The translations under genes were made by a program, and so were the position numbers. DNA of 64,000 bases from Mesorhizobium ciceri biovar biserrulae WSM1271. Lineage in GTDB: Bacteria; Pseudomonadota; Alphaproteobacteria; Rhizobiales; Rhizobiaceae. Under the pieces are notes generated by a model. The model was not told the DNA's origin. It did no database searches and saw nothing but the letters and a program-made list of their open reading frames with translations. Below, piece after piece: positions 1-64,000 of the stretch (its first letter is position 1; the number at the start of each line of letters is the position of its first letter). The stretch spans positions 2,193,501 through 2,257,500 of the forward strand of contig NC_014923.1 of NCBI RefSeq assembly GCF_000185905.1. The letters are read 5' to 3'.

Positions 1-1046
1 CCGTTGAGCAGCAGGCACTGCGTCAGACCGTTTGGCGTGCCGGTCTGCTCGATATAGTTGTAGATGGTGCCGGAGGCGGGGAGTGCCGAGCTCAGCATGT
101 CGGCAATACGGTCTTCGACCGCCGCAGGTGCGCTGTCGGCAGGGGTGAGATTGCGCGATAGAAGCACCCGTCCGGACGCCATGCTTTGCAGTTCTATCGT
201 GATATCGCCCGCGTCCGGTCCGGGCAGGATGTCGAATATGAAGCTCGCAGCGTCGTCGGCTGGATCGTTGACGGTGTCGCGGCCGATGAAGTCGATCGTA
301 TCGAAGCCACTCAGGCCGGCGCGCAGCGATGCGGCGACACGGCTGGCGTCGGAGCCGTCAGCCTTGAGTCCGATATAGACTTGCGGCAGGGCGTCAGCCC
401 TTGCCGACGATGTGATGCTTGCGGTTGCGCCAGCGGTCTCCGGCGTTGCCGAGATGTCGCCGCCTGCCAGCAAGGCAGTGCTGCCTTGGCGAAGGATCAG
501 TACGCCCAGCATGGCGATGACCAGGGCGATCGCCATCCAGAAAAAGCGGAGATGGCGCGCCACCGAGGGGGCAGGCGAAGTCGGTACGGAAGTCAGAGAC
601 ATCGCCTCCGGCGTGCCCGTGCCGGCTTCGTTTGACCGACCGGCGGATGCGGCGCCGTCCAGCCTGAGTTCGGGAACAGCCTCGGCAATATCCGGCAGGC
701 GGATCGCATTCGATTCATAGGCAGGAACATAGCCGCCGCGCGGAATGGCGATGCGGACCGGTTCGGCAATTCCCTCATTGGCGAAATAGTGCTGCAGAAG
801 CTCGCGCAGCCTGCCTGCCTGCACCCGCACCACGGCATCGGTGGACGGGTCGAAATCGCCGTCCTTGCCGAAAACATCCATGGCAATGGAAAAGCCCTTG
901 AGCCTGTCGGCTTCGCCGGCCTGTTCACGTTCGACAAGATAACGTAGCAGCTTGCGCGCGCGTTCGGATCGGCCGAACGTTTGGCTGGCAAGCAGTCGCT
1001 CCAGTGTCTCGCGCACTGCGGGGGCGGCAGGCGTGGCATGCTGCAA
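1..1046 (-). CDS. Membrane-anchored protein with a rhizobial cyclase/TPR-type N-terminal domain (3' end outside window)
   Basis: The visible 348 codons begin at a TTG (1046), about 8 nt after GAGAGG; the frame has no ATG or GTG between that TTG and the upstream stop, so TTG is the only good start. Residues 13-100 (ERLLASQTFGRSERARKLLR, then DVFGKDGDFDPSTDAVVRVQ and IPRGGYVPAYES) match the N-terminal domain that in rhizobia precedes a membrane helix and TolB-like or TPR repeats, often annotated as adenylate cyclase or TPR protein. One transmembrane helix follows at about residues 165-185. The remaining part is extracytoplasmic (FIGRDTVNDPADDAASFIFD and similar, small beta-rich pieces). Catalytic cyclase residues are not visible in this part. 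The function is unknown and the C-terminus is missing. Confidence 0.7.
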   Translation of the reverse strand, partial: MQHATPAAPAVRETLERLLASQTFGRSERARKLLRYLVEREQAGEADRLKGFSIAMDVFGKDGDFDPSTDAVVRVQAGRLRELLQHYFANEGIAEPVRIAIPRGGYVPAYESNAIRLPDIAEAVPELRLDGAASAGRSNEAGTGTPEAMSLTSVPTSPAPSVARHLRFFWMAIALVIAMLGVLILRQGSTALLAGGDISATPETAGATASITSSARADALPQVYIGLKADGSDASRVAASLRAGLSGFDTIDFIGRDTVNDPADDAASFIFDILPGPDAGDITIELQSMASGRVLLSRNLTPADSAPAAVEDRIADMLSSALPASGTIYNYIEQTGTPNGLTQCLLLN

Positions 1047-1180
1047 GTGTCGATCCTCTCGAAGTCGGCACAGGTTGAGGCGCGATCATATAGGTCCCGC
1101 ACCACCACACAAGTATACACCCCATTATGCGATCACGTACCCACCGGATAATTCCGCGGTGGTTAACGGCCCGAAAGGTC

Positions 1181-1209
1181 GGAACCGATCACCAGATTGG
1201 GACGGTTCC
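1181..1209 (-). terminator. Possible terminator hairpin after leuA
   Basis: GGAACCG (1181-1187) pairs with CGGTTCC (1203-1209), a 7-bp stem 21 nt beyond the leuA stop. On the minus strand it is followed only by a short, impure T tract (ACCTTTCGG), so it is a weak candidate. A second 6-bp inverted repeat, CCACCG/CGGTGG, lies at 1141-1162. Confidence 0.35.
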
Positions 1210-1230
1210 GATCTTTGTTGCCGTCGGGCG

Positions 1231-2970
1231 TCAGCCGGCTTTTTTGCCGACGATACGGTTGGCGGCGGACATCACTGCTTCCAGCGAGGCAGCGACGATG
1301 TTGGTGTTGATTCCGGCGCCGAACAGCTTGCCGCCGGGATATTCCATCTCGACATAGGAAATGGCCGACGCGTTCGAGCCGCGCTGCATCGAGTGCTCGG
1401 AATAGTCGAGCACCGACATCTCGACACCGAGATGACGTGACAGCGCATCGACGAAGCCGTCGATCGGGCCGGTGCCTGTGCCCGATATCGTCAGTTCCTT
1501 GCCGTTGTCGAGGATGACCGCCTCGACGACGCGCCGGCCCTTGATCTCGGCGCTGGGATAGGTGTGGTGATCGAGGAATTTCAGCCGCGCGCCGGGCTGG
1601 TCGACATAGGTCTCGAGAAAGCGCTCGTAGATGCGCCTGGCCGGCACTTCCTTGCCCTCGGCATCGGTGATCGCCTGGATTTCCTGGCTGAACTCGATCT
1701 GCAGGTTGCGCGGCAAATTGAGGCCGTAATCGGCCTGCAGCACATAGGCGATGCCGCCCTTGCCGGACTGCGAATTGATGCGGATGATGGCTTCGTAGCT
1801 GCGTCCGACATCGGCCGGGTCGATCGGCAGATAGGGCACTTCCCACAGGCTCGTATTGGCCTTCTTCAGCGCCTTCATGCCCTTGTTGATGGCATCCTGG
1901 TGCGAACCGGAAAAGGCGGTGTAGACGAGTTCGCCGACATAGGGGTGGCGCTCGGGGATCTTCAACTGGTTCGAATATTCATAGACGTCCTTCATCCGGT
2001 TGATGTCGGAGCAGTCGATCAACGGATCGACACCTTGCGTGTACATGTTCAGCGCCAGCGTGACGATGTCGACATTGCCGGTGCGCTCGCCATTGCCGAA
2101 CAGCGTGCCTTCGACGCGGTCGGCGCCGGCCATCAGGCCGAGCTCGGTGGTGGCGATGCCGGTGCCGCGGTCATTGTGCGGATGCAGCGAGACCAGCAGG
2201 TTCTCCCGGTTGTCGAGGTTGCGGCACATCCACTCGATGCGATCGGCATAGATGTTGGGTGTCGACATCTCGACCGTCGAGGGCAGGTTGATGATCAGCT
2301 TGTTGTCAGCGGTCGGCCTGACGATCTCGGTGACGGCGTTGCAGATCTCCAGCGCCACTTCCAGCTCCGTGCCGGTAAAGCTTTCCGGCGAATACTCGAA
2401 ACGAAAGCCTCCGCCGGCCTTGGCCGCCATGTCGGTGATCATCTTGGCGGCGTCGGTGGCGATCCGCTTGATGCCGCCGACGTCCTTCTCGAAGACGACG
2501 CGACGCTGCAGCTCGCTGGTCGAATTGTAGAAATGGACGATCGGGTTGGTGGCGCCCTTCAGCGCCTCGAAGGTGCGGGTGATCAGCTCCGGCCGGCACT
2601 GCACCAGCACCTGCAGCGAGACATCGGCGGGTACGTTGCCTTCCTCGATGCACCAGCGGGCAAAGTCGAAATCGGTCTGGGAGGCCGACGGGAAGCCGAT
2701 CTCGATCTCCTTGAAGCCCATGTCGAGCAGCAGGCCGAACATGCGTGCCTTGCGCTCATGGCCCATAGGATCGATCAGCGCCTGGTTTCCGTCGCGCAGG
2801 TCGACCGAGCACCAGATCGGCGCCTTGTCGATAACCTTCGAGGGCCAGGTGCGATCGGTGAGACCGACGGTCGGATAGGGCTGATATTTGCGGGCTGCGT
2901 CGGGCATGCCTTTGGCCGAATCCGTGTCGGCTACCGCGGCATCGGAGCGGATCTCTTCTCGTGCGTTCAT
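1231..2970 (-). CDS. leuA: 2-isopropylmalate synthase (long, LeuA2-type)
   Basis: 579 aa. It catalyses acetyl-CoA + 2-oxoisovalerate to 2-isopropylmalate, the committed step of leucine synthesis, in the cytosol. The substrate and metal-binding motif DLRDGNQAL is at residues 57-65 and the metal-binding HPHNDRGT at 263-270. The C-terminal third carries the regulatory LeuA dimer domain with the GTGTGPIDGFVDAL motif. The length and the N-terminal extension KYQPYPTVGLTDRTWP fit the long actinobacterial/rhizobial form, not the roughly 520-aa E. coli form. The ATG at 2970 lies 9 nt after GGGAG. Transcription comes from the leader region at 3065-3261, which carries a Leu-rich peptide, so leucine attenuation is expected. 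A 496-codon open frame on the opposite strand is a GC-rich shadow. Confidence 0.97.
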   Translation of the reverse strand: MNAREEIRSDAAVADTDSAKGMPDAARKYQPYPTVGLTDRTWPSKVIDKAPIWCSVDLRDGNQALIDPMGHERKARMFGLLLDMGFKEIEIGFPSASQTDFDFARWCIEEGNVPADVSLQVLVQCRPELITRTFEALKGATNPIVHFYNSTSELQRRVVFEKDVGGIKRIATDAAKMITDMAAKAGGGFRFEYSPESFTGTELEVALEICNAVTEIVRPTADNKLIINLPSTVEMSTPNIYADRIEWMCRNLDNRENLLVSLHPHNDRGTGIATTELGLMAGADRVEGTLFGNGERTGNVDIVTLALNMYTQGVDPLIDCSDINRMKDVYEYSNQLKIPERHPYVGELVYTAFSGSHQDAINKGMKALKKANTSLWEVPYLPIDPADVGRSYEAIIRINSQSGKGGIAYVLQADYGLNLPRNLQIEFSQEIQAITDAEGKEVPARRIYERFLETYVDQPGARLKFLDHHTYPSAEIKGRRVVEAVILDNGKELTISGTGTGPIDGFVDALSRHLGVEMSVLDYSEHSMQRGSNASAISYVEMEYPGGKLFGAGINTNIVAASLEAVMSAANRIVGKKAG

Positions 2971-2995
2971 CGTCGTTTCTCCCGGCGGCTCATGG

Positions 2996-3013
2996 ATCCA
3001 CCTTCAGGTGGAT
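2996..3013. repeat. Small inverted repeat in the leuA 5' leader
   Basis: ATCCACC-TTCA-GGTGGAT is a perfect 7-bp stem with a 4-nt loop, 26-43 nt upstream of the leuA start codon. It is followed by no U run, so it is more likely part of the leader RNA fold than a terminator. Confidence 0.5.
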
Positions 3014-3064
3014 TGATGGCGAGCGGCGCCTTTACCAGAATTTCGTTCGCTTGATGTGATTGCC

Positions 3065-3109
3065 AAGGAGCATGCGCTTGCGCGGCGGTTCGACCGCCGG
3101 GCGCTCCTT
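3065..3109 (-). promoter_or_regulatory. Nested hairpins at the end of the leu leader peptide (putative attenuator)
   Basis: An outer 7-bp stem AAGGAGC (3065-3071) / GCTCCTT (3103-3109) encloses a perfect hairpin CGGCGGT (3083-3089) - TCG - ACCGCCG (3093-3099). The structure begins at the leader peptide stop codon, so a ribosome stalled on the Leu codons or stopped at the UGA would change which stem forms. In addition, the leader RNA segment CCCGGCGG (complement of 3094-3101) is perfectly complementary to CCGCCGGG (complement of 2981-2988), which contains part of the leuA Shine-Dalgarno. This alternative pairing could hide the leuA ribosome site. No U run follows, so translational attenuation is at least as likely as transcriptional. 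The folds were found by eye. Confidence 0.5.
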
Positions 3110-3225
3110 CAGCGAACCCGGCGATCGCCGATAAGGCCGAGAAGAAGCAGGGTCGAAGCCAGCGCGCGCACGGTCTCGCCGGAAAAACCGGTCGGACGGG
3201 AAGCGTTGCTGGCGCGCGTGTTCAT
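3109..3225 (-). CDS. Leucine leader peptide upstream of leuA
   Basis: A 38-codon frame starts with MNTRASNAS and ends TLLLLGLIGDRRVR. Five leucines in seven codons (CTG CTT CTT CTC GGC CTT) lie just before the stop. This placement, a codon run for the end product close to the stop and in front of hairpins and the biosynthetic gene, is the classical signature of an attenuation leader peptide. The stop is 139 bp from the leuA ATG. The ATG at 3225 sits only 8 nt after a plausible -10 box (GTAAGA), so the transcript may start at or next to the ATG (leaderless), as in the trp leader of this window. The family is expected for leucine operons of proteobacteria; this exact peptide is inferred, not matched. 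Confidence 0.7.
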   Translation of the reverse strand: MNTRASNASRPTGFSGETVRALASTLLLLGLIGDRRVR

Positions 3226-3233
3226 GGCGGTTC

Positions 3234-3261
3234 TCTTACAGGAGCGGCTTGTGGGAGGCAA
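3234..3261 (-). promoter_or_regulatory. Putative promoter of the leu leader/leuA
   Basis: On the minus strand TTGCCT (3261-3256), a 16-bp spacer and GTAAGA (3239-3234). The expected start point coincides with, or lies within 2 nt of, the leader ATG at 3225. Hexamers are imperfect, so confidence is limited. Confidence 0.45.
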
Positions 3262-3271
3262 GTGGGCCGCG

Positions 3272-3328
3272 GGCCGTGTCGTAAGCACATGAGTTGTCCG
3301 GATTAGCACGTGAGTTGTCCGGTTTTAT
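3272..3328. repeat. Direct repeat copy A, IS-end-like (GAGTTGTCCG units)
   Basis: Contains GGCCGTGTCGTAAGCA followed by two GAGTTGTCCG units (3291-3300 and 3312-3321) about 21 bp apart. The same leading 16-mer and one such unit recur in copy B 350 bp away in the same orientation. Closely spaced iterated short repeats like these resemble the multiple transposase-binding repeats at the ends of IS21-family elements. No transposase gene is present, so at most these are remnants. The IS21 link is from memory and inferred. Confidence 0.5.
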
Positions 3329-3439
3329 CGCCAGCGAATGGAGGCTGGGGATGAAGCGGGCCGCAGGCCGTGCAGGACAACGAATCCGGGTTAACGGGCT
3401 TCGGAGCCTTTGCCGGCGCGTTGGCCGACGAAGCGTCAA

Positions 3440-3487
3440 ACGAAAAACCCGCCTGTTCGGCGGGTCACTGGCGCAAATCAGCACCAT
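3440..3487 (-). ncRNA. Candidate short leaderless transcript with internal terminator
   Basis: A good promoter (TTGACT, 18-bp spacer, TACATT; see 3495-3524) is followed 7 nt later by an ATG (3487) that opens a frame starting MVLICASDPPNRRVF. Codons 8-15 of this frame form the terminator hairpin at 3447-3465 followed by five U. Most transcripts would therefore be about 45-50 nt long. The frame stays open to 3236 but its composition past the terminator is not protein-like. It could be a small RNA, or the proximal part of a longer attenuated leader that reaches leuA. No known RNA family was recognised. Confidence 0.4.
3443..3465 (-). terminator. Strong intrinsic terminator on the minus strand
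   Basis: ACCCGCC (3447-3453) - TGTTC - GGCGGGT (3459-3465) is a perfect 7-bp GC-rich stem; on the minus strand it is followed by TTTTTCG. It lies only about 22 nt after the ATG at 3487 and roughly 220 bp before the leu leader peptide. Confidence 0.7.
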
Positions 3488-3494
3488 GGATGAA

Positions 3495-3524
3495 AATGTA
3501 CCTTAGCTGAGGGCAGGGAGTCAA
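3495..3524 (-). promoter_or_regulatory. Sigma-70-type promoter reading toward the leu leader
   Basis: Minus strand TTGACT (3524-3519), 18-bp spacer, TACATT (3500-3495). The predicted start is at about 3487, exactly at an ATG. The region upstream on the minus strand is AT-rich (ATGATAGGAATTTTTTC), as expected for a promoter in a GC-rich genome. Confidence 0.55.
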
Positions 3525-3621
3525 GAAAAAATTCCTATCATTAAAAAACTTTCGGCACAAAAGCTGCCAACACCGCCGAACTGACTGCCGCCGCCAGGCC
3601 TTTGTTCAGCTGAGTTCGGCA

Positions 3622-3678
3622 GGCCGTGTCGTAAGCAGTCGTCCGGATTAGGCAGCAGATGAGTTGTCCGATTTGTCT
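3622..3678. repeat. Direct repeat copy B, IS-end-like
   Basis: Repeats GGCCGTGTCGTAAGCA (3622-3637) and GTCCGGATTAG of copy A at exactly 350 bp distance, then ATGAGTTGTCCG (3659-3670). It differs from copy A by small insertions and deletions. The roughly 290 bp between the copies hold the candidate short transcript and no recognisable gene. Confidence 0.5.
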
Positions 3679-3791
3679 GCCGGCTGGTTGAGACGGGCGG
3701 CACCCCGACGCGCGTGCTCTTCCCCAGGCGCGGCAAATGCGCCAGACTTGGGCGACGGGTTGCGATGTCCAGTCGCCGGGAGGGGTCGTCC

Positions 3792-4955
3792 ATGAATTTC
3801 GTGTTCTTCTCGCCGCATTTTCCCGCCAATGGCGCGGATTTCTGCGACCGTTTGAAGAAGGCCGGGGCCAGGGTGCTCGGTATCGGCGACGCGCCCTATG
3901 ACGCGCTCGACGCCAAGCTGAAGGCGGCGCTCAGCGAGTACTACCGTGTCGCCGACATGGAGGACTACGATCCGGTGTTCCGGGCAATGGGGCATTTCAT
4001 CCACAAGTGGGGCCGCATCGACCGCTTTGAATCGCTCAACGAACACTGGCTGGAGCTGGAAGCCAACATCCGCACCGATTTCAACATCTACGGCACCAAG
4101 CTCGATTTCGTGAAGAACCTGAAGCGCAAGAGCCGCATGCGTGCCTTCTTCCGCAAGAGCGGCGTCGACACCATCGCGCAGCGCAAATGTTCCGACCGCG
4201 CCGGGGCCATGACCTTCATCCGGCGCGTTGGCTATCCGGTGGTGGTCAAGCCCGACAGCGGTTCCGGCGCATCGAACACCTTCAAGATCTCCAACGCCAA
4301 GGAGCTCGACCAGTTCTTCCGGGACAAGCCCGAGGACGTGACCTTCGTCATGGAGCAGTTCATCGAGGGGCTGGTGGTGACCTATGACGGGCTGGTCAAC
4401 CGCGACGGCGAGGTGGTGCTGGCGGCCAGCCACCGCTACGACCAGAGCGTCATGGAGGTGGTCAACAAGGACCGCCACATGAGCTACACCTGCTTTCCCA
4501 GGATCAACCCGGCGGTCGAGGAGGCCGGTCGAAAGATCCTGAAAGCATTCGACGTGCGGGAACGCTTCTTCCACATCGAGCTGTTCGAGACCAAGGACGA
4601 CCGTGTCGCGCTGGAGGTCAACATGCGCCCGCCCGGCGCGTGGATGACCGATGCGATCAACTATACGTTCGACATCGATGTCTATGCGGCGTGGGCCGAC
4701 ATGGTGGTCAGGGATGCCGCCGGCGGCCCTTACGAGGGCAAATATTTCACCGCCTATGCCAGCCGCAAGCGACGCCTCCACTATTTGCACAGCCATGAGG
4801 ACGTGCTAGCCGCGCACCGCGACAAGATCGTCCACCATCAGGCCATCGAAGAGGTTTTCAGCCGCGCCATGGGAAATTACGCCTACCAGATGCGCTCGAA
4901 AGACGAAGCAGCGCTGCGCGAAGCGGTCGCGTACATCCACGCGGAAAAGGCGTGA
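3792..4955 (+). CDS. ATP-grasp domain ligase-like protein
   Basis: 387 aa. The start ATG 3792 follows GGGAGGGG by 6-8 nt. The central part has the ATP-grasp layout: an N-terminal Rossmann-like segment (MNFVFFSPHFPANGADFCDR), the nucleotide-binding VGYPVVVKPDSGSGASNTFK loop at about residues 150-170, the FVMEQFIEG strand, and the metal-binding region LEVNMRPPGAWMTD near residue 280. ATP-grasp enzymes of this shape join a carboxylate to an amine or thiol through an acyl phosphate; the substrate is not evident. It is followed after 4 nt by an esterase-like gene, so the two are probably co-translated and act on the same compound. No specific family name is assigned. Confidence 0.85.
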   Translation: MNFVFFSPHFPANGADFCDRLKKAGARVLGIGDAPYDALDAKLKAALSEYYRVADMEDYDPVFRAMGHFIHKWGRIDRFESLNEHWLELEANIRTDFNIYGTKLDFVKNLKRKSRMRAFFRKSGVDTIAQRKCSDRAGAMTFIRRVGYPVVVKPDSGSGASNTFKISNAKELDQFFRDKPEDVTFVMEQFIEGLVVTYDGLVNRDGEVVLAASHRYDQSVMEVVNKDRHMSYTCFPRINPAVEEAGRKILKAFDVRERFFHIELFETKDDRVALEVNMRPPGAWMTDAINYTFDIDVYAAWADMVVRDAAGGPYEGKYFTAYASRKRRLHYLHSHEDVLAAHRDKIVHHQAIEEVFSRAMGNYAYQMRSKDEAALREAVAYIHAEKA

Positions 4956-4959
4956 GGCG

Positions 4960-5736
4960 ATGGACATTTCCTATCATAAGAATTTCTCGAGCCAACTCGG
5001 CCGCGACATGGAATACAAGCGCTACGGCCATGCCGGCCGGCCGGTGGTGGTGTTTCCGACCTCGCAGGGCCGGTTCTACCAGTTCGAGGATTCCGGCGGG
5101 GTGGGCGCACTGGCCGAATTCATCGACACCGGCCGCATCCAGCTGTTCACGGTCGACGGCGTCGATTCGGAATCCTTCTTCGACAAGCATGCCGACGCGG
5201 CCCATCGCATTGCCCGCCACGAGGCCTATTTCCGCTATGTGCGCGAGGAGGCGCTGCCGGACTTCCTGTCCACGGCCGAGCAGGCCAATGGCGGGCGCAA
5301 GCTGAAGCCGCTGTTCTCGGGCTGTTCGATGGGCGGCTATCACTCCTCGAACTTCGTCTTCCGCTTTCCCGAACTCGCCAGCGGCGTCATCGCGCTGTCG
5401 GGCGTCTATTCGGCGCGCGATTTTTTCGGCAGGGCGCTCGAGGGCGATATCTTCTACAACTCGCCGCTCGACTATCTGCCCGGCATCGTCGATCCCAAAC
5501 TGCTGGCCCGGCTGAAGACGCTCAGGCTGATCTTCTGCTGCGGGCAGGGCGCCTGGGAAGAGCGGATGCTGGTCGAGACGCGCAGGTTGGAACAGATCCT
5601 GCGCGACAAATCCATTCCCGCCTGGGTCGATTACTGGGGCGGCGATGTCAGCCACGACTGGCCGTGGTGGCACAAGCAACTGGTCTATTTCTTCGGCCGT
5701 TGGCTGGATGAGGACCTGATGCACAGGCTGGATTGA
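4960..5736 (+). CDS. Alpha/beta-hydrolase fold esterase-like protein
   Basis: 258 aa. The nucleophile elbow GCSMGGYHS and the adjacent SSNFVFRFPE match the putative esterase (EstD/S-formylglutathione hydrolase-like) clan. A likely catalytic histidine is in GGDVSHDWPWW near the C-terminus, and acid candidates lie in between. There is no signal peptide, so it is cytosolic. Its ATG lies 4 nt after the stop of the ATP-grasp gene, so the pair forms one transcription and translation unit. The substrate is unknown; a ligase-hydrolase pair suggests formation and release of an amide or ester, which is inference. Confidence 0.8.
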   Translation: MDISYHKNFSSQLGRDMEYKRYGHAGRPVVVFPTSQGRFYQFEDSGGVGALAEFIDTGRIQLFTVDGVDSESFFDKHADAAHRIARHEAYFRYVREEALPDFLSTAEQANGGRKLKPLFSGCSMGGYHSSNFVFRFPELASGVIALSGVYSARDFFGRALEGDIFYNSPLDYLPGIVDPKLLARLKTLRLIFCCGQGAWEERMLVETRRLEQILRDKSIPAWVDYWGGDVSHDWPWWHKQLVYFFGRWLDEDLMHRLD

Positions 5737-5759
5737 TAGGGAGGCCCGTCCGCTGACGG

Positions 5760-7292
5760 CTACCCTTCCTGGCATGCCGGCAGGGCGGTTTCGCGCTCCG
5801 AAGCCGATACGCGACGCAGGCCAAGGAAGACGACAAGGGCGGTGACGACGGTGATCGCCGCCAACACGATCAGCAGCCTGTCGAACGCCGTCTCGTAGGC
5901 CTGGACCAGAACAATGGCTCCGGCTTGGGGCAAATGTTGTGCTGCTTCGCCGAGATTGCCGGTCACCAGCAACTGGGCTGCCGCCGCTGCGTCCGTCGAA
6001 GATGCCATTCCTTGTGCGGCGAGCTGCGCGGCGGCAAAGCCGGAAAGCGTCGCCATGACGATCGCCAGCGCCACACCCTCGCAGGCGACGCGGGTGGTGT
6101 TGAAGATGCCGACCGCCATGCCGGCGCGCTCCCTCGGCACGACGCTGACCGCAAGCCCGTCCATCAATCCCCAGGGCAGAGCGATGCCGACGCCGATCAG
6201 CATCAGCGGCGCCATCAGCGCACTATCGACCGGTGGTGTCAGGCTCAGCCAGACAAGCCCGGCGGCAGCGACGAGCAGGCCGACACCGCAGATGGTGGCC
6301 GGTGCGATCCAGCGCGCCAGCTGGCCGGCGAGCATCGGCAGGATCAGCAGCGGACCTGAGAGGCAGATCATCAATTGCCCGGCCTTGATCTCGTTCATCC
6401 CTTCGATGCCGATGAAACGGATCGGCAACAGGACGAGCAGGACGACGAAGGCGTAAGCGGGTGCCGCAGCCAGGAACTGGACGCCGACGAAGCGGGGGTA
6501 GGCAAACAGCGTGAGATCGAGCATCGGCCGTTGTGCTTGCCGCTCGACAACGACGAAGGCGACAAAACAGATGATAGAAGCGGCCAGAAGCGTGACGACG
6601 AGGGGATCAGCCCAGCCGCTCTGCGGCGCCTGGAGCACGCCATAGGTCAGCGACGCCAGCGCGATCGTGAAGGTGCCGGCTCCCGCCCAGTCGAGGCCCG
6701 TCGCATCCGGGTCGCGCGATTCCCTGATGGTGCGCAGGCCGAGCATGGCGGCGGCAATCGCGAGTGCCGCAACCAGAAGAAAGATCGACCGCCAGCCGAA
6801 TGCGGAGATAAGCAGGCCCGACGCGATCGGGCCGAAGGCGAGGCCGATGCCGAAACTGGTGCCGAGGAAGCTGAAGGCGCGCAGCCGCAATGGCCCTTCG
6901 AATTCCTGGGCGAGTGCCGAGGCGCCGCCAGCGAAGGCGGCCGCACTGCCGATCCCCTGCACGGCCCGGAAGATGTCGAACCAGATGATGTCCGGCGCCA
7001 GCATCGCGCCCAGTGATGCCAGGATATAGAGGGAGAGGCCGACGAGGAAGAGGCGCTTGCGGCCGTGGTTGTCGGCCAGGGCGCCCGACGCCATCAGGGT
7101 GGCGCCGAAGGTCAGCATGAAGGCGTTGGTCACCCAGTTGAGCTCGATGGGACTGCCGCCGAGATCGGCCGCGATGCGCGACAGAGCGACGGCCGGACCG
7201 GTGAAGGTCAATGGCATCGTCATCGCGGCAAGGCACACGGACAAGAGCACGAGCCATCTCTCGGCAGAGCCGGTTGTGGTCCTGGAAGTCAT
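5760..7292 (-). CDS. MFS drug/multidrug efflux transporter (DHA2-like, 14 helices)
   Basis: 510 aa from the ATG at 7292, which has AGGA 6 nt upstream; an in-frame ATG 24 nt earlier lacks a ribosome site. The MFS signature GALADNHGRKRLFLVG is between helices 2 and 3, and motif C-like FGIGLAFGPIASGLL lies in helix 5. About 14 hydrophobic segments fit the DHA2 group of proton-driven efflux pumps. It is transcribed divergently from the LysR gene at 7440 with 147 bp between them, a typical regulator-target arrangement. The substrate is unknown. Confidence 0.88.
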   Translation of the reverse strand: MTSRTTTGSAERWLVLLSVCLAAMTMPLTFTGPAVALSRIAADLGGSPIELNWVTNAFMLTFGATLMASGALADNHGRKRLFLVGLSLYILASLGAMLAPDIIWFDIFRAVQGIGSAAAFAGGASALAQEFEGPLRLRAFSFLGTSFGIGLAFGPIASGLLISAFGWRSIFLLVAALAIAAAMLGLRTIRESRDPDATGLDWAGAGTFTIALASLTYGVLQAPQSGWADPLVVTLLAASIICFVAFVVVERQAQRPMLDLTLFAYPRFVGVQFLAAAPAYAFVVLLVLLPIRFIGIEGMNEIKAGQLMICLSGPLLILPMLAGQLARWIAPATICGVGLLVAAAGLVWLSLTPPVDSALMAPLMLIGVGIALPWGLMDGLAVSVVPRERAGMAVGIFNTTRVACEGVALAIVMATLSGFAAAQLAAQGMASSTDAAAAAQLLVTGNLGEAAQHLPQAGAIVLVQAYETAFDRLLIVLAAITVVTALVVFLGLRRVSASERETALPACQEG

Positions 7293-7439
7293 GGATTTTC
7301 CTATCTGAAACAGCACTCGCCGGTGGGCCGCGCGATTGCGGAGCCGGTCGTGATGACAAGATAGGTCGTCGGCATTTCAGGAAGAATAGTGTTATATCTC
7401 CTGGTATATCGGACTGAAACGCTCGAATGGAATGACACG

Positions 7440-8324
7440 ATGGATCGTCTCAACGGGCTCCTGGCCTTTGCCCGCACCGCCGAATTCGGCAATTTCGTCG
7501 CTGCCGGACGGGCGCTTGGCATCTCGGCTTCCGCTGTCGGCAAAAGTGTCGCCCGGCTCGAGCAGGAACTCGGCGTGCGGCTCCTGCAGCGCAGCACGCG
7601 GCGCATTGGCCTGACGGAAGAGGGCAAGCTGTTCAACGAGCGGGTGCGCCGCATCCTCGACGACATCGACGATGCCGAGGCGATGCTGTCGCGGACACGG
7701 GAAACACCGCGTGGGCGGCTGCGCATATCCACCCCGATCGTCACCTATCATCTGTTGCTGCCGGTGTTGTCGGAGTTCATGGCCCGCTATCCCGAGATCG
7801 AACTCGACATCGATTTCAACGACCGGATCGTCGACGTCATCGACGAGGGCATCGATGTCGCGATCCGCAGCGGCGAGCTGCCTGATTCGCGCCTCGTGTC
7901 GAGACCCGTTGCGCCCTTCCGCATGCTGCTGTGCGCGGCGCCCTCCTACCTCGAGCGCCATGGCACACCCGGCGAGCCGGCGGATCTCATCAGGCATTTC
8001 GGCATAAACTTCCGCTTCCTCAACAGCGGCAGGCTGCTGGAGTGGCCGTTCATAACCGGAAGCGCTGAACCGCAGATCCGCTCGATGCTGACCTGCAACA
8101 ACATGGAAGCATTGAAGGGCGCCACGATCGCCGGCCTCGGCATCGCCTGCATGCCGGATTTCCTGGTGCGTGAGGCGCTGCACGAAGACAGGCTGCGTAC
8201 CGTTCTCGACGGTCATGTCGACGGCCGTGGCCAGTTCCGGATGCTGTGGCCTTCCAACCGCCATTTGTCGCCGAAGGTGCGCGTGTTCGTCGATTTCCTT
8301 CCCGATCGCCTTGCGGCGCGCTAG
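7440..8324 (+). CDS. LysR-family transcriptional regulator
   Basis: 294 aa. The N-terminal winged helix-turn-helix is MDRLNGLLAFARTAEFGNFV... LGISASAVGKSVARLEQELG, residues 1-60, followed by a linker helix and a periplasmic-binding-like effector domain (RGRLRISTPIVTYHLLLPVL onward). ATG 7440 is preceded by GGA at a suitable distance and begins the family N-terminus; 17 further upstream codons are open but lack family similarity. The divergent MFS gene is the probable target, with binding expected in 7293-7439, where TATATC occurs twice 12 bp apart. Confidence 0.93.
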   Translation: MDRLNGLLAFARTAEFGNFVAAGRALGISASAVGKSVARLEQELGVRLLQRSTRRIGLTEEGKLFNERVRRILDDIDDAEAMLSRTRETPRGRLRISTPIVTYHLLLPVLSEFMARYPEIELDIDFNDRIVDVIDEGIDVAIRSGELPDSRLVSRPVAPFRMLLCAAPSYLERHGTPGEPADLIRHFGINFRFLNSGRLLEWPFITGSAEPQIRSMLTCNNMEALKGATIAGLGIACMPDFLVREALHEDRLRTVLDGHVDGRGQFRMLWPSNRHLSPKVRVFVDFLPDRLAAR

Positions 8325-8341
8325 GCGTTCATCGCATAATA

Positions 8342-8356
8342 TGACAGTGATAGTCA
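8342..8356 (+). promoter_or_regulatory. Putative IRO box (RirA-type iron operator)
   Basis: TGACAGTGATAGTCA fits the TGA-N9-TCA consensus described for the rhizobial iron regulator RirA. It lies about 90 bp upstream of the SIP-family gene at 8447. The functional context (a siderophore-interacting protein) agrees with iron control. A 6-of-6 match to a short consensus can occur by chance, but not often in the one intergenic region where it is expected. Confidence 0.6.
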
Positions 8357-8446
8357 TGTTTGTGTGGAAGCGCTTGAGCGGCTGTGGCATGCCGCTGACC
8401 GCGGGGGCGCTGCGGCGCTTGCCCCGAACTGTTGCATAGGACTTGA

Positions 8447-9529
8447 ATGATGGACCAATTGAGCGCGCAAACCCGGATCAGCGACGCGGCGATCAGGTCG
8501 GTGATGGACCGGCTGCGCGCCGAGCACAGCGAATTCGAGATCGACACCGGCGTCGCCGACCAATGGGAGCTTCGCCTCTATTATGGTTCGTTGAGCGCCA
8601 CGCTCGATGATGAAAGCGTACTGATCCGCGTCGCGGCGTCCGACGAAACCTGCCTGTCCTACATGAAGATGACGGTTGCCGGCCATGTCGCCGAACATCT
8701 CGGCACGACCAGGGGCATTCATTGGCAAGGCGACGGCGTTGACGCCGGCACGCCGGTCTTCTTCCGCGAGATCACGGTGATGTCGTCGACGCGGATTTCG
8801 GCGCATATGCAGCGTCTGCGCTTCGCCGGCAAGGATCTCGGCCGGTTCAGCCATGGCGGCCTGCACATGCGGCTGCTGCTGCCGCCGGCTGGCCGCCAGC
8901 CGCTCTGGCCGACGATGGGCGCCGACGGCCTGATTGTCTGGCCTTCGGGCGACGATGCTCTTGCCGTGCGGGTCTACACGATCCGGGCGCTGGATGCCGC
9001 AAGCGGCTGGCTCGATGTCGATTTCGTGCTGCACCCCGGCCAGGAGACGCCCGCCGCCAGCTTCGCGCAAAATGCACGGGCGGGAGATGTCATCGGCATG
9101 ATCGGACCCGGTGGCGGCGACGCTCCGGTGGCGCAGACCTTGCTTCTGCTCGGCGACGACACAGCACTTCCCGCCATAGGCAGGATTCTGGAAGATCTGC
9201 CGCCGTCAACACGCGCTGAGGCGCTGATCGAGATCGATGGGCCGGACGACCGGATGGCGCTGGCGCAAGGGGATAATATCGACATCACCTGGCTTTACCG
9301 GCACGGCCGCGAGGCCGGCACCGCGGGCCTGTTGTCCGCCGCCTTGCGCGAGCGCAAGCACATGGCGCTTGCCGACGGCCTGTACGTCTGGGTCGGTTGC
9401 GAATTTGGCGATTTCCGGGAGATCCGCAAGATCGTGCGCAAACAGTGGGGCCTGCCGCGCGACCGCCACCTGGTTACGGCCTACTGGCGCCGGGACGCGC
9501 ACAGCGTGGGCGAGGGCGGCGAGGACTAG
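8447..9529 (+). CDS. DUF2218-siderophore-interacting protein (SIP) fusion, ferric-siderophore reductase family
   Basis: 360 aa. Residues about 15-100 match DUF2218 (HSEFEIDTGVADQWELRLYY...); residues about 110-350 are the SIP flavin reductase, with the FAD-binding-like RVYTIRALDAASGWLDVDFV, the GDVIGMIGPGGG turn and the NAD(P)-binding LLLGDDTALPAIGRILE. The C-terminal VWVGCEFGDFREIRKIVRK and VTAYWRRD are typical of SIP proteins, which reduce ferric siderophores in the cytosol to release iron. AGGA precedes the ATG at 8447. An IRO-type box upstream suggests induction in iron limitation. It stands alone, without siderophore transport genes next to it. Confidence 0.9.
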   Translation: MMDQLSAQTRISDAAIRSVMDRLRAEHSEFEIDTGVADQWELRLYYGSLSATLDDESVLIRVAASDETCLSYMKMTVAGHVAEHLGTTRGIHWQGDGVDAGTPVFFREITVMSSTRISAHMQRLRFAGKDLGRFSHGGLHMRLLLPPAGRQPLWPTMGADGLIVWPSGDDALAVRVYTIRALDAASGWLDVDFVLHPGQETPAASFAQNARAGDVIGMIGPGGGDAPVAQTLLLLGDDTALPAIGRILEDLPPSTRAEALIEIDGPDDRMALAQGDNIDITWLYRHGREAGTAGLLSAALRERKHMALADGLYVWVGCEFGDFREIRKIVRKQWGLPRDRHLVTAYWRRDAHSVGEGGED

Positions 9530-9536
9530 CCGCTGC

Positions 9537-10640
9537 CTATTGCCTGACGCTTCTCGCCACCAGCCGCGCGACGCTCGGGCCGATCAGCAGCACGATCAGG
9601 AAGCGTGCTGATTGCAGCGCCATGACGAAAGAGATGTCGACGTTCTGCGCTGCTGCAGCGATGATGGCGATGCTGTCCATGCCGCCGGGGCTGGTCGCCA
9701 GATAGGCGGTCAGCGGATCGATGCCCAGGAGATGGCTGATCATGAAGGCAAGGCCGCCGCAAAAGGCGATCAAGGCCACGATCGAGGCGATGATCTGCGG
9801 CAAGGCGCGCGCCGCATGGCGCAGGATCGCCCTTGTGAAGTTCAGGCCGATCGACCAGCCGACCATGGCGTAGCTGACGGCCAGCAGCCATTGCGGCAAT
9901 TGCATTTCCACGCCCAAGCCGAGATGGACGACGGTGCCGAAGATGAAGGTGCCGAGGAAGAAGGGCGAGGGCAGTCGGCACAACTTTCCCGCCAGGCCGC
10001 CTACGACCGCGATGCCGATGGTGGCGGCGAAGGCTTGGGCATCGATCGGCGGAAACCAGACGATGGCGGGGATTTCGACCTCAGACGTGTCGACCCACAT
10101 CTTGGCAACGAGTGCCGCCGTCATCGAGACGAAGATGACGCGCAGATATTGCATGAAAGCGACGAGCCGCTGATCGGCGCCGAAGGCACCCGCCATCAGC
10201 ACCATGGCGGTGGCCGCACCCGGCGACGAGCCCCAGACGGCGGTGGTGCCGGGCAGGATGCGCCAGCGGCTGATCAGCCAGCCGAGCAGGCTGGAGGCTG
10301 TGACGGTGGCCACCACGACGCCGAGAAACAGCGGCCATTCCTGGGTGAAGACCGGAAAGATGTCGGCCGAGATCGACGCCGCGACGAGGCAGCCGACGAT
10401 CGCCTGGGCGGAGCCGAACAGAAGACGCGGCACGCGCACCGTGGCGCCATTGGTGCCGGCGACGATGGCGGCCAGCATCGGCCCGATCAGCAGCGCCGCC
10501 GGCAGGGCGGCGAGTTCCAGCGCGCCGGCAAACAGCAAGGAAACAACCAGCAGGGCAAGCCACTGCCAGAGCTTGCGCATCCGCGCCATGCGCTCGAGTG
10601 TGGGCAGGTCCGGGGAGGGCTGCTCGGCCGAGGAATCCAT
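9537..10640 (-). CDS. AbrB-family integral membrane protein (PF05145 type)
   Basis: 367 aa with about 10-11 hydrophobic helices arranged as an internal duplication (ALPAALLIGPMLAAIVAG in the first half, PFFLGTFIFGTVVHLGLG in the second), and the characteristic WGSSPGAATAMVLMA and TSPGGMDSIAIIAAAA repeats. The family is often misnamed ammonia monooxygenase; its members are membrane proteins of poorly known, possibly regulatory or transport, role. It converges with the SIP gene (7 bp between stops) and lies downstream of the Phd-type antitoxin with a 91-bp gap. Confidence 0.85.
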   Translation of the reverse strand: MDSSAEQPSPDLPTLERMARMRKLWQWLALLVVSLLFAGALELAALPAALLIGPMLAAIVAGTNGATVRVPRLLFGSAQAIVGCLVAASISADIFPVFTQEWPLFLGVVVATVTASSLLGWLISRWRILPGTTAVWGSSPGAATAMVLMAGAFGADQRLVAFMQYLRVIFVSMTAALVAKMWVDTSEVEIPAIVWFPPIDAQAFAATIGIAVVGGLAGKLCRLPSPFFLGTFIFGTVVHLGLGVEMQLPQWLLAVSYAMVGWSIGLNFTRAILRHAARALPQIIASIVALIAFCGGLAFMISHLLGIDPLTAYLATSPGGMDSIAIIAAAAQNVDISFVMALQSARFLIVLLIGPSVARLVARSVRQ

Positions 10641-10683
10641 GTTTCGCTCTTAGACCCGCAGGGCGAAAAATGCGAACCGCGAT

Positions 10684-10731
10684 TCACAGAAAAATGATTG
10701 TTTCACCCGCCCAGGTGTCGAGTAACAGGTC
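10684..10731 (-). pseudogene. Possible remnant of a PIN-domain toxin start
   Basis: Directly after the antitoxin stop codon, in the same frame, the sequence reads DLLLDTWAGETIIFL and then a stop. LLLDT plus an aromatic resembles the first strand of PIN toxins (usual form LLLDTH), including the first catalytic Asp. Only about 15 codons remain and no start codon is obvious. This is a suggestive scar, not a proven gene. Confidence 0.3.
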
Positions 10732-10977
10732 TCACAAGCCGGCGTTGAACCGTTGCTCGATCTCATTGCGACCCATGCGGTCGAAATCGTCGGGGACGGA
10801 AAACTGGCCGGCCATAAAACCGACCCGTCGCGCCTGCAGCGTCGGCTGTTCGATCGGCACGATTCTGGCCAACGGCTTGCCGGCTTTGGCAATAACAAAC
10901 GACTCGCCTTGGGCTGCACGTCTCACAAGGCGCGACAGATGAGCTTTCGCATCGCGAATGTTTACTGTCTGCGTCAA
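10732..10977 (-). CDS. Phd/YefM-type antitoxin, apparently without toxin
   Basis: 81 aa. The TTG start at 10977 lies 6 nt after GAGGAG, a strong ribosome site. The N-terminus (TQTVNIRDAKAHLSRLVRRA) followed by GESFVIAKAGKPLARIVPI is the Phd/YefM DNA-binding fold, and the C-terminal GFMAGQFSVPDDFDRMGRNE is the usual toxin-binding tail that ends Phd antitoxins paired with PIN toxins. A PIN gene should follow immediately; only a few codons with PIN-like residues are left (10684-10731). It may be a cured or decayed type II module, or it may act on other loci. Confidence 0.85.
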   Translation of the reverse strand: MTQTVNIRDAKAHLSRLVRRAAQGESFVIAKAGKPLARIVPIEQPTLQARRVGFMAGQFSVPDDFDRMGRNEIEQRFNAGL

Positions 10978-11005
10978 AGATTGCTCCTCAAAATTGGCAT
11001 CGAAC

Positions 11006-11314
11006 TCACCCCGTCTTGCTGTCGGCTAGGCCGAAGCCGCCGACGGGGTGGGTCTCGACCTGGAATTCGAAGCCGGCGATGAACGGCCGCGCCTTGGCGA
11101 TCGCTGCCTGGACTTCGGGAAGCTGCAGCGAGGCCTTGTGGCTTTCGGCGTCGGTCCACACTTCGGTGACCCAGATCGCGTCGGCATCGGCGGGATCGCG
11201 CGCGATGATATAGCTCAGGCAGCCCGGCAGGGCGCCGGTGCTGGCGCGCAGGAGGTCCATGACCGCGTCGCGCTGGCCGCGCGACGCCCGCATCTTGCCG
11301 ATCAGTCCGTACAT
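11006..11314 (-). CDS. Antibiotic biosynthesis monooxygenase (ABM) family protein
   Basis: 102 aa. The fold is a ferredoxin-like dimeric barrel: MYGLIGKMRASRGQRDAVMD, CLSYIIARDPADADAIWVTE, VWTDAESHKASLQLPEVQAA. Members of this family are quinol/heme-related monooxygenases (YgiN-like) or small binding proteins. AAGGAG precedes the ATG by 9 nt. It lies 62 bp downstream of the SDR gene on the same strand, so the two probably share a transcript. Confidence 0.85.
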   Translation of the reverse strand: MYGLIGKMRASRGQRDAVMDLLRASTGALPGCLSYIIARDPADADAIWVTEVWTDAESHKASLQLPEVQAAIAKARPFIAGFEFQVETHPVGGFGLADSKTG

Positions 11315-11376
11315 TCCGTTGTCTCCTTTGAGGTTTTCGACAAGAGCGTGCAGATCGCCAGTATGGCGATAGCCGT

Positions 11377-12156
11377 TCAAGGCATCAACTGGCCGCCATT
11401 CACCTCGATCACCTGGCCGGTGATGTAGCCGCTGAGAAGGTCGGAAGAGAGGAACAGATAGGCGCCGACGCAATCCTGCGCCGTGCCGGCGCGTCCCTGC
11501 GGAATGGTGGCGACCATGCCCTTGATCTGCTCGTCGGTCGAATAGCGCTCGTGGAACGGGGTGAGAATGGTGCCGGGCGCCACCGCGTTGACGCGGATGC
11601 CGAAGCCGATCAGCTCCTTTGCCATGCCGCGCGTCACATTGGAGACGAAAGCCTTGGCAGAGCCGTAAAGCCCGGCGCCGCCGCCGGCACCATTGCGGGC
11701 GGCGATCGAGGAGGTGTTGACGATGAAGCCGCCCTGTTTCTTCAGCCACGGGATCGCCTTGCGCGAAGCAGTCAGCACCGAACGGGCGTTGAGGTCCATC
11801 ACCGCATCGTAATGCGCCTCGGTCTGCTCGGCATAGGGGATGCGGCCGAGCATGCCGCCGGCATTGTTGACCAGCCCGTCGAGGCGGCCGAAATATTGCG
11901 CACTGTCCTCGACGACGCGCTCGACATCGGCGGCAACGGAGAAATCGCCCTGGACGAGAAACACCTCGCCGCCCTTGTCGGCAATCGTCAGGCCGAGCTT
12001 CTCGGCGGCGTCGCGGCTCGAGTTATAATGCAGCGCCACCTTGCATTTCTGCGCTGCATAGGCCAGCGCGAGCGCCGCCCCGATGCCGGTCGATGCACCG
12101 GTAACCAGCACTGCCTTGCCGGCAAGATCGGGTATGCTGAGTGTGGTGGCTGGCAC
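11377..12156 (-). CDS. Short-chain dehydrogenase/reductase (SDR)
   Basis: 259 aa, GTG start at 12156 after GGAGGA. Classical SDR motifs are present: TGASTGIG cofactor loop (residues 19-26), NNAG (99-102), the catalytic Ser in NTSS (about 151-152), YGSAK with Tyr166 and Lys170, and the C-terminal GYITGQVIEVNGGQ. The best-known relatives are 3-oxoacyl-ACP reductase-like oxidoreductases with NAD(P)H; the substrate cannot be read from the sequence. The small ABM monooxygenase follows in the same direction. Confidence 0.92.
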   Translation of the reverse strand: MPATTLSIPDLAGKAVLVTGASTGIGAALALAYAAQKCKVALHYNSSRDAAEKLGLTIADKGGEVFLVQGDFSVAADVERVVEDSAQYFGRLDGLVNNAGGMLGRIPYAEQTEAHYDAVMDLNARSVLTASRKAIPWLKKQGGFIVNTSSIAARNGAGGGAGLYGSAKAFVSNVTRGMAKELIGFGIRVNAVAPGTILTPFHERYSTDEQIKGMVATIPQGRAGTAQDCVGAYLFLSSDLLSGYITGQVIEVNGGQLMP

Positions 12157-12281
12157 GGTTCTTCCTCCGGGATGTCTGCCTGCCCTTCGTAGGCCCTTGC
12201 CACCCCGGTGTTCAAGCCTTGGAGCAATTCAAGGAAAAGTGTGAGCGCTTTCCCCGGGGGATTTGCGTCAAACAAACCGCT

Positions 12282-12719
12282 CTACGGACGCAGATAGGCG
12301 TAACCCTGGCCTTGCAGTTCGGCGAGTTTGACGACGCCGCCCTTGTCGGCGGCATGAAATCCGGCGAGCAGGTCGGGGAGTGTGATGTCCATGCCGTGCA
12401 TGGTGTTGGCGCAGGCGTGGGGTTCCAATCCCTGCTGCACCAGGCCGGCGAAGCGCCCGGAAATCGCGGCCGATATGCCTTTCGACTTGAAGGCCGCGAG
12501 CGCGGGACCATGCACGACCAGCACGATGTCGACCTTGCCGCCGGTGCCTTCATAATGGTTCTTGATGTTGCCGAGCACGAAATTGACCTTGTCGGTGTCG
12601 CTCAAGTGGTAGGCGACTTTTTGCCTTGTGGGCTCGGTGGCGGCTGCCTGTGCTGCCCGCAGACCGAGAAGCGTTCCGGTTCCGGCAAGAACCGTGCGGA
12701 ACATGTCGCGCCGGCGCAT
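12282..12719 (-). CDS. DsrE-family-like protein with twin-arginine-type export signal
   Basis: 145 aa. The N-terminus MRRRDMFRTVLAGTGTLLGL has an RR motif and hydrophobic stretch ending AAQAAA, indicating export, probably by Tat. The mature part (VAYHLSDTDKVNFVLGNIKN, VDIVLVVHGPALAAF, HACANTMHGMDI) matches DsrE/F-like proteins, small folds in sulfur chemistry; the cysteine in HACANTM is at the usual position. The strong SD AGGAGGA precedes the ATG. It is divergent from the secreted protein at 12822 with 102 bp between starts, suggesting shared control. Confidence 0.8.
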   Translation of the reverse strand: MRRRDMFRTVLAGTGTLLGLRAAQAAATEPTRQKVAYHLSDTDKVNFVLGNIKNHYEGTGGKVDIVLVVHGPALAAFKSKGISAAISGRFAGLVQQGLEPHACANTMHGMDITLPDLLAGFHAADKGGVVKLAELQGQGYAYLRP

Positions 12720-12821
12720 GGCATCCTCCTCCGCTTGGCGGCTGACCGCGAATTGCGTGACTCCAGCCGCAATACTAGCATAAATTGCCGTTGCGTCCTT
12801 TCGATGCGGAGGAGAGGTCAC

Positions 12822-13940
12822 ATGGCGTTGAAGGAATGGGCGTTTGGGTTGGGGGAATGGAAGACGGTTGCCGGCGCCGGGTTTTGCGCCGTGCTGCTCG
12901 GCGCGCTTGCCGGATCGGCCTCCGCCGACGATGCGCTGAAGCTTACCGAACTCAGTCCGAACGGCGCTGATGCCTGTTTCGGCCGCGTCTATGATGGGGC
13001 GCATCTCAAGGCGCACCCGAAGCAGAAGGTGGCGCGGATCTTCTTCTACTACGGCCATGATCCGGTCAGCCGGCCGAACGAGGAACCGACCGGGAATTCC
13101 GACACGTCCTACAATGCCTTCATCGCCACCACCGTGCGCGGCGCCAAGTCGCCTGAATGGGCCGGCGGCTGGTGCAATCATGCTTCCGAGGACGGCAAGA
13201 CGGGCCCGGTCCATTGCGGCATGGAATGCGACCGGACGCTTGCGTCGCTGAAGGTCGATGACAAGGGTCGGCTGTTCCTCTCGGATCTGCAGCCCGACAT
13301 CTATCTCGATGCCGGATCAGAAGAGGAGCTTGGCGCAGCGGAATATGACAGGCGGGCGCTCGGCTCGGAGGATGACAATTTCCGCCTCGACCCGATGCCG
13401 GCAGCGACCTGCCAGGCGGAGTTCGCGCGCATCGACCCAGTCGCCGCTGCGCTCGGAGCTCCGCTACGCGAGCGGCTGAAGCCGGACCAGGCGTTCTGCT
13501 ATGGGCGCGACTACGATGCAGCGCATCTCGGCTCGCACCCCGATCAACTCACCCAGTCGATCCGGGTTTTCCGCGGCAAGGTAGAACTGGCGTCCTTCGC
13601 CTCGGGCGGTGACACCGCCAATTGGCCAGACGGCGCCGACATTGCCGTTACCGTCACCACACGGCAGAAATCGGCCAAGGTGACGCAGACCTATTCCTGC
13701 CAGGGCGAAGCCGACCAGTGGCGCTGCGCGGCCAGCACGAAGATGAGCAATTTCTCCTGCGACATCGCGCAGAAGGAGATTTTCCTCAAGCGTGGCGCCA
13801 ACGGCACGATGATGCTGGCCAACCCAAACAGCGCGCTTGCAATCGTCGACCTGTGTTCGAAGGCGGACGCCGGAAAGACGAAATCCGACGACAAGGTCTA
13901 TCGGCTGCAGCCGATGCCGCAATCGGCCTGCTCGCCTTGA
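12822..13940 (+). CDS. Secreted hypothetical protein, cysteine-containing, two similar halves
   Basis: 372 aa. ATG 12822 follows GGAGGAG. A long N-terminal signal (WKTVAGAGFCAVLLGALAGS, cleavage near ASA-DDA) directs it to the periplasm. The mature chain has two alike sections: DACFGRVYDGAHLKAHPKQK near residue 45 and QAFCYGRDYDAAHLGSHPDQ near residue 225, and each half ends FRLDPMPAATC or YRLQPMPQSAC. This points to an internal duplication with paired cysteines. No family was recognised. The VapB-type antitoxin gene starts 20 bp downstream. Confidence 0.75.
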   Translation: MALKEWAFGLGEWKTVAGAGFCAVLLGALAGSASADDALKLTELSPNGADACFGRVYDGAHLKAHPKQKVARIFFYYGHDPVSRPNEEPTGNSDTSYNAFIATTVRGAKSPEWAGGWCNHASEDGKTGPVHCGMECDRTLASLKVDDKGRLFLSDLQPDIYLDAGSEEELGAAEYDRRALGSEDDNFRLDPMPAATCQAEFARIDPVAAALGAPLRERLKPDQAFCYGRDYDAAHLGSHPDQLTQSIRVFRGKVELASFASGGDTANWPDGADIAVTVTTRQKSAKVTQTYSCQGEADQWRCAASTKMSNFSCDIAQKEIFLKRGANGTMMLANPNSALAIVDLCSKADAGKTKSDDKVYRLQPMPQSACSP

Positions 13941-13959
13941 GCTTCAATGGAGGGCGCGA

Positions 13960-14166
13960 ATGGATAAGGCAAAAGTCTTTTGGTCTGGCGGATCGCAAGC
14001 AGTACGCATGCCGAAGAAATACCGTTTCGATACCGGCGAGATTTCAATCCTTCGCGAGGGCCGAGCGGTCGTTCTCGAACCGCTTGCGCAGGATTGGGTC
14101 TGGCTCGACAGTTTGACCGGGCCACTTGACGACGATTTTGTTGAGGCAGCTTTGGAAGGCCGATAG
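13960..14166 (+). CDS. VapB-type antitoxin (AbrB-like swapped-hairpin), without toxin
   Basis: 68 aa. MDKAKVFWSGGSQAVRMPKK followed by YRFDTGEISILREGRAVVLE is the VapB/AbrB-like DNA-binding domain, and WLDSLTGPLDDDFVEAALEG the toxin-binding tail. GGAGGG lies 5-10 nt before the ATG at 13960. A vapC PIN gene normally overlaps the antitoxin stop; here the next 200 bp have no open frame and hold a palindromic repeat. Orphan antitoxins may persist as regulators or as remnants. Confidence 0.8.
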   Translation: MDKAKVFWSGGSQAVRMPKKYRFDTGEISILREGRAVVLEPLAQDWVWLDSLTGPLDDDFVEAALEGR

Positions 14167-14174
14167 AGACTGGC

Positions 14175-14330
14175 GGCGCAGACCATAGGATCCATGCGTG
14201 ACATCTGAGCGCTGCTGCGGTGCAGAATTCTGTTCCGCTGCACTCTACGGACAAGGTCGCGGCATGGATCTTCGGGTCTCCGCGACGGAGCTTCGCTCCT
14301 GCTTCGCCCGTGGATGACGAAGTCGAGAAG
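14175..14330. repeat. Rhizobial intergenic palindromic element
   Basis: The gene-free interval 14167-14368 holds 9-bp inverted arms GATCCATGC (14189-14197) and GCATGGATC (14262-14270), flanked by the GACCATAGGA and TTCGGGTCTCCGCG type of sequence seen as dispersed intergenic repeats in Mesorhizobium. The identification of the repeat family is from memory. There is no coding frame. Confidence 0.5.
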
Positions 14331-14368
14331 CTTCGGTTAATTTTCCCAAGTCGCTACAGGAAATCGCC

Positions 14369-15316
14369 TCAGGCAAACGGCACGGCGGTTGTGCCCTTCG
14401 GCAGCTTGGCCTCGTCGTCGGGCTCGACGTGGATGGTGACGCGCACCGAGGGGATTTCGGCCTTCAGCGCGTCCTCGATGCGGTCGCAGATGACATGGCT
14501 GGCGCCGACCGACATGTCTGCGTCGACGACCAGATGAAACTCGATGAAGGTGGCGCGGCCGGCGATGCGCGTCTTGAGGTCGTGCACTTCAAGCGCGCCC
14601 TTGCAGTTGGCCGAGATGACGTCGCGGATGCGCATGTGCTCCTGGGTGTCGACGGCGCGGTCCATCAGCCCGTTCATCGACGAGCCGATGACATGCCAGC
14701 CCTGCCACAGAATGTTCAGCGCCACGAGGACGGCAAGTGCGGGGTCGAGGATCTGCCAGCCGGTCAGGATCGCCCCGACCAGGCCGCCGAAGACCCCGAT
14801 CGAGGTCACCACGTCGGTCATGATGTGGTTGCCGTCGGCGACCAGTGCCGGTGATTTCTCCGCCCTGCCGGCGCGGATCAGCGTCCAGGCCCAGAAGGCG
14901 TTGATAATCGTGGCAACGCCGTTGACCGCAAGACCTTCCCAAGGCTGTTCCAAGGGTGACGGAGTCTGCCAGGAGCGCCAGACCTCGTTGAGGATCAATA
15001 GCGCGGCAAGCACGATCAACACGCCTTCCAGCACTGCCGAGAAATACTCGGCCTTGTGATGGCCGAAGGGATGATCCTGGTCGGCCGGCTTGTGGCTGAT
15101 CTGGATCGCCCAGAAGGCGGCGACCGAGGCGATGACGTTGACGATCGATTCCAGTGCGTCCGAATAGAGTGCGACTGAGCCGGTGACGTACCAGGCGGCA
15201 GCTTTCAGCGCGAGCACGACAAAGGCGACGATAATCGACCAGAAGGCGAGGTTCGCGACCTTGCGCTTCGCGGCCGCCTTGGCCGCGATCGCCATCGTGT
15301 TCTCGGCTTCGGCCAT
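14369..15316 (-). CDS. Cation diffusion facilitator (CDF) metal efflux protein
   Basis: 315 aa with six transmembrane helices starting at FWSIIVAFVVLALKAAAWYV. CDF features are the first metal-site acid in ALYSDALESIVN, DQDHPFGHHKAEYFSA after helix 2-3, and HIMTDVVTSIGVFGG in helix 5, where HxxxD binds zinc or a similar ion. The C-terminal cytosolic domain has the expected VHDLKTRIAGRATFIEFHLV. The ATG at 15316 is 5 nt after the trpE(G) stop, so it is translated as part of the trp operon. Members export Zn, Fe, Co or Mn; the ion is not evident here. Confidence 0.93.
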   Translation of the reverse strand: MAEAENTMAIAAKAAAKRKVANLAFWSIIVAFVVLALKAAAWYVTGSVALYSDALESIVNVIASVAAFWAIQISHKPADQDHPFGHHKAEYFSAVLEGVLIVLAALLILNEVWRSWQTPSPLEQPWEGLAVNGVATIINAFWAWTLIRAGRAEKSPALVADGNHIMTDVVTSIGVFGGLVGAILTGWQILDPALAVLVALNILWQGWHVIGSSMNGLMDRAVDTQEHMRIRDVISANCKGALEVHDLKTRIAGRATFIEFHLVVDADMSVGASHVICDRIEDALKAEIPSVRVTIHVEPDDEAKLPKGTTAVPFA

Positions 15317-15321
15317 GATCG

Positions 15322-17511
15322 TCAGGCGGCCTTTTCCTTGGCCTTGCGCGGCAGGTGGGCGACGATGTTCTCGATGATGCGCATGCCGGCATTGTGCCCG
15401 AGCGTCATGATCGATTCCGGGTGGAATTGCACTGCGGCGATCGGCTCCTTGCGGTGCTCGAAGGCCATGATGACGCCGTCCTCGGTCTCGGCCGTGACGA
15501 TGAAATCGTCGGGCAGCCGCACCGGATCGGCAAAGATCGAGTGGTAGCGGCCGACGGTGACTTCCTTGGGCAGGCCGGAGAAGATGATGCCGGGCTTGGA
15601 GACGCGGATGCGCGACGGCTTGCCGTGCATCGGTATGTGCAGCTGCCGCAGTTCGCCGCCATAGGCCTCGGCCAATGCCTGCAGGCCAAGGCAGACGCCG
15701 AAGATCGGCAGTTCGCGGGCGCGCGCCTTCTTGATGGTTGCGGCGCAATCGAAGTCCTTCGGCGTGCCGGGGCCGGGCGACAGCACGACGAGGTCGGGTT
15801 TCAGCCGGTCGAAGACTTCCTCATGCACCGGCGAGCGAACGGTCGAGACGTTGGCGCCGGTCTGGCGAAAATAATTGGCCAGCGTGTGGACGAAACTGTC
15901 CTCGTGGTCGACCAGCAGGATGTTGACGCCGTCGCCGACGCGCGCGGTGGTGCGCTCGGTGCTGGCGGAATTGCCTGTCTTGGCGTCGCGGATGGCGGAG
16001 AGCATGGCGGATGCCTTCAGTTCGGTTTCGGCTTCTTCTTCCTCGGGAATGCTGTCGAACAGCAATGTGGCGCCGGCGCGCACTTCGGCAATGCCGTCCT
16101 TGATACGGATGGTGCGGAGCGTCAGGCCGGTGTTCATGTCGCCGTTGAAATTGACCATGCCGATCGCGCCGCCATACCAGGCGCGCGGGCTCTTCTCGTT
16201 CTGCTCGATAAAGCGCATGGCCCATAGCTTCGGCGCGCCGGTGACGGTGACCGCCCAGGCATGCGACAGGAAGGCATCGAAGGCATCCATGCCTTCGCGC
16301 AGCCTGCCTTCGATGTGGTCGACCGTATGGATCAGGCGCGAATACATCTCGATCTGGCGCCGGCCGATAACGCGCACCGAACCCGGCTCGCAGACCCGCG
16401 ACTTGTCGTTGCGGTCGACGTCCGAGCACATGGTCAGCTCGGATTCGTCTTTCTTCGAGTTGAGCAGTTTCAGGATCTGCTCTGAGTCGGAAATTGCGTC
16501 GTCGCCGCGCTTGATGGTGCCCGAGATCGGGCAGGTCTCGACGCGGCGGCCGTTGACGCGCACGAACATTTCGGGCGAGGCGCCGATCAGATATTCACCT
16601 TCGCCCAGATTGATGAAGAAGGAATAGGGCGACGGATTGATGGCCTTCAGCTTGCGCGAAATCTCGGACGGCTGCGTCTCGCAGCGCTCGTAGAACATCT
16701 GGCCCGGCACGACCTCGAACAGGTCGCCGCGCTTGAACGAATCCATCGCCTTGCGCACCAGGTCGGCGTATTCGCCGGGTTCATGGTCGCCGCGCGGCGG
16801 GATGCGGTCGGGGCTCTTGAACGGCTCGGAGATTTCGTCGCGCGGCAGCCCTTCGGTCGAAAAACCCTCGCCGGCATAGTCGTAGCGGTCGGTCCATGCC
16901 TTGGCCGAATAATGGTCGACGACCAGGATCTCGTCAGGCAGGAACAGCACCAGGTCGCGCTGGCTTGGCTTGCGTTCGAGCTTGTAGTCTACCGGGTCGA
17001 ACTGGAAGGCGAGATCGTAGCCGAAAGCGCCGTAGAGACCTAGATTGGCGTCTTCCTCGGTCTTGAACAGAGCGGTGATGGCGCGCAGCACCGTGAACAC
17101 CGAAGGAACGCGGCTGCGCTCTTCTTCCGTGAAGACACGGCCGGGCTTGGCGACGTCGAGACGGATGAGCCTTTTCGATGTCTCGGCGATGGTGATATCG
17201 GCCAGGCTACCCAGCGCCTTGCCGATGACCGGCAACAACACCTCGCCACGGCCGTTGAGGGCCTCGACACGCATCGCGCGGCCGCGCGCGGAGATAACCA
17301 GAGGCGGGTCGATGATGGCGGTGTCCCAGCGCGTGTAGCGGCCGGGATATTCATAGTTTGAGGAAAACACCGCGCCGCGGCGCGAATTCAGGCCGTCGAC
17401 GTAAGCGTCGATCGCGCCCGCATACGGCCGGTCGTGGCGCGCGCGGGTGATGGTGATGCCACCCGCGGTCACGAAACTTTCCGCGCCGTTTTCCAGAACC
17501 TTCATCGTCAT
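15322..17511 (-). CDS. trpE(G): Anthranilate synthase, fused TrpE and TrpG
   Basis: 729 aa, the same length as the rhizobial TrpE(G) known from Sinorhizobium. Residues 1 to about 510 form the TrpE chorismate-binding part ([13 protein letters not shown]-like [42 protein letters not shown]); from about 530 the glutaminase part with nucleophile Cys607 in GVCLGLQ and His697/Glu699 in HPES. It makes anthranilate from chorismate and glutamine, the first step of tryptophan synthesis. Start 17511 was chosen because GGAG lies 7 nt upstream and because longer frames would run into the attenuator. It is controlled by trpL and the terminator at 17559-17597. A CDF exporter follows after 5 nt. Confidence 0.97.
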
Positions 17512-17558
17512 TGCCGTCTCCATCAGCTTCTTGGGGCAACGGACCCGGGAATGGCTTG

Positions 17559-17597
17559 GAAAAAACAAATGGCCGCCCGGACTTTCCGTTGCGGCCA
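17559..17597 (-). terminator. trp attenuator (intrinsic terminator)
   Basis: On the minus strand TGGCCGC (17597-17591), a 14-nt loop, GCGGCCA (17576-17570), then TTTGTTTTTT. It lies 40 nt after the trpL stop and 48 nt before the trpE(G) ATG. The position between a Trp-codon leader and the structural gene makes it the attenuator. Confidence 0.85.
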
Positions 17598-17636
17598 CCC
17601 TCTCTATTCACGCGCACGTGTTCGAACAGGCCGCTG

Positions 17637-17681
17637 TCAGCAGGCCCACCACCAAATGGTCTTGATCGAACGCATATTCAT
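17637..17681 (-). CDS. trpL: trp operon leader peptide with three tandem Trp codons
   Basis: 14 aa: MNMRSIKTIWWWAC, then TGA. Three consecutive TGG codons near the end precede the terminator hairpin at 17570-17597 and trpE(G). The same layout is established for Sinorhizobium meliloti, where the peptide ends in IWWWA plus one residue, the mRNA is leaderless and the released attenuator RNA (rnTrpL) acts in trans. Here the ATG lies 8 nt after a -10-like CTATGG, which also suggests a leaderless start. It is too short for ordinary gene finders. An alternative start at the second Met (17675) is possible. Confidence 0.9.
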   Translation of the reverse strand: MNMRSIKTIWWWAC

Positions 17682-17689
17682 GGCGAAAT

Positions 17690-17717
17690 CCATAGCTGCG
17701 AAAAGAAGGATGCGCAA
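17690..17717 (-). promoter_or_regulatory. Putative trpL promoter
   Basis: Minus strand TTGCGC (17717-17712), 16-bp spacer, CTATGG (17695-17690); the start point falls at or within 1-2 nt of the trpL ATG (17681). The position agrees with the leaderless trpL transcript known in Sinorhizobium. Confidence 0.5.
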
Positions 17718-17830
17718 CAGGTTTGAAAGTCTGTTCGTTGGCCGCCGCTTCTCAGGCTCATGGCACATCGCCAGAGCCGACAGTGCCGCTTAGAGTGCTC
17801 ATCCAACAGCAGGAAGACGGGAAAATAACC

Positions 17831-18601
17831 ATGACCGAGCAGATCGAGCGTGCGCGGACGTTTCATTCCCTCCACGTCAAGGGCAACCCGGTCGTCCTCT
17901 ACAATGCCTGGGATCCGGGTTCGGCCAAGATCATCGAGAAAGCGGGTGCCAAGGCGATCGCCACCGGAAGCTGGCCGGTCGCGGCCGCGTTCGGCTACGC
18001 CGATGGCGAGAAAATCCCGCTGGAACTGGCGCTCGACAACATCAAGCGCATCGTCGGGTCGGTCGACCTGCCGGTGACCATGGACCTCGAGGGCGGCTAC
18101 GGCGTTGACCCGGAAATCGTCGCTCGCACGGTGACGTTGGCGCTGCGGGCCGGCGCTATCGGTTTCAATTTCGAGGATCAGATTGTCGGTGGCAGCGGCC
18201 TGCATGACATTTCCGTGCAGGCAAAGCGCATCGAAGCCGCGGCGGCGGCCGTCAAGGCTTCCGGCATACCGGCATTCATCAACGCTCGAACCGACATCTT
18301 CCTCAAGGCGAAACCGGATGCGCATGATGACCTTCTGCTCGACCAGGCCATCGAGCGCGCACAGGCCTTCGAAAAAGCCGGCGCGCACGGCTTCTTTGCG
18401 CCGGGCCTTGGCGACGAAGGCCTGATCGAGACGCTCTGCAAGGCAATTGCGTTGCCGGTCAACATCATTGCGCTGGCGCATGTGCCGCCGCGCCAGCGGC
18501 TGGCGGAACTGGGTGTCGCCCGCATCAGTCACGGCCCGGTGCCTTACCGGCAGATGGCGGAATGGCTGGAGGCGAAAGCGCGACTGGCTATTTCGGGCTA
18601 A
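17831..18601 (+). CDS. Isocitrate lyase/PEP mutase superfamily protein
   Basis: 256 aa. ATG 17831 was chosen because GGAAGA lies upstream and the family N-terminus (FHSLHVKGNPVVLYNAWDPG) begins there; the open frame extends upstream without similarity. Family features are YNAWDPGSAKIIEKAGAKAI, TGSWPVAAAFGYADGE, the metal-binding DLEGGYG, NFEDQIVGG, and ARTD in AFINARTDIFLKA. These place it with carboxyvinyl-phosphonate mutase/2-methylisocitrate lyase-like enzymes acting on short 2-oxo acids. The KKCGH loop of true isocitrate lyase is absent, so the exact reaction is open. It is divergent from the trp leader. Confidence 0.88.
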   Translation: MTEQIERARTFHSLHVKGNPVVLYNAWDPGSAKIIEKAGAKAIATGSWPVAAAFGYADGEKIPLELALDNIKRIVGSVDLPVTMDLEGGYGVDPEIVARTVTLALRAGAIGFNFEDQIVGGSGLHDISVQAKRIEAAAAAVKASGIPAFINARTDIFLKAKPDAHDDLLLDQAIERAQAFEKAGAHGFFAPGLGDEGLIETLCKAIALPVNIIALAHVPPRQRLAELGVARISHGPVPYRQMAEWLEAKARLAISG

Positions 18602-18602
18602 G

Positions 18603-19658
18603 TCAGTCCTCCAGCGTTCCCGACCGGGCATCAGTGCTCTTCCTGTCGCCGACCAGCTTCAGAAGATCTTCGCCGGCGCGGATGATGCGGCGCGAGCGGC
18701 GGGTCAGGATGATGCCGTCCTGCGGTGCGAACACTTCGGTGCGGCCATCGGCTTCACCCGGTGCATGGACGATGGTGGCGAGGCGCGCGCCCTTGGCGAC
18801 GCGGTCGCCGGGCTTCACGTCATAGAGCACGGCACCGGCCCGTGGCGCCGGCATCATGTCGATGTTTTCCAATGGCGCCACGAAGCCGGTGAAAGGACCC
18901 GGCGCGGGCAGGGCGCTGTCGGCGATCACGCCGCGCGCCACCAGCAGCCGGTAGAGGCCGTCGGCGTCGGCGGCGGCCAAGGCACCATCGACATCGAGGA
19001 TGCCGCGATATTCGACGGTGGTGGCGACGCGACGGTCGAGCTTGGCCACATCGGCGGGGACGTTCTGATAGGGCATGATCGAGGCGCCCTCGAAGGTGCC
19101 GTCAGTGTCTTCGCTCCACAGCACGACCGCGTCGACGCCCATGGCCGCGGCGCAATCGGCCATACCAGGCCACAGGCTGGTGTGGACGTAGAGATAGGCG
19201 AGGCCCTCGTCATCGCAGTGCAGGTCGAGCACGATGTCGTGGCCGAGCGACAGCTGCACCAGCCGGGTCTTCAGCCGCTGGTCGACGCTGCCAAGGGTGG
19301 TGTCGGGCAAGAGCGCTGTGTCGGGCGCCGTTAGCAGCGGAAAGCCGCGGTTGAAATTGGTGCGCGTGCCGAGATGAAAGCGGCCCTGATGCTCGCCGAA
19401 ATGATATTGCGCCCGGCCGATCGGGTTGGCCCAGGGCACGATGGTGAGGTTGCCCTTGATGCGGCCTTCGGCCTCCGCCCTGGCAAGCATCGGCATCAGC
19501 GCGTCGATGGCGACGACACCCGGCAACTCGCCGGCATGGAGTGCCGCCTGCAGATAGGCTGAAGGAGCAGCCTTGTCGGAACCAGTGAAGCGGAACAGCG
19601 GGAATTCGTAGGAAACCCCTTCGCTTTCGCCGGCGATGCGTTCGATCGATTTCTGCAT
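18603..19658 (-). CDS. Succinylglutamate desuccinylase/aspartoacylase (AstE/AspA) family zinc hydrolase
   Basis: 351 aa from ATG 19658, which has GGAGGA 5 nt upstream; an in-frame ATG 12 nt earlier contains that SD and is less likely. Zinc ligands are His41 and Glu44 in LHAGELPG, and the third His in DIVLDLHCDDEG. The C-terminal part (APRAGAVLYDVKPGDRVAKG) resembles the beta-barrel of the AstE-like family. Such enzymes remove acyl groups from N-acyl amino acids or ectoine derivatives. It converges with the ICL-like gene with 1 bp between stops. The substrate is unknown. Confidence 0.88.
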   Translation of the reverse strand: MQKSIERIAGESEGVSYEFPLFRFTGSDKAAPSAYLQAALHAGELPGVVAIDALMPMLARAEAEGRIKGNLTIVPWANPIGRAQYHFGEHQGRFHLGTRTNFNRGFPLLTAPDTALLPDTTLGSVDQRLKTRLVQLSLGHDIVLDLHCDDEGLAYLYVHTSLWPGMADCAAAMGVDAVVLWSEDTDGTFEGASIMPYQNVPADVAKLDRRVATTVEYRGILDVDGALAAADADGLYRLLVARGVIADSALPAPGPFTGFVAPLENIDMMPAPRAGAVLYDVKPGDRVAKGARLATIVHAPGEADGRTEVFAPQDGIILTRRSRRIIRAGEDLLKLVGDRKSTDARSGTLED

Positions 19659-19744
19659 GACTTCCTCCATCAGGAGCGAGAGACATGCGATTTGAAGGCG
19701 CCGATGTCGATTGGTCCAGCCTGCCGCGCTATGGGCGCAAGAGA

Positions 19745-20917
19745 CTATTCAGCCGGAAGCGGGATGACCGGCGCGCGCCGGTCCAGCGCCTGCGACAGCA
19801 CAGCGACGGTGACCGCCAAAAGAGCGAGTGCTGCGCCGACCAGCGGCAAATTGGCATAGGAAACACCGGCGGACAGGGCCACGCCGCCTATCCAGGCGCC
19901 GCTGGCATTGCCGATATTGAAGGCGCCCTGGTTCAGCGTGGCGGCAAGGTTCGGTCCCTCGGAGGCCGCCTCGACGACCCGGATCTGCAACGGCGGCACG
20001 ACGACGAAGATGAGCAGGCCCCACAGGAAGACGATGCCGATGGCAACGCTGGCGATTGCGCCGAACTGCCTGAATCCAACGAAAAGCAGGGCCATCAGCA
20101 GCAGGGTGCCAATCACTGTCGGCATCAGTTTCCAGTCGGCCAGTCTGCCGCCGATGATGTTGCCGATGGTCATGCCCGCGCCGAACAGCAGCAGAACCCA
20201 CGTGACTGCCGAGGTCGACAAGCCCGATACCTCGGTGAGGTAGGGTTTGATGTAGGTGAAGACGGTGAACAGGCTTGCGGAGGTCAGCGCCGCGATCAGC
20301 ATGGCCAGCCAGACCTGCAGCTTGCCCAGCACGCGCAGCTCGCCGCGCAGGCCGCCACCGCTTGGCTCGGCGACATCGGACGGCACCAACCAGGCGATCG
20401 CTGCCACCGAGATCAGGCCGATACCGACCACGGCAACGAAGGTGGAGCGCCAGCCGAACGCTTCGCCAAGTGCGGTTCCGGCGGGAACACCCAGGATGTT
20501 GGACAGCGTCAGCCCGGCGAACATCAGCGCGATAGCGCTGGCGCGCTTGTTGCGCGGCACCAGGCTGGCGGCAACGACCGAGCCAATGCCGAAGAAGGCG
20601 CCGTGGCCGAAAGCGGTGAAGACGCGCGCGGCCATCAGCGTCCAGTAGTTGGGCGAGATGGCGCAAAACAGATTGCCGACGACGAACAGCACGGCCAGCC
20701 CGACCAGCACCGGCTTGCGCGGCAAATGCGCAGTGGCCATGGCGACGATCGGGGCGCCGAAGACGACGCCCAGCGCATATCCGGTAACCAGCAGGCCCGC
20801 CGCGGGGATCGACACGCCGAGGTCGGCGGCGACCTCAGGCAGCAAGCCCATGATGACGAATTCGGTGGTGCCGATGCAGAAGGACGCAATGGCAAGCGCA
20901 AGGATCGGCAAGGGCAT
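19745..20917 (-). CDS. MFS efflux transporter (DHA1, AraJ/YdhP-like)
   Basis: 390 aa, 12 transmembrane helices. ATG 20917 gives the family N-terminus MPLPILALAIASFCIGTTEF, with VIMGLLPEVAADLGVSIPAAG following, typical of the sugar-efflux/arabinose polymer transporter-like DHA1 group. An open extension of 25 codons upstream has no similarity. The motif between helices 2 and 3 (PIVAMATAHLPRKPVLVG) and VPAGTALGEAFGWRSTF in helix 5 fit. The gene is monocistronic in appearance; the substrate is unknown. Confidence 0.88.
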   Translation of the reverse strand: MPLPILALAIASFCIGTTEFVIMGLLPEVAADLGVSIPAAGLLVTGYALGVVFGAPIVAMATAHLPRKPVLVGLAVLFVVGNLFCAISPNYWTLMAARVFTAFGHGAFFGIGSVVAASLVPRNKRASAIALMFAGLTLSNILGVPAGTALGEAFGWRSTFVAVVGIGLISVAAIAWLVPSDVAEPSGGGLRGELRVLGKLQVWLAMLIAALTSASLFTVFTYIKPYLTEVSGLSTSAVTWVLLLFGAGMTIGNIIGGRLADWKLMPTVIGTLLLMALLFVGFRQFGAIASVAIGIVFLWGLLIFVVVPPLQIRVVEAASEGPNLAATLNQGAFNIGNASGAWIGGVALSAGVSYANLPLVGAALALLAVTVAVLSQALDRRAPVIPLPAE

Positions 20918-21042
20918 GGTGCGTCCAGACTGAATCGGTTCAATTCCAGACTGCGCGAAGCACGCCACCGTGCGCAAGCTGCATTGCTGCATTGCAGCGA
21001 TGCAGAAAAGGAAGAGCTTTAAAATGGGTCTTCAACGGGCTG

Positions 21043-22419
21043 TCACGCCAGCGGCTTCAGCTCCTGGGCAATGGTGGGCAGCAACTCCGAAACATTGGGA
21101 TGGATGTGCACGGCACGCGCCAGCGTGTCGACGGGCGCCTTGGCGTACATCAGGTCGAGCACACAATGGATAGCCTCGTCGCCGCCGGGGCCGAGCACCG
21201 AGCAGCCGAGGATCTCCCTGGTGTCGGCATCGACCAGGATTTTCATGAAACCCTGCGTCTCGCCCTTTTCGATAGCGCGGCCGACGCGGGTCATCGGCCG
21301 CTGGCCGACCAGCGCGCGACGGCCGGATTTCTTCACTGCGGCCTCGGTCATGCCGCAGCGGCCAAGCGGCGGGTCGATGTAGAGCGCATAGGCTTCGATC
21401 CGGTCGCTGACCCTCCGCGGATCGTTGTCGAGCAAATTGGCGGCGACGATCTCGTAGTCGTTGTAGGACGTGTGAGTGAAGGCGCCCCTGCCGTTGCAGT
21501 CGCCCATCGCCCAGATGCCGGGCACGCTGGTGCGCAGCTGGTCGTCGACGGTGACAAAACCGCGCTTGTCGACCTCGACGCCGGCCCTTTCCAGGCCGAG
21601 ATCGTCGGTGTTGGGCGTGCGCCCCAGCGCCAGCAGCACATGCGAGCCGACCGCCGGTGGCTTGCCGGCGGAGAAGGTCACGGCGATGTCTTCACCCTGT
21701 CTGGCGAAGGCAATGTCGTCGGCGCCGACATGGACCGCGATGCCTTCGTTTTCGAGGATCGACAGGATGGCGGCGGAGACATCCTCGTCCTCGCGGCCGG
21801 TCAGGCGCGGGCTCTTCTCGACGACGGTGACTTCCGCGCCGAAGCGGCGGAACATCTGAGCGAATTCGAGCGAGATGTAGCTGCCGCCGACGACGACGAG
21901 ATGGCGCGGCAGCACGTCGAGATCCATCATCGACGAGTTGGTCAGATAGTCGATGTCGTGGATGCCGGGAAGGTCGGGCACCGAGGCGCGGCCGCCGGTG
22001 TTGAGGAAGATCTTTTCGGCGGTCAGCAGATCGTCGCCGACGCGCACCGTGTTGGCGGATTCGAAACGCGCATGGCCGCGATAGAGGGTGCACTTGTCCA
22101 TGCCGGCAATCCAGGTTTCCAGATTGCCGCGAGCGTCGTTTGTGACCTTGTCCTTGCGCGCCTTGATCACCTTGTAATCCACGCCGACCGGCCCGGAGAG
22201 CGTCACGCCATAGTCGGCGGCGCGGCGCGCCAGATGCGCGGCATAGGCGCTGGCGACCATGGTCTTGGTCGGCATGCAGCCGGTGTTGACGCAGGTGCCG
22301 CCGACCAGCTTGCGCTCGATCAGCGCGACGCTCATGCCGGCGGCCGTCAGCCGTCCGGCCAGCGGAGGGCCAGCCTGTCCGGCACCGATGATGATGGCGT
22401 CGAAGGTTTTGGTCGTCAT
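21043..22419 (-). CDS. FAD-dependent pyridine nucleotide-disulfide oxidoreductase (mercuric reductase-like)
   Basis: 458 aa. The FAD-binding GAGQAGPPLAGRLTAAG is at residues 12-28 and the redox-active pair is Cys43/Cys48 in GGTCVNTGC. The NAD(P)H-binding VVVGGSYISLEFAQMFRRFG and second FAD motif (TSVPGIWAMGDCNGRGAFTH) follow, then the dimerisation domain ending VHIHPNVSELLPTIAQ. This is class I of the family (lipoamide dehydrogenase, glutathione and mercuric reductases), but there is no N-terminal metal-binding domain and no C-terminal Cys pair, so mercury reduction is not supported. Its start overlaps the stop of the upstream DUF4126-like gene by 4 bp. Confidence 0.92.
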   Translation of the reverse strand: MTTKTFDAIIIGAGQAGPPLAGRLTAAGMSVALIERKLVGGTCVNTGCMPTKTMVASAYAAHLARRAADYGVTLSGPVGVDYKVIKARKDKVTNDARGNLETWIAGMDKCTLYRGHARFESANTVRVGDDLLTAEKIFLNTGGRASVPDLPGIHDIDYLTNSSMMDLDVLPRHLVVVGGSYISLEFAQMFRRFGAEVTVVEKSPRLTGREDEDVSAAILSILENEGIAVHVGADDIAFARQGEDIAVTFSAGKPPAVGSHVLLALGRTPNTDDLGLERAGVEVDKRGFVTVDDQLRTSVPGIWAMGDCNGRGAFTHTSYNDYEIVAANLLDNDPRRVSDRIEAYALYIDPPLGRCGMTEAAVKKSGRRALVGQRPMTRVGRAIEKGETQGFMKILVDADTREILGCSVLGPGGDEAIHCVLDLMYAKAPVDTLARAVHIHPNVSELLPTIAQELKPLA

Positions 22420-22877
22420 GCCACCGCCGCTACGATCAGCAGGCCGCCGATGATCGCCACCGCGTCCTCGATAAAGGCGGCGGGCGGATCCTTGCCGAAG
22501 GCGGCCGCGAGCCGGCCGCGAGCTTCGGCGCCGCCCAGCGTGCCGATGACAGCGCCGATGGCGCCCGCGATCAGGCCGCCGATGGTGGCGCCACCGGTGG
22601 CGCCGATCACCGCGCCGGTGAAAGCGCCCGTAACGATGCGGGCGCCGAATTGCTGGGGTACTTTACGGCTCGGCGTCGACGGCAACTGGTCGGTGACCAA
22701 CTCGACAATGGCCAGGATGGTGAAGATGCCGACAGCCGCCCAGTGGCTCATGAAGCTCGCCCAAGTGCCGGCAACCGTCAGCCAGCCGAGATAAGCGCCC
22801 CAGGCAATGGCGGCCGGCGCCGTCATGGCGCGAAGACCGGCAATGACACCGATCAGAAGTGCGAGAATGTAGAGCAT
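22416..22877 (-). CDS. Small membrane protein, DUF4126-like
   Basis: 153 aa with four or more hydrophobic segments (LYILALLIGVIAGLRAMTAP, ASFMSHWAAVGIFTILAIVE) and a glycine-rich AIGAVIGTLGGAEARGRLAA segment. The opening GLRAMTAPAAIAWGAYLGWL is typical of DUF4126. ATG 22877 follows AGGGGGA; a GTG-type extension of nine codons is less likely. The 3' end overlaps the oxidoreductase start (ATGA), so the two are translationally coupled. The function is unknown. Confidence 0.8.
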   Translation of the reverse strand: MLYILALLIGVIAGLRAMTAPAAIAWGAYLGWLTVAGTWASFMSHWAAVGIFTILAIVELVTDQLPSTPSRKVPQQFGARIVTGAFTGAVIGATGGATIGGLIAGAIGAVIGTLGGAEARGRLAAAFGKDPPAAFIEDAVAIIGGLLIVAAVA

Positions 22878-23011
22878 GGTCGATCCCCCTCGATCACGGG
22901 CCAAGACGGCCTTGAGTCACAGGCTACCATAGGTCCAATATTTGACCAGTACTGGCATCGGCGCTTTGGCTGCACTTGTGCTTTGCAAGGACGTGAACTG
23001 GAGACCGCATC

Positions 23012-23569
23012 ATGGCTGAGAGCGAGCGCGTGAAGATGGTGGCCGGCGAATGGTATACCTGCATCGATGACGAACTGGAGTCGTTGCGGGGGATCGCGCG
23101 CGATGCGGTGTTCGAGCACAACTTGCTGCCGCCTCGTCAACGCGGCAATCTCGGGCCGGGTCTGAAGGCACTGCTGGGAAGAGCCGGCGAGGGCGCCCGT
23201 ATCGAGGCGCCGTTCCACTGCGCCTACGGCTTCAACATCTTTCTCGGCGACGGCGTGTTTCTCAATGCCGGCTGCACCATCCTCGACACGGCGAGCGTGC
23301 GCATCGGCAAGGCAACGCTGCTCGGCCCGAACGTGCAGATCTACTGCGCCGAGCACCACAAGGAGGCCAGTGGGCGGCAGGCCGGACTGGAGATCGCCCG
23401 ACCGATCGAGATCGGCGCCAATGCCTGGATCGGCGGCTCAGCCGTCATCCTTGGCGGCGTCAGCATCGGTGAAGGCGCCATCGTCGGCGCCGGTGCGGTG
23501 GTGACGCGCGACGTGGCGGCGAACGCCACGGTGATCGGCAATCCGGCGCGGCCGGTCAAGCGGGGCTGA
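23012..23569 (+). CDS. NodL/Maa/LacA-type acetyltransferase
   Basis: 185 aa. An N-terminal Maa helical cap (MVAGEWYTCIDDELESLRGI, residues 9-28) precedes left-handed beta-helix hexapeptide repeats (FNIFLGDGVFLNAGCTILD, PIEIGANAWIGGSAVILGGV, IGEGAIVGAGAVVTRDVAAN, and the closing NPARPVK). The catalytic His lies in CAEHHKEASGRQ. It transfers acetyl from acetyl-CoA to a sugar hydroxyl; maltose acetyltransferase is the usual label, and NodL is a close relative. GGAGA precedes the ATG. It converges with the AraC gene with 5 bp between stops. Confidence 0.93.
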   Translation: MAESERVKMVAGEWYTCIDDELESLRGIARDAVFEHNLLPPRQRGNLGPGLKALLGRAGEGARIEAPFHCAYGFNIFLGDGVFLNAGCTILDTASVRIGKATLLGPNVQIYCAEHHKEASGRQAGLEIARPIEIGANAWIGGSAVILGGVSIGEGAIVGAGAVVTRDVAANATVIGNPARPVKRG

Positions 23570-23574
23570 ACAGG

Positions 23575-24570
23575 TCAGGACGACAGGACATACGTCATGC
23601 GCTCTTCCTGATCGCCTCGCCTGGAAAACTCGCGCCGGTATTGCGCCGGCGATGTCCTCAGTCTCGCGGCAAAATGCTGACGCAACGAGGTGGCGCTGCC
23701 GAAGCCGGCTTCGAAGGCGATCATGTCCATCGATTTCTCCGTCGCTTCCAGCAAACGCTGCGCCAGTTCGATCCGCTGGCTGGTCAGCCAATCGCCAAAG
23801 CTGGCGCCGATCGATTTCTGAAAGCGACGGGTAAAGGTGCGGCGGGTCAGGCCGGCGGCCTCGGCGACGCGGTCCAGGCTATGCGCCTCGCCAAGCGTCG
23901 CGCGAACCGCGTCGAGGGCCTGGGTGAAGCGGTCGGCGTCCGCGCTTCTTGCCACCGGATGCTCGATGAATTGCGCCTGGCCCCCCTGGCGATGCAGGGA
24001 AAGCACGATCTGGCGAGCAAGCCGCAGTGCTGCTTCCGCACCGTAGCGGGCGCGCACGATGTGGAGACAGCAGTCGAGGCCGGCGGCGACGCCGGCCGAG
24101 GTCACGACATCGCCATTGTCGACGTAGAGCACCGCGGCATCGACAGCGATGTCGGGATGGAGTGTTTGCAATTGTTCGCAATAGGCCCAGTGCGTCGCGG
24201 CACGTCGGCCCGAAAGCAGCCCGGCCGCTGCAATGGCGAAGGTGCCGAGGCACAGGCCGACAATCAAGGCGCCGCGTTGGTGCGCATGGCGCAGCGCTTC
24301 CATCAGCAGCGGCGATACCGGTTCGCTCAGATGATGCCAGCTCGGGATGATGACGATATCGGCGCCGTCGAGCCCTTCGAGCCCATGCGGCGCGGCAATT
24401 GTCAGCCCGGCTTCGGTATGGATCGGCCCGGCCTTGACCGCGCAGATGCGGAAGTCGAAGCGCGGCAGGCCAAGCGCCGTCCTGTCCTCGCCGAAGACCA
24501 GGCACGGTACGGAAAGATGGAACGGGCTGATGCCGTCGAAGGCGAGGACGGCAATGATCGGGTCGTTCAT
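23575..24570 (-). CDS. GlxA-type AraC-family transcriptional regulator (DJ-1/PfpI plus HTH)
   Basis: 331 aa. Residues 1-190 have a DJ-1/PfpI-like glutamine amidotransferase fold (VLAFDGISPFHLSVPCLVFG, GALIVGLCLGTFAIAAAGLL) and residues 215-320 the AraC double helix-turn-helix (HSLDRVAEAAGLTRRTFTRR, MDMIAFEAGFGSATSLRQHF). GGAAG precedes ATG 24570; the longer open frame lacks similarity. It is divergent from the cysteine hydrolase at 24697 with 126 bp between starts, a common regulator-target pair. Confidence 0.92.
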   Translation of the reverse strand: MNDPIIAVLAFDGISPFHLSVPCLVFGEDRTALGLPRFDFRICAVKAGPIHTEAGLTIAAPHGLEGLDGADIVIIPSWHHLSEPVSPLLMEALRHAHQRGALIVGLCLGTFAIAAAGLLSGRRAATHWAYCEQLQTLHPDIAVDAAVLYVDNGDVVTSAGVAAGLDCCLHIVRARYGAEAALRLARQIVLSLHRQGGQAQFIEHPVARSADADRFTQALDAVRATLGEAHSLDRVAEAAGLTRRTFTRRFQKSIGASFGDWLTSQRIELAQRLLEATEKSMDMIAFEAGFGSATSLRQHFAARLRTSPAQYRREFSRRGDQEERMTYVLSS

Positions 24571-24696
24571 GGGTGCTTCCAGCGGTTGAATGCGGATTGT
24601 CCCAATTCTTTCGAATGATGTCAATCGGGTCACTTTCGGCTGTCTGGCAGCCCGCCTATCTTCCATCCATCGAATTCAAGCCGGAAAGGAAACACC

Positions 24697-25341
24697 ATGT
24701 CTGACCCAGCCAACACCACGCCGCGCCGGGCGCTGATCGTCGTCGATGTGCAGAACGATTACGACGGCGGCAATCTCGCCATCCAGCATCCGCCGTTCCG
24801 CGACAGCGTCGTCAATGTGGCACGCGCCATGGATGCAGCGACTGCTGCCGGTATCAAGGTGGTGGTCGTCAAGCAGATGGCGCCCGAGACCTCGCCGATC
24901 TTTGCCAAGGGCAGTCACGGCGGCGAACTGCATCCCGAAATCGCCAGGCGCAAGCGCGACCATTATGTCGAAAAGAACCTGCCCTCCGCCTTCACCGGCA
25001 CTGATCTGGAAGACTGGCTGCGCGCCAATGCCATCGATACGATTACGGTGGTCGGCTACATGACGCATAATTGTGACCTGTCGACCATTATCCACGCCGT
25101 GCATATGGGCTTTGCCGTCGAGTTCCTGTCGGATGCGACCGGCTCGGTGCCTTACGCCAACAGCGCCGGCTACGCCTCGGCCGAGGAGATCCATCGCGTG
25201 GTCACGATCATCCTGCAGTCGCGCTTCGCCGCCGTGCTCAAGACCGCCGAATGGGTGGAGTGCCTGCAGACCGGCGCGCTGCCGGAGCGCGACACGATCT
25301 TCGGCTCCAACCAGCGGGCGCTGTCGCGCAGCGCTGCTTAG
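24697..25341 (+). CDS. Isochorismatase/nicotinamidase-family cysteine hydrolase
   Basis: 214 aa. The catalytic triad is readable: Asp17 in VVDVQNDYD, Lys93 in YVEKNLPSAF, Cys126 in YMTHNCDLST; the cis-peptide region VVGYMTH precedes the cysteine. Relatives hydrolyse nicotinamide, isochorismate or N-carbamoyl compounds; the specific substrate is not shown. GGAAAGGAAA lies before the ATG. It is followed by a perfect 18-bp terminator hairpin shared with fhs. Confidence 0.9.
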   Translation: MSDPANTTPRRALIVVDVQNDYDGGNLAIQHPPFRDSVVNVARAMDAATAAGIKVVVVKQMAPETSPIFAKGSHGGELHPEIARRKRDHYVEKNLPSAFTGTDLEDWLRANAIDTITVVGYMTHNCDLSTIIHAVHMGFAVEFLSDATGSVPYANSAGYASAEEIHRVVTIILQSRFAAVLKTAEWVECLQTGALPERDTIFGSNQRALSRSAA

Positions 25342-25354
25342 GGCTATCCGAAAA

Positions 25355-25394
25355 AACAGAAAGGGCGCCGCATCGCTGCGGCGCCCTTTCTGTT
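25355..25394. terminator. Bidirectional terminator, perfect 18-bp stem
   Basis: The left arm 25355-25372 and right arm 25377-25394 are perfectly complementary over 18 bp with a TCGC loop. The stem ends are A- and T-rich (AAAAAAC on the left, GTTTGAATT on the right), so it can end transcription from the isochorismatase gene (+) and from fhs (-), whose stop is at 25409. Confidence 0.85.
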
Positions 25395-25408
25395 TGAATT
25401 GAAGGATT

Positions 25409-27088
25409 TTAGAACAGGCCTTCGATATTGCCGGCCTCATTGAGGAAGATCTTTTCCGAGGATGGCGCCCTCGGCAGGCCCGGCATGGTCATGACCTCGC
25501 CGCAGATGATGACGACGAAGCCGGCACCGGCCGAAAGCCTGACCTCGCGCACCGGCACAGTGTGGCCGGTCGGCGCGCCGCGCAGGTTCGGGTCGGTCGA
25601 GAAGGAATACTGGGTCTTGGCCATGCACACCGGCAAATGGCCGTAGCCGGCGTCTTCCCACGCCTTGAGCTGGTCGCGCACCGACTTGTCGGCGATCGCT
25701 TCCGAGCCGCGATAGATGCGCTGGACGATGGTGTTGATCTTCTCGAACAGCGGCATGGCATCGGGATAGAGCGGCGCGAACTGCGAGGCGCCGGATTCGG
25801 CCAGTGCCACCACCTTGTTGGCGAGATCCTCGATCCCGGCCGAGCCGTGTGCCCAGTGCTTGCACAGGATCGCTTCTTCGCCCATCGAGGCGACATAGTC
25901 CTTCATCGCCTGGATCTCGGCGTCGGTGTCGGAATAGAAATGGTTGATGGCAACCACCGCCGGCACGCCGAACTGCCTGATGTTCTCGATGTGGCGGCCA
26001 AGATTGGCGCAGCCCTTCTTCACCGCTTCGACGTTTTCCTTGCCGAGGTCTTCCTTCTTGACGCCGCCATTCATCTTCATGGCGCGCACGGTGGCGACGA
26101 TGACCGCCGCTGCCGGCTTCAGGCCCGCCTTGCGGCACTTGATGTCGAAGAACTTTTCAGCACCCAAATCGGCGCCGAAGCCGGCTTCGGTGACGACATA
26201 GTCGGCGAGCTTGAGCGCCGTCGTGGTGGCGACGACCGAGTTGCAGCCATGCGCGATGTTGGCGAACGGGCCGCCATGCACGAAGGCCGGGTTGTTCTCC
26301 AGCGTCTGCACCAGGTTCGGCTGCATGGCGTCCTTCAGCAGCACAGCCATGGCGCCGTCGGCCTTGAGGTCGCGGGCATAGACGGCTGACTTGTCGCGGC
26401 GATAGGCGACGATGATGTCGCCGAGGCGCTTTTCCAGGTCCTTCAGGTCGGTCGACAGGCAGAGGATCGCCATGACTTCCGAGGCGACGGTGATGTCGAA
26501 ACCGCCCTCGCGCGGGAAGCCGTTGGCGACGCCGCCGAGCGAGCAGATGATCTCGCGCAGCGCGCGGTCGTTCATGTCCATGACGCGGCGCCAGACGACC
26601 CGGCGGGTGTCGATGCCGAGCTCATTGCCCCAGTAGATGTGGTTGTCGATCAGCGCCGAAAGCAGGTTGTGCGCGGTGGTGATGGCGTGGAAGTCGCCGG
26701 TGAAGTGGAGGTTCATGTCCTCCATCGGCACGACCTGCGCATAGCCGCCGCCGGCGGCACCGCCCTTGACGCCGAAGTTCGGGCCGAGCGAAGCCTCGCG
26801 GATGCAGACGATCGCCTTCTTGCCGATGCGGTTCAGGCCGTCGCCGAGACCAACCGTGGTCGTGGTCTTGCCTTCGCCGGCCGGCGTCGGGTTGATGGCG
26901 GTTACGAGAATCAGCTTGCCGTCCTTGTTGCCCTTCACCGATTTGATGAATTCGGCTGATATCTTGGCCTTGTCGTGGCCGTAGGGCAGCAGGTGTTCGG
27001 TCGGGATGCCGATCTTCTGGCCGATCTCCTGGATCTGCTTTTTCCTGGCGCCGCGCGCGATCTCGATGTCGGACTTCACTTCGGCCAT
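25409..27088 (-). CDS. fhs: Formate-tetrahydrofolate ligase
   Basis: 559 aa, full length. The P-loop-like [20 protein letters not shown] at about residues 68-87 binds ATP; other landmarks are [39 protein letters not shown] and [20 protein letters not shown]. It makes 10-formyl-THF from formate, THF and ATP for one-carbon metabolism in the cytosol. It appears monocistronic, with a promoter candidate at 27170-27198 and the terminator at 25355-25394. Confidence 0.98.
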
Positions 27089-27169
27089 GACGGCTTTCCT
27101 CTGGATTGGACGGTGGAGGGGACGGGTTTGGTCTTACTGGCAAGCAGGTTGGAACCGGGCGCGGGCATG

Positions 27170-27198
27170 TTCTAACCCTGTCGCTGCCGCGGCGTCAA
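27170..27198 (-). promoter_or_regulatory. Putative fhs promoter
   Basis: Minus strand TTGACG (27198-27193), 17-bp spacer, TTAGAA (27175-27170), about 80 bp upstream of the fhs ATG. The rest of the gene-free stretch 27089-27401 has no other recognised element; the part near 27210-27240 is AT-rich. Confidence 0.5.
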
Positions 27199-27401
27199 CT
27201 TGTATGCAACTATGTTTCCTCTTGAGAAAATTCTTCTGCGGACCGGCCGACCTGTCGTCGGTTCTTCCTGGCTCCGTTGCCGCGCCGTATAGAAGCCAGA
27301 GGACGCGTCGTTCCGCCGTCTCAAAACAGCCGCACAATGCACGGAATGCGACAGAGGCGACGGCGCAAATTCACCATCGCCTGGTCCCTAATGGAACAGC
27401 G

Positions 27402-28526
27402 CTACTGCGTCAGAACGTTGCTGATTTCGACCATGTTGGAGCGCACCCTGAGCACATAGAAGCCCATCGTCGTCAGATGCGTCGGCAACAGCCAGCCATC
27501 CTCGCGGCCATTGGCGATGATGAAAGGCTGGATCTTCAGCGCCGAAACGAACTGCGAGTCCATCGTGTCCCACAGGTTCTGCAGATGCTTTTCCTTGATG
27601 ACGTCCTCGAAGTCGGCCTGGGCGCCCTTCATCAGGCCGTAATAGCCATAGAGCTGGCCATAGGCGAACCAGTAGCGGTCGTCGGCGCGGAAGTCGAACC
27701 AGCCATTGTTGTGGTTCTCGGCGCGTTCCTTGAGGATCGCCGAGGTCGAGCCGATGTCGGACGAGATGCGGTCGATATACTGTTTCAGATTGTCGGCGCG
27801 GGCGTCGAATGTCGCCTGGCAGGTGGCAAGGCGAGCGTTGAAGGAACGCAGCATGCGCACGGCGTCGCGATAGTAGCTCGGCGTCGGTGTCTTGGGGCCG
27901 AACGGGTTCAGGCCGAAATACCAGGTCTCCTCGTCGAACTGCAGGTTGCCGCGGGCATTCTGCAGATCGCTGTCGATCTGCGAGGTGGTGCGGACGCGGC
28001 CGAGATTGTCGGCGAGTTCGGTCGCCGTGCGCCGCACCGCCTGGTTGATGCCGCGCTGGAAGGAGGCCTTGTTGTCCATCCACGGCGTGTTGTCCCAGTC
28101 GATGCCGAACAGGCCGAGCTTGTAGAGGATCATCGACGAGATCCAGGCATTCTGGTTGACGTTGAAGTCGGTCAGGTCGGCGGCGATCTGGGCAATGCCG
28201 GAGTTGCCGCAGGTCTTGGCCGTGTCGGTGCCGGCGCCGGCGGAGACCTGTTCGCCAGCGGAGACATTGCGCTTCTCGAACGTGTAGGTGTCTGGATAGT
28301 TCGGGTTGAAATTGTTCCACCACTGGGTGGCGTAGAAGAAATTGGCGTAGAGGCCGATCAGCACCAGAAGAGCAAGGCCGACCGCCGCCTTGAGGATCCA
28401 GCCGCGTTGCGTGTACCAGCGTCCGGCCCACAGGAACGGCCACAGGATGACGCCGATCAAAAGCCCGATACCGCGGCCGATCCACTGGAAAATGCGGGTG
28501 AAGAAGTTCACGATCGGATCGAGCAC
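27402..28526 (-). CDS. DUF2333-family membrane-anchored protein, last gene of the AAA+ operon
   Basis: 374 aa, GTG start at 28526. Two hydrophobic stretches near the N-terminus (GIGLLIGVILWPFLWAGRW and LKAAVGLALLVLIGLYANF, residues about 19-65) anchor it; the rest is a soluble, probably periplasmic, helical domain (DFNVNQNAWISSMILYKLGL, GWLLPTHLTTMGFYVLRVRS). This matches DUF2333. It follows the gene ending at 28633 after 106 bp that contain a hairpin and a dispersed repeat. The function is unknown; its context is the AAA+/coiled-coil cluster. Confidence 0.8.
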   Translation of the reverse strand: MLDPIVNFFTRIFQWIGRGIGLLIGVILWPFLWAGRWYTQRGWILKAAVGLALLVLIGLYANFFYATQWWNNFNPNYPDTYTFEKRNVSAGEQVSAGAGTDTAKTCGNSGIAQIAADLTDFNVNQNAWISSMILYKLGLFGIDWDNTPWMDNKASFQRGINQAVRRTATELADNLGRVRTTSQIDSDLQNARGNLQFDEETWYFGLNPFGPKTPTPSYYRDAVRMLRSFNARLATCQATFDARADNLKQYIDRISSDIGSTSAILKERAENHNNGWFDFRADDRYWFAYGQLYGYYGLMKGAQADFEDVIKEKHLQNLWDTMDSQFVSALKIQPFIIANGREDGWLLPTHLTTMGFYVLRVRSNMVEISNVLTQ

Positions 28527-28547
28527 GGCTGTGTCACCCCCTCAAAG

Positions 28548-28590
28548 CATGATGCCAAAAAGTTGCAGACTTTTTGGATAACATTATGCG
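28548..28590. repeat. Rhizobial dispersed palindromic repeat
   Basis: The segment contains AAAAAGT-TGCAG-ACTTTTT (28556-28574) inside ATGATGCC...GGATAACATTATGCG. This form, with TTGCAGACTTTT in the middle and near-palindromic ends, recurs in intergenic regions of Mesorhizobium and Brucella as I remember them. It sits in the gap before the DUF2333 gene. Confidence 0.55.
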
Positions 28591-28605
28591 CCAAAACAAG
28601 AAGTC

Positions 28606-28634
28606 AGAACGAAATAAACGGTTCATTTCGTTCT
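28606..28634 (-). terminator. Hairpin at the end of the fourth operon gene
   Basis: AGAACGAAAT (28606-28615) pairs perfectly with ATTTCGTTCT (28625-28634) over 10 bp. The stem covers the stop codon at 28633-28635. On the minus strand a short T-rich stretch (GACTTCTTGTTTTGG) follows, so partial termination before the DUF2333 gene is possible. Confidence 0.45.
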
Positions 28635-29937
28635 AGTCAGTCAGGCCGTAGAGGCGCGTGCGAAACGCCACCTTGTCCTTCAAATATGTGGTTTTGAGAA
28701 CGTCCACAACATGCGATCGCCAGGCGTCGCTGAAGCCGCCATAGTCCTTGTAGAAGCCGTCCTTGTTGAAGATGTAGCGCGAGACGAAGTCCGACGGCAC
28801 GAAATCCGAGATCAGCCGGTTGGTCAGCCAGGCGTCAGGATGGTCAGGCTTGGCGCGGATCACCAGGAAGCGCTGCTGCGGGAAGACATCCTCGATCTTC
28901 AGGTGGCCGAGCTGGGAGATCTCGCGCTTGGCGGCGTTGAGGAAAGGGAAATTGCCGTCCCTGGTGATCAGGTCGGCATGGCTCTGGATCCAGGTCTGCA
29001 GCCAGACCTTGTCGACATTGGTCAAGTTGCGGTTCGGCTCGGCATCGCGGATCAGCGCGCGCACCACCATCTCGGCGCGGTGCTCGAGATAGCCCGAGGC
29101 CTCGACCCAGGAGGCGCGCGGCAACTCGATGCGGCCGGTGGTGGCGAGGAACTTGAACACCTTGTCGGCGTCGTTAATGGAGAGATAGCTGACCTGCCAC
29201 GGCCGCGAACGGCGGAAGCCTGGCGCCGCAGGATCGCTGATCACCGTCGTCACATCCGGGTCGACGAAGACGTAAAGGCCACCGAAATGGCTGGTCCAGT
29301 AGGCGTTGTGGCGGAAGATCACCTGGTCGGGCACCAGCGCGTTCTCGCGGATGTCGCCGCAGATCTTGGCGAGCTCGACCATGCGGTTCAGCATGGCGCT
29401 GTCGCGCCAGGCGTCGGGCTCCTGCTTCAACCGGTCGACGAGCTTGCCGAGCTCGGCGGCCTTGCCCAGCACATCCTCAGCCGACAGCACCTTGAACTCG
29501 ACCTGGCTGATCGACAGCAGGTCCTCGATATCGTTGACCTTGGGAACGGAATCCTCGATCTCGCCGTAGATGACATCCTTGATCGTCAGCGCATCGATGG
29601 CGCGCTGGTTCTTGGACATGAACTCGAACATCAGCTGCGAGGTGTTGGAGAAGGCGGTGTGCACCACCGGCAGGTCGATCTGCGACGGCGTCAGGATGAT
29701 GAAACGGCGGTTGACCTCGTTGGGATCGAGATAGTCGTAGTCGTCGCATTCCTCGGCCACTTCGGGCGAAAAGCCGGTGCGATCGATCTGGAAGGTCTTC
29801 AGCTTGGTCGGCTTCAAGCCGAATGCGGCGAGCGCCTTGTTGTAGCGCTGGATCAGATGCGGCTCGTCGACCGTCAGCAGCCGGCCATAGATCAGCTCAT
29901 TGTCGCGCAGGAGATCGGGTTTCTTGGCGGGGCTCAT
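28633..29937 (-). CDS. Conserved rhizobial protein (DUF6638-like), unknown function
   Basis: 434 aa from ATG 29937, which is preceded by GAGAAGG; a GTG five codons upstream is possible. It is soluble, without signal or membrane segments. Notable stretches are NELIYGRLLTVDEPHLIQRY at the N-terminus, a long mixed central region with EVEFKVLSAEDVLGKAAELG-like helices, and RLISDFVPSDFVSRYIFNKD near the C-terminus. I associate it with DUF6638 only by memory. It lies between the AAA+ ATPase gene (43 bp) and the DUF2333 gene on the same strand, in a tightly packed operon. Confidence 0.75.
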   Translation of the reverse strand: MSPAKKPDLLRDNELIYGRLLTVDEPHLIQRYNKALAAFGLKPTKLKTFQIDRTGFSPEVAEECDDYDYLDPNEVNRRFIILTPSQIDLPVVHTAFSNTSQLMFEFMSKNQRAIDALTIKDVIYGEIEDSVPKVNDIEDLLSISQVEFKVLSAEDVLGKAAELGKLVDRLKQEPDAWRDSAMLNRMVELAKICGDIRENALVPDQVIFRHNAYWTSHFGGLYVFVDPDVTTVISDPAAPGFRRSRPWQVSYLSINDADKVFKFLATTGRIELPRASWVEASGYLEHRAEMVVRALIRDAEPNRNLTNVDKVWLQTWIQSHADLITRDGNFPFLNAAKREISQLGHLKIEDVFPQQRFLVIRAKPDHPDAWLTNRLISDFVPSDFVSRYIFNKDGFYKDYGGFSDAWRSHVVDVLKTTYLKDKVAFRTRLYGLTD

Positions 29938-29979
29938 CTTGCCTTCTCCCACAAGGGGTGAAGGGAAGGCCGGCGCAGC

Positions 29980-31890
29980 TCACGCATTCCATAGCCCCTT
30001 CTTCTTCATCTCCTCCATCTCGCGCGCAGCCCGTTCGCGCAGGCGGGCGTCGCGCAGCAGTTTTTCCACGGCGGAGTCGTCGGACTTGTCGGAATAGCGG
30101 AACTCCGAGTCGGCGTAGCGGTTGATCTCCTGCATGACCATGTCCATCGAGAACGGCCCGCGCAGTTCCTCGATCATCGCTTTCTTCTCGTCGTAGCCCT
30201 TGTGCATGAAGACTTCCGGCTTCTCGAACCAATCGTCGGGAAGCTCGATGTCCATGGCGCGCATCTTGATAGCGTCGGTGACATTCTTGATGGCGCGACC
30301 GGTGAAGCGGGGCTCGGCATCCTTGATCAGGTGCAGATAGGTGCCGATATCGGCCATCGATTTCGGCGCGCCGTTCTCCTTCATGTAGCGCTCGTAGACC
30401 TTCATCAGCCCATCTTCCTGCGGCTTCTCGTGCTCCTCATAGGCTTCGGTCACGGCGCGCTGGATTTCCTGCGCGGCGTAGAGGTCGTGTTCGCCGAGCG
30501 GGATCTTGTGGTTTTTCCCCGCCAGCAGGACAAAAATATCGATGTAGTCGTCGCGGCTCTGCGGCCCGTCGACCAGCCAGCGGGCGCCGGCGCGCTGGCG
30601 CAGCGCGTCGTCGACATTTTCGGGGTAGTTGGAGAACATGCCGAATGAGCAGTTGCCGCGCACCACGGTGGCGGCGCCGGCGAAGGCGTCCATCAAGACG
30701 CCTGTTATTTCCTGCTGGCCGGCCGAGGCGCGGTCGTCGGAGCGGCGCGCCGCCACCTGGTCGATGTCGTCGATGGTGCCGAAGCCGATGACGCGCGGGT
30801 TCAAGACATTGTTGATGAACTGGCGGCAGTTCTGGCCCGACTTGCCCTGGTAGGACGAGATCTGGTCGACGCCGAAATTCTCGTAGGCGAAGGGATAGCC
30901 GGCGACCTGGCAATAGCCGTTGACGAGGCCGGCGATCATCTGGATCAGCGTCGTCTTGCCGGTGCCGGGGGCGCCGTCGCCGATGAAGGTGAACAGGAAG
31001 CCGCCGAGCTCGACGAACGGATTGAGTTCGCGCTCGAAATCATAGGCCATCAGCATCTTGGCGAGCTTGACCGACTGGTATTTGGCGATGTGGTTGCCGA
31101 CGACCTCTTCCGGCTTCTTGAAGGTCATCACCAGCGGTTTTGAGCGCTTGCCCGGCGTGACGTCAAAACCATCGAGAGTGAAATCGTCGGCATCGATGCG
31201 GATATGGGCGTTCTCGAACGGGCCGATGCCGTCGAAGCGGCCCTTGCGGGCCAGAAGCCCGTCGATGGCGACGCGGGCGAAGGCGCGTGCCCTTGTCATC
31301 AAATCGGCATCATCGGACGATCCCGAGATCGCCTTGTCGAGGCCAGCGAGGATCGACTTCACCGCATCCTGCGGCGTGTCGAACAGGAAGTCCGGCTCGG
31401 GGATGTCGTTGGGTGCCTCGCCGTCGCTGTCGATCAGCTGGAACAGGTAGGAGGCGAGGCTGAAGGCGGAGATGTAAGCCGAGGCCGACAGAAGCTTCTT
31501 GAAGGTGGCCGCTTCGTCGCCTTCGAGCGGCGCGCGGGTATTCCTGGCCTGCAGGCTTTCGAGGTCGGAGCCTTCGGCAAAGACGTCCGATATGGCCAGC
31601 GCGATCGCCGTGCCGCGCCGGGCGCGAAACAGGAGCGTGTGCTGCGGGATGGTCAGCAGCTGGTCGTCGGGATGAACGGCGCCGACGGTCTTGGCCAGCT
31701 CGACCTCGCGCGTGCGACGCACCGAGCCGACCGAGACGGTCGAGACGAAGCGGCGGTTGGTGCCGGCAAGCGCGGTGCCGGACTCCCGTGACGGGTCCTC
31801 CAGCACGACGATGCGGGTGATGAAGCTCTGCGCGGTGGCGCGGTGCTTCTCAATGGCGGCTTCCGGAATGGTGGTCAGGCCGGTATCCAT
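29980..31890 (-). CDS. AAA+ ATPase of the five-gene operon
   Basis: 636 aa. Walker A is GAPGTGKTT (about 306-314). The Walker B strand reads IGFGTIDDIDQVAARR (about 368-383), with acids D374/D375 and D377 in place of the usual DE pair. Sensor-1 is Asn421 in FGMFSNYPENV, and arginine-finger candidates are Arg431 and Arg433 in ALRQRAGARW. The N-terminal 290 residues form an unrecognised domain and the C-terminal 200 residues a helical lid with a long charged tail (ARLREREAARE-like). It has no membrane segments. Its neighbours are a coiled-coil TelA-like protein, two proteins of unknown function and a membrane-anchored DUF2333 protein, so it probably powers remodelling of a complex at the membrane; this is inference. 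Confidence 0.85.
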   Translation of the reverse strand: MDTGLTTIPEAAIEKHRATAQSFITRIVVLEDPSRESGTALAGTNRRFVSTVSVGSVRRTREVELAKTVGAVHPDDQLLTIPQHTLLFRARRGTAIALAISDVFAEGSDLESLQARNTRAPLEGDEAATFKKLLSASAYISAFSLASYLFQLIDSDGEAPNDIPEPDFLFDTPQDAVKSILAGLDKAISGSSDDADLMTRARAFARVAIDGLLARKGRFDGIGPFENAHIRIDADDFTLDGFDVTPGKRSKPLVMTFKKPEEVVGNHIAKYQSVKLAKMLMAYDFERELNPFVELGGFLFTFIGDGAPGTGKTTLIQMIAGLVNGYCQVAGYPFAYENFGVDQISSYQGKSGQNCRQFINNVLNPRVIGFGTIDDIDQVAARRSDDRASAGQQEITGVLMDAFAGAATVVRGNCSFGMFSNYPENVDDALRQRAGARWLVDGPQSRDDYIDIFVLLAGKNHKIPLGEHDLYAAQEIQRAVTEAYEEHEKPQEDGLMKVYERYMKENGAPKSMADIGTYLHLIKDAEPRFTGRAIKNVTDAIKMRAMDIELPDDWFEKPEVFMHKGYDEKKAMIEELRGPFSMDMVMQEINRYADSEFRYSDKSDDSAVEKLLRDARLRERAAREMEEMKKKGLWNA

Positions 31891-31914
31891 GAAGGGTGCT
31901 CCGTGGTGTGACGG

Positions 31915-33060
31915 TCAGACGTCTGAGATGACCTGTCCGTTGGACAGGATATGAACCTTGTAGCCGGCAAAAATCTTCTGTGCTTCGCCGGCGGCGTAGA
32001 GTGCCTGATAGGCCTCGTGCGGAATCAGCGCATGGTTTTCATAGCTCGACACGCCCTGACGCGCGGCTTCCAGATCATCAGTGTTGATGAAGAATTCCTG
32101 CGTTGTCTTCTCACTCGAAAACAGGCCCTTGCGGCCGGGTTTCTCGCTCTTGGAATAGACCTCCTGGATCGTCCAGGTCAAAAGCCAGGCATTTTCCGGC
32201 TTGCGCACCTTGGCCAGAACCTCGGTCACCGTCGAATTGTTGTCGGTAATCCCCACCGAATAGAACGGGCCGAGCACGACGCGGCGCAGCTGCTTGGGGT
32301 GCAGCGGTTCGAAATCCTTGTCGAGGTTGACCGCGATGGTCGCCGGCGACAGCGTATAGGCGGAGTTCTTCTCGGTGAAATCGTCGAAACGATGGGCAAG
32401 CTCGGGATTGAGCAGGCCGTCGACCGGCAGCGGAATGTCGACCGTCTCGTTGAGTTTGCCGTTTCTGTCGACAAGCTGGCGGATCATCGCGTCGGAAGAA
32501 TCCTCCACCGTCACCATGTAGACCAGAGGCAGGTTGGCGCTGCCGTCGAACGTCGCCCAATGGACGAGATAATAGGGCCGTCCCGTCTTCGGATTGACCG
32601 AGACTTTGGCGGTTTGCGCCAGCGTGAAGGGACCGAACGTGTTCTCGCTTTTCACGTCCTCGAGATAGAGCCGCTCGGCCATCGATTTCTGCAGCGCCTC
32701 GGGGAATTCCTTGTGGCGCAGGATGAAGTCGGCCATTTCCTCGCGCAATTCGCCGGCGAGCGGGATGTTGGCAAGCCGCGCGTCGGCCTGGCGGCGGTCG
32801 TTTTCCAGTTCGAGCAGGTTCTGGAACACCGGGAATCCGCTTTCGGCCCGCGAAATGCGGAACGTGTCCATGAAGCCCAGCCGGTTGCGCCAGCAGGAAA
32901 ACGACTTGTCGAGCCGGGCGATGTATTCGGCGACGATCTTGGCGACGATGCCATGCCGGTAAAGCGGCGAGCGATCGTCGCGCATGAACACTTCAAGGCC
33001 GCTCAGCGCGGCCGTGATGGCGGAGAAATATCGTGCCGCCGCTTCGTTTTCGGGGGTCAT
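31915..33060 (-). CDS. Conserved hypothetical protein of the AAA+ operon
   Basis: 381 aa, soluble, no signal peptide or transmembrane segment. The N-terminal 150 residues are helical (NEAAARYFSAITAALSGLEV, ARLDKSFSCWRNRLGFMDTF); the second half is beta-rich (RPYYLVHWATFDGSANLPLV, LRRVVLGPFYSVGITDNNST, AWLLTWTIQEVYSKSEKPGR). No domain was recognised. It lies 24 bp before the AAA+ gene and 30 bp after the coiled-coil gene, so all three are co-transcribed and probably form one machine. Confidence 0.75.
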   Translation of the reverse strand: MTPENEAAARYFSAITAALSGLEVFMRDDRSPLYRHGIVAKIVAEYIARLDKSFSCWRNRLGFMDTFRISRAESGFPVFQNLLELENDRRQADARLANIPLAGELREEMADFILRHKEFPEALQKSMAERLYLEDVKSENTFGPFTLAQTAKVSVNPKTGRPYYLVHWATFDGSANLPLVYMVTVEDSSDAMIRQLVDRNGKLNETVDIPLPVDGLLNPELAHRFDDFTEKNSAYTLSPATIAVNLDKDFEPLHPKQLRRVVLGPFYSVGITDNNSTVTEVLAKVRKPENAWLLTWTIQEVYSKSEKPGRKGLFSSEKTTQEFFINTDDLEAARQGVSSYENHALIPHEAYQALYAAGEAQKIFAGYKVHILSNGQVISDV

Positions 33061-33090
33061 GCCTGTGCGCTCGCGGGCAGTCCTGTCACC

Positions 33091-34179
33091 CTAAGACTGC
33101 ACGTAGTTTGCCGAATTGTGCTTCTTCAGCACCTCGTCGAAGCGGCGGGCAAAGGCATCGTCGGCCAGCTTCTTGCGGCGCTGGATGTCGGCGGTGGCGA
33201 CCATGTTCTTCTCGTGCATCTCGAGTAGGTCGCCGATGTGTTTTTGCGAAGCAGCACCGATGCCGGCCATGGTTTCCTCGGCGGTGTTGTCGACCTGGCT
33301 GCCCAGCGTGTTGATCTTGTGGGCGACGTCCTGCTGGGCGGCGGTCTTCAGCGAATCTTCCAGCGCCTTGTAGAGCACGATGCGCTGCTCGGTATCGATG
33401 GTCAGCTTGTTGATCAGCGTCGATTGCGCGGCGATCTGGTTGTTGAGCGAATCGACGAAGGTCTGGAACATCGAGGTGTAGCGCTCGAGCGTCTGGCTCT
33501 CGGCCAGCAGCTCCTGCTCCTTGGCCTGCTTTTCGTTGTATTCCGTCGCCAGCTTGGAGCGTTCGCCTTCGAGCTGCGTGCGGTCCTTCTGGCTGGTCGA
33601 AGCGGCGATCTTGTTTTCGATGTCGAGCAGTATCGGGTTGAGCTCCTCGATGCGCTTCTGCACGGCTTCGAGGTTGGTCATGGTGGTCTTGCGGCGCTCG
33701 ATCACCTGCGACAGGCTGGTTTCCGAGGTCTTGTAGCGCTGGTCGAGGACCTCTTTCTGCGCCTTCAATATGCCGACGATGGTGTCGGATTTGACCAGCA
33801 ATTCCTGCAGATTGCCCGCCAGCGACATGTTGCGGACGCGGTCGGTGCGCATGCGCTGCTTGCTCTGGCTGGAGAAGATACCGATGAATTTTTCCCAGCC
33901 GGTGTAGTTCTTCATGCTCTCGAACTCGGAGCCGAAGACGTTGGTGGCGTCCTCCAGGCCGATGATCAGGTCGGCAATGTTGCCTTCCATCACCTTTTGC
34001 TGCTTCAGCACATCCTCGATGCGGGCGTTCTCGAGGTCGAAATTGGCGTCGCCGATCTTCTTGTCCGATGTGGCGAGCGTATCAAGCATGGTGCCGGACT
34101 GCTCGATCTTGGAGCGCATGTCCTGCACGACCTGCTTGGTCTTGGCAATTTCGGCGTCGAAATTCTGCAATGTCGCCAT
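33091..34179 (-). CDS. Coiled-coil protein, distantly TelA-like, first gene of the AAA+ operon
   Basis: 362 aa from ATG 34179, chosen for the GGGAGG site 5 nt upstream; ATGs 21 and 63 nt earlier lack one. The chain is almost all helix with heptad patterns: KQVVQDMRSKIEQSGTMLDT, RKTTMTNLEAVQKRIEELNP, ERSKLATEYNEKQAKEQELL. A basic, turn-containing segment GWEKFIGIFSSQSKQRMRT near residue 95 and the C-terminal AAQSTLINKLTIDTEQRIVL recall the toxic-anion-resistance family TelA, but only weakly. No membrane segment is present. As the first gene it may encode the scaffold on which the ATPase and the others assemble. Confidence 0.7.
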   Translation of the reverse strand: MATLQNFDAEIAKTKQVVQDMRSKIEQSGTMLDTLATSDKKIGDANFDLENARIEDVLKQQKVMEGNIADLIIGLEDATNVFGSEFESMKNYTGWEKFIGIFSSQSKQRMRTDRVRNMSLAGNLQELLVKSDTIVGILKAQKEVLDQRYKTSETSLSQVIERRKTTMTNLEAVQKRIEELNPILLDIENKIAASTSQKDRTQLEGERSKLATEYNEKQAKEQELLAESQTLERYTSMFQTFVDSLNNQIAAQSTLINKLTIDTEQRIVLYKALEDSLKTAAQQDVAHKINTLGSQVDNTAEETMAGIGAASQKHIGDLLEMHEKNMVATADIQRRKKLADDAFARRFDEVLKKHNSANYVQS

Positions 34180-34490
34180 TGGGGCCTCCCGCTTCGGCAT
34201 GACGTCGCTGGTCGCGAACAGCGGCGAATATATGTGGGGCATCGGGGGATTGAAAGACGTGAAGACATGGGCGGCGTGAAAACAAAAGAATCCATCAGGG
34301 TCTTGAAAACCAGTGAAGGCGGGGGCCTGGCGTGATTAGCTTGCCTGCCAGCCGTAGTTCAGCTGTCATTGAACTTTCATGCGGCAAGCCGATCGCGCAC
34401 GGATGCCTTTGTATTCGGCAAATCACTGAAGCAATCGCGGCCGCGATATGCGAGGGGAAAGCCGGTTTTACAGAGCTGACGAACAGCGGA
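34180..34490. other. Gene-free interval carrying the AAA+ operon promoter
   Basis: About 310 bp with no supported gene. It must contain the start of the minus-strand operon (genes from 34179 down). An AT-rich stretch occurs near 34265-34320 and TTCATTGAACTTTC-like sequence near 34368, but I could not pick a convincing promoter. A small open frame on the plus strand (34332 on) is antisense to the cytochrome gene and is not supported. Confidence 0.5.
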
Positions 34491-34880
34491 TCAGGGCTTG
34501 GGATCGGCCTTCAGATAGGCGATGACATTGGCGATGTCGTCGTCATTGGTCAGGCCGCCGAAGGCCATCTTGTTGCTCGGCACCTTCAGCTTTGGGGCCT
34601 TGAGATACTCGGCGAGATTGGCTTCATCCCAGACCAGGCCGGCGGCGCCGGCACTCTTCATCGCCTCGGAATAGTGGCCAAGAAAGCTCTCGGCGCTGCC
34701 GGCAGTGCGGCCAACGACGCCCAACAGATGCGGACCGACCTTGTCGCGGTCGGTGGCTGCGTCATGGCAGGCCATGCATCGGTTGAAGACCTTCTTGCCC
34801 AGGGCAGGATCGCCGCCGGCATGGGCTACGAGCGAGCTGGCAAGGAGAAGGATACTGGCGAACGAAGCGGCTCGAAGCAT
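34491..34880 (-). CDS. Class I c-type cytochrome (cytochrome c2/c556-like, soluble)
   Basis: 129 aa. The signal peptide (MLRAASFASILLLASSLVAH, cleavage after AHA) directs it to the periplasm. The heme site CMACH is Cys35-His39, and the sixth ligand is probably the Met in SNKMAFGGL near residue 105; VGPHLLGVVGR after the heme and the closing DDIANVIAYLK are typical of mitochondrial-type cytochrome c. It carries electrons, for example from complex III. It lies 89 bp downstream of tdk on the same strand. The start at 34880 has only a weak ribosome site. Confidence 0.93.
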   Translation of the reverse strand: MLRAASFASILLLASSLVAHAGGDPALGKKVFNRCMACHDAATDRDKVGPHLLGVVGRTAGSAESFLGHYSEAMKSAGAAGLVWDEANLAEYLKAPKLKVPSNKMAFGGLTNDDDIANVIAYLKADPKP

Positions 34881-34969
34881 GGCTGACCCCGGGGAGCTCT
34901 GGCTGGCTGCGTTATAGTACCGAGCCCTTAAGAAACGCTGCATCGGGCCGGGGTCAAGGCCGCCGACCG

Positions 34970-35581
34970 TCAGCCCTTGATAAAGCCGATGAAGTCGTCT
35001 GGCGCGGCGCGGCCCATCTCTTCCTCCCAGTGGCGGCGGCAGAGCGAGACATAGACGTCCTTGCCGATCGCCACCTGCTCGCCCTGGCGCGCCACCTTGC
35101 CATCGGGGCCGAGGCGCACGACCATCGTCGCCTTGCGGCCGCATCGGCAGATGGTGCGCACTTCGCGCAAATCGTCGGCGATGGCCAGCAGCGCGCGCGA
35201 GCCGGAAAACAGCTTGCCCTGGAAATCGGTGCGCAGGCCGTAGCACATGACCGGGATGTTCAGCCGGTCGGCGATGCGGGCGAGCTGCCAGACCTGCTCT
35301 TCCTCGAGGAACTGCGCCTCGTCGACGAAGACGCAATGCACCGACGTATGCGCGTGATGAGCGGCGACGCGGGCGAACAGATCGTCGCCGTCGCGAAACA
35401 TCTCGGCTTCCGTCTCCAGGCCTATGCGCGACGAGATCAGGCCTGTATCGCCCTTGCGGTAGTGGCCGGCGACGAACAGCATCGTGCCCATGCCGCGCTC
35501 GCGGTAATTGTAAGAGGCCTGCAAGAGCATCGTCGTCTTGCCGGCGTTCATCGTCGCGTAGTGGAAGTAAAGCTTGGCCAT
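34970..35581 (-). CDS. tdk: Thymidine kinase
   Basis: 203 aa. The P-loop HYATMNAGKTT is at residues 6-16, the Walker B-like CVFVDEAQFLEEEQV follows, and the zinc-binding lasso (ICRCGRKATMVV) has the Cys-x-Cys of type II kinases; a further Cys-x-x-Cys-like site is incomplete (SLCRRHWEEE contributes Cys and His). It phosphorylates thymidine in the salvage pathway. The ATG at 35581 is followed by typical AKLYFHYATM. It is divergent from choX with 237 bp between. Confidence 0.95.
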   Translation of the reverse strand: MAKLYFHYATMNAGKTTMLLQASYNYRERGMGTMLFVAGHYRKGDTGLISSRIGLETEAEMFRDGDDLFARVAAHHAHTSVHCVFVDEAQFLEEEQVWQLARIADRLNIPVMCYGLRTDFQGKLFSGSRALLAIADDLREVRTICRCGRKATMVVRLGPDGKVARQGEQVAIGKDVYVSLCRRHWEEEMGRAAPDDFIGFIKG

Positions 35582-35730
35582 GCCGCTCTTTTAAGCCGAC
35601 TTGGCCTGACACGGGGAGGGGCCAGAGCGGCATTCCCCTGAAAAAGCCGGCTGGCCAGACAAAAGCGCCTGATGTGTCGCTGATTGGCCAGCCCGCGCCG
35701 TTGATCGTGATTGTCTTAATGCTTGAAACC

Positions 35731-35745
35731 ACACCAGAATGGTGT
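35731..35745. promoter_or_regulatory. Palindrome upstream of choX (possible operator)
   Basis: ACACCA-GAA-TGGTGT is a perfect 6-bp inverted repeat with a 3-nt centre, 74 bp before the choX ATG in the tdk-choX intergenic region (35582-35818). Its position suits an operator for a choline/betaine-responsive regulator, but no regulator gene is nearby and the site is not a known motif to me. Confidence 0.4.
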
Positions 35746-35818
35746 TTGGCTGACGAAACAAGGCGGGCACAGAAACCGTAGCTACGCTTCGCCAAAGAAT
35801 CACAATGGGAGACTGTCT

Positions 35819-36754
35819 ATGTCGCGTATGAACTCTTTCGTCGCCGGCCTCGGCCTGGCGGCTTTTTTGTCAACCAGCGCTGCCTACGCCGGTGATCCGG
35901 CAAGCTGCAAGGCGGTGCGCCTTTCCGATGTCGGCTGGACCGACATCCAGGCGACGACCGGCGTCGCCTCCGTGCTGCTGACCGCGCTCGGCTATGAGCC
36001 GCAAACGATCCAGCTGTCGGTGCCGGTGACCATGGCGTCGCTGAAGAACAAGGATCTCGACGTGTTCCTCGGCAACTGGATGCCGTCGATGACCAACGAC
36101 ATCAAGGACTATACAGCCGACGGTTCGGTCGAGACGATCAGCACCAACCTGACCGGCGCCGGCTACGGCATCGTCGTGCCGACCTATGTCGCCGACGCCG
36201 GCGTCAAATCGCTGACCGATATCGGCAAGTTCAAGGACAAGTTCAACGGCAAGATCTATGGCATCGAGGCCGGCAATGACGGCAACCGCATCATCCTCGA
36301 CATGATCAAGAACCCGAAGGACAATCTCGAAGGCTTCGAGCTGGTCGAATCCTCGGAAGCCGGCATGCTGACGCAGGCCGAGCAGTCGATGAAGAACAAT
36401 GAATGGATCGCCTTCCTCGGCTGGACGCCGCATCCGGTGATGGGCGCCATGAAGATCACCTATCTCGACGGCATGGGCGACAGCGGCTTCGGCGCCGCCA
36501 CCGTCTACACCAATGTGCGCAAGGGCTACACCACCGAATGCCCGAACGCCGGCAAGTTCATCGCCAACCTGAAGTTCAACCTGGACATGGAAGGCGAGAT
36601 GATGGACGCGATCCTCAAGGGCGGCGACGCCAATACGGTTGCAACCGACTGGCTGAAGAAGCACCCGGATGCCGTTGCCCCGTGGATTGCCGGCGTGACT
36701 ACCTTCGACGGCGGTGACGCTGCCGCCGCCATCAAGACCGCGCTCGGAAGCTGA
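35819..36754 (+). CDS. choX: Choline ABC transporter periplasmic binding protein
   Basis: 311 aa. The N-terminal signal (MSRMNSFVAGLGLAAFLSTS, cleavage after AYA) is followed by GDPASCKAVRLSDVGWTDIQ, the conserved start of ChoX. FLGNWMPSMTNDI, GYGIVVPTYVADAG and GWTPHPVMGAMKITYLDG supply the aromatic box that binds the quaternary ammonium group. The GGGAGA site precedes ATG 35819. It forms an operon with choW and choV; the terminator-like hairpin at 36785-36815 should keep choX more abundant than the permease. ChoX delivers choline for betaine and one-carbon metabolism in rhizobia. Confidence 0.95.
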   Translation: MSRMNSFVAGLGLAAFLSTSAAYAGDPASCKAVRLSDVGWTDIQATTGVASVLLTALGYEPQTIQLSVPVTMASLKNKDLDVFLGNWMPSMTNDIKDYTADGSVETISTNLTGAGYGIVVPTYVADAGVKSLTDIGKFKDKFNGKIYGIEAGNDGNRIILDMIKNPKDNLEGFELVESSEAGMLTQAEQSMKNNEWIAFLGWTPHPVMGAMKITYLDGMGDSGFGAATVYTNVRKGYTTECPNAGKFIANLKFNLDMEGEMMDAILKGGDANTVATDWLKKHPDAVAPWIAGVTTFDGGDAAAAIKTALGS

Positions 36755-36784
36755 GCCGACTGAATTCGGCAAAGCCGAACCAGG

Positions 36785-36818
36785 AAGGGCAGCCATCTTA
36801 GAAAAGGCTGCCCTTTTT
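36785..36818 (+). terminator. Hairpin between choX and choW
   Basis: AAGGGCAGCC (36785-36794) pairs with GGCTGCCCTT (36806-36815), a perfect 10-bp stem followed by TTT. It would end part of the transcripts after choX or protect the 3' end of choX mRNA, a common device in ABC importer operons. Confidence 0.7.
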
Positions 36819-36888
36819 CATATCCTGTGACAAGATGACGACGGTCGAGGCCGAGGGGCAGGGCGGTCTCCTGCACGAGAGGGGCGAT

Positions 36889-37743
36889 ATGGATCCGATT
36901 TCGAAATTCATGGTCGATCACAAGATTCCGATCGGCGCCTGGGGAAAGGCCTTCTTCGGTTTCCTCACCGACAATTTCGACACTGTGTTCAGGGCCTTTT
37001 CGAATGGCCTCAATTTCCTGCTGGATGGGCTGGTCGGCATCCTCTTGATGGTGCCGCCGGTGCTGCTGGCGCTGATCATCGCTGTTATCGCCTGGCTGCT
37101 GCAACGCTCGCGACCGCTTGCCATCGGCGTCTTTCTCGGCCTGATCTTCATCATCAACCAGAACCTTTGGAAGCAGACGGTGCAGACGCTGGTGCTGGTC
37201 GTCGCGGCCGCTGCCATGGCCATGGCCATCGGCGTGCCGCTCGGCATCTGGGCAGCGCACAAGCCGAAGGTCTACCGCGTCATGCTGCCGGTGCTCGACC
37301 TGATGCAGACGCTGCCGACCTTCGTCTACCTGATCCCGGTGCTGACGCTGTTCGGCCTCGGCAACGCGCCCGGCCTCATCGTCACCATCATCTTCGTCAT
37401 TCCGACCGCGGTCCGGCTCACGCATCTGGGCGTCGTCTCGGTGCCGAAGTCGATCGTCGAGGCCGGCGAGGCTTTCGGCGCCACCAAGAGCCAGCTGCTG
37501 TGGAAGGTGGAACTGCCGTCGGCGCTGCCCACCATCATGGCCGGCCTGACGCAATCGATCATGCTGTCGCTGTCGATGGTGGTGTTTGCCGCACTGATCG
37601 GCGCCGGCGGGCTCGGCACCGAGATCAACCGGGCGCTCGGCTCGCGCCGCATCGACCTCGGGCTTGAGGCGGGGCTTGCCATCGTCGTTTTGGCCATCGT
37701 GCTCGACCGGATGACCCGCATCGCCGTTGGAGGCAAGAAATGA
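36889..37743 (+). CDS. choW: Choline ABC transporter permease
   Basis: 284 aa from ATG 36889, which has GAGAGGGG 4 nt upstream; 18 upstream codons are open but unsupported. Hydrophobic helices cover most of the chain and the ProW-type motif EAGEAFGATKSQLLWKVELP (coupling helix) lies near residue 205. The N-terminal IGAWGKAFFGFLTDNFDTVF is typical of the ProW/ChoW family. Its last 4 bp overlap the choV start (ATGA). Confidence 0.95.
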   Translation: MDPISKFMVDHKIPIGAWGKAFFGFLTDNFDTVFRAFSNGLNFLLDGLVGILLMVPPVLLALIIAVIAWLLQRSRPLAIGVFLGLIFIINQNLWKQTVQTLVLVVAAAAMAMAIGVPLGIWAAHKPKVYRVMLPVLDLMQTLPTFVYLIPVLTLFGLGNAPGLIVTIIFVIPTAVRLTHLGVVSVPKSIVEAGEAFGATKSQLLWKVELPSALPTIMAGLTQSIMLSLSMVVFAALIGAGGLGTEINRALGSRRIDLGLEAGLAIVVLAIVLDRMTRIAVGGKK

Positions 37744-38921
37744 CCGTCGCCGTCGATTTCAGGAACGTCGATATCGTCTTCGGCGCCGACCAGGCCGGAT
37801 CGCTGAAGATGATCGACGCCGGCGCCAGCCGCGCCGAGATCCTCGAAAAGACCGGCAATGTACTGGGCTGCGCCGGCGCCAGCCTGACCGTGAACGAGGG
37901 CGAGATCTCCGTTCTGATGGGCCTCTCCGGTTCGGGCAAGTCGACATTGCTGCGGGCGGTCAACCGGCTCAACGTGGTGTCGCGCGGCCAGGTGCTGGTC
38001 AAGGATGGCGACAAGACCGTCGATGTCGTCACCTGCGACGAGGCGACCTTGCGGCGCCTGCGCCAGAAACAGGTGGCGATGGTGTTCCAGCAGTTCGGCC
38101 TTTTGCCCTGGCGCACGGTGGAGGAGAATGTCGGTCTCGGCCTCGAACTGGCCGGCGTCCCGGAAGCCGAACGCAAGGAGCGCGTCCAACGCCAGCTCAA
38201 GCTGGTCAATCTCGACCAGTGGTCGAAGAAATATGCGCATGAGCTTTCGGGCGGCATGCAGCAGCGCGTCGGCCTGGCGCGGGCCTTCGCCACCGAGGCG
38301 CCGATCCTGTTGATGGATGAGCCGTTCTCGGCGCTCGACCCGCTCATCCGCACCAAGCTGCAGGACGAATTGCTGCAGCTGCAGACTGAATTGAAGAAGA
38401 CCATCATCTTCGTCAGCCACGACCTCGAGGAGGCGCTGAAGATCGGCTCCCACATCACCATCATGGAGGGTGGGCGCATCGTGCAAACCGGCGCGCCCGA
38501 AGACATCGTGCTGCGGCCCGCCAACGACTATGTCCGAGACTTCATCGCCAATGTGAACCCGCTGTCGGTGCTGACCGCCTGGAACGTGATGCGCGACCGT
38601 CGCGATCTGGAGCACGGCAAGGACGGCTGGGTCTGGCTCGACCGCCGCAAGACGACGCGCTTCAAGATCGACGATCACGGGCTGGTTGCGGCGGCTGAAC
38701 GCGACGGCAAGCCGGCGGTCTGGGTGTCGTGCGCCGACGTCGAAGGCCAATCCGAGGAAGCCGCGCAAGTGTTCTGGGCCAACCCGGGCACCTCGCTGAA
38801 AACCGTCATGCTGGCCATGCACCGTTCGCAGACCGCTCCGGTAGCGCTGTTTGACGACCAGTCGCGCTTCGTCGGCGCCATCGGCATTCGCGACGTGCTG
38901 AGCGCGGTGTTGCGGCGGTAG
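37740..38921 (+). CDS. choV: Choline ABC transporter ATP-binding protein
   Basis: 393 aa. Walker A GLSGSGKST is at about residues 61-69, the Q-loop in VFQQFGLLPW, signature LSGGMQQR, Walker B ILLMDEPFSALD, and the H-loop in FVSHDLEEALK. The C-terminal 110 residues (VNPLSVLTAWNVM onward, ending GAIGIRDVLSAVLRR) form the CBS-like accessory domain of ProV-type ATPases. It is translationally coupled to choW. With choX and choW it forms the high-affinity choline importer. Confidence 0.95.
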   Translation: MTVAVDFRNVDIVFGADQAGSLKMIDAGASRAEILEKTGNVLGCAGASLTVNEGEISVLMGLSGSGKSTLLRAVNRLNVVSRGQVLVKDGDKTVDVVTCDEATLRRLRQKQVAMVFQQFGLLPWRTVEENVGLGLELAGVPEAERKERVQRQLKLVNLDQWSKKYAHELSGGMQQRVGLARAFATEAPILLMDEPFSALDPLIRTKLQDELLQLQTELKKTIIFVSHDLEEALKIGSHITIMEGGRIVQTGAPEDIVLRPANDYVRDFIANVNPLSVLTAWNVMRDRRDLEHGKDGWVWLDRRKTTRFKIDDHGLVAAAERDGKPAVWVSCADVEGQSEEAAQVFWANPGTSLKTVMLAMHRSQTAPVALFDDQSRFVGAIGIRDVLSAVLRR

Positions 38922-38973
38922 TTTCTCCGGAATCCAACGGCGGCGAGGCGCGGCGACCGGGCGCGCCTTGTTT

Positions 38974-40380
38974 TTATGCCGCCAGCGGCAGGCGCAGTTG
39001 CGTCAGCAGGCCGCCGCCGGGATTGTTGGACAGGCGGATCTCGCCACCTGCGGCGCGCGCGATGTTGCGGGCAATGGTCAGGCCGAGACCAAGACCGCCG
39101 GTCTGGCGGTTGCGCGATTGTTCGAGGCGCACGAACGAGCTGAACACGGCGTCGATCTGCGCCTGCGGTATGCCAGGCCCTTCATCGCGGATGGTGAGCA
39201 GGATCATGTCCTCCGACCGGCGCAGCGAAAGATGCGCCTTCTTGCCGTAGGTGACCGCGTTCTGCACCAGATTGGTGACGCAGCGCTTGAGCGCGACCGG
39301 CCGCGCCATGCAGATCAGCCCGCGCGAACGGGTCTCGTCGTCGAACGATACGTCGTCATAGCCGTCGGCGATCGATTCCACGAGCGACCAGAAATCGATG
39401 CGTTCGTTCTTTTCCTCGGTCACTTCGAAGGTGGCAAAGTCGATCACCGAACTGGCAATGCTCTCGACATCGGCGAGATCGTGGGCCAGCGCCTCGCGGA
39501 CCGCCGATTTGCGCAACAGCTCCAGGCGCAGGCGCATCCTGGTCATCGGCGTGCGCAGGTCATGCGCCAGTGCCGCCGCCAGATGTTCGCGGTCCTCGAC
39601 ATATTCGCGCAATCTCGCCTGCATGGCATTGATCGCCTTGGCGGCGGCACGCACCTCGCGGCTGCCGCTCTCGGCGATCGGCGGGCTCTTCAGATCCTTG
39701 CCGATCCGGTTCACGGCGGTTTCCATCATCCGGTAGGGCGCCGTCAACCGGCGCAGTGACCAGATCGACATGATCACCACCAGCCCTGCGATCAGCGAAT
39801 AGAGCGGCAGGCTGTCGAAACTCAGGATCGGGCCGACGGGCGTGATCGGTTCGGTGAAATTCAGCCATTGGCCGTCGGCGAAGCGCAGCGATGCCGTCAG
39901 CTTGTCGCTCTGGGCGAAGTCGGCGGCCAGCACCAGAAGGTCGCGCTCGACCTGGCCGATGTCGGGTCCTGGCGTCGTGCCGTCCGCGTCGTCGGCCTCG
40001 CGCGTCGCCGGATCGCGGCGCACGCGTGCATCGGTGATGCCGAATTTGGACAGCCGGCCGACGAGGATGTCTTCGAGTTCGGCCAGTTCGTCGTCGCCGG
40101 CGATCGACGAAGTGACCGCCGGCGTGTCCGAAACGGTGAGCGCGTAGGTGGAGTTGAACAGGCCGGTCGCCGTCGCCTTGCGCTCGTCCGGACTGGCGTC
40201 ATGCATGAGCTGCACCAGCGAGAAGGCACGGTCGTTGAGCCGGTAGAGGTCGACGACGTCGTTGGCGGCAGCGCGGTCGCGCGAGACGATGTAGAGGGTC
40301 GCGACCTGGCTGATCAGCAGGCCGGCAATGACGATCAGCAGCACCCAGACAGGCAAGGTCTGCGGCAGGAAACGTCTCAT
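38974..40380 (-). CDS. Membrane sensor histidine kinase
   Basis: 468 aa. Transmembrane helices at about 11-33 and 191-210 enclose a periplasmic sensor domain of roughly 155 residues; then HAMP (RRLTAPYRMMETAVNRIGKD), H-box ALAHDLRTPMTRMRLRLELL with phospho-acceptor His273, N-box LVQNAVTYGKK and G-boxes DEGPGIPQAQ and GGLGLGLTIARNIA. It pairs with the response regulator upstream: their frames overlap by 4 bp (ATGA). The signal sensed is unknown. It converges with choV (52 bp apart). Confidence 0.93.
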   Translation of the reverse strand: MRRFLPQTLPVWVLLIVIAGLLISQVATLYIVSRDRAAANDVVDLYRLNDRAFSLVQLMHDASPDERKATATGLFNSTYALTVSDTPAVTSSIAGDDELAELEDILVGRLSKFGITDARVRRDPATREADDADGTTPGPDIGQVERDLLVLAADFAQSDKLTASLRFADGQWLNFTEPITPVGPILSFDSLPLYSLIAGLVVIMSIWSLRRLTAPYRMMETAVNRIGKDLKSPPIAESGSREVRAAAKAINAMQARLREYVEDREHLAAALAHDLRTPMTRMRLRLELLRKSAVREALAHDLADVESIASSVIDFATFEVTEEKNERIDFWSLVESIADGYDDVSFDDETRSRGLICMARPVALKRCVTNLVQNAVTYGKKAHLSLRRSEDMILLTIRDEGPGIPQAQIDAVFSSFVRLEQSRNRQTGGLGLGLTIARNIARAAGGEIRLSNNPGGGLLTQLRLPLAA

Positions 40381-41093
40381 TCGGAGGTCGTCTCGGGCAG
40401 GAACTGGTAGCCGCCGCTGCGTACGGTCAGGATCAGCTTGGGCGTCTTCGGGTCGTCCTCCATCTTGCGCCGCAACCGGCTGACCAGGATGTCGATGCTG
40501 CGGTCGAAGGAATAGTCGCTGTCGCCGCCGGACAGTTCGATGAGCTGGTCGCGGGTCAGCACACGCTGCGCACTCTTGACGAAGGTCTGCAGCAGGTTGA
40601 ATTCGGCCATGGTCAGCTCGACCCTGACATCGTCGGGTGCGATCAGCCGGCGCCGGGCACAGTCCATCGTCCAGCCAGCGAAGCGGTAGATCTGCTTGGT
40701 GGTGGCGCGCTTCGGCTCGGCGGCGCCATTGCGCCTGAGCACGGCCCGGATGCGCGCCAAAAGCTCGCGCGGGTCGAAGGGCTTGGGCACATAGTCATCG
40801 GCGCCCATTTCCAGGCCGACGACGCGGTCGGTCGTCTCGGTGACGGCGGTCAGCATAATGATCGGCGTCGAATACTGGGCGCGCAGGTCGCGGCACAGCT
40901 CCAGCCCGCTTTTGCCGGGCAGCATCACGTCGAGGACGATGAGGTCCACCTGGACGCGCCGCAGGATGGTCTCCATCTCGATGCCGTCGGCGGCAACCGA
41001 GGTGTGCAGGCCCCGCTTCTGGAAGAATTCCTGCAGCAGGTCGCGGATGCCCTTGTCGTCGTCGACGATCAGTATGTGTGCATCGGATTTCAC
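40377..41093 (-). CDS. OmpR-family response regulator
   Basis: 238 aa from a GTG at 41093 (VKSDAHILIVDDD); an in-frame GTG 22 codons earlier is open but gives no receiver-like sequence. The receiver has acids Asp11-Asp13, phospho-acceptor Asp55 in LIVLDVMLPGKSG, and Lys in YVPKPFDPREL. The winged-helix DNA-binding domain at the C-terminus (LTMAEFNLLQTFVKSAQRVL, RSIDILVSRLRRKMEDDPK, ILTVRSGGYQF) is typical of OmpR. It acts with the kinase encoded next. Targets are unknown. Confidence 0.92.
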   Translation of the reverse strand: MKSDAHILIVDDDKGIRDLLQEFFQKRGLHTSVAADGIEMETILRRVQVDLIVLDVMLPGKSGLELCRDLRAQYSTPIIMLTAVTETTDRVVGLEMGADDYVPKPFDPRELLARIRAVLRRNGAAEPKRATTKQIYRFAGWTMDCARRRLIAPDDVRVELTMAEFNLLQTFVKSAQRVLTRDQLIELSGGDSDYSFDRSIDILVSRLRRKMEDDPKTPKLILTVRSGGYQFLPETTSE

Positions 41094-41346
41094 AGCAGCC
41101 CTGTCATTGTTGCCAAGCCCTTCTGTCCTTGATTGCCAAGCCCTTCGGTCGCAACCCACACGATAGAATTCAGGCCATATGTTGGCCAGTGGCTATGATG
41201 GGGTTCACACCGGCTTTCTCAGACACACTCCAGAAACAAAATTCTACAGTTCAGAAAAACTCCTGAAAAATTTCAAAGGCATAACTGATCTCGTGGCGGT
41301 CAGGTCATCGGCTGCGACGCTAGTCTCCGGGTTTACGGATAAACCG

Positions 41347-41649
41347 ATGCCAAGGTTGTCGATCAGTTTGTTGGGTGCGTTGCTGGGCTTCTGCCTGGTC
41401 ACTGCCGCTGTCGGACAATCGGACGCAAAGGCGACGCTCACAACCCGGAGCGAACGGTGCGCCAATCTCAGCCACCAATTTGATGAAGCCCTCGAAACCC
41501 ATGCCACGGCAACGCAGGTCACCGCGGCAAAGGCACTTCAGAGAAAGGGCAACCGGTACTGCGCCGCCAAGAAACAGGCACAGGGCATCCGGATGCTCGC
41601 CAATGCTTTGAAGCTGCTTGGAGTGACGCCGAACGACCCGGTTCAGTAA
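41347..41649 (+). CDS. Small secreted hypothetical protein
   Basis: 100 aa from ATG 41347 (MPRLSISLLGALLGFCLVTA), which gives a clear signal peptide ending in AVG or nearby; the frame is open for 56 more codons upstream but without coding character. The mature part contains two cysteines (SERCANLSHQFDEALETH, GNRYCAAKKQAQGIRMLANA) and is helical. No family was recognised. It is followed by the lysine-rich secreted protein after 39 bp. Confidence 0.65.
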   Translation: MPRLSISLLGALLGFCLVTAAVGQSDAKATLTTRSERCANLSHQFDEALETHATATQVTAAKALQRKGNRYCAAKKQAQGIRMLANALKLLGVTPNDPVQ

Positions 41650-41688
41650 CGCTCCGAAACTTGACCCGCATAAAAAGGAAACGAAGCC

Positions 41689-41922
41689 ATGAAAAAGTCC
41701 ATCCTCTCCGCAACCGGTCTCGCCGTCGCTCTCGCTTTCGCGATGCCGGCTCTCGGCAACGCCGCCGCCACCACGACCGCTGCTCCGGCTGCTTCGACGA
41801 CCACCGCTCCGGCGACTGCCGCTCCGGCCAAGGCTGCTCCGAAGAAGGTCGTCAAGAAGACCGTCAAGAAGCACAAGAAGGCTGCTGAGAAGGCCGTCAA
41901 GAAGGACGCCCCGAAGACCTGA
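41689..41922 (+). CDS. Lysine/alanine-rich secreted protein (histone H1-like tail)
   Basis: 77 aa. The signal peptide (MKKSILSATGLAVALAFAMP, cleavage after LGNA or GNAA) is followed by an Ala/Thr/Pro segment (TTTAAPAASTTTAPATAA) and a basic end with repeated KK: KKVVKKTVKKHKKAAEKAVK. The AAGGA site precedes the ATG. Such chains bind nucleic acid or anionic polymers; in the periplasm the target could be cell wall or metal-poor anionic polymers, which is speculation. Hairpins at 41929-41945 and 41956-41991 end the gene. Confidence 0.8.
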   Translation: MKKSILSATGLAVALAFAMPALGNAAATTTAAPAASTTTAPATAAPAKAAPKKVVKKTVKKHKKAAEKAVKKDAPKT

Positions 41923-41955
41923 TAAGGTCCGGCATAAAATGCCGGCCTGTTGACC

Positions 41956-41995
41956 AAGGCCGCTCCAGCTGGTTTCGGTTGGAGCGGCCTTCTTC
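41956..41995 (+). terminator. Terminator after the lysine-rich gene
   Basis: AAGGCCGCTCCA (41956-41967) pairs with TGGAGCGGCCTT (41980-41991), 12 bp, followed by CTTCC. A smaller hairpin CCGGCAT-AAA-ATGCCGG lies just before it at 41929-41945. Confidence 0.7.
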
Positions 41996-42137
41996 CTGTC
42001 CGAGCCGCTGAAGCCCTGACATCGGCGATGAAGCGGTCGATGGGTTCAACTGATCTTTGGCGAAGTCTGGCACCGGCAGCTTCCGCCTCGACTGACACTT
42101 AACCCGTTTGCAACGCCGGCCGTGTAGGACAATCCGC

Positions 42138-42503
42138 ATGAAGAAGCGGCTTTCGTCCATTTTGCGCTCGATGGTGATCGGCGGTCTGGTTGCCACCGGC
42201 CTCGCCAGAGTGCTTATCCTGTTCACCGCCAGCCCGGTCCCCGATCCGGCCAGCGGACGCACCGAGCCTTCGCTGTTCGCGCCGGCGATTTCCACCAACT
42301 GGGACTACATAACGCCGGCACAGACCTGGCTGCTGGTCGTGCTGACCGGCGCGACGTTGATCTGCGTCGCCGCGTGGCCGATCGCGACCTGGCTGGAACG
42401 CCGGGCGGATGCCGGCGGAAACCGTTTTCGGTCCGATATACCGCCCGCTGCGGCCGTGCGGCAGATTCCCGGCCGTCGCATGTTCGGCCGCCAAGGCCGT
42501 TGA
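42138..42503 (+). CDS. Small membrane protein, unknown
   Basis: 121 aa from ATG 42138. Two transmembrane helices, about residues 12-32 (MVIGGLVATGLARVLILFTA) and 62-83 (TWLLVVLTGATLICVAAWPI), separate a periplasmic loop with SPVPDPASGRTEPSLFAPAI. The C-terminus is basic. No family was recognised. AGGA lies about 10 nt before the start. It may be co-transcribed with clpS, 139 bp downstream, but that gap is long. Confidence 0.6.
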   Translation: MKKRLSSILRSMVIGGLVATGLARVLILFTASPVPDPASGRTEPSLFAPAISTNWDYITPAQTWLLVVLTGATLICVAAWPIATWLERRADAGGNRFRSDIPPAAAVRQIPGRRMFGRQGR

Positions 42504-42642
42504 ACGGCAACCGACACCTTCCCACATGATTGTGAATGGCCGCGTCGGCGGACACCGGTTTCGCGCGTCGATCAAAATGGACGACCGTTTTCACCGGTGC
42601 CAGAATGGCGGTCACATCGCTTACGCAAAACTGTCGGTTCCG

Positions 42643-42948
42643 ATGCCTGAAATCACCACAAAACCGCGTACCCAGATCAAACCGCAAGTCGAACGGCCAA
42701 AACTCTACAAGGTCATCCTCATCAACGACGATTTCACGCCGCGCGAATTCGTGGTGACGGTGCTGAAGGGCGAGTTCAAACTCAGCGAGGACCAGGCGCA
42801 CCGGGTGATGATCACTGCGCATCGGCGTGGCGTCTGCGTCGTCGCCGTGTTCACCAAGGATGTCGCCGAGACCAAGGCGACGCGCGCCACCGATGCCGGC
42901 AAGGCCAAGGGCTATCCGCTGATGTTCACGACGGAGCCGGAGGAGTAG
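42643..42948 (+). CDS. clpS: ATP-dependent Clp protease adaptor (ClpS2-like)
   Basis: 101 aa from ATG 42643. The core YKVILINDDFTPREFVVTVL is the N-degron binding core (the NDD and TPREFV motif), followed by AHRVMITAHRRGVCVVAVFT. It delivers proteins with N-terminal destabilising residues to ClpAP. clpA is not adjacent, unlike the clpS1 of other alphaproteobacteria, and the sequence of the core (INDDFTPREFVV) is nearer the second, stand-alone ClpS2; the assignment between the two is inference. Upstream codons are open but do not match the family. Confidence 0.92.
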   Translation: MPEITTKPRTQIKPQVERPKLYKVILINDDFTPREFVVTVLKGEFKLSEDQAHRVMITAHRRGVCVVAVFTKDVAETKATRATDAGKAKGYPLMFTTEPEE

Positions 42949-43002
42949 AGCAGGGGGCTTTCCCTTCTCCCACAACAAGGGAGAAGGAAAAAGAGCGCCG
43001 CG

Positions 43003-45081
43003 CTACCGTCCCTCGCGGTACCACATCGAACCCATTGCCAGAAGCAGCAGGCCGAGGCCGAGGAAGCCGCCGAACAGCGGCACGCGCGAGACGGCTTTGA
43101 GCACGCTGTCGTCTGTCGTGCGCAGGCCGATCCAGTCGCTGCCGGATGCGGCACCAGCCGAGCGCACCGGCACGATGGAAGGCAGCGTCACGTCGCTGCC
43201 AAGGGCTGTGGAAGACGCCAGCCGGCGCACGCTGCCGCCGGTGGCTTCCGCCGGCGCCTTCAACCGGTTTTCGGTGGAAATGACGTCGGCGAATTCCGGT
43301 GCGTTGACCGGCCCGACATGGGCGAGCGCGGTGAGGTCGCCATTGGCGACCTGGTAGAGCCCGATCTCGCTGGTCTCGACGCTGCCGAGGAAGACCCCGG
43401 GCTCGGCTTTTTCGAGCTTGACCGTCAAGGTTTTGCCGGACGGAGTGATGATCTGCGCGGCGCCGGGATCGTCGGCCATCGTCTGGCGGCGGATTTCCAG
43501 CACCATGCCACGACCATCGGCGGTCAGCCGCTCCTCCTCGAGCTCCGGCTCCTTCATCAGCCAGTGCGCGATGCGCCGATAAAGCTGGACATGCGGGCCG
43601 CCGCCCTCGAAGCCGCGCGCCCACAGCCAGCCCTGATCGGACAGCAGCATGCCGACGCGGCCTTCTCCCTTGCGGTCGAGCAGCAGCAGCGGCCGGTTGT
43701 CGGCGCCCTTCATGACCACTTCGCCTTCCGGGTTCTGCACGCCTATGGTGCGGAACCAGCGGCTCCAGTGCGGCGGCTCGGTGGCCGAGCCATCGAGCCC
43801 ACGCGTCACCGGGTGGCGCTGGCCGAGTTCGGTAAGGCGCGGATAGAAGGCCTTGTCGACAACTTCGCCGGTCGGCATCGCCGGCAGGGCGGCCATCAGC
43901 GGCGTGCGCGCGATCGAGCTTTCGCCGGCATATTCGGGGCCGGCCGCGATCAGCAGCGCGCCGCCCTTTTCGACATATTCGGAGATGTAGTCGTAATAGA
44001 GGATCGGCAGCACGTCGCGATGCTGGTAGCGGTCGAAGATGATGAGGTCGAAATCCTTGATCTTCTCGACGAACAGTTCGCGGGTCGGGAAGGCGATAAG
44101 CGACAATTCGTTGATCGGCGTGCCATCCTGCTTTTCCGGCGGCCGCAGGATGGTGAAATGGACAAGATCGACCGAGGCGTCGGATTTCAGCAGGTTGCGC
44201 CAGGTGCGCTCGCCGGCATGCGGCTCGCCGGAGACGAGCAGCACACGCAGGTTCTCGCGAATGCCGTCGATCAGTGCGATGGCGCGGTTGTTGGTGTCGG
44301 TCAGTTCGCCCGGCTCGCGATCGATGGCGAGTTCGACGATGTTGCGGCCGGCACCCGGAATGGTGACCTGCAGCGGCATGGCCTGGCCAACGGTGGCGTG
44401 CTCGACGGCGACCTGCTCGCCATTGACCGAGACGCGCACATCGACCGGGCCAGTCTCGTTTTCGGTCGAGATGACGCGGTAGGTCATGTCGAGCGGCTTG
44501 CCAACAAGGCCGAAGCGCGGCGCGTTCTCGAAGCGGATGCGGCGGTCCTTTTCGTGGTCGTTGCCGGTGATCAGCGCATGCAGCGGGGCGTTGAAATCGG
44601 GCGCGCCCGGCGGCGCGTCATGGACCTCGCCATCGGTGATCATGATCGCGCCGCCGATGCGTGACGGCGGCACGTCGCGGAAGGCGCCTTCAAGCGCGCC
44701 GAACAGCCGTGTCTCGGTGCGCTCTTCGGCGGCCTCGGATTTGCCGGCCTCGACGACCCGCACGTCGAACTGCTTGAAGCGGCCAAGCCGCTGCTGCAGC
44801 CCGGCCAGCGCCTCGTCGGTCTGCTTGGTGCGATCGCCGATATCCTGGCTCTGGCTGCGGTCGACGACGAGGGCGACAACGCTTTTCAGCGGCTCGCGCT
44901 CCTCGTTGAGGAACACCGGGTTGAACAAAGCGGCGGCGAGCGCCAAAAGGGCGATGAAGCGGAAGACCGAGCCGCGCTGGCGAAACCACAGGCCGACAAG
45001 CGCCAGCAGCGCCAGCGGCACCAGCGCCAAGGCCAACAGGGGCCAGGAGATCAGCGGTTCGAAGGAAATCGACCAGTTCAT
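43003..45081 (-). CDS. Large membrane protein of the moxR cluster with glutamine-amidotransferase-like fold
   Basis: 692 aa. Two N-terminal helices (residues about 13-58, WPLLALALVPLALLALVGLW) and one C-terminal helix (LFGGFLGLGLLLLAMGSMWY) anchor it. Between them lies a degenerate VWA-like start (VVALVVDRSQSQDIGDRT), beta-sandwich segments, and a GATase-1-like region (DFDLIIFDRYQHRDVLPILY, GALLIAAGPEYAG) without the usual catalytic Cys. It lies 63 bp after the DUF4159 gene in the moxR-DUF58 operon. Proteins of this type are found with MoxR ATPases and are of unknown function, possibly chaperoning metal-centred or envelope enzymes. Confidence 0.75.
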   Translation of the reverse strand: MNWSISFEPLISWPLLALALVPLALLALVGLWFRQRGSVFRFIALLALAAALFNPVFLNEEREPLKSVVALVVDRSQSQDIGDRTKQTDEALAGLQQRLGRFKQFDVRVVEAGKSEAAEERTETRLFGALEGAFRDVPPSRIGGAIMITDGEVHDAPPGAPDFNAPLHALITGNDHEKDRRIRFENAPRFGLVGKPLDMTYRVISTENETGPVDVRVSVNGEQVAVEHATVGQAMPLQVTIPGAGRNIVELAIDREPGELTDTNNRAIALIDGIRENLRVLLVSGEPHAGERTWRNLLKSDASVDLVHFTILRPPEKQDGTPINELSLIAFPTRELFVEKIKDFDLIIFDRYQHRDVLPILYYDYISEYVEKGGALLIAAGPEYAGESSIARTPLMAALPAMPTGEVVDKAFYPRLTELGQRHPVTRGLDGSATEPPHWSRWFRTIGVQNPEGEVVMKGADNRPLLLLDRKGEGRVGMLLSDQGWLWARGFEGGGPHVQLYRRIAHWLMKEPELEEERLTADGRGMVLEIRRQTMADDPGAAQIITPSGKTLTVKLEKAEPGVFLGSVETSEIGLYQVANGDLTALAHVGPVNAPEFADVISTENRLKAPAEATGGSVRRLASSTALGSDVTLPSIVPVRSAGAASGSDWIGLRTTDDSVLKAVSRVPLFGGFLGLGLLLLAMGSMWYREGR

Positions 45082-45144
45082 TCCTTACCCTCCTCTTTTT
45101 GGGGAGGGTTTATCCGCGACCGGAGGGCACCAAACAAACTCATC

Positions 45145-47967
45145 TTACTGCCCCAGCCGTTCGAGCAGTATGGGCACGTGCACCTGGTCGGATTTGTAGT
45201 TGCCGGTCAGCATGTACATCATGATGTTGACGCCGGCGCGCAGCGCGTAGACGCGCTGCATCGGGTCCGCCGGTACGGTCGGCAGCAGCGGATCGCCATT
45301 CTCGTCGACTGCCCAGGCGCCGGCAAAATCATTGGCGGTGATCATGATAGGCGAGACGCCGTCGCCGGTGCGCACCGGCCGGTTCTCGGCATTGCTGGCG
45401 TCGAGCGACGCCTCGACCCAAAGTGGGCTGCCGGCGAAGCGGCCGGGGAATTCGGGCAGGATGAAGAAGGATTTGGTCAGCACGTGGTCGGACGGCACCG
45501 GCTCCAGCGGCGGCACGTTGAGGTTGCCGAGGATGTCGCGCAGCCGCTCCGTCGCCGGGCTGGTCGAATCGGCGCCGATGCCGTTGGCGAACTGGTCGCG
45601 GGTGTCGAACAGCACCGTGCCGCCCTGCTGCATATAGGCGTCTATGCGGGCGATGGCGGCCTGGCTCGGCATCGGGGCCGCCGGATCGATCGGCCAGTAG
45701 ATCAAGGGATAGAACGACAGCTCGTCCTTCGAGATGTCGACGCCGGCTGGCGCGCCCGGTTCAAGGGCCGTCTTTTCGACCAGGAAGCGGGTCAGGCCCT
45801 CGAGCCCGGCACGGCTGATCGAATCGTCGCCCGGCACGCCAGTCAGCACATAGGCGATGCGGGTCTTCGAAATCGCCTCGATGGCAATTTCGTCACCCGG
45901 CTTGGCGTCGTCTGCGCGGGCAAGGTCGGCATGACCGAACAAGCTACCCAGCGCAATCAGGACCGCGGCGGTGGTTGCCATGGCACCGGCGCGGCGCGGT
46001 CGGCGTGAGAACAGGCCGCCCATCCAGAACACTGCCAGCGTATCGAGCAGCATCAGCACCAGGGCGGCTGCGACCAGCGCGCCCTTCAAATTGCGCGATT
46101 CGTCAAAGGCATACTGGATCGAGGTGACGGGAACAGTGATTTGCGGGCGCACCAGCGGGGCCAGCGTGCTGTCGGCTTCAAGCAGATTATGGGCAAACAC
46201 ACCCGTCTCGGAACCATAAAGGCCGGGCGGGTTTTCAAAAGTCACCGGCAGCGCGCCGGCGCCCGGTACAAGCGGCCGTGCATCCGGCGTCGGCGGCACC
46301 AGCGAGCCGTCGGCTGCAATCATGCGATAGGGCGCCAGCGACGCCGCGGCGGCTTCGGCATTGGCGATGGCCGCGCCCTGGTTGCGCGACAGCTGCACGA
46401 TGCGGCGCAGCATCTCGACGAAGCTGCCGGAGATCGGCAGGTTCGACCAGGTTGCCTCAGGGGTGACGTGGAACAGCACCAGCGTGCCCTTGCCTTTCTT
46501 CAGTCCGGTGACCAGCGGCGTGCCGTCGGCAAGGGCCGCCCAGGTGCGCTCGACGATATCGGGTGTCGGCTCGGCCAGCACCTGTCTGCTGACAGTGACC
46601 TCGGTCGGCGGCGCCAGATCGGCGAACGGGCCGGCCTTGGGGAATTCGGTGACAGGCTGCGGCGACGTCCATGACAGCGCGCCGCCGAGCGAACGCTCGC
46701 CGGTGCGCAGGCGGACCGGCAGCAAATCGTCGTCATCGCCCGCCGTGGCCAGCCGCGAACCGGCGAAACGCACCAGCGTGCCGCCATTGTCGACCCAATC
46801 GACAAGTCTCTGCCGGACCTGTCCGGGAATGGTGCCGATATCGGCCATGACAATCATCGCGGGCTTCTGGTCGAGGATCTGCGGGATGGCGTCGGCGAGG
46901 TCGGCGCTGGAGGGTTCGACCAGATCGGCGAAGGGCTGCAGCGCCCGCCTGATGTAGTAGAGTGGCGACAAAAGCGGCTGCGCCTGGTCGGCCTCGGCCT
47001 GCGACAGCAGCCCGACGCGGCGGCGCTTGGAGCTTTCGTCGAGGACGCGCACCGCACCGGCCTGCCGCTCGCCGTCGAGCGCGATCGAAGCGAAGTCGTT
47101 GCGCAATTCGAACGGCACCGCCATGGTGCCGGTGGCGGTGGTTTCGCCAGGCGAAAAGGTCAGCGTCGCATCGGCGATGCGGCGGCCCTTGTCGTCGAAG
47201 GCGCCGGCGGTGACCTGCGCCGGGGCAGGGTCGCCCGGCGCGCGGATGGCGGTCAGCGCAAAGCCGTCGACCTGGTTGTCGGCGGCGGTCAGGCCCGTCA
47301 GCGACAGCCTGTCGGCGGTTGCCCAGACGACACGGGCGGCATTTTTCGACAAAAGCGTGTTGAAGGCGGCTTCATCGCCTTTTGCCGCCAGGCCGTCGGC
47401 AAGCACGGCGACACTGGCCCCGGGCAAGGTCTCCAGCACGCCGGCGATGCGGGCATAGACGGCGGGCCGGTCGGTCGGGATCGGCCGCGGCTTGGCGGCG
47501 CGCAGCCGGTCAAGGGCGGTGGCGGCATCGAACGGGCCGATCTCGGCATTGGCTTTTTCGGCGGTGAAGGCGATGACGACCGGCACGCCGTTGGAGCCGG
47601 CGTCGTTGATCAGCCGCTCGGCGGTGGCGACGCGTTTGCCCCAGTCGGCGGCACTTGCCCAGTCATTGTCGATGAGCAGGGCAAGGGCGGCTCCTTCGGC
47701 CGGCAGCTTTTCACGCGGATTGAAGACCGGGTCGGCCAATGCCGCGACGATGAGGGCCGCCATCAAGAGCCTGAGCAGCGTCAGCCACCACGGACTCTGC
47801 TGCGGCGTCTCCTCGCGCTTCAGTACGCGCGCCAGGATCTTCAGCGGCGGGAAGATCTCGGTCTGCGGCTTGGGCGGCGTCAGCCTGAGCAGCCACCAGA
47901 TCACCGGCAGTGCCAGCAGGCCCCACAGCACCATGGGGGCGCCAAAGGAGAGCGGCAGCCAACTCAT
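45145..47967 (-). CDS. BatA-type/DUF4159 membrane protein
   Basis: 940 aa. Residues 1-100 (MSWLPLSFGAPMVLWGLLAL, VIWWLLRLTPPKPQTEIFPP, LRLLMAALIVAALADPVFNP) are the aerotolerance regulator BatA N-terminal domain with two helices; a degenerate VWA region (ALALLIDNDWASAADWGKRV) follows. A further transmembrane segment lies around 655-680 (VAAALVLMLLDTLAVFWMGG). The C-terminal 210 residues are DUF4159 (SRAGLEGLTRFLVEKTALEP, LIYWPIDPAAPMPSQAAIAR, MMYMLTGNYKSDQVHVPILL). It is part of the moxR operon: it overlaps the DUF58 stop by 4 bp. Confidence 0.9.
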   Translation of the reverse strand: MSWLPLSFGAPMVLWGLLALPVIWWLLRLTPPKPQTEIFPPLKILARVLKREETPQQSPWWLTLLRLLMAALIVAALADPVFNPREKLPAEGAALALLIDNDWASAADWGKRVATAERLINDAGSNGVPVVIAFTAEKANAEIGPFDAATALDRLRAAKPRPIPTDRPAVYARIAGVLETLPGASVAVLADGLAAKGDEAAFNTLLSKNAARVVWATADRLSLTGLTAADNQVDGFALTAIRAPGDPAPAQVTAGAFDDKGRRIADATLTFSPGETTATGTMAVPFELRNDFASIALDGERQAGAVRVLDESSKRRRVGLLSQAEADQAQPLLSPLYYIRRALQPFADLVEPSSADLADAIPQILDQKPAMIVMADIGTIPGQVRQRLVDWVDNGGTLVRFAGSRLATAGDDDDLLPVRLRTGERSLGGALSWTSPQPVTEFPKAGPFADLAPPTEVTVSRQVLAEPTPDIVERTWAALADGTPLVTGLKKGKGTLVLFHVTPEATWSNLPISGSFVEMLRRIVQLSRNQGAAIANAEAAAASLAPYRMIAADGSLVPPTPDARPLVPGAGALPVTFENPPGLYGSETGVFAHNLLEADSTLAPLVRPQITVPVTSIQYAFDESRNLKGALVAAALVLMLLDTLAVFWMGGLFSRRPRRAGAMATTAAVLIALGSLFGHADLARADDAKPGDEIAIEAISKTRIAYVLTGVPGDDSISRAGLEGLTRFLVEKTALEPGAPAGVDISKDELSFYPLIYWPIDPAAPMPSQAAIARIDAYMQQGGTVLFDTRDQFANGIGADSTSPATERLRDILGNLNVPPLEPVPSDHVLTKSFFILPEFPGRFAGSPLWVEASLDASNAENRPVRTGDGVSPIMITANDFAGAWAVDENGDPLLPTVPADPMQRVYALRAGVNIMMYMLTGNYKSDQVHVPILLERLGQ

Positions 47968-48925
47968 GCGACAGCCTTTCCTGGCCGATCGCCACCAGCG
48001 ATGCCTGCACGACCGCCAGCGGTCGGCCTGACCGAGGGGCCATCAGTGGTCATCGCCATGTGCAGTCGCACCAGCGCGTCGGAGGCGAGCCGATCGGTGT
48101 GGTTGACGGTAAAGCTCCAGCCAAGCCGCTTGCACCAGGCGGCCAGTTCGTGGCGGCGGGCGGTGTAGAGCAGGCGATACTCATCACCCAGCATTTCGGC
48201 GCGGCCGGCGGTCAGCTTGTCGCCGGTCTCGGGATCGGTGAATTCGGTGCGGCCGGCATAGGGGAAGGTCTCCTCGGCCGGGTCGGCGACCTCGATCAGG
48301 TGGGCGCGCACGCCGTGGCGGGCCAGCACGTCGAGCCAGGCCATCGTCTCCTCGACGGGATCGAGGAAGTCGCTGACGATGACGATGTCGCAGAAGCGCC
48401 TGATGTCGGACAGGTCGGGTTTTGCCGGCAGCTCGCCGGCATGCATCAACTGGGCGGCAATTCGTTCGGCGCCGTTGCGGGCGGTGAACGGGTCGGTGAG
48501 GCCCGGCCAGGCGATGCGTTCGCCGCTGCGCGACAACAGCTCGGCCATGGCCAGCGCCAGCACCAGCGCGCGCGATTGCTTGGAAACGCTGGCGCCTGTC
48601 GATTTGTAGAGCATCGACGGCGAGGGGTCGGCCCACAGCCAGACGGTATGGGCGGCTTCCCATTCGCGGTCGCGCACATAGGTGTGGTCGTCGCGGGCCG
48701 AGCGGCGCCAGTCGATGCGCGAGGAATCGCCCTCGACATAGGGCCGGAACTGCCAGAAATTCTCGCCGATGCCGCGCTTGCGGCGGCCGTGCCAGCCGGC
48801 GATCACGGTGTTGACGATACGGCGCGCCTCGACCAGCAGGTCTGGCACAAGCGAGGCCCGCAACCGGCCACGGGCGAGCGCGTCGCGCGTCGCTGCCGGA
48901 GCCTGGACCTCGCCGATGCGCGGCA

Positions 48926-48926
<1 letters not shown>
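47964..48926 (-). CDS. DUF58 domain protein
   Basis: 320 aa from ATG 48926, which overlaps the moxR stop (TGATG). DUF58 features are FWQFRPYVEGDSSRIDWRRS and RDREWEAAHTVWLWADPSPS, then a VWA-like fold (ALVLALAMAELLSRSGERIA, DIVIVSDFLDPVEETMAWLD). It is encoded between moxR and the DUF4159 gene. The trio MoxR-DUF58-membrane protein is widespread and is thought to serve in chaperone-like assembly or activation of envelope proteins. Confidence 0.93.
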
Positions 48927-49930
<1,004 letters not shown>

Positions 49931-50084
49931 GCCGCATCGATCCTTGTGGTTGGAATACCATGGCTGGAACAACGGCTGCACCATACCATAAGTTGCCGCG
50001 ATTCGGCCTCGCGTGGCGCCTACATCGAAACTTAAATCACAGACTTAGGCTGACAAGCGGAACAACAGTGACTATTTCGTGACC

Positions 50085-50714
50085 ATGACGGGACCCTTGG
50101 GACATCGTGAAGAAAGCCTGACTGATGCCACCGAGGCGCGTGGTCTCGAGGCGCTGATCTCGCGCGCCGCCCGTGCCGGCAAGGGCGCGGCACCTGTCGA
50201 ACGCTGGAATCCCGACTTCTGCGGCGATCTGGACATGGAGATCAAGGCCGACGGCACCTGGTTCTATCTGGGCACGCCGATCGGGCGCATGCCGCTGGTG
50301 CAGCTTTTCTCCTCGGTGCTGCGCAAGGACGCCGATGGCAGGACCTATCTGGTGACACCGGTAGAAAAGGTCGGCATCCGCGTCGCCGATGCGCCGTTCA
50401 TCGCCGTCGAAATGGACGTTTCGGGCAGCGGCGAGGCGCAGACAATCACCTTCCGCACCAATGTCGGCGACGTGGTCGAAGCCGGGCCGGAACGGCCGCT
50501 GCGGTTTGTCGATGAGAACGAGACCGGCGGGTTGAAGCCCTATGTGCTGGTGCGTGGCCGTCTGGAGGCGCTGGTGGCGCGGCCGGTGATGTATGAACTG
50601 GTCGGGCATGGCGAGGAGATCGAAATCGGCGGCGAGACGATGTTCGCGGTGCGCTCCAAGGGCGCCGTGTTCCCGATCATGCCGGCGGACCAGTTGAAGC
50701 GGCTGAGCGCGTGA
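50085..50714 (+). CDS. DUF1285 family protein
   Basis: 209 aa from ATG 50085 (or from GTG 50079, two codons earlier). The body matches DUF1285: ERWNPDFCGDLDMEIKADGT, WFYLGTPIGRMPLVQLFSSV, RKDADGRTYLVTPVEKVGIR. It is a small beta-rich cytosolic protein of unknown function, conserved in alphaproteobacteria next to the CoA-pyrophosphatase and tRNA nucleotidyltransferase genes, as here. The ribosome site is weak. The stop overlaps the next start by one base (TGATG). Confidence 0.85.
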   Translation: MTGPLGHREESLTDATEARGLEALISRAARAGKGAAPVERWNPDFCGDLDMEIKADGTWFYLGTPIGRMPLVQLFSSVLRKDADGRTYLVTPVEKVGIRVADAPFIAVEMDVSGSGEAQTITFRTNVGDVVEAGPERPLRFVDENETGGLKPYVLVRGRLEALVARPVMYELVGHGEEIEIGGETMFAVRSKGAVFPIMPADQLKRLSA

Positions 50715-51349
50715 TGGACCAGGTGACGCCGGCGCCGTTTTCATCCGCGGATTTTCGCGCGCGCTTTGCCGTGCAGCCCGATGCGCATGCAGGCGACGAC
50801 GACTATGGCGACCATCGCTTCAACCCCGGCCATCCGCGCCTCAACCAGGGCAAGGCGCTGCGCAATGCCGCGGTGCTGATCCCGGTGGTCGATCATGAGG
50901 GCGATGCGACGGTTCTTCTGACCAAACGGGCCGAAAAGCTGCGCAGCCATTCGGGGCAGGTGGCCTTTCCCGGCGGCACTATCGATCCGACCGATCCGAG
51001 CCCTGAGGCGGCGGCGCTGCGCGAGACCTTCGAGGAGATCGGGCTTGGCCGAGATCGCATCGAGATCATCGGCCGCATGCCCGACTATGTCGCCGGCAGC
51101 GGCTACCGCATCGCCCCGGTGCTTGGCATCGTGCGGCCCGGTTTCCAACTGACGCTCAACGCAGACGAGGTCGATGCCGCTTTCGAAGTGCCGCTGCGCT
51201 TCCTGATGGACCCGGCCAACCACAAGCGCGACAGCCGTATGTGGAACGATCTCGAATGGTTCTTCTACGACATGCCTTACGGCGACCGGCGCATCTGGGG
51301 CGTCACCGCCGGCATCCTTCGTACTCTCTATGAAAGGCTCTATGCGTGA
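50714..51349 (+). CDS. NUDIX hydrolase, CoA pyrophosphatase-like
   Basis: 211 aa from ATG 50714. The Nudix box GGTIDPTDPSPEAAALRETF with EEIGL follows the usual GX5EX7REUXEEXGU spacing with the two-residue longer loop of CoA hydrolases; the NuCoA signature LRSHSGQVAFPGG precedes it. It splits CoA or related dinucleotides to 4'-phosphopantetheine and 3',5'-ADP. The stop and the start of the CCA transferase overlap (GTGA). Confidence 0.92.
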   Translation: MDQVTPAPFSSADFRARFAVQPDAHAGDDDYGDHRFNPGHPRLNQGKALRNAAVLIPVVDHEGDATVLLTKRAEKLRSHSGQVAFPGGTIDPTDPSPEAAALRETFEEIGLGRDRIEIIGRMPDYVAGSGYRIAPVLGIVRPGFQLTLNADEVDAAFEVPLRFLMDPANHKRDSRMWNDLEWFFYDMPYGDRRIWGVTAGILRTLYERLYA

Positions 51350-52611
51350 GTGTCTCGATCGCGGGCAGGGCCGATTGGCTCACCGACAAGCATCTGCAGC
51401 GCCTGTTGTTCGCACTGGCCGAAGGCGGTGAAGAGGCGCGAGTCGCCGGCGGCGCGGTGCGCAACACGCTGATGGACCAGCCGGTCGCCGACATCGACAT
51501 CGCCACCACCTGCTTGCCGGAGGAAACTCTCCGCCGCGCCGAAGCGGAAAGGTTCAAGGCGGTGCCAACCGGCATCGAGCATGGGACAATCACCGTGGTT
51601 GCCGGCGGAAAGCCCTATGAAATCACCACCTTGCGCGCCGATATCGAAACCGACGGGCGGCGCGCGAAAGTGTCGTTCGGGCGCGACTGGAAGCTCGATG
51701 CCGAGCGGCGCGACTTCACCATCAACGCGCTCTATGCCGAGGCCGATGGCAAGGTGGTCGACCTGGTCGGCGGCATTGCCGACATCGAGGCGCGCCGGCT
51801 GCGATTCATCGGCGACCCGGAAGCGCGCATTCGCGAAGACTACCTGCGCATCCTGCGCTTCTTCCGCTTCTTCGCCTGGTACGGCGACGGACGGCCGGAC
51901 GCCGAGGGGCTGAAAGCCTGCGCCCGTCTGAAGGAAGGGCTGGCCCAGCTTTCGTCCGAGCGCATCTGGTCGGAACTGAAGAAACTTTTGTCGGCGCCCG
52001 ATCCGTCACGGGCGCTGCTTTGGATGCGGCAGGCAGGTGTCTTGACCGCGGCGCTGCCGGAAAGCGAGAAATGGGGTATCGATGCCATCCATGGGTTGGC
52101 CAAGGCCGGCAAGGATCTGGGCTGGGCACCCGACCCGCTGCTCAGACTGGAAGCGATCGTGCCGCCCGATGCCGCTCGCATGAAGTCGCTCGCCGAGCGG
52201 CTCAAACTCTCGACCGCCGAAGCGGATCGCCTGCGCCACTGGGCGCTCGCCACCGCCGTCGAGCCGAAGACGACCGAGGGCGAACTGGCAAAAAGGCTCT
52301 ATCGCGGCGACCGGCAGGGGTTTGTCGACCGTCTGCGGCTGTCGCTTGCGGCAGCCAGGATGCGCGCCGTCGAGGACAATGAGGCGCTGCTCGAAGCCGG
52401 TGGCTTTTCGCGCCTGCTTGGCTTCGCCACCAAATGGGAAAAGCCGTTGTTTCCGCTGAAAGGTGCCGATCTGACGGTGCTCGGCGCAACTCCAGGCCCG
52501 AAACTCGGCGAAATCCTGAGGAATCTCGAAGCGGAATGGGTCGAAGCCGGGTTTGCCCCTGATCGCGACGCGCTCCTCAAGCGCGCCGCCGAAGCCTTGC
52601 AGGCCGGGTAG
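51346..52611 (+). CDS. CCA tRNA nucleotidyltransferase/poly(A) polymerase family
   Basis: 421 aa, GTG start at 51346 overlapping the NUDIX stop. The nucleotidyltransferase head has the G-[GS]-R-like VAGGAVRNTLMDQPVADIDI with catalytic DxD (DIDI), RRDFTINALYAEADG, and the RNA-binding domain REDYLRILRFFRFFAWYG. It adds or repairs CCA at tRNA 3' ends, or polyadenylates RNA; the two cannot be separated by motifs visible here. The three-gene operon with DUF1285 and NUDIX is typical of Rhizobiales. Confidence 0.92.
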   Translation: MSVSIAGRADWLTDKHLQRLLFALAEGGEEARVAGGAVRNTLMDQPVADIDIATTCLPEETLRRAEAERFKAVPTGIEHGTITVVAGGKPYEITTLRADIETDGRRAKVSFGRDWKLDAERRDFTINALYAEADGKVVDLVGGIADIEARRLRFIGDPEARIREDYLRILRFFRFFAWYGDGRPDAEGLKACARLKEGLAQLSSERIWSELKKLLSAPDPSRALLWMRQAGVLTAALPESEKWGIDAIHGLAKAGKDLGWAPDPLLRLEAIVPPDAARMKSLAERLKLSTAEADRLRHWALATAVEPKTTEGELAKRLYRGDRQGFVDRLRLSLAAARMRAVEDNEALLEAGGFSRLLGFATKWEKPLFPLKGADLTVLGATPGPKLGEILRNLEAEWVEAGFAPDRDALLKRAAEALQAG

Positions 52612-52612
52612 A

Positions 52613-52798
52613 TCAGGCCGCGTCGCGGGTCTTTTCGATGCGCGAACGGATCGCCTCGATCATCGTCTCGCGGATGACCGTCTCGCCATGTGTCTCGCGC
52701 ATGTGCTCGACGGCACGGCGCATGACCTCGGCTTCCTCGTCGGCACGTGTGTGCCAGTCACAGCCGGGCACGAGCGACCCGCAGTGAAATTCCTTCAT
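52613..52798 (-). CDS. DUF1059 small protein
   Basis: 61 aa from ATG 52798, with AAGGAG at 6-7 nt. The sequence MKEFHCGSLVPGCDWHTRAD followed by MRRAVEHMRETHGE matches DUF1059, with conserved Cys6, Cys13 and the histidines (His17, His32, His37) that suggest metal binding. It converges with the CCA transferase gene, with 1 bp between stops. Function unknown. Confidence 0.85.
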   Translation of the reverse strand: MKEFHCGSLVPGCDWHTRADEEAEVMRRAVEHMRETHGETVIRETMIEAIRSRIEKTRDAA

Positions 52799-52941
52799 GA
52801 GATTTCTCCTTTTCCTCCGTGGAGCCTGGTCGAGGCTCCGGCACTTTTTTTGGCTCATGTCCGGTTCCAGGGTTGAAACCGCGGACCGCGAACGGGTGAG
52901 AAGCATAACACAGATGGGGTGGTATTGGTTGCCGTCAACGG

Positions 52942-52971
52942 CAAAAGGGCGGAGCAGCATCGCTCCGCCCT
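52942..52971 (-). terminator. Terminator of the DUF1344 gene
   Basis: AGGGCGGAGC (52946-52955) pairs with GCTCCGCCCT (52962-52971), 10 bp; on the minus strand TTTTGCC follows. It ends the transcript of the gene at 53032-53292. Confidence 0.75.
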
Positions 52972-53031
52972 CTAAACACTACCCCGAAACAGGGCCAGAC
53001 ATCGTCTCGTCCCGTTTTGGCGGGCAGGCCT

Positions 53032-53292
53032 TCACTTGGCGATCTTGACAGCCTCGGCAATCTTTTTCTTGCCGCTCATGTCCCATGAGACACGGACCTT
53101 TTCACCGACCTGCAGGCCAGGATCCTTGAAGGTCTTGGGAAGCGTAAAAGACGATCCATCGTCGAGGACCAGGCTCATGGCCGTCGTGTCAAAGGTCTTG
53201 ATCGTCCCGGTGGTGTGCTTGACGGCGGCGAACGCCACCGAACCGGAAGCGAGAAGGGCAGCGGCGGCCGCCGAAACAATGATCTTGCGCAT
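53032..53292 (-). CDS. DUF1344 secreted protein
   Basis: 86 aa. The signal peptide (MRKIIVSAAAAALLASGSVA, cleavage after FAA) precedes a small beta-barrel: TTGTIKTFDTTAMSLVLDDG, SFTLPKTFKDPGLQVGEKV. This fits DUF1344, short periplasmic proteins of Rhizobiales with unknown function. CAGGAG lies 10 nt before the ATG. The stretch 53293-53603 upstream has no gene and should hold its promoter. Confidence 0.88.
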   Translation of the reverse strand: MRKIIVSAAAAALLASGSVAFAAVKHTTGTIKTFDTTAMSLVLDDGSSFTLPKTFKDPGLQVGEKVRVSWDMSGKKKIAEAVKIAK

Positions 53293-53603
53293 TGCGAAGT
53301 ACTCCTGGAAAGGCGGGTATCTTTTTGACGAAGATGTCCCGCGTCGTCTTGGGCCGTCCGGTCGCGTCGGGTCGCGGCTCGCTTTGTCTTGACGCAATTC
53401 CGGTCGGAAAGCCGTTTCGCACTTTCCTGAAATTGCGCGCAGGCGAACCGCCGGCGCTTCCCGACCCCGCGCCACAAATAGACCAGTCTTTTCAAGAGCC
53501 TATTAGACGAAAAAGAAATTTTTCGCCGCACCGTGTGCCACATTCCATGCCCATTTCGAGCGAATGGGACATCAATGCGGCTCACGCCGGGCTCACCATT
53601 TTG
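53293..53603. other. Gene-free interval between hemF and the DUF1344 gene
   Basis: About 310 bp. Open frames on either strand are short or shadow-like. AT-rich sequence occurs near 53500-53525 (AAAAAGAAATTTTTCG on the plus strand). It should hold the DUF1344 promoter and the hemF 3' end; I see no convincing terminator or motif. Confidence 0.4.
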
Positions 53604-54518
53604 TTACGGCCAGCGGACCTCGGGCGGCAGGCTGGAGAGGATGGCGGCGACATTGCCGCCGGTCTTCAGTCCGAATATGGTGCCGCGATCGTGAAGCAGA
53701 TTGAATTCGACGTAGCGGCCGCGGCGGATGAGCTGTTCGTCACGGTCGCCATCGGTCCAGTTCTCGTTGAAGTTGGCGCGCACAAGGTGGCCGTAGACGA
53801 CGAGAAAAGCGCGGCCGACATCCTGGACGAAGTTGAAATCGGCATTCCAGCCGCCCTTGTCCTCACCCGAATGCAGCCAGTCGAAGAAGATGCCACCGGT
53901 GCCGCGCAGCTCGTTGCGGTGCGACAGATAGAAGTACTCGTCGCACCAGGCCTTGAATTTTGGGTAATCGGCCACCGCGACATTCTTCTCGCAAGCGAAT
54001 TGCATGGCGCGGTGGAAGGCGACCGTGTCGGGGTCGTCCTGGGTGCGGCGGCGATCGAGCACCGGTGTCAGATCGGCACCGCCGCCGAACCATTGGCTGG
54101 ATGTGACCACCATGCGCGTGTTCATGTGCACGGCCGGAACGTTGGGATTCCATGGGTGCGCGATCAGCGAAATGCCGGATGCCCAGAAGCGCGGGTCTTC
54201 CTCGGCACCGGGCATCTGCTTCCTGAATTCGGGTGAGAACTCGCCATGGACGGTCGATGTGTGGACGCCGACCTTTTCGAAGACGCGACCGTGCATCATC
54301 GACATGGTGCCGCCGCCGCCGCGCCCCTCGTCACGTTCCCATGGCGTCTTTTCGAAGCGGCCGGGCGACCACGAGGCCAGCGGCCCGCCAAGATCCTGCT
54401 CGATCTGCTCGAAGGTGGCGCAGATGCGTTCGCGCAGCGCCTCGAACCAGAGGCGCGCCTTCATCTTCTTCTGTTCGATGTCGGCGGGCAGGCCCGCCGG
54501 TATTTCTGGTCGTTCCAA
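53604..54518 (-). CDS. hemF: Oxygen-dependent coproporphyrinogen III oxidase
   Basis: 304 aa, TTG start at 54518 with GGAGA 9 nt upstream; the N-terminus [15 protein letters not shown] is as expected for rhizobial HemF. Motifs are [32 protein letters not shown] and [19 protein letters not shown]. It decarboxylates coproporphyrinogen III to protoporphyrinogen IX in heme synthesis, with O2. The promoter candidate is at 54577-54604. It is divergent from the small gene at 54633. Confidence 0.96.
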
Positions 54519-54576
54519 ATGCCGTCTCCGGTTGGGGCGGCGAGTCCCACAAATGACTCGTCTTTTGCCGGCGCGA

Positions 54577-54604
54577 TCCCTAATCTCTTAGGTGACAGGG
54601 TCAA
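54577..54604 (-). promoter_or_regulatory. Putative hemF promoter
   Basis: Minus strand TTGACC (54604-54599), 16-bp spacer, TAGGGA (54582-54577). TGACA and TGTCA flank the -35 region (54593-54610), an imperfect palindrome. No FNR/FixK (TTGAT-N4-ATCAA) box was seen. Confidence 0.4.
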
Positions 54605-54632
54605 GTGTCATTACGGTGCAAGGAGTTGTTTC

Positions 54633-54890
54633 GTGCGCACCCCGGCAAGACCGCCGCTGGATGGCCTAAAGAAAAGGCTCGACCAAAGCCGTGCCGAGCG
54701 CGTGCGTATGCCGCGCGACGGTTTCCTGCGCGAGACCTTCGTGCTGCCACGCTCCGATGCCCGGCTCAAGGCCAAGGAATGGTTCGAGCGCTTTCCCAAG
54801 CAGGCCTACTGGACCGAGATCGAAAGCTGGTTCGAGCGGCCGGGCGACCTGATCGAGTTCACCATCAGGCGGTTGCCTGCGGCCGACTAG
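54633..54890 (+). CDS. Small conserved hypothetical protein
   Basis: 85 aa from GTG 54633, which has AAGGAG 7 nt upstream. The chain is basic and helical (PPLDGLKKRLDQSRAERVRM) with LPRSDARLKAKEWFERFPKQ and YWTEIESWFERPGDLIEFTI. It is soluble with no signal peptide. No family recognised, but the strong ribosome site and protein-like composition support it. It is divergent from hemF. Confidence 0.7.
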   Translation: MRTPARPPLDGLKKRLDQSRAERVRMPRDGFLRETFVLPRSDARLKAKEWFERFPKQAYWTEIESWFERPGDLIEFTIRRLPAAD

Positions 54891-54895
54891 GATTT

Positions 54896-55013
54896 CGTCG
54901 CCCCGTTTACGGGGAGAGGGTGCCGGTAGGCAGGTGATGCTGGCGCCGCCCCTCATCCGCCTTCACTGCGTTCAGGCACCTTCTCCCCGTGAACGGGGAG
55001 AAGGAAGAGCGAC
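54896..55013. repeat. Rhizobial palindromic repeat (CCCCGTTTACGGGG type)
   Basis: The segment holds two oppositely oriented copies: TCGCCCCGTTTACGGGGAGA (54899-54918) and TTCTCCCCGTGAACGGGGAG (54982-55001), with GGGTGCC and GGCACC as inner inverted parts. Such repeats are dispersed widely in Mesorhizobium intergenic regions. The right copy overlaps the 3' end of soxR, so the SoxR C-terminal tail after about residue 145 is encoded by the repeat. Related fragments occur at 29938-29960 and 42960-42985. Confidence 0.65.
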
Positions 55014-55445
55014 CAGCCTCCTTGCCCCCGTTCCCTCGCGTGCCAGCCGGTCACCCTTGTTGCGCAGCGGGCATTTGTCGATCGACATGCAGCCGCAGCC
55101 GATGCAGTCGGTCAGCCCGTCGCGCAGTTTCTTCAACTGGGCGATCTTGTGATCGAGCCCGTCGCGCCAGGCGGTCGACAAAAGGTTCCAGTCGTCGCGC
55201 GTCGGCGTGCGGCTTTCGGGCAGTGATTCAAGTGCGGCACCGATTTCGGCCAGCGAGATGCCGACCTCCTGTGCAACCTTGATGATCGCCACGCGCCGCA
55301 GCACGTCGCGGCCGTAGCGGCGCTGGTTGCCCGACGTGCGGTGGCTGCGGATCAAGCCGCGGGCCTCGTAGAAATGCAGCGCCGACACCGCCACCCCGCT
55401 GCGCATGGCCACCTGGCCAACCGTTAATTCCGTTACAGGCGCCAT
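54972..55445 (-). CDS. soxR: SoxR redox-sensing MerR-family activator
   Basis: 157 aa. The MerR winged helix-turn-helix is [20 protein letters not shown] to about residue 75 and the [2Fe-2S] ligands are four cysteines, Cys114, Cys117, Cys119 and Cys125 ([14 protein letters not shown]). The protein activates promoters with 19-bp spacers when its cluster is oxidised by redox-active compounds. The last dozen residues ([12 protein letters not shown]) come from the palindromic repeat and are atypical. A SoxR box lies 29-50 bp upstream, so autoregulation is likely. Confidence 0.94.
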
Positions 55446-55473
55446 GTCTGATTTTCCGTCCCGATTTTTCTGC

Positions 55474-55504
55474 TTGACCTCAAGTTAAGTTGAGCTTGTA
55501 GCGA
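55474..55504 (+). promoter_or_regulatory. SoxR-regulated promoter with 19-bp spacer
   Basis: Plus strand TTGACC (55474-55479), exactly 19 bp, then TAGCGA (55499-55504). Between them lies CCTCAAGTTAAGTTGAGC, 16 of 18 bases identical to the SoxR box CCTCAAGTTAACTTGAGG. The long spacer is the hallmark of MerR-type activation. The promoter reads to the plus side, where no good gene is seen: trmL lies on the opposite strand and ends at 55578. A short frame from ATG 55539 with AAGGAGAAGG upstream is open but antisense to trmL. Confidence 0.7.
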
Positions 55505-55577
55505 AGAAACCCTGGATGTGCAAACGAAGGAGAAGGCGATGTGCGCCTGGGTCAAGATGTCGGGAGACGGAGTGCCG

Positions 55578-56036
55578 TTATCCGAGTTGCCGGATGGCTT
55601 CGCCCACCACCATGGCGACGGAGAGCGCCACGTTGATGCTGCGCGCCGTACCCTGCATGGGGATGGTCAGGCGCGCATCCGCCGCCTGATGGACAGGATC
55701 CGGCACGCCTGCGGATTCGCGGCCGAACAGGAGGACGTCACCGTCCGCGAAGCTGAAGCTGGTGTAGGCCGTCGTGGCTTTGGTCGACAGCAGCACCAGC
55801 CGGTGCGAATCAGCCTTGCGCCATTCCTCGAAGGCGTGCCAGTCGACGTGCCGGGTCAGGGCAGCCATTTCGAGGTAGTCCATGCCGGCTCGCTTGAGCG
55901 CCTTGTCGGAGAGCGGAAATCCGGCCGGTTCGATGATGTCGACGCCAAGTCCGAGGCACGCGGCGAAGCGCAGGATTGTTCCGGTGTTGCCGGCAATGTC
56001 AGGCTGGTAGAGCGCGATGCGGAGACGACGGTTCAT
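55578..56036 (-). CDS. trmL: tRNA (cytidine/uridine-34 2'-O)-methyltransferase
   Basis: 152 aa, the usual length. The SPOUT trefoil-knot fold shows in LRIALYQPDIAGNTGTILRF, VLLFGRESAGVPDPVH and the C-terminal PMQGTARSINVALSVAMVVG. It methylates the wobble ribose of tRNA-Leu using S-adenosylmethionine. The ATG at 56036 fits the family N-terminus. Confidence 0.94.
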   Translation of the reverse strand: MNRRLRIALYQPDIAGNTGTILRFAACLGLGVDIIEPAGFPLSDKALKRAGMDYLEMAALTRHVDWHAFEEWRKADSHRLVLLSTKATTAYTSFSFADGDVLLFGRESAGVPDPVHQAADARLTIPMQGTARSINVALSVAMVVGEAIRQLG

Positions 56037-56176
56037 TTCCGCGTCCTTCTAATAAGTGGCGGATCGGCCACAGCGGCTTGGCGGTTTTGGAAATTGCTGG
56101 ACCTGCGGGTGGCCATTTTCTGCGAAGTCGGGTATACAACCAGCATTGTCAACCCGAACTGATGGAGGGGTAATTC

Positions 56177-56254
56177 ATGATGACCATGCACATCCAGCGC
56201 CCCTCTCGTGGGCTTACCTGCCTGCCGGCGGTTTCGGTACGACGATTCTCCTGA
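56177..56254 (+). CDS. Small open frame with strong ribosome site
   Basis: 25 codons, MMTMHIQRPSRGLTCL then PAVSVRRFS, preceded by GGAGGGG at 6-7 nt. A perfect hairpin GCCGAAA-CGATT-TTTCGGC lies 30 bp downstream (56284-56302), and the next gene starts at 56321. The arrangement looks like a leader peptide with a following hairpin, but no repeated codon is present. It could equally be a short membrane-free peptide gene. No match known to me. Confidence 0.4.
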   Translation: MMTMHIQRPSRGLTCLPAVSVRRFS

Positions 56255-56283
56255 CTCTCTAAGACTTGATCGCACCGATTCCC

Positions 56284-56302
56284 GCCGAAACGATTTTTCG
56301 GC
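56284..56302 (+). promoter_or_regulatory. Hairpin upstream of the gene at 56321
   Basis: GCCGAAA (56284-56290) and TTTCGGC (56296-56302) form a perfect 7-bp stem with a CGATT loop, 19 bp before the ATG at 56321. Not followed by a T run. Confidence 0.4.
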
Positions 56303-56320
56303 ACTCGAAGGAATCCTGCG

Positions 56321-56875
56321 ATGTTTTTCAAAAAGTCAAAAGGGCTGAACGCCCCAACTGAAGCTGTCCGGACCGACACTCGTCATGTCCGGACCGATGC
56401 AATGCGTGCCTCCTGGCGAATGCCGGCGGACGATATTGCTTCGCCTTTTTATCTCGATTTTCACACGGAGGACGGACCGATGTTCGATCCCTACAGAATA
56501 CCGGGCTCGAGGAGCCTGCATATCCACCGACTGCCGACCTGGGCGCTGCTGATCGGCGACACCTATTCGTCGGCGGTTCACGCCGAGGTTCGCCGCCGGC
56601 CGCATCGCGGCATGCTGCCGGATGTCGATTTTTCGCGCGCGGTTCCCGATCCCGGGCGGCCGTCGCTGGTGCGCCGGATCATCCGGCTGATCCGGCCTGG
56701 CGCGAAAAACCGGGCTGGCGGCACCGTGTCGTCAGGATCGTCTGGCGCAGCTGTCGGCGAAAAGCCCGCGAGCCCCTATATTGCGCGAAGCATTGCCGAC
56801 GGTCCGGGTGATTCCGGACCGTCGGCACTCGACGCCATGGGTTCCGGGGACTTCGTACGCTCACGTGCCGCGTAA
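56321..56875 (+). CDS. Hypothetical protein, basic, Arg-rich
   Basis: 184 aa. The N-terminus (MFFKKSKGLNAPTEAVRTD) is followed by a possibly ordered core (IPGSRSLHIHRLPTWALLIG, DTYSSAVHAEVRRRPHRGML) and a low-complexity Gly/Ser/Ala tail (VSSGSSGAAVGEKPASPYIA). No domain or signal peptide was recognised. GAAGGAATCC lies upstream of the ATG. It ends 29 bp before the first ABC exporter, so it may be in the same operon. Confidence 0.55.
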   Translation: MFFKKSKGLNAPTEAVRTDTRHVRTDAMRASWRMPADDIASPFYLDFHTEDGPMFDPYRIPGSRSLHIHRLPTWALLIGDTYSSAVHAEVRRRPHRGMLPDVDFSRAVPDPGRPSLVRRIIRLIRPGAKNRAGGTVSSGSSGAAVGEKPASPYIARSIADGPGDSGPSALDAMGSGDFVRSRAA

Positions 56876-56904
56876 GCGGCAAACACATTTCACAGGCATG
56901 ACCT

Positions 56905-58791
56905 ATGTTGTTGTTTAGCTGGTTTGAAAAAAGGCTCGATCCGTTCCCCGCGGCGGAACCGGTCGAGCCGCCCAAGACGCTGGTTGCCTTCTGCGTGCAT
57001 TATACGCGCGGCGCCTGGCCCTATATCCTTTTCGACGCAGTGCTGGTGACGGCCATCGCGATCGCGGAAGTGTGGATGTTCGGCTTCCTCGGCCGCATCG
57101 TCGACTGGCTGTCGGGGCAGAATCGCGAAACCTTCCTGCAGACGGAAGCCTGGAAGCTTGCCGGCATGGCCTTCATCGTGCTGTTCGCACTGCCGGGCAC
57201 GGTATGGCTGCATTCGCTCCTCAACCAGCAAACGCTGATGGGCAACTATCCCATGCGCATCCGCTGGCAGGTGCACCGCTATCTGCTCAAGCAGTCGATG
57301 AGTTTCTACCAGGACGAGTTCGCCGGCCGCATCGCGACCAAGCTGATGCAGACGGCTCTCGCCGTGCGCGAATGCGTCATCAAGGTGATCGACGTCCTGA
57401 ATTACGTTATCGTCTACTTCCTCGGCATGCTGCTCATCGTCGGCTCGGCCGACTGGCGGCTGGCCGCGCCGCTCGGCGTCTGGCTGGTCGGCTATATCCT
57501 TTTGCTGCGGTTTTTCATTCCCCGGCTGGGCAAGGTCGGCGAGGAACAGGCCAATGCGCGCTCGATCATGACGGGCCGGGTCGTCGACAGCTACTCCAAC
57601 ATCCAGACGGTCAAGCTGTTCAGCCATGCACGCCGCGAAGCGTCATTCGCCAAAGACGGTATGTCCGGCTTTCTCGAAACGGTCTACCGGTCGATGCGCC
57701 TGGTGACAGTGCTTTTCGGCTCGCTCTACATACTGAACGCGCTGCTCTTGTTCTCGGTGACCGCGATGGCGCTGTGGCTGTGGCTGGGGCAAGCAGTGAC
57801 GATCGGCGCGGTCGCCGTGGTCATCGGCCTTGTGCTCAGGTTGTGGGGCATGTCGCAATGGATCATGTGGGAAATGTCGGGCCTGTTCGAGAACATCGGC
57901 ACGGTGCAGGACGGTATCGCCTCGATCTCGCTGCCGCGCCTTGTCGAGGACCGGCCGGACGCGAAGGAGATCAGCGTCTCCAGGGGTGAGATCCGCTTCG
58001 AGGACATTCGCTTCCACTACGGCAAGCAGAAGGGTGTGATCGAGGGCCTGTCGCTGGCGGTGAAGCCGGGCGAGAAGGTCGGCATCGTCGGCCGTTCCGG
58101 CGCCGGCAAGTCCACGCTGGTCAACCTGTTGCTGCGCTTCTACGACCTCGAAGCCGGGCAGATATTGGTCGATGGCCAGGAAATCGCCGCTGTGAAGCAG
58201 GATTCGCTTCGTGCGCAGATCGGCATGGTCACGCAGGACACCTCGCTGCTGCATCGTTCGGTGCGCGAGAACATCCTTTATGGCCGGCCCGATGCAACCG
58301 ACGAGATGCTTGTCGAGGCGGCGCGGCGCGCCGAGGCGCTGGACTTCATATCGGGGCTTTCGGATGCCAGCGGCCGCAAGGGCTTCGACGCCCATGTCGG
58401 TGACCGCGGCGTCAAATTGTCCGGTGGCCAGCGGCAACGCGTCGCCATTGCTCGCGTTATGTTGAAGGACGCACCTATACTTATCCTTGACGAAGCGACC
58501 TCGGCGCTTGATTCCGAAGCCGAGGCGGCGATCCAGGAGAATCTCTACAAGCTCATGCAAGGCAAGACCGTCATCGCCATCGCGCACCGGCTGTCGACCA
58601 TCGCGGCGATGGACAGGCTGGTGGTGATGGACAAGGGCCGTGTCATCGAGGAAGGTTCGCACGAAGAACTCGTCGCCAAGGGCGGGCTCTACGCGCAGCT
58701 CTGGCAGCGCCAGTCGGGCGGGTTCCTGCTTGAGGACGGTCCCGCCGACGCCGCCAACGACGCACTTGCAAAGAGGCAAGCCGCAGAATGA
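56905..58791 (+). CDS. ABC exporter, fused membrane and ATPase domains (first of a pair)
   Basis: 628 aa. Six transmembrane helices cover about residues 30-320 (YILFDAVLVTAIAIAEVWMF first), followed by a nucleotide-binding domain with Walker A GRSGAGKST (about 396-404), Q-loop TQDTSLLHRSV, signature KLSGGQRQRVA, Walker B LILDEATSALD and IAHRLSTIAAMD. This is the ABCB/MsbA-like type. It pairs with a similar gene 10 bp downstream; the two may form a heterodimer. The N-terminus FEKRLDPFPAAEPVEPPKTL has the cytosolic lead typical of this rhizobial pair. The substrate is unknown. Confidence 0.93.
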   Translation: MLLFSWFEKRLDPFPAAEPVEPPKTLVAFCVHYTRGAWPYILFDAVLVTAIAIAEVWMFGFLGRIVDWLSGQNRETFLQTEAWKLAGMAFIVLFALPGTVWLHSLLNQQTLMGNYPMRIRWQVHRYLLKQSMSFYQDEFAGRIATKLMQTALAVRECVIKVIDVLNYVIVYFLGMLLIVGSADWRLAAPLGVWLVGYILLLRFFIPRLGKVGEEQANARSIMTGRVVDSYSNIQTVKLFSHARREASFAKDGMSGFLETVYRSMRLVTVLFGSLYILNALLLFSVTAMALWLWLGQAVTIGAVAVVIGLVLRLWGMSQWIMWEMSGLFENIGTVQDGIASISLPRLVEDRPDAKEISVSRGEIRFEDIRFHYGKQKGVIEGLSLAVKPGEKVGIVGRSGAGKSTLVNLLLRFYDLEAGQILVDGQEIAAVKQDSLRAQIGMVTQDTSLLHRSVRENILYGRPDATDEMLVEAARRAEALDFISGLSDASGRKGFDAHVGDRGVKLSGGQRQRVAIARVMLKDAPILILDEATSALDSEAEAAIQENLYKLMQGKTVIAIAHRLSTIAAMDRLVVMDKGRVIEEGSHEELVAKGGLYAQLWQRQSGGFLLEDGPADAANDALAKRQAAE

Positions 58792-58801
58792 TGGCCGCCG
58801 C

Positions 58802-60685
58802 ATGATGACAGCCGTCTATCGCTGGTTCGAGAACTGGGTCTATCCGTTCAGGGAGCCGGCGAATCTTCGGCCACCGATCAGTGTCGGCGGCTTTCTCTGG
58901 CACTATGTCGGCCAGGCGAAGTTCGCCTTCTTCGCCATGCTGGTCATCGGCGGCATCGCGCCGCTGGTCGAGGCCGGCCTGTTCTACTTCGTCGGGCGGC
59001 TGGTCGATATTCTCGACCAGCTTCCCGCCGAGCGCAGCTGGCACGCACTGTGGGCCGCCGCCGGCCCTGAACTGGTTTTCATGGCCGTGGTGGTGCTGGT
59101 CATCCGCACCGTCGTCGTCGGCCTGTCGGCGCTGGTCGACGAACAGACGATCACGCCGGGCTTCTACAATCTGGTGCGCTGGCAGGCGCACCGGCATGTC
59201 TCGCGCCAGTCCTACGCCTTTTTCCAGAACGATTTCGCCGGCCGCATCGCGACAAAGGTCTGGCAGGCGGGCCAGGCGACCGGCGACTTGATGGAAAGCT
59301 TCATCGAGGTCGTCTGGTTTATGATCGTCTACACGGTGACGACGCTGGCGCTGGTCGCAGGCCTCGATCTCAGGCTGGCGGTTCTGGTGGTGATCTGGAT
59401 TTCCGCCTTCGGCTGGCTGGCCAAGCTCTATTTGCCGGCAATCCGCAAGCATGCCGAGGAAACAGCCGAGGCCGGCTCGATGATCACCGGCCGCATCGTC
59501 GATTCCTATTCCAACGTGCAGACGCTGAAACTGTTCTCGGCCGATGGCGACGACCGCTACATCAGGAACGGTTTCGACATCTATCTCGACGCATTGCGCC
59601 CGTTCACCCGCCGGCTGACCGGCGTGCGCATGGCGCTGACGACGCTGTCGGGCATCATGATCACGGCGATCGGCTGCTTTGCCGTCTATCTCTGGGTCGA
59701 GGGCTCGATCACCGTCGGCGCGGTCGCCTTCACCCTGTCGCTGGTGCTGCGGCTCAACATGCTGCTCGGCCGGCTGATGATGCAGCTCAACAGCATCTTG
59801 CGAAACCTCGGCGTGCTGGAGAACTCCAAGGCGCTGATTTCGCAGCCGCTCGGCCTCACCGATGCGCCCGGCGCCAAGGAACTCGTCGTGGCAGGCGGCC
59901 GTATCGCGGTGAAGAACGTCGAGTTCCACTACGGCAAAGGTTTCGGCGTGCTGAACGGCATCGACCTTGTCGTCAGGCCAGGCGAGAAGGTCGGGCTGGT
60001 CGGACCGTCCGGCGCCGGCAAGACGACCCTCGCCAATCTGATCCTGCGCCTCTACGATCTCGAGAGCGGGTCGATCACCATCGATGGCCAGGATGTCGCC
60101 AAAGTTACGCAGAATTCGCTGCGCGCCAATATCGGCGTCGTCAGCCAGGACACGGCGCTGTTCCACCGTTCGCTGCGCGACAACATCAAGCTCGGCATGC
60201 CTGACGCGACCGATGCGGAGGTGATCGCGGCGGCGAAAAAGGCCGAGGCGCACGAGTTCATCCTGACCTTGCGCGACAACAGGGACCGCGCCGGCTACGA
60301 GGCGTTTGTCGGCGAGCGCGGCGTCAAGCTGTCGGGAGGCCAGCGCCAGCGCGTGGCGATCGCCCGCGTCTTCCTCAAGGATGCGCCGATCCTGATTCTC
60401 GATGAGGCGACCTCGGCACTCGATTCCGACATCGAGGCGGCGATCCAGGAGAATCTGACGCGGCTGATGGAAAACAAGACGGTCATCGCCATCGCCCACC
60501 GGCTGTCGACGATCGCAGCACTCGATCGTCTGGTGGTGCTCGACGGCGGCCGCATTGTCGAGCAAGGCACGCATGACCAATTGGTGGCGCTCGACGGGCT
60601 CTATGCGCGGCTGTGGAAGCGGCAGTCCGGCGGTTTTCTCTATCACGAGGACAGCGTGCTCGAAGAGACGCGCCCGGCGGAGTAG
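58802..60685 (+). CDS. ABC exporter, fused membrane and ATPase domains (second of a pair)
   Basis: 627 aa from ATG 58802 (or the next codon, also ATG); open frame before it is a shadow of the upstream gene. Six helices, then Walker A GPSGAGKTT (about 400-408), SQDTALFHRSLRDN, signature KLSGGQRQRVAIARVFLKDA, Walker B LILDEATSALDSD. The two genes share the RWFENWVYPFREPANLRPPI-like N-terminal segment and MTGRIVDSYSNVQTLKLFS, showing gene duplication. Ten bp separate them. No obvious substrate-specific gene adjoins. Confidence 0.93.
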   Translation: MMTAVYRWFENWVYPFREPANLRPPISVGGFLWHYVGQAKFAFFAMLVIGGIAPLVEAGLFYFVGRLVDILDQLPAERSWHALWAAAGPELVFMAVVVLVIRTVVVGLSALVDEQTITPGFYNLVRWQAHRHVSRQSYAFFQNDFAGRIATKVWQAGQATGDLMESFIEVVWFMIVYTVTTLALVAGLDLRLAVLVVIWISAFGWLAKLYLPAIRKHAEETAEAGSMITGRIVDSYSNVQTLKLFSADGDDRYIRNGFDIYLDALRPFTRRLTGVRMALTTLSGIMITAIGCFAVYLWVEGSITVGAVAFTLSLVLRLNMLLGRLMMQLNSILRNLGVLENSKALISQPLGLTDAPGAKELVVAGGRIAVKNVEFHYGKGFGVLNGIDLVVRPGEKVGLVGPSGAGKTTLANLILRLYDLESGSITIDGQDVAKVTQNSLRANIGVVSQDTALFHRSLRDNIKLGMPDATDAEVIAAAKKAEAHEFILTLRDNRDRAGYEAFVGERGVKLSGGQRQRVAIARVFLKDAPILILDEATSALDSDIEAAIQENLTRLMENKTVIAIAHRLSTIAALDRLVVLDGGRIVEQGTHDQLVALDGLYARLWKRQSGGFLYHEDSVLEETRPAE

Positions 60686-60689
60686 CTCC

Positions 60690-61169
60690 ATGGGTGGATC
60701 GACAGGCGCCATCCCAGAGGTCGGCTACGTGCTCAAGCGGCTCCGGCCGACCATGCCGGCCTTCGACACGCTGAAGGAAGAGAGCCGGCTGGAAGGCTAC
60801 TGGATGCTGGTACGCCTTGCGGATGGCTGGGCAAGTGGCCGCAACAAGTTCCTGAAACGGGGGGAGGCGCTGTACGGAGCATGGTATGGAAGGGAACTCG
60901 CCGGCGTGTGCGGGTTGAACATCGATCCCTATTTCGAGGGCAGGGGCCACGGCCGGGTCCGGCACCTGTTTGTGAGCGCGCGCCACCGTCGCGCCGGCCT
61001 TGGCCGGATGCTGGTCGAAACCGTTGTCGACAGGGCACGTCACCATTTCGCCATGCTGAACACCCGCGCGCCGCAAGAAGCCTTCGGTTTCTATGAACGG
61101 CTTGGCTTTCAGCGCGTAGCAGGCGAAGAGTTCGTCACACACCGCATGGTTTTCGGGAAAGGAGGCTGA
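60690..61169 (+). CDS. GNAT-family N-acetyltransferase
   Basis: 159 aa from ATG 60690, GGAG 8 nt upstream. The GNAT acetyl-CoA loop is VRHLFVSARHRRAGLGRMLV (R/Q-x-x-G-x-G/A variant RRAGLG), followed by the usual TRAPQEAFGFYERLGFQRVA. The substrate is unknown. It follows the second ABC exporter by 4 bp between stop and start, so it is part of that transcript. Confidence 0.9.
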   Translation: MGGSTGAIPEVGYVLKRLRPTMPAFDTLKEESRLEGYWMLVRLADGWASGRNKFLKRGEALYGAWYGRELAGVCGLNIDPYFEGRGHGRVRHLFVSARHRRAGLGRMLVETVVDRARHHFAMLNTRAPQEAFGFYERLGFQRVAGEEFVTHRMVFGKGG

Positions 61170-61170
61170 A

Positions 61171-61482
61171 ATGTCCTTGCGTCCGCCATCTCATCTTGCC
61201 GGCGCCTCGGCCGCCGAAGCCGCCTTCGACGCGCTCGGCCATGAAATATTGGCGGAAAAGGCGGCAGCACTCGGCCGCGCCGGCCAGCGGGTAGAGGAAA
61301 CGCTGGCCAGGCTGCGCGACAATGCCGACGAGCAACTGCGCCCCCTTCTGCTCAAGGATGCCGCCGAGGCGGTGCATGGCTATTTCATCCAGCGCGAGCT
61401 GTGCGGCTTGCGCAAGCACGATGCCGTCATTCGTGAATACAACATCCCGAAAGCGGTGCTGGCCAGGCTCGGCGCGAAATAG
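61171..61482 (+). CDS. Small helical protein, DUF6665-like
   Basis: 103 aa. AAAGGAGG precedes the ATG at 61171. Almost entirely helical: ASAAEAAFDALGHEILAEKA, LRPLLLKDAAEAVHGYFIQR, IREYNIPKAVLARLG. The DUF6665 assignment is from memory and weak. It begins 1 bp after the GNAT stop, clearly one operon. The stop faces the cupin gene end (3 bp gap). Confidence 0.65.
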   Translation: MSLRPPSHLAGASAAEAAFDALGHEILAEKAAALGRAGQRVEETLARLRDNADEQLRPLLLKDAAEAVHGYFIQRELCGLRKHDAVIREYNIPKAVLARLGAK

Positions 61483-61485
61483 GGA

Positions 61486-61830
61486 TCACTCCAGCCATTC
61501 GGTGATGAAGCTGCCGTTCTCGTGGATGTCGGTCGTTTCCAGTGGGCCTGGGCCGAGATTGGTGAATTTGTGCGGCGTATTGGGTGGCACGATCAGGATC
61601 TGGCCGGCGGATGCCTCGATTTCCTGGTCGCCGACAGTGAACAGGCCGGTGCCCTGGCGGATGATGAAGATCTCCGCGTAGGGATGTGTGTGCAGGCGCG
61701 GGCCGCCGCCGACATCAGGCAGATAGTTGAAGATCAGGCAGGAGTTGGAGCCGTAGGCGCCACATTGCAACTCGCCCTTCCAATGGTCCGAGCGAACGGC
61801 CCAGGTGTCGCGGTCTATGACGTGTGCCAT
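61486..61830 (-). CDS. Cupin-domain protein
   Basis: 114 aa, a single small beta-barrel. The cupin motifs are GGGPRLHTHPYAEIFIIRQG with metal ligands His, His and Glu, and AGQILIVPPNTPHKFTNLGP with the last His. Family members bind a metal and act on many small molecules; no specific reaction can be assigned. It is divergent from the petA gene, 314 bp apart. Confidence 0.9.
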   Translation of the reverse strand: MAHVIDRDTWAVRSDHWKGELQCGAYGSNSCLIFNYLPDVGGGPRLHTHPYAEIFIIRQGTGLFTVGDQEIEASAGQILIVPPNTPHKFTNLGPGPLETTDIHENGSFITEWLE

Positions 61831-62144
61831 GATGACAAGGATAGACCCGGCTGGGGCCTTGTGTCGAGCCGAACAAGGGCGTCGGATTTGCGGTTGTTTC
61901 CCGGTTGTTTAGTGATGGTTGGCGGCTATCCGGCGTCGTGTTGACCGGCGGCGGATTTTGTCCCCGCGACAATCTGCCCTTGTGCCTTCACCCGTCTGGA
62001 CAAAAACGGGCTTCACGCATAAACCGAAGTCCAAATGCCGGAGGAATTCGCAAGCCTGTTCGCCATGCGCTGTCGGGTTGGCGTAATTGAGCGGGGAACA
62101 AGGCTCAACCACCGGCACGGAAGAGGCGAAAGGATCAGGCACCC
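61831..62144. other. Divergent control region of cupin and petAB
   Basis: About 310 bp without a supported gene. AAAGGA lies 10 nt before the petA GTG. The promoter of the petABC operon should lie within, possibly near the GTTGACC at 61937 or TTGTCC at 61960, but no clear -10 box pairs with either. No terminator is needed here, since both flanking genes start. Confidence 0.4.
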
Positions 62145-62705
62145 GTGAGCGCAACCGACACCCAGGATCCCAACCGTCGTGATTTTCTCTACGTCGCCAC
62201 CGGCATGGCCGCAGTGGTCGGCGCGGGTGCTTTCGCGTGGCCGTTCATCGACCAGATGCGCCCTGACGCCTCGACGCTGGCGCTCGCCTCGGTCGAAGTC
62301 GACGTCGCCTCGCTGACGCCGGGCATGTCGCTGATCGTCAAATGGCGCGGCAAGCCGGTCGTGGTCCGCAACCGCACCGAACAGGAAATGAAGGACGGCG
62401 AGGCGGTCAAGCTGGCCGATCTCAAGGATCCGATCGCCCGCAACGCCAATCTCCCGGCCGACGCACCGGCGACCGACGCCAATCGCACCACGCCCGGCAA
62501 GGAAGCCTGGATGGTGATGGTTCAGGTCTGCACGCATCTCGGCTGCATTCCGCTTGGCCAGGAAGGCGATTTCGGCGGCTGGTTCTGCCCGTGCCACGGT
62601 TCGCAATACGACACCGCCGGCCGCATCCGCAAAGGCCCGGCGCCGGAGAACATGGCGGTTCCGGTATTCAAGTTCATTTCCGATACCAAGATCCTTATCG
62701 GTTGA
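62145..62705 (+). CDS. petA: Ubiquinol-cytochrome c reductase, Rieske iron-sulfur subunit
   Basis: 186 aa, GTG start at 62145. Twin-arginine signal [19 protein letters not shown] at residues 10-28, retained as the membrane anchor. The [2Fe-2S] ligands are Cys129 and His131 (CTHLGC) and Cys148 and His151 (CPCHGS), with Cys134 and Cys150 forming the disulfide. The QP-site region [18 protein letters not shown] follows. It carries electrons from ubiquinol to cytochrome c1 in complex III. petB begins 17 bp downstream. Confidence 0.97.
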
Positions 62706-62722
62706 GGCAGGGGGATATTTCG

Positions 62723-64000
62723 ATGAGCGAGGGACACTCGACCTATACGCCCAAAACCGGTCTCGGACGCTGGTTCGACGCCCGCATGCCGCTGCCGCGG
62801 CTGGTCTATGACAGCTTCGTTGCCTATCCGGTGCCGCGCAACCTCAACTATGCATGGACCTTTGGCGGCATCCTGTCGATCATGCTGGTGGCGCAGATCC
62901 TGACCGGCATCGTGCTGGCCATGCATTACACGGCCGACACCAATCTGGCCTTCGGCTCGGTCGAGAAGATCATGCGCGACGTGAATTCGGGCTGGCTGCT
63001 GCGCTACATGCATTCGAACGGCGCCTCGTTCTTCTTCGTCGCCGTCTACATCCACATCTTCCGTGGCCTCTATTACGGCTCCTACAAGGCGCCGCGCGAA
63101 CTGCTGTGGATCCTCGGCTGCATCATCTATCTCCTGATGATGGCGACCGGCTTCATGGGCTACGTGCTGCCATGGGGCCAGATGAGCTTCTGGGGCGCCA
63201 CCGTCATCACCGGCTTCTTCAGCGCCATTCCGCTGGTCGGCGACTGGATCCAGCAGCTGCTGCTCGGCGGCTTTGCCGTCGACAACCCGACGCTGAACCG
63301 TTTCTTTGCGCTGCACTATCTGTTGCCGTTCATGATCGCCGGCGTTGTCGTGCTGCACATCTGGGCGCTGCATGTCGTCGGCCAGTCGAACCCGACGGGC
63401 ATCGAGGTCAAGTCGAAGACCGACACCGTGGCCTTCACCCCCTACGCGACCATCAAGGACGCGTTCGGCATGATTGTGTTCCTGTTCTTCTTCGCCTATT
63501 TCGTCTTCTACCTGCCGAACTATCTCGGTCATCCCGACAACTACATCGTCGCCAACCCGCTGAAGACGCCGGCCCACATCGTGCCCGAATGGTACTTCCT
63601 GCCGTTCTACGCGATCCTGCGCGCCATCACCTTCAATGTCGGGCCGATCAACTCCAAGCTCGGCGGCGTGCTATGCATGTTCGGCGCCATCGTCATGTTG
63701 TTCCTGGTGCCGTGGCTCGACACTTCGAAGGTGCGCTCGGCTGTTTACCGGCCCTGGTACAAGCTGTTCTTCTGGCTGTTCGTGGCCGATGCCATCCTGC
63801 TTGGCTGGCTGGGCTCGCAGCCGGCGGAAGGCAGCTATGTGTTCATGGCGCAGATGGCGACATTGTTCTACTTCGCCTTCTTCCTGATCGCGCTGCCGGT
63901 GCTCGGCCTGATTGAGACGCCGCGACGGTTGCCGAACTCGATCACCGAGGCGGTGCTCGAGAAGAACAAGGGCGGCAGCGGACATCCGGCGGGCGCTACG
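62723..64000 (+). CDS. petB: Ubiquinol-cytochrome c reductase, cytochrome b subunit (3' end at window edge)
   Basis: 426 codons visible, open to the last base of the window. GGGGGAT precedes ATG 62723. Cytochrome b motifs: histidines of the two b hemes are in [20 protein letters not shown] and [20 protein letters not shown], and later [40 protein letters not shown] with [18 protein letters not shown] gives the Qo-site PEWY. Eight helices are expected. Length and the end of the visible part ([19 protein letters not shown]) show that nearly the whole protein is present. The next gene, petC, would follow outside. Confidence 0.97.

Follow-up and report, generated by a model that had tools for sequence, protein, structure and literature searches.

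ESCRT-III/Vps4 systems join a coiled-coil polymer to an AAA ATPase, and the coiled-coil proteins PspA and Vipp1 represent bacterial ESCRT-III; which ATPase serves PspA/Vipp1 in bacteria is left open in the portion of PMC8281802 available to us. AAA ATPases of the CDC48/FtsH/PAN/AFG2 kind carry a Walker A motif, SRH-like arginines and late GR residues, and TelA (PF05816) is a coiled-coil protein associated with tellurite and toxic-anion resistance. In the PMC literature we found DUF2333 proteins only in a type VI secretion system context, where the available part of a Pseudomonas fluorescens paper places a DUF2333 gene among amidase, Nudix, sui1 and hcp3 genes (PMC5256989); by that paper's naming it belongs to the same Pfam family as the membrane protein described here, but the part available names no AAA or DUF6638 gene beside it, unlike the operon analysed below. 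This operon lies in a 64,000-nucleotide stretch of Mesorhizobium ciceri biovar biserrulae WSM1271 DNA (the window), and looks like an undescribed machine at the cell membrane.

Table 1. The four core genes (A to D) and the fifth gene (E) in the window, in order of transcription.
Gene	Coordinates	Strand	Product
A	33091-34179	minus	362 aa, coiled-coil-like protein
B	31915-33060	minus	381 aa, no Pfam family above cut-off
C	29980-31890	minus	636 aa, AAA ATPase, single module
D	28633-29937	minus	434 aa, DUF6638 protein
E	27402-28526	minus	374 aa, DUF2333 membrane protein, exchangeable fifth gene

All five open reading frames were re-located with the strand, position and length given in an earlier note on this DNA (Table 1), and its spacing of 24-43 bp for the first four genes is right, because the gaps from A to E measure 30, 24, 42 and 106 bp in order. 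A hydropathy scan finds no transmembrane segment in the window's A, B, C or D, and such segments are present in the DUF2333 protein and in the DUF1523 protein that occupies the fifth position elsewhere. Pfam searches give no family above cut-off for A or B and no vWA or enzyme family above cut-off in A, B or D, and a profile search for solved relatives of A, B, D and E returned nothing better than an E-value of 0.1.

The four core genes are inherited together. The ATPase is present in 38 of 297 genomes of the order, and DUF6638 is found in the same 38 plus two more that are cut off at contig ends. Among the 96 loci in which C and D are both present and the sequence extends 1.5 kb beyond D, the A-B-C-D order and strand are kept in 95, the remaining one being a contig piece that begins just before C. 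The four genes also occur together in other families, in another class, on two Vibrio megaplasmids and on one Rhizobium plasmid, so that the co-occurrence beyond close relatives on which the earlier note depended is found; ten plasmid-collection records carry the module. Within the genus C is present in all 37 genomes searched (one as a short fragment), and several relatives have it at one constant chromosomal location. In comparisons with seven related loci, dN/dS ranges over 0.11-0.22 in A, B and C, rises to 0.18-0.28 in D and is highest in E (0.30-0.47). The pairwise locus distances of A-D are correlated with one another (Spearman 0.63-0.84), but those of E correlate with A-D too (0.87-0.93), and the distance correlations may thus just follow the species tree. 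Promoter boxes, those of stress sigma factors included, show no enrichment over shuffles in the 300 bp preceding A (99 regions), with 0 strict EcfG boxes found (0.2 expected), 3 relaxed EcfG (1.35), 1 RpoH (0.6), 0 RpoE (0.0) and 3 sigma-70-like (3.5).

The fifth gene behaves differently. The product of E matches DUF2333 (PF10095) at 1.4e-22 (80.5 bits against a gathering cut-off of 22) and has hydrophobic segments near its N-terminus (residues 16-34 and 43-61) followed by a large domain in which C106 and C236 are invariant in 12 of 12 sequences. The gene after D is a DUF2333 gene at 82 of the 96 loci, a DUF1523 gene at 11, neither at 3 and both at none; no fifth gene was recognised within about 1.5 kb of D at two Vibrio loci and on one R. 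leguminosarum plasmid. When 24 ATPase-containing genomes were selected for absence of a known DUF2333 gene in the operon, all 24 had DUF1523 on the same strand as the C match and 1.4-2.7 kb further downstream, as against 1 of 32 controls lacking the ATPase; DUF2333 is absent altogether from 22 of these genomes and lies on another contig in two (G271 and G395). DUF1523 is also the most recurrent neighbour of the operon (11 of 119 neighbour proteins), ahead of aldehyde dehydrogenase and ABC transporter parts at 4 of 119; this set was reduced from 170 proteins of a crude gene caller to 131 by length and locus filters, of which 119 were analysed. In other lineages DUF1523 takes the place of E; common ancestry of the two families was considered and rejected, as a profile comparison (1.6%) carries no signal. 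Of twelve E loci inspected in genomes without a C match, 7 have E without A-D. The unit is thus a four-gene core, A-B-C-D, with an exchangeable and separable fifth gene, and the five-gene operon of the earlier note stands as to the conserved core but not as to E, which is swapped for DUF1523 elsewhere and also occurs without A-D.

The ATPase matches Pfam AAA at 5.9e-11 (43.4 bits, cut-off 21.2), and its closest sequence relatives, which give its best PDB sequence matches, are CDC48, FtsH/i-AAA, AFG2 and the proteasome ATPases. In an alignment of 23 proteins, the window's own among them, the Walker A sequence GDGxPGTGKT is invariant apart from x, as are the Walker B residues D374, D375 and D377, the SRH arginines R431, R433 and R437, which we take to be arginine fingers, and G531-R532; we assume functional roles for the Walker, arginine and GR residues. 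The unusual DDID Walker B remarked on earlier is therefore borne out, with DD replacing the DE of the hhhhDE consensus in 23 of 23, a departure of one residue in a protein above the Pfam AAA cut-off. C departs from its relatives in this residue, in a long N-terminal stretch that matches no Pfam family and in its presumed dedicated partners A, B and D, and it scores only about 13-20 bits against CDC48 and proteasome-activating NCBIfam models with cut-offs of 500-803.

D matches DUF6638 (PF20343) strongly (9.7e-70; 236 bits, gathering cut-off 27), a family for which we found no description in the PMC literature. Its structure model is confident, yet Foldseek searches of PDB and BFVD give no match at E-values of 0.001 or below and a second structural comparison reaches a best Z of only 4.0; failing to find solved relatives would not make the modelled fold new. 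In the model of B, N-terminal helices precede a domain at about residues 157-343 whose likeness to T-fold enzymes is weak (the best match, over 121 residues at 3.9 A, has a Z of 5.7 and thus stays below 8), the matches including uricase and pterin enzymes, and we take most of the upper entries in the match list to be T-fold enzymes. Foldseek gives no match for the B model at E-values of 0.001 or below.

A natural deletion bears on the role of A. In three relatives with shared flanks (choVWX, thymidine kinase ... formate-tetrahydrofolate ligase), the same locus retains A and the DUF2333 gene but has no B, C or D; one or two losses may account for all three genomes. Retention of E there, together with its solitary occurrence in genomes without C, indicates that E has a separate role. 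The A proteins of these relatives keep 43 of 72 invariant-position cells in residues 1-270, 3 of 30 in residues 271-330 and 4 of 9 in residues 331-362, and the conserved block at 271-330 is thus gone where B-C-D is missing. A ends in a DxxFxxRF-like sequence that we considered as a Vps4-type (MIM-like) docking motif and set aside: relatives without C still retain part of this end, which therefore provides no evidence for such docking.

We tentatively favour, at somewhat short of an even chance, a cytosolic AAA machine composed of A, B, C and D that remodels the coil A at the inner membrane in the service of envelope upkeep. The four proteins would form one physical complex in which C, as an AAA ring powered by ATP, reshapes or takes apart an assembly of A, its probable substrate, with B and D as dedicated adaptors. 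The machine may work at the inner membrane, where a membrane protein, DUF2333 here and DUF1523 elsewhere, whose large domain is predicted to lie outside the cytosol, would tether it or signal to it; the likely purpose of the machine would be to maintain the inner membrane or the envelope during stress.

The main alternative is that C is a chaperone or metal-insertion AAA activating a single client enzyme, for which A, B and D would serve as adaptors; we take MoxR/CbbQ and Rubisco activase as the comparison types. The single AAA module of C fits this, as does the weak likeness of B to uricase and pterin enzymes, but A, B and D have neither a vWA nor an enzyme family above cut-off and no enzyme family recurs prominently next to the operon, the best after DUF1523 (11 of 119) reaching 4 of 119, and we regard this reading as unlikely. 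Slightly less likely is a bacterial ESCRT-III/Vps4-like pair in which C would be the ATPase that turns over a membrane-binding filament of PspA/ESCRT-III type formed by A. Residues 121-277 of A align with the PspA profile (probability 56%, E-value 1.1e-4), and in a second run (22.9%) the score of 32.7 exceeds those of 60 block shuffles (at most 23.3) and of either profile reversed (at most 20.2) and is the highest of 28 family pairs, the runner-up scoring 24.9; the window genome lacks any PspA match, and PMC8281802, as noted above, leaves open which ATPase serves PspA/Vipp1. Coiled coils give false scores, however, and the comparison of A with its own profile reversed reaches 43.4 (67%); PDB profile matches of A to PspA/Vipp1 have E-values of 0.9-3.9 and lie among other coils, and A, which is 362 aa long and is accompanied by a dedicated AAA and two more proteins, has no match to Pfam PspA_IM30 above cut-off. 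The resemblance to PspA-type modules raised in the earlier note thus has weak and not decisive backing in a profile score above shuffles but below that of A against reversed A, and we consider the PspA-likeness of A only suggestive. C has no close Vps4 relation among its sequence matches: its best relatives are others, and fidgetin-like 1, presumably the sole listed relative near Vps4, appears only at an E-value of 0.76, while the partly kept DxxFxxRF-like end (4 of 9 cells) leaves a docking motif unsupported. We know of no ESCRT-III/Vps4 counterparts of B, D or the membrane protein. The fuller version, an alphaproteobacterial ESCRT-III/Vps4-like system without PspA in which a distant PspA-type coil A would polymerise at the inner membrane and be recycled by C through B and D, exchangeable DUF2333 or DUF1523 sensors setting where and when, is doubtful to a still greater degree.

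An anti-phage defence system would agree with the patchy presence in the order (38 of 297) and with the ten plasmid records, but is quite improbable: PADLOC 2.0.0 gives five weak generic AAA matches for C (best 4.5e-4), one for A (E-value 0.34) and none for B, D or E, the ATPase is found in all same-genus genomes searched (37 of 37) and keeps one chromosomal location in several relatives, and neither the phage collection, searched with A and C, nor IMG/VR, pattern-searched with C only, yields a match. A phage origin was rejected on these same searches. A tellurite or toxic-anion resistance module of TelA/Ter type is the least credible. A and TelA are of comparable length and coiled-coil character, but A has no Pfam match to TelA, hhalign gives 1.5% with a score of 22.7 within the decoy range, and the window genome has no TelA match; we accordingly rejected the relation, and the 'TelA-like' label given to A earlier is not supported.

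That the locus encodes an undescribed AAA module with a coiled coil and a membrane protein, as first proposed, holds up: it is conserved, and our search of the PMC literature, in which four papers turn up for DUF1523, yielded no description of the operon. SMc02733 of Sinorhizobium presumably lies in this operon, and a literature search returned nothing confirming its membership. The part of PMC3687685 available to us reports a fragment bound by ChvI inside SMc02733. The finding amounts to a co-inherited four-protein ATPase module, present also in other Proteobacteria, without a function described in searchable papers. Through the exchange of DUF2333 for DUF1523, two membrane families that were orphans become linked to a single machine, and since the natural deletion marks residues 271-330 of A as a candidate interface, the mechanism is directly testable.

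The earlier note described a five-gene operon, and genes A to E were located at its positions, on the minus strand of this 6.69 Mb genome (Table). Pfam scans identify C as an AAA ATPase, D as DUF6638 and E as DUF2333, and place A and B in no family above cut-off; NCBIfam gave matches to the operon proteins below cut-off only, and PADLOC weak matches only. Genes A-B-C-D are the unit, and are inherited together. Gene order and strand were compared over 96 loci that contain C and D with 1.5 kb or more of sequence downstream of D: A-B-C-D run in order along a single strand in 95, and in the 96th (L098) the sequence begins just before C. The 96 ATPases are all distinct but mostly from close Rhizobiaceae relatives, and as the genome-contig search used the best 80 of at least 555 matches, independent lineages are far fewer.

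Table: Coordinates of the operon genes and of features near DUF1523
Feature	Location	Strand	Length
A, coiled-coil-like protein	window:33091-34179	-	362 aa
B	window:31915-33060	-	381 aa
C, AAA ATPase	window:29980-31890	-	636 aa
D, DUF6638 protein	window:28633-29937	-	434 aa
E, DUF2333 membrane protein	window:27402-28526	-	374 aa
Small two-TM family member, DUF1523 locus	L127:6493-6789		
Small two-TM family member, DUF1523 locus	L176:5403-5681		
Small two-TM family member, DUF1523 locus	L180:7765-8031		
PspA-like gene	L175:5405-6094	-	

The genome-contig search found ATPases 93-99% identical to the window's C in many Mesorhizobium records, and these closest named relatives place the genome in Mesorhizobium. 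In drawn samples, whose values depend on the genomes included and which all count the window's own genome, C is present in 41 of 61 relatives, among them 37/37 of the same genus (one a 39-aa short fragment), and in 38/297 genomes of the order, 7/385 of the class and 26/398 of the phylum (one from another class). DUF6638 occurs in 40 of the 297 order genomes, these being the 38 with C plus G857 and G894, in which the D gene lies at a contig end so that C would fall off the contig. Pairwise distances among A, B, C and D correlate (Spearman 0.63 to 0.84; 231 or 253 pairs), but those of E do likewise (0.87 to 0.93; 45 pairs), and the correlation within A-D may thus merely track the species tree.

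C occurs in four records of Vibrio plasmids, 0.88-0.94 Mb in size, and A-B-C-D is present in both of those examined. On the megaplasmids L170 (Vibrio vulnificus, 925 kb) and L171 (V. parahaemolyticus, 939 kb), from South Korea and Colombia, A-B-C-D is followed by mfd, and secA, a LysM protein gene and many unknown genes are present in a near-identical arrangement. Insertions are tolerated between C and D: L172 (Sinorhizobium) has an endonuclease-domain gene and ISRm16 there, L121 a small gene that by eye resembles an RHH antitoxin, L128 a frame of 340 aa, and L101 1.9 kb. Although the 3.7 Mb L172 record (CP090106.1) is labelled pSymB, genes for anthranilate synthase, choVW and formate-tetrahydrofolate ligase lie on it; our guess is that it may actually be the chromosome.

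The fifth gene is exchangeable. DUF2333 follows D in 82 of the 96 loci, DUF1523 in 11, both in none, and neither within ~1.5 kb in three (two Vibrio and one Rhizobium leguminosarum plasmid). The two families are unrelated by profile, and both have TM segments, whereas a hydropathy scan found none in the window's A-D. A DUF1523 search covered 56 selected genomes, 24 with the ATPase (chosen for no known DUF2333 in the operon) and 32 without C; it is present in 24/24 of the former, on the strand of the C match and 1.4 to 2.7 kb downstream from it, versus 1/32 of the latter. A search of these 24 for DUF2333 found none in 22 and one on a separate contig in each of G271 and G395, so the exclusion is operon-level, not genome-wide. 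Seven of the 11 DUF1523 loci have a same-strand member of a small protein family (~90-100 aa); each of three members examined has two TM segments, and neither of the two scanned reaches the cut-off of a Pfam family. In L175, a PspA-like gene lies near the operon's DUF1523 gene; its NCBIfam PspA match (2e-4) is below cut-off.

DUF2333 is found in 49 of the 297 order genomes, 29 with C and 20 without, the latter including the contig-end cases G857 and G894. Of twelve E loci examined in genomes without a C match, two are these contig-end cases, three keep a diverged A next to E, and the other seven show no A-D match nearby. G050 has C and no DUF2333 match, its contig ending at D. In L193 and L194, DUF2333 without A-D adjoins a 900-aa protein (DUF4175-like by eye) and a lysA-like gene. 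A natural deletion is seen in G531, G665 and G677 (same family), perhaps reflecting one or two events, where only E and a diverged A remain of the five genes, bordered by choVWX/thymidine kinase and formate-tetrahydrofolate ligase. Retention of E without B-C-D, and elsewhere without A-D, argues that E has its own separate role. The diverged A (22-30% identity by tblastn) retains 43/72 invariant-position cells, as defined from 22 A proteins, in residues 1-270 and 4/9 in residues 331-362, but 3/30 in residues 271-330, which are partly deleted outright. Because this block is lost where B-C-D is missing, we infer that it faces B, C or D.

The description of A as TelA-like did not hold up, as profile comparison gave no TelA signal. 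A against a PspA profile is the best among 28 family pairs and scores above 60 block shuffles and above runs with either profile reversed, with a probability of 56% in one run and of 22.9% in a second run that used another match rule. However, A against reversed A scores 43.4, higher than A against PspA, so coiled-coil composition can mislead. Neither TelA nor PspA has a Pfam match in the window genome. According to PMC8281802 (Cell 2021), it is not clear if PspF fills a Vps4-like role towards PspA, or if Vipp1 has an equivalent ATPase.

C is probably an active ATPase, judging from residue conservation and from relatives among AAA ATPases of known structure. Walker A, the SRH-position arginines and a late GR motif are invariant in 23/23 aligned proteins, in all of which aspartate replaces the Walker B glutamate; the nearest relatives of known structure by sequence, over the AAA core only, are CDC48-like, FtsH/i-AAA, AFG2 and proteasome ATPases. 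For the D model (pLDDT 91.5), Foldseek retrieved nothing from PDB or BFVD at E <= 0.001, and the best Z in a second structural comparison was 4.0. The B model (pLDDT 91.1) also lacks a Foldseek match at that threshold, and reaches Z 5.7 (3.9 A, 121 residues) in the second comparison; its upper matches are mostly uricase, dihydroneopterin aldolase and GTP cyclohydrolase, enzymes that share the T-fold, a likeness that is no more than suggestive.

No enrichment of stress-sigma boxes was found upstream of A. We propose, with rather more doubt than confidence, that the operon encodes a membrane-tethered AAA remodelling complex. C would act on assemblies of A as its substrate, B and D may serve as adaptors, and DUF2333 or DUF1523 would tether the complex or signal from outside the cytosol; the complex may have a role at the envelope.
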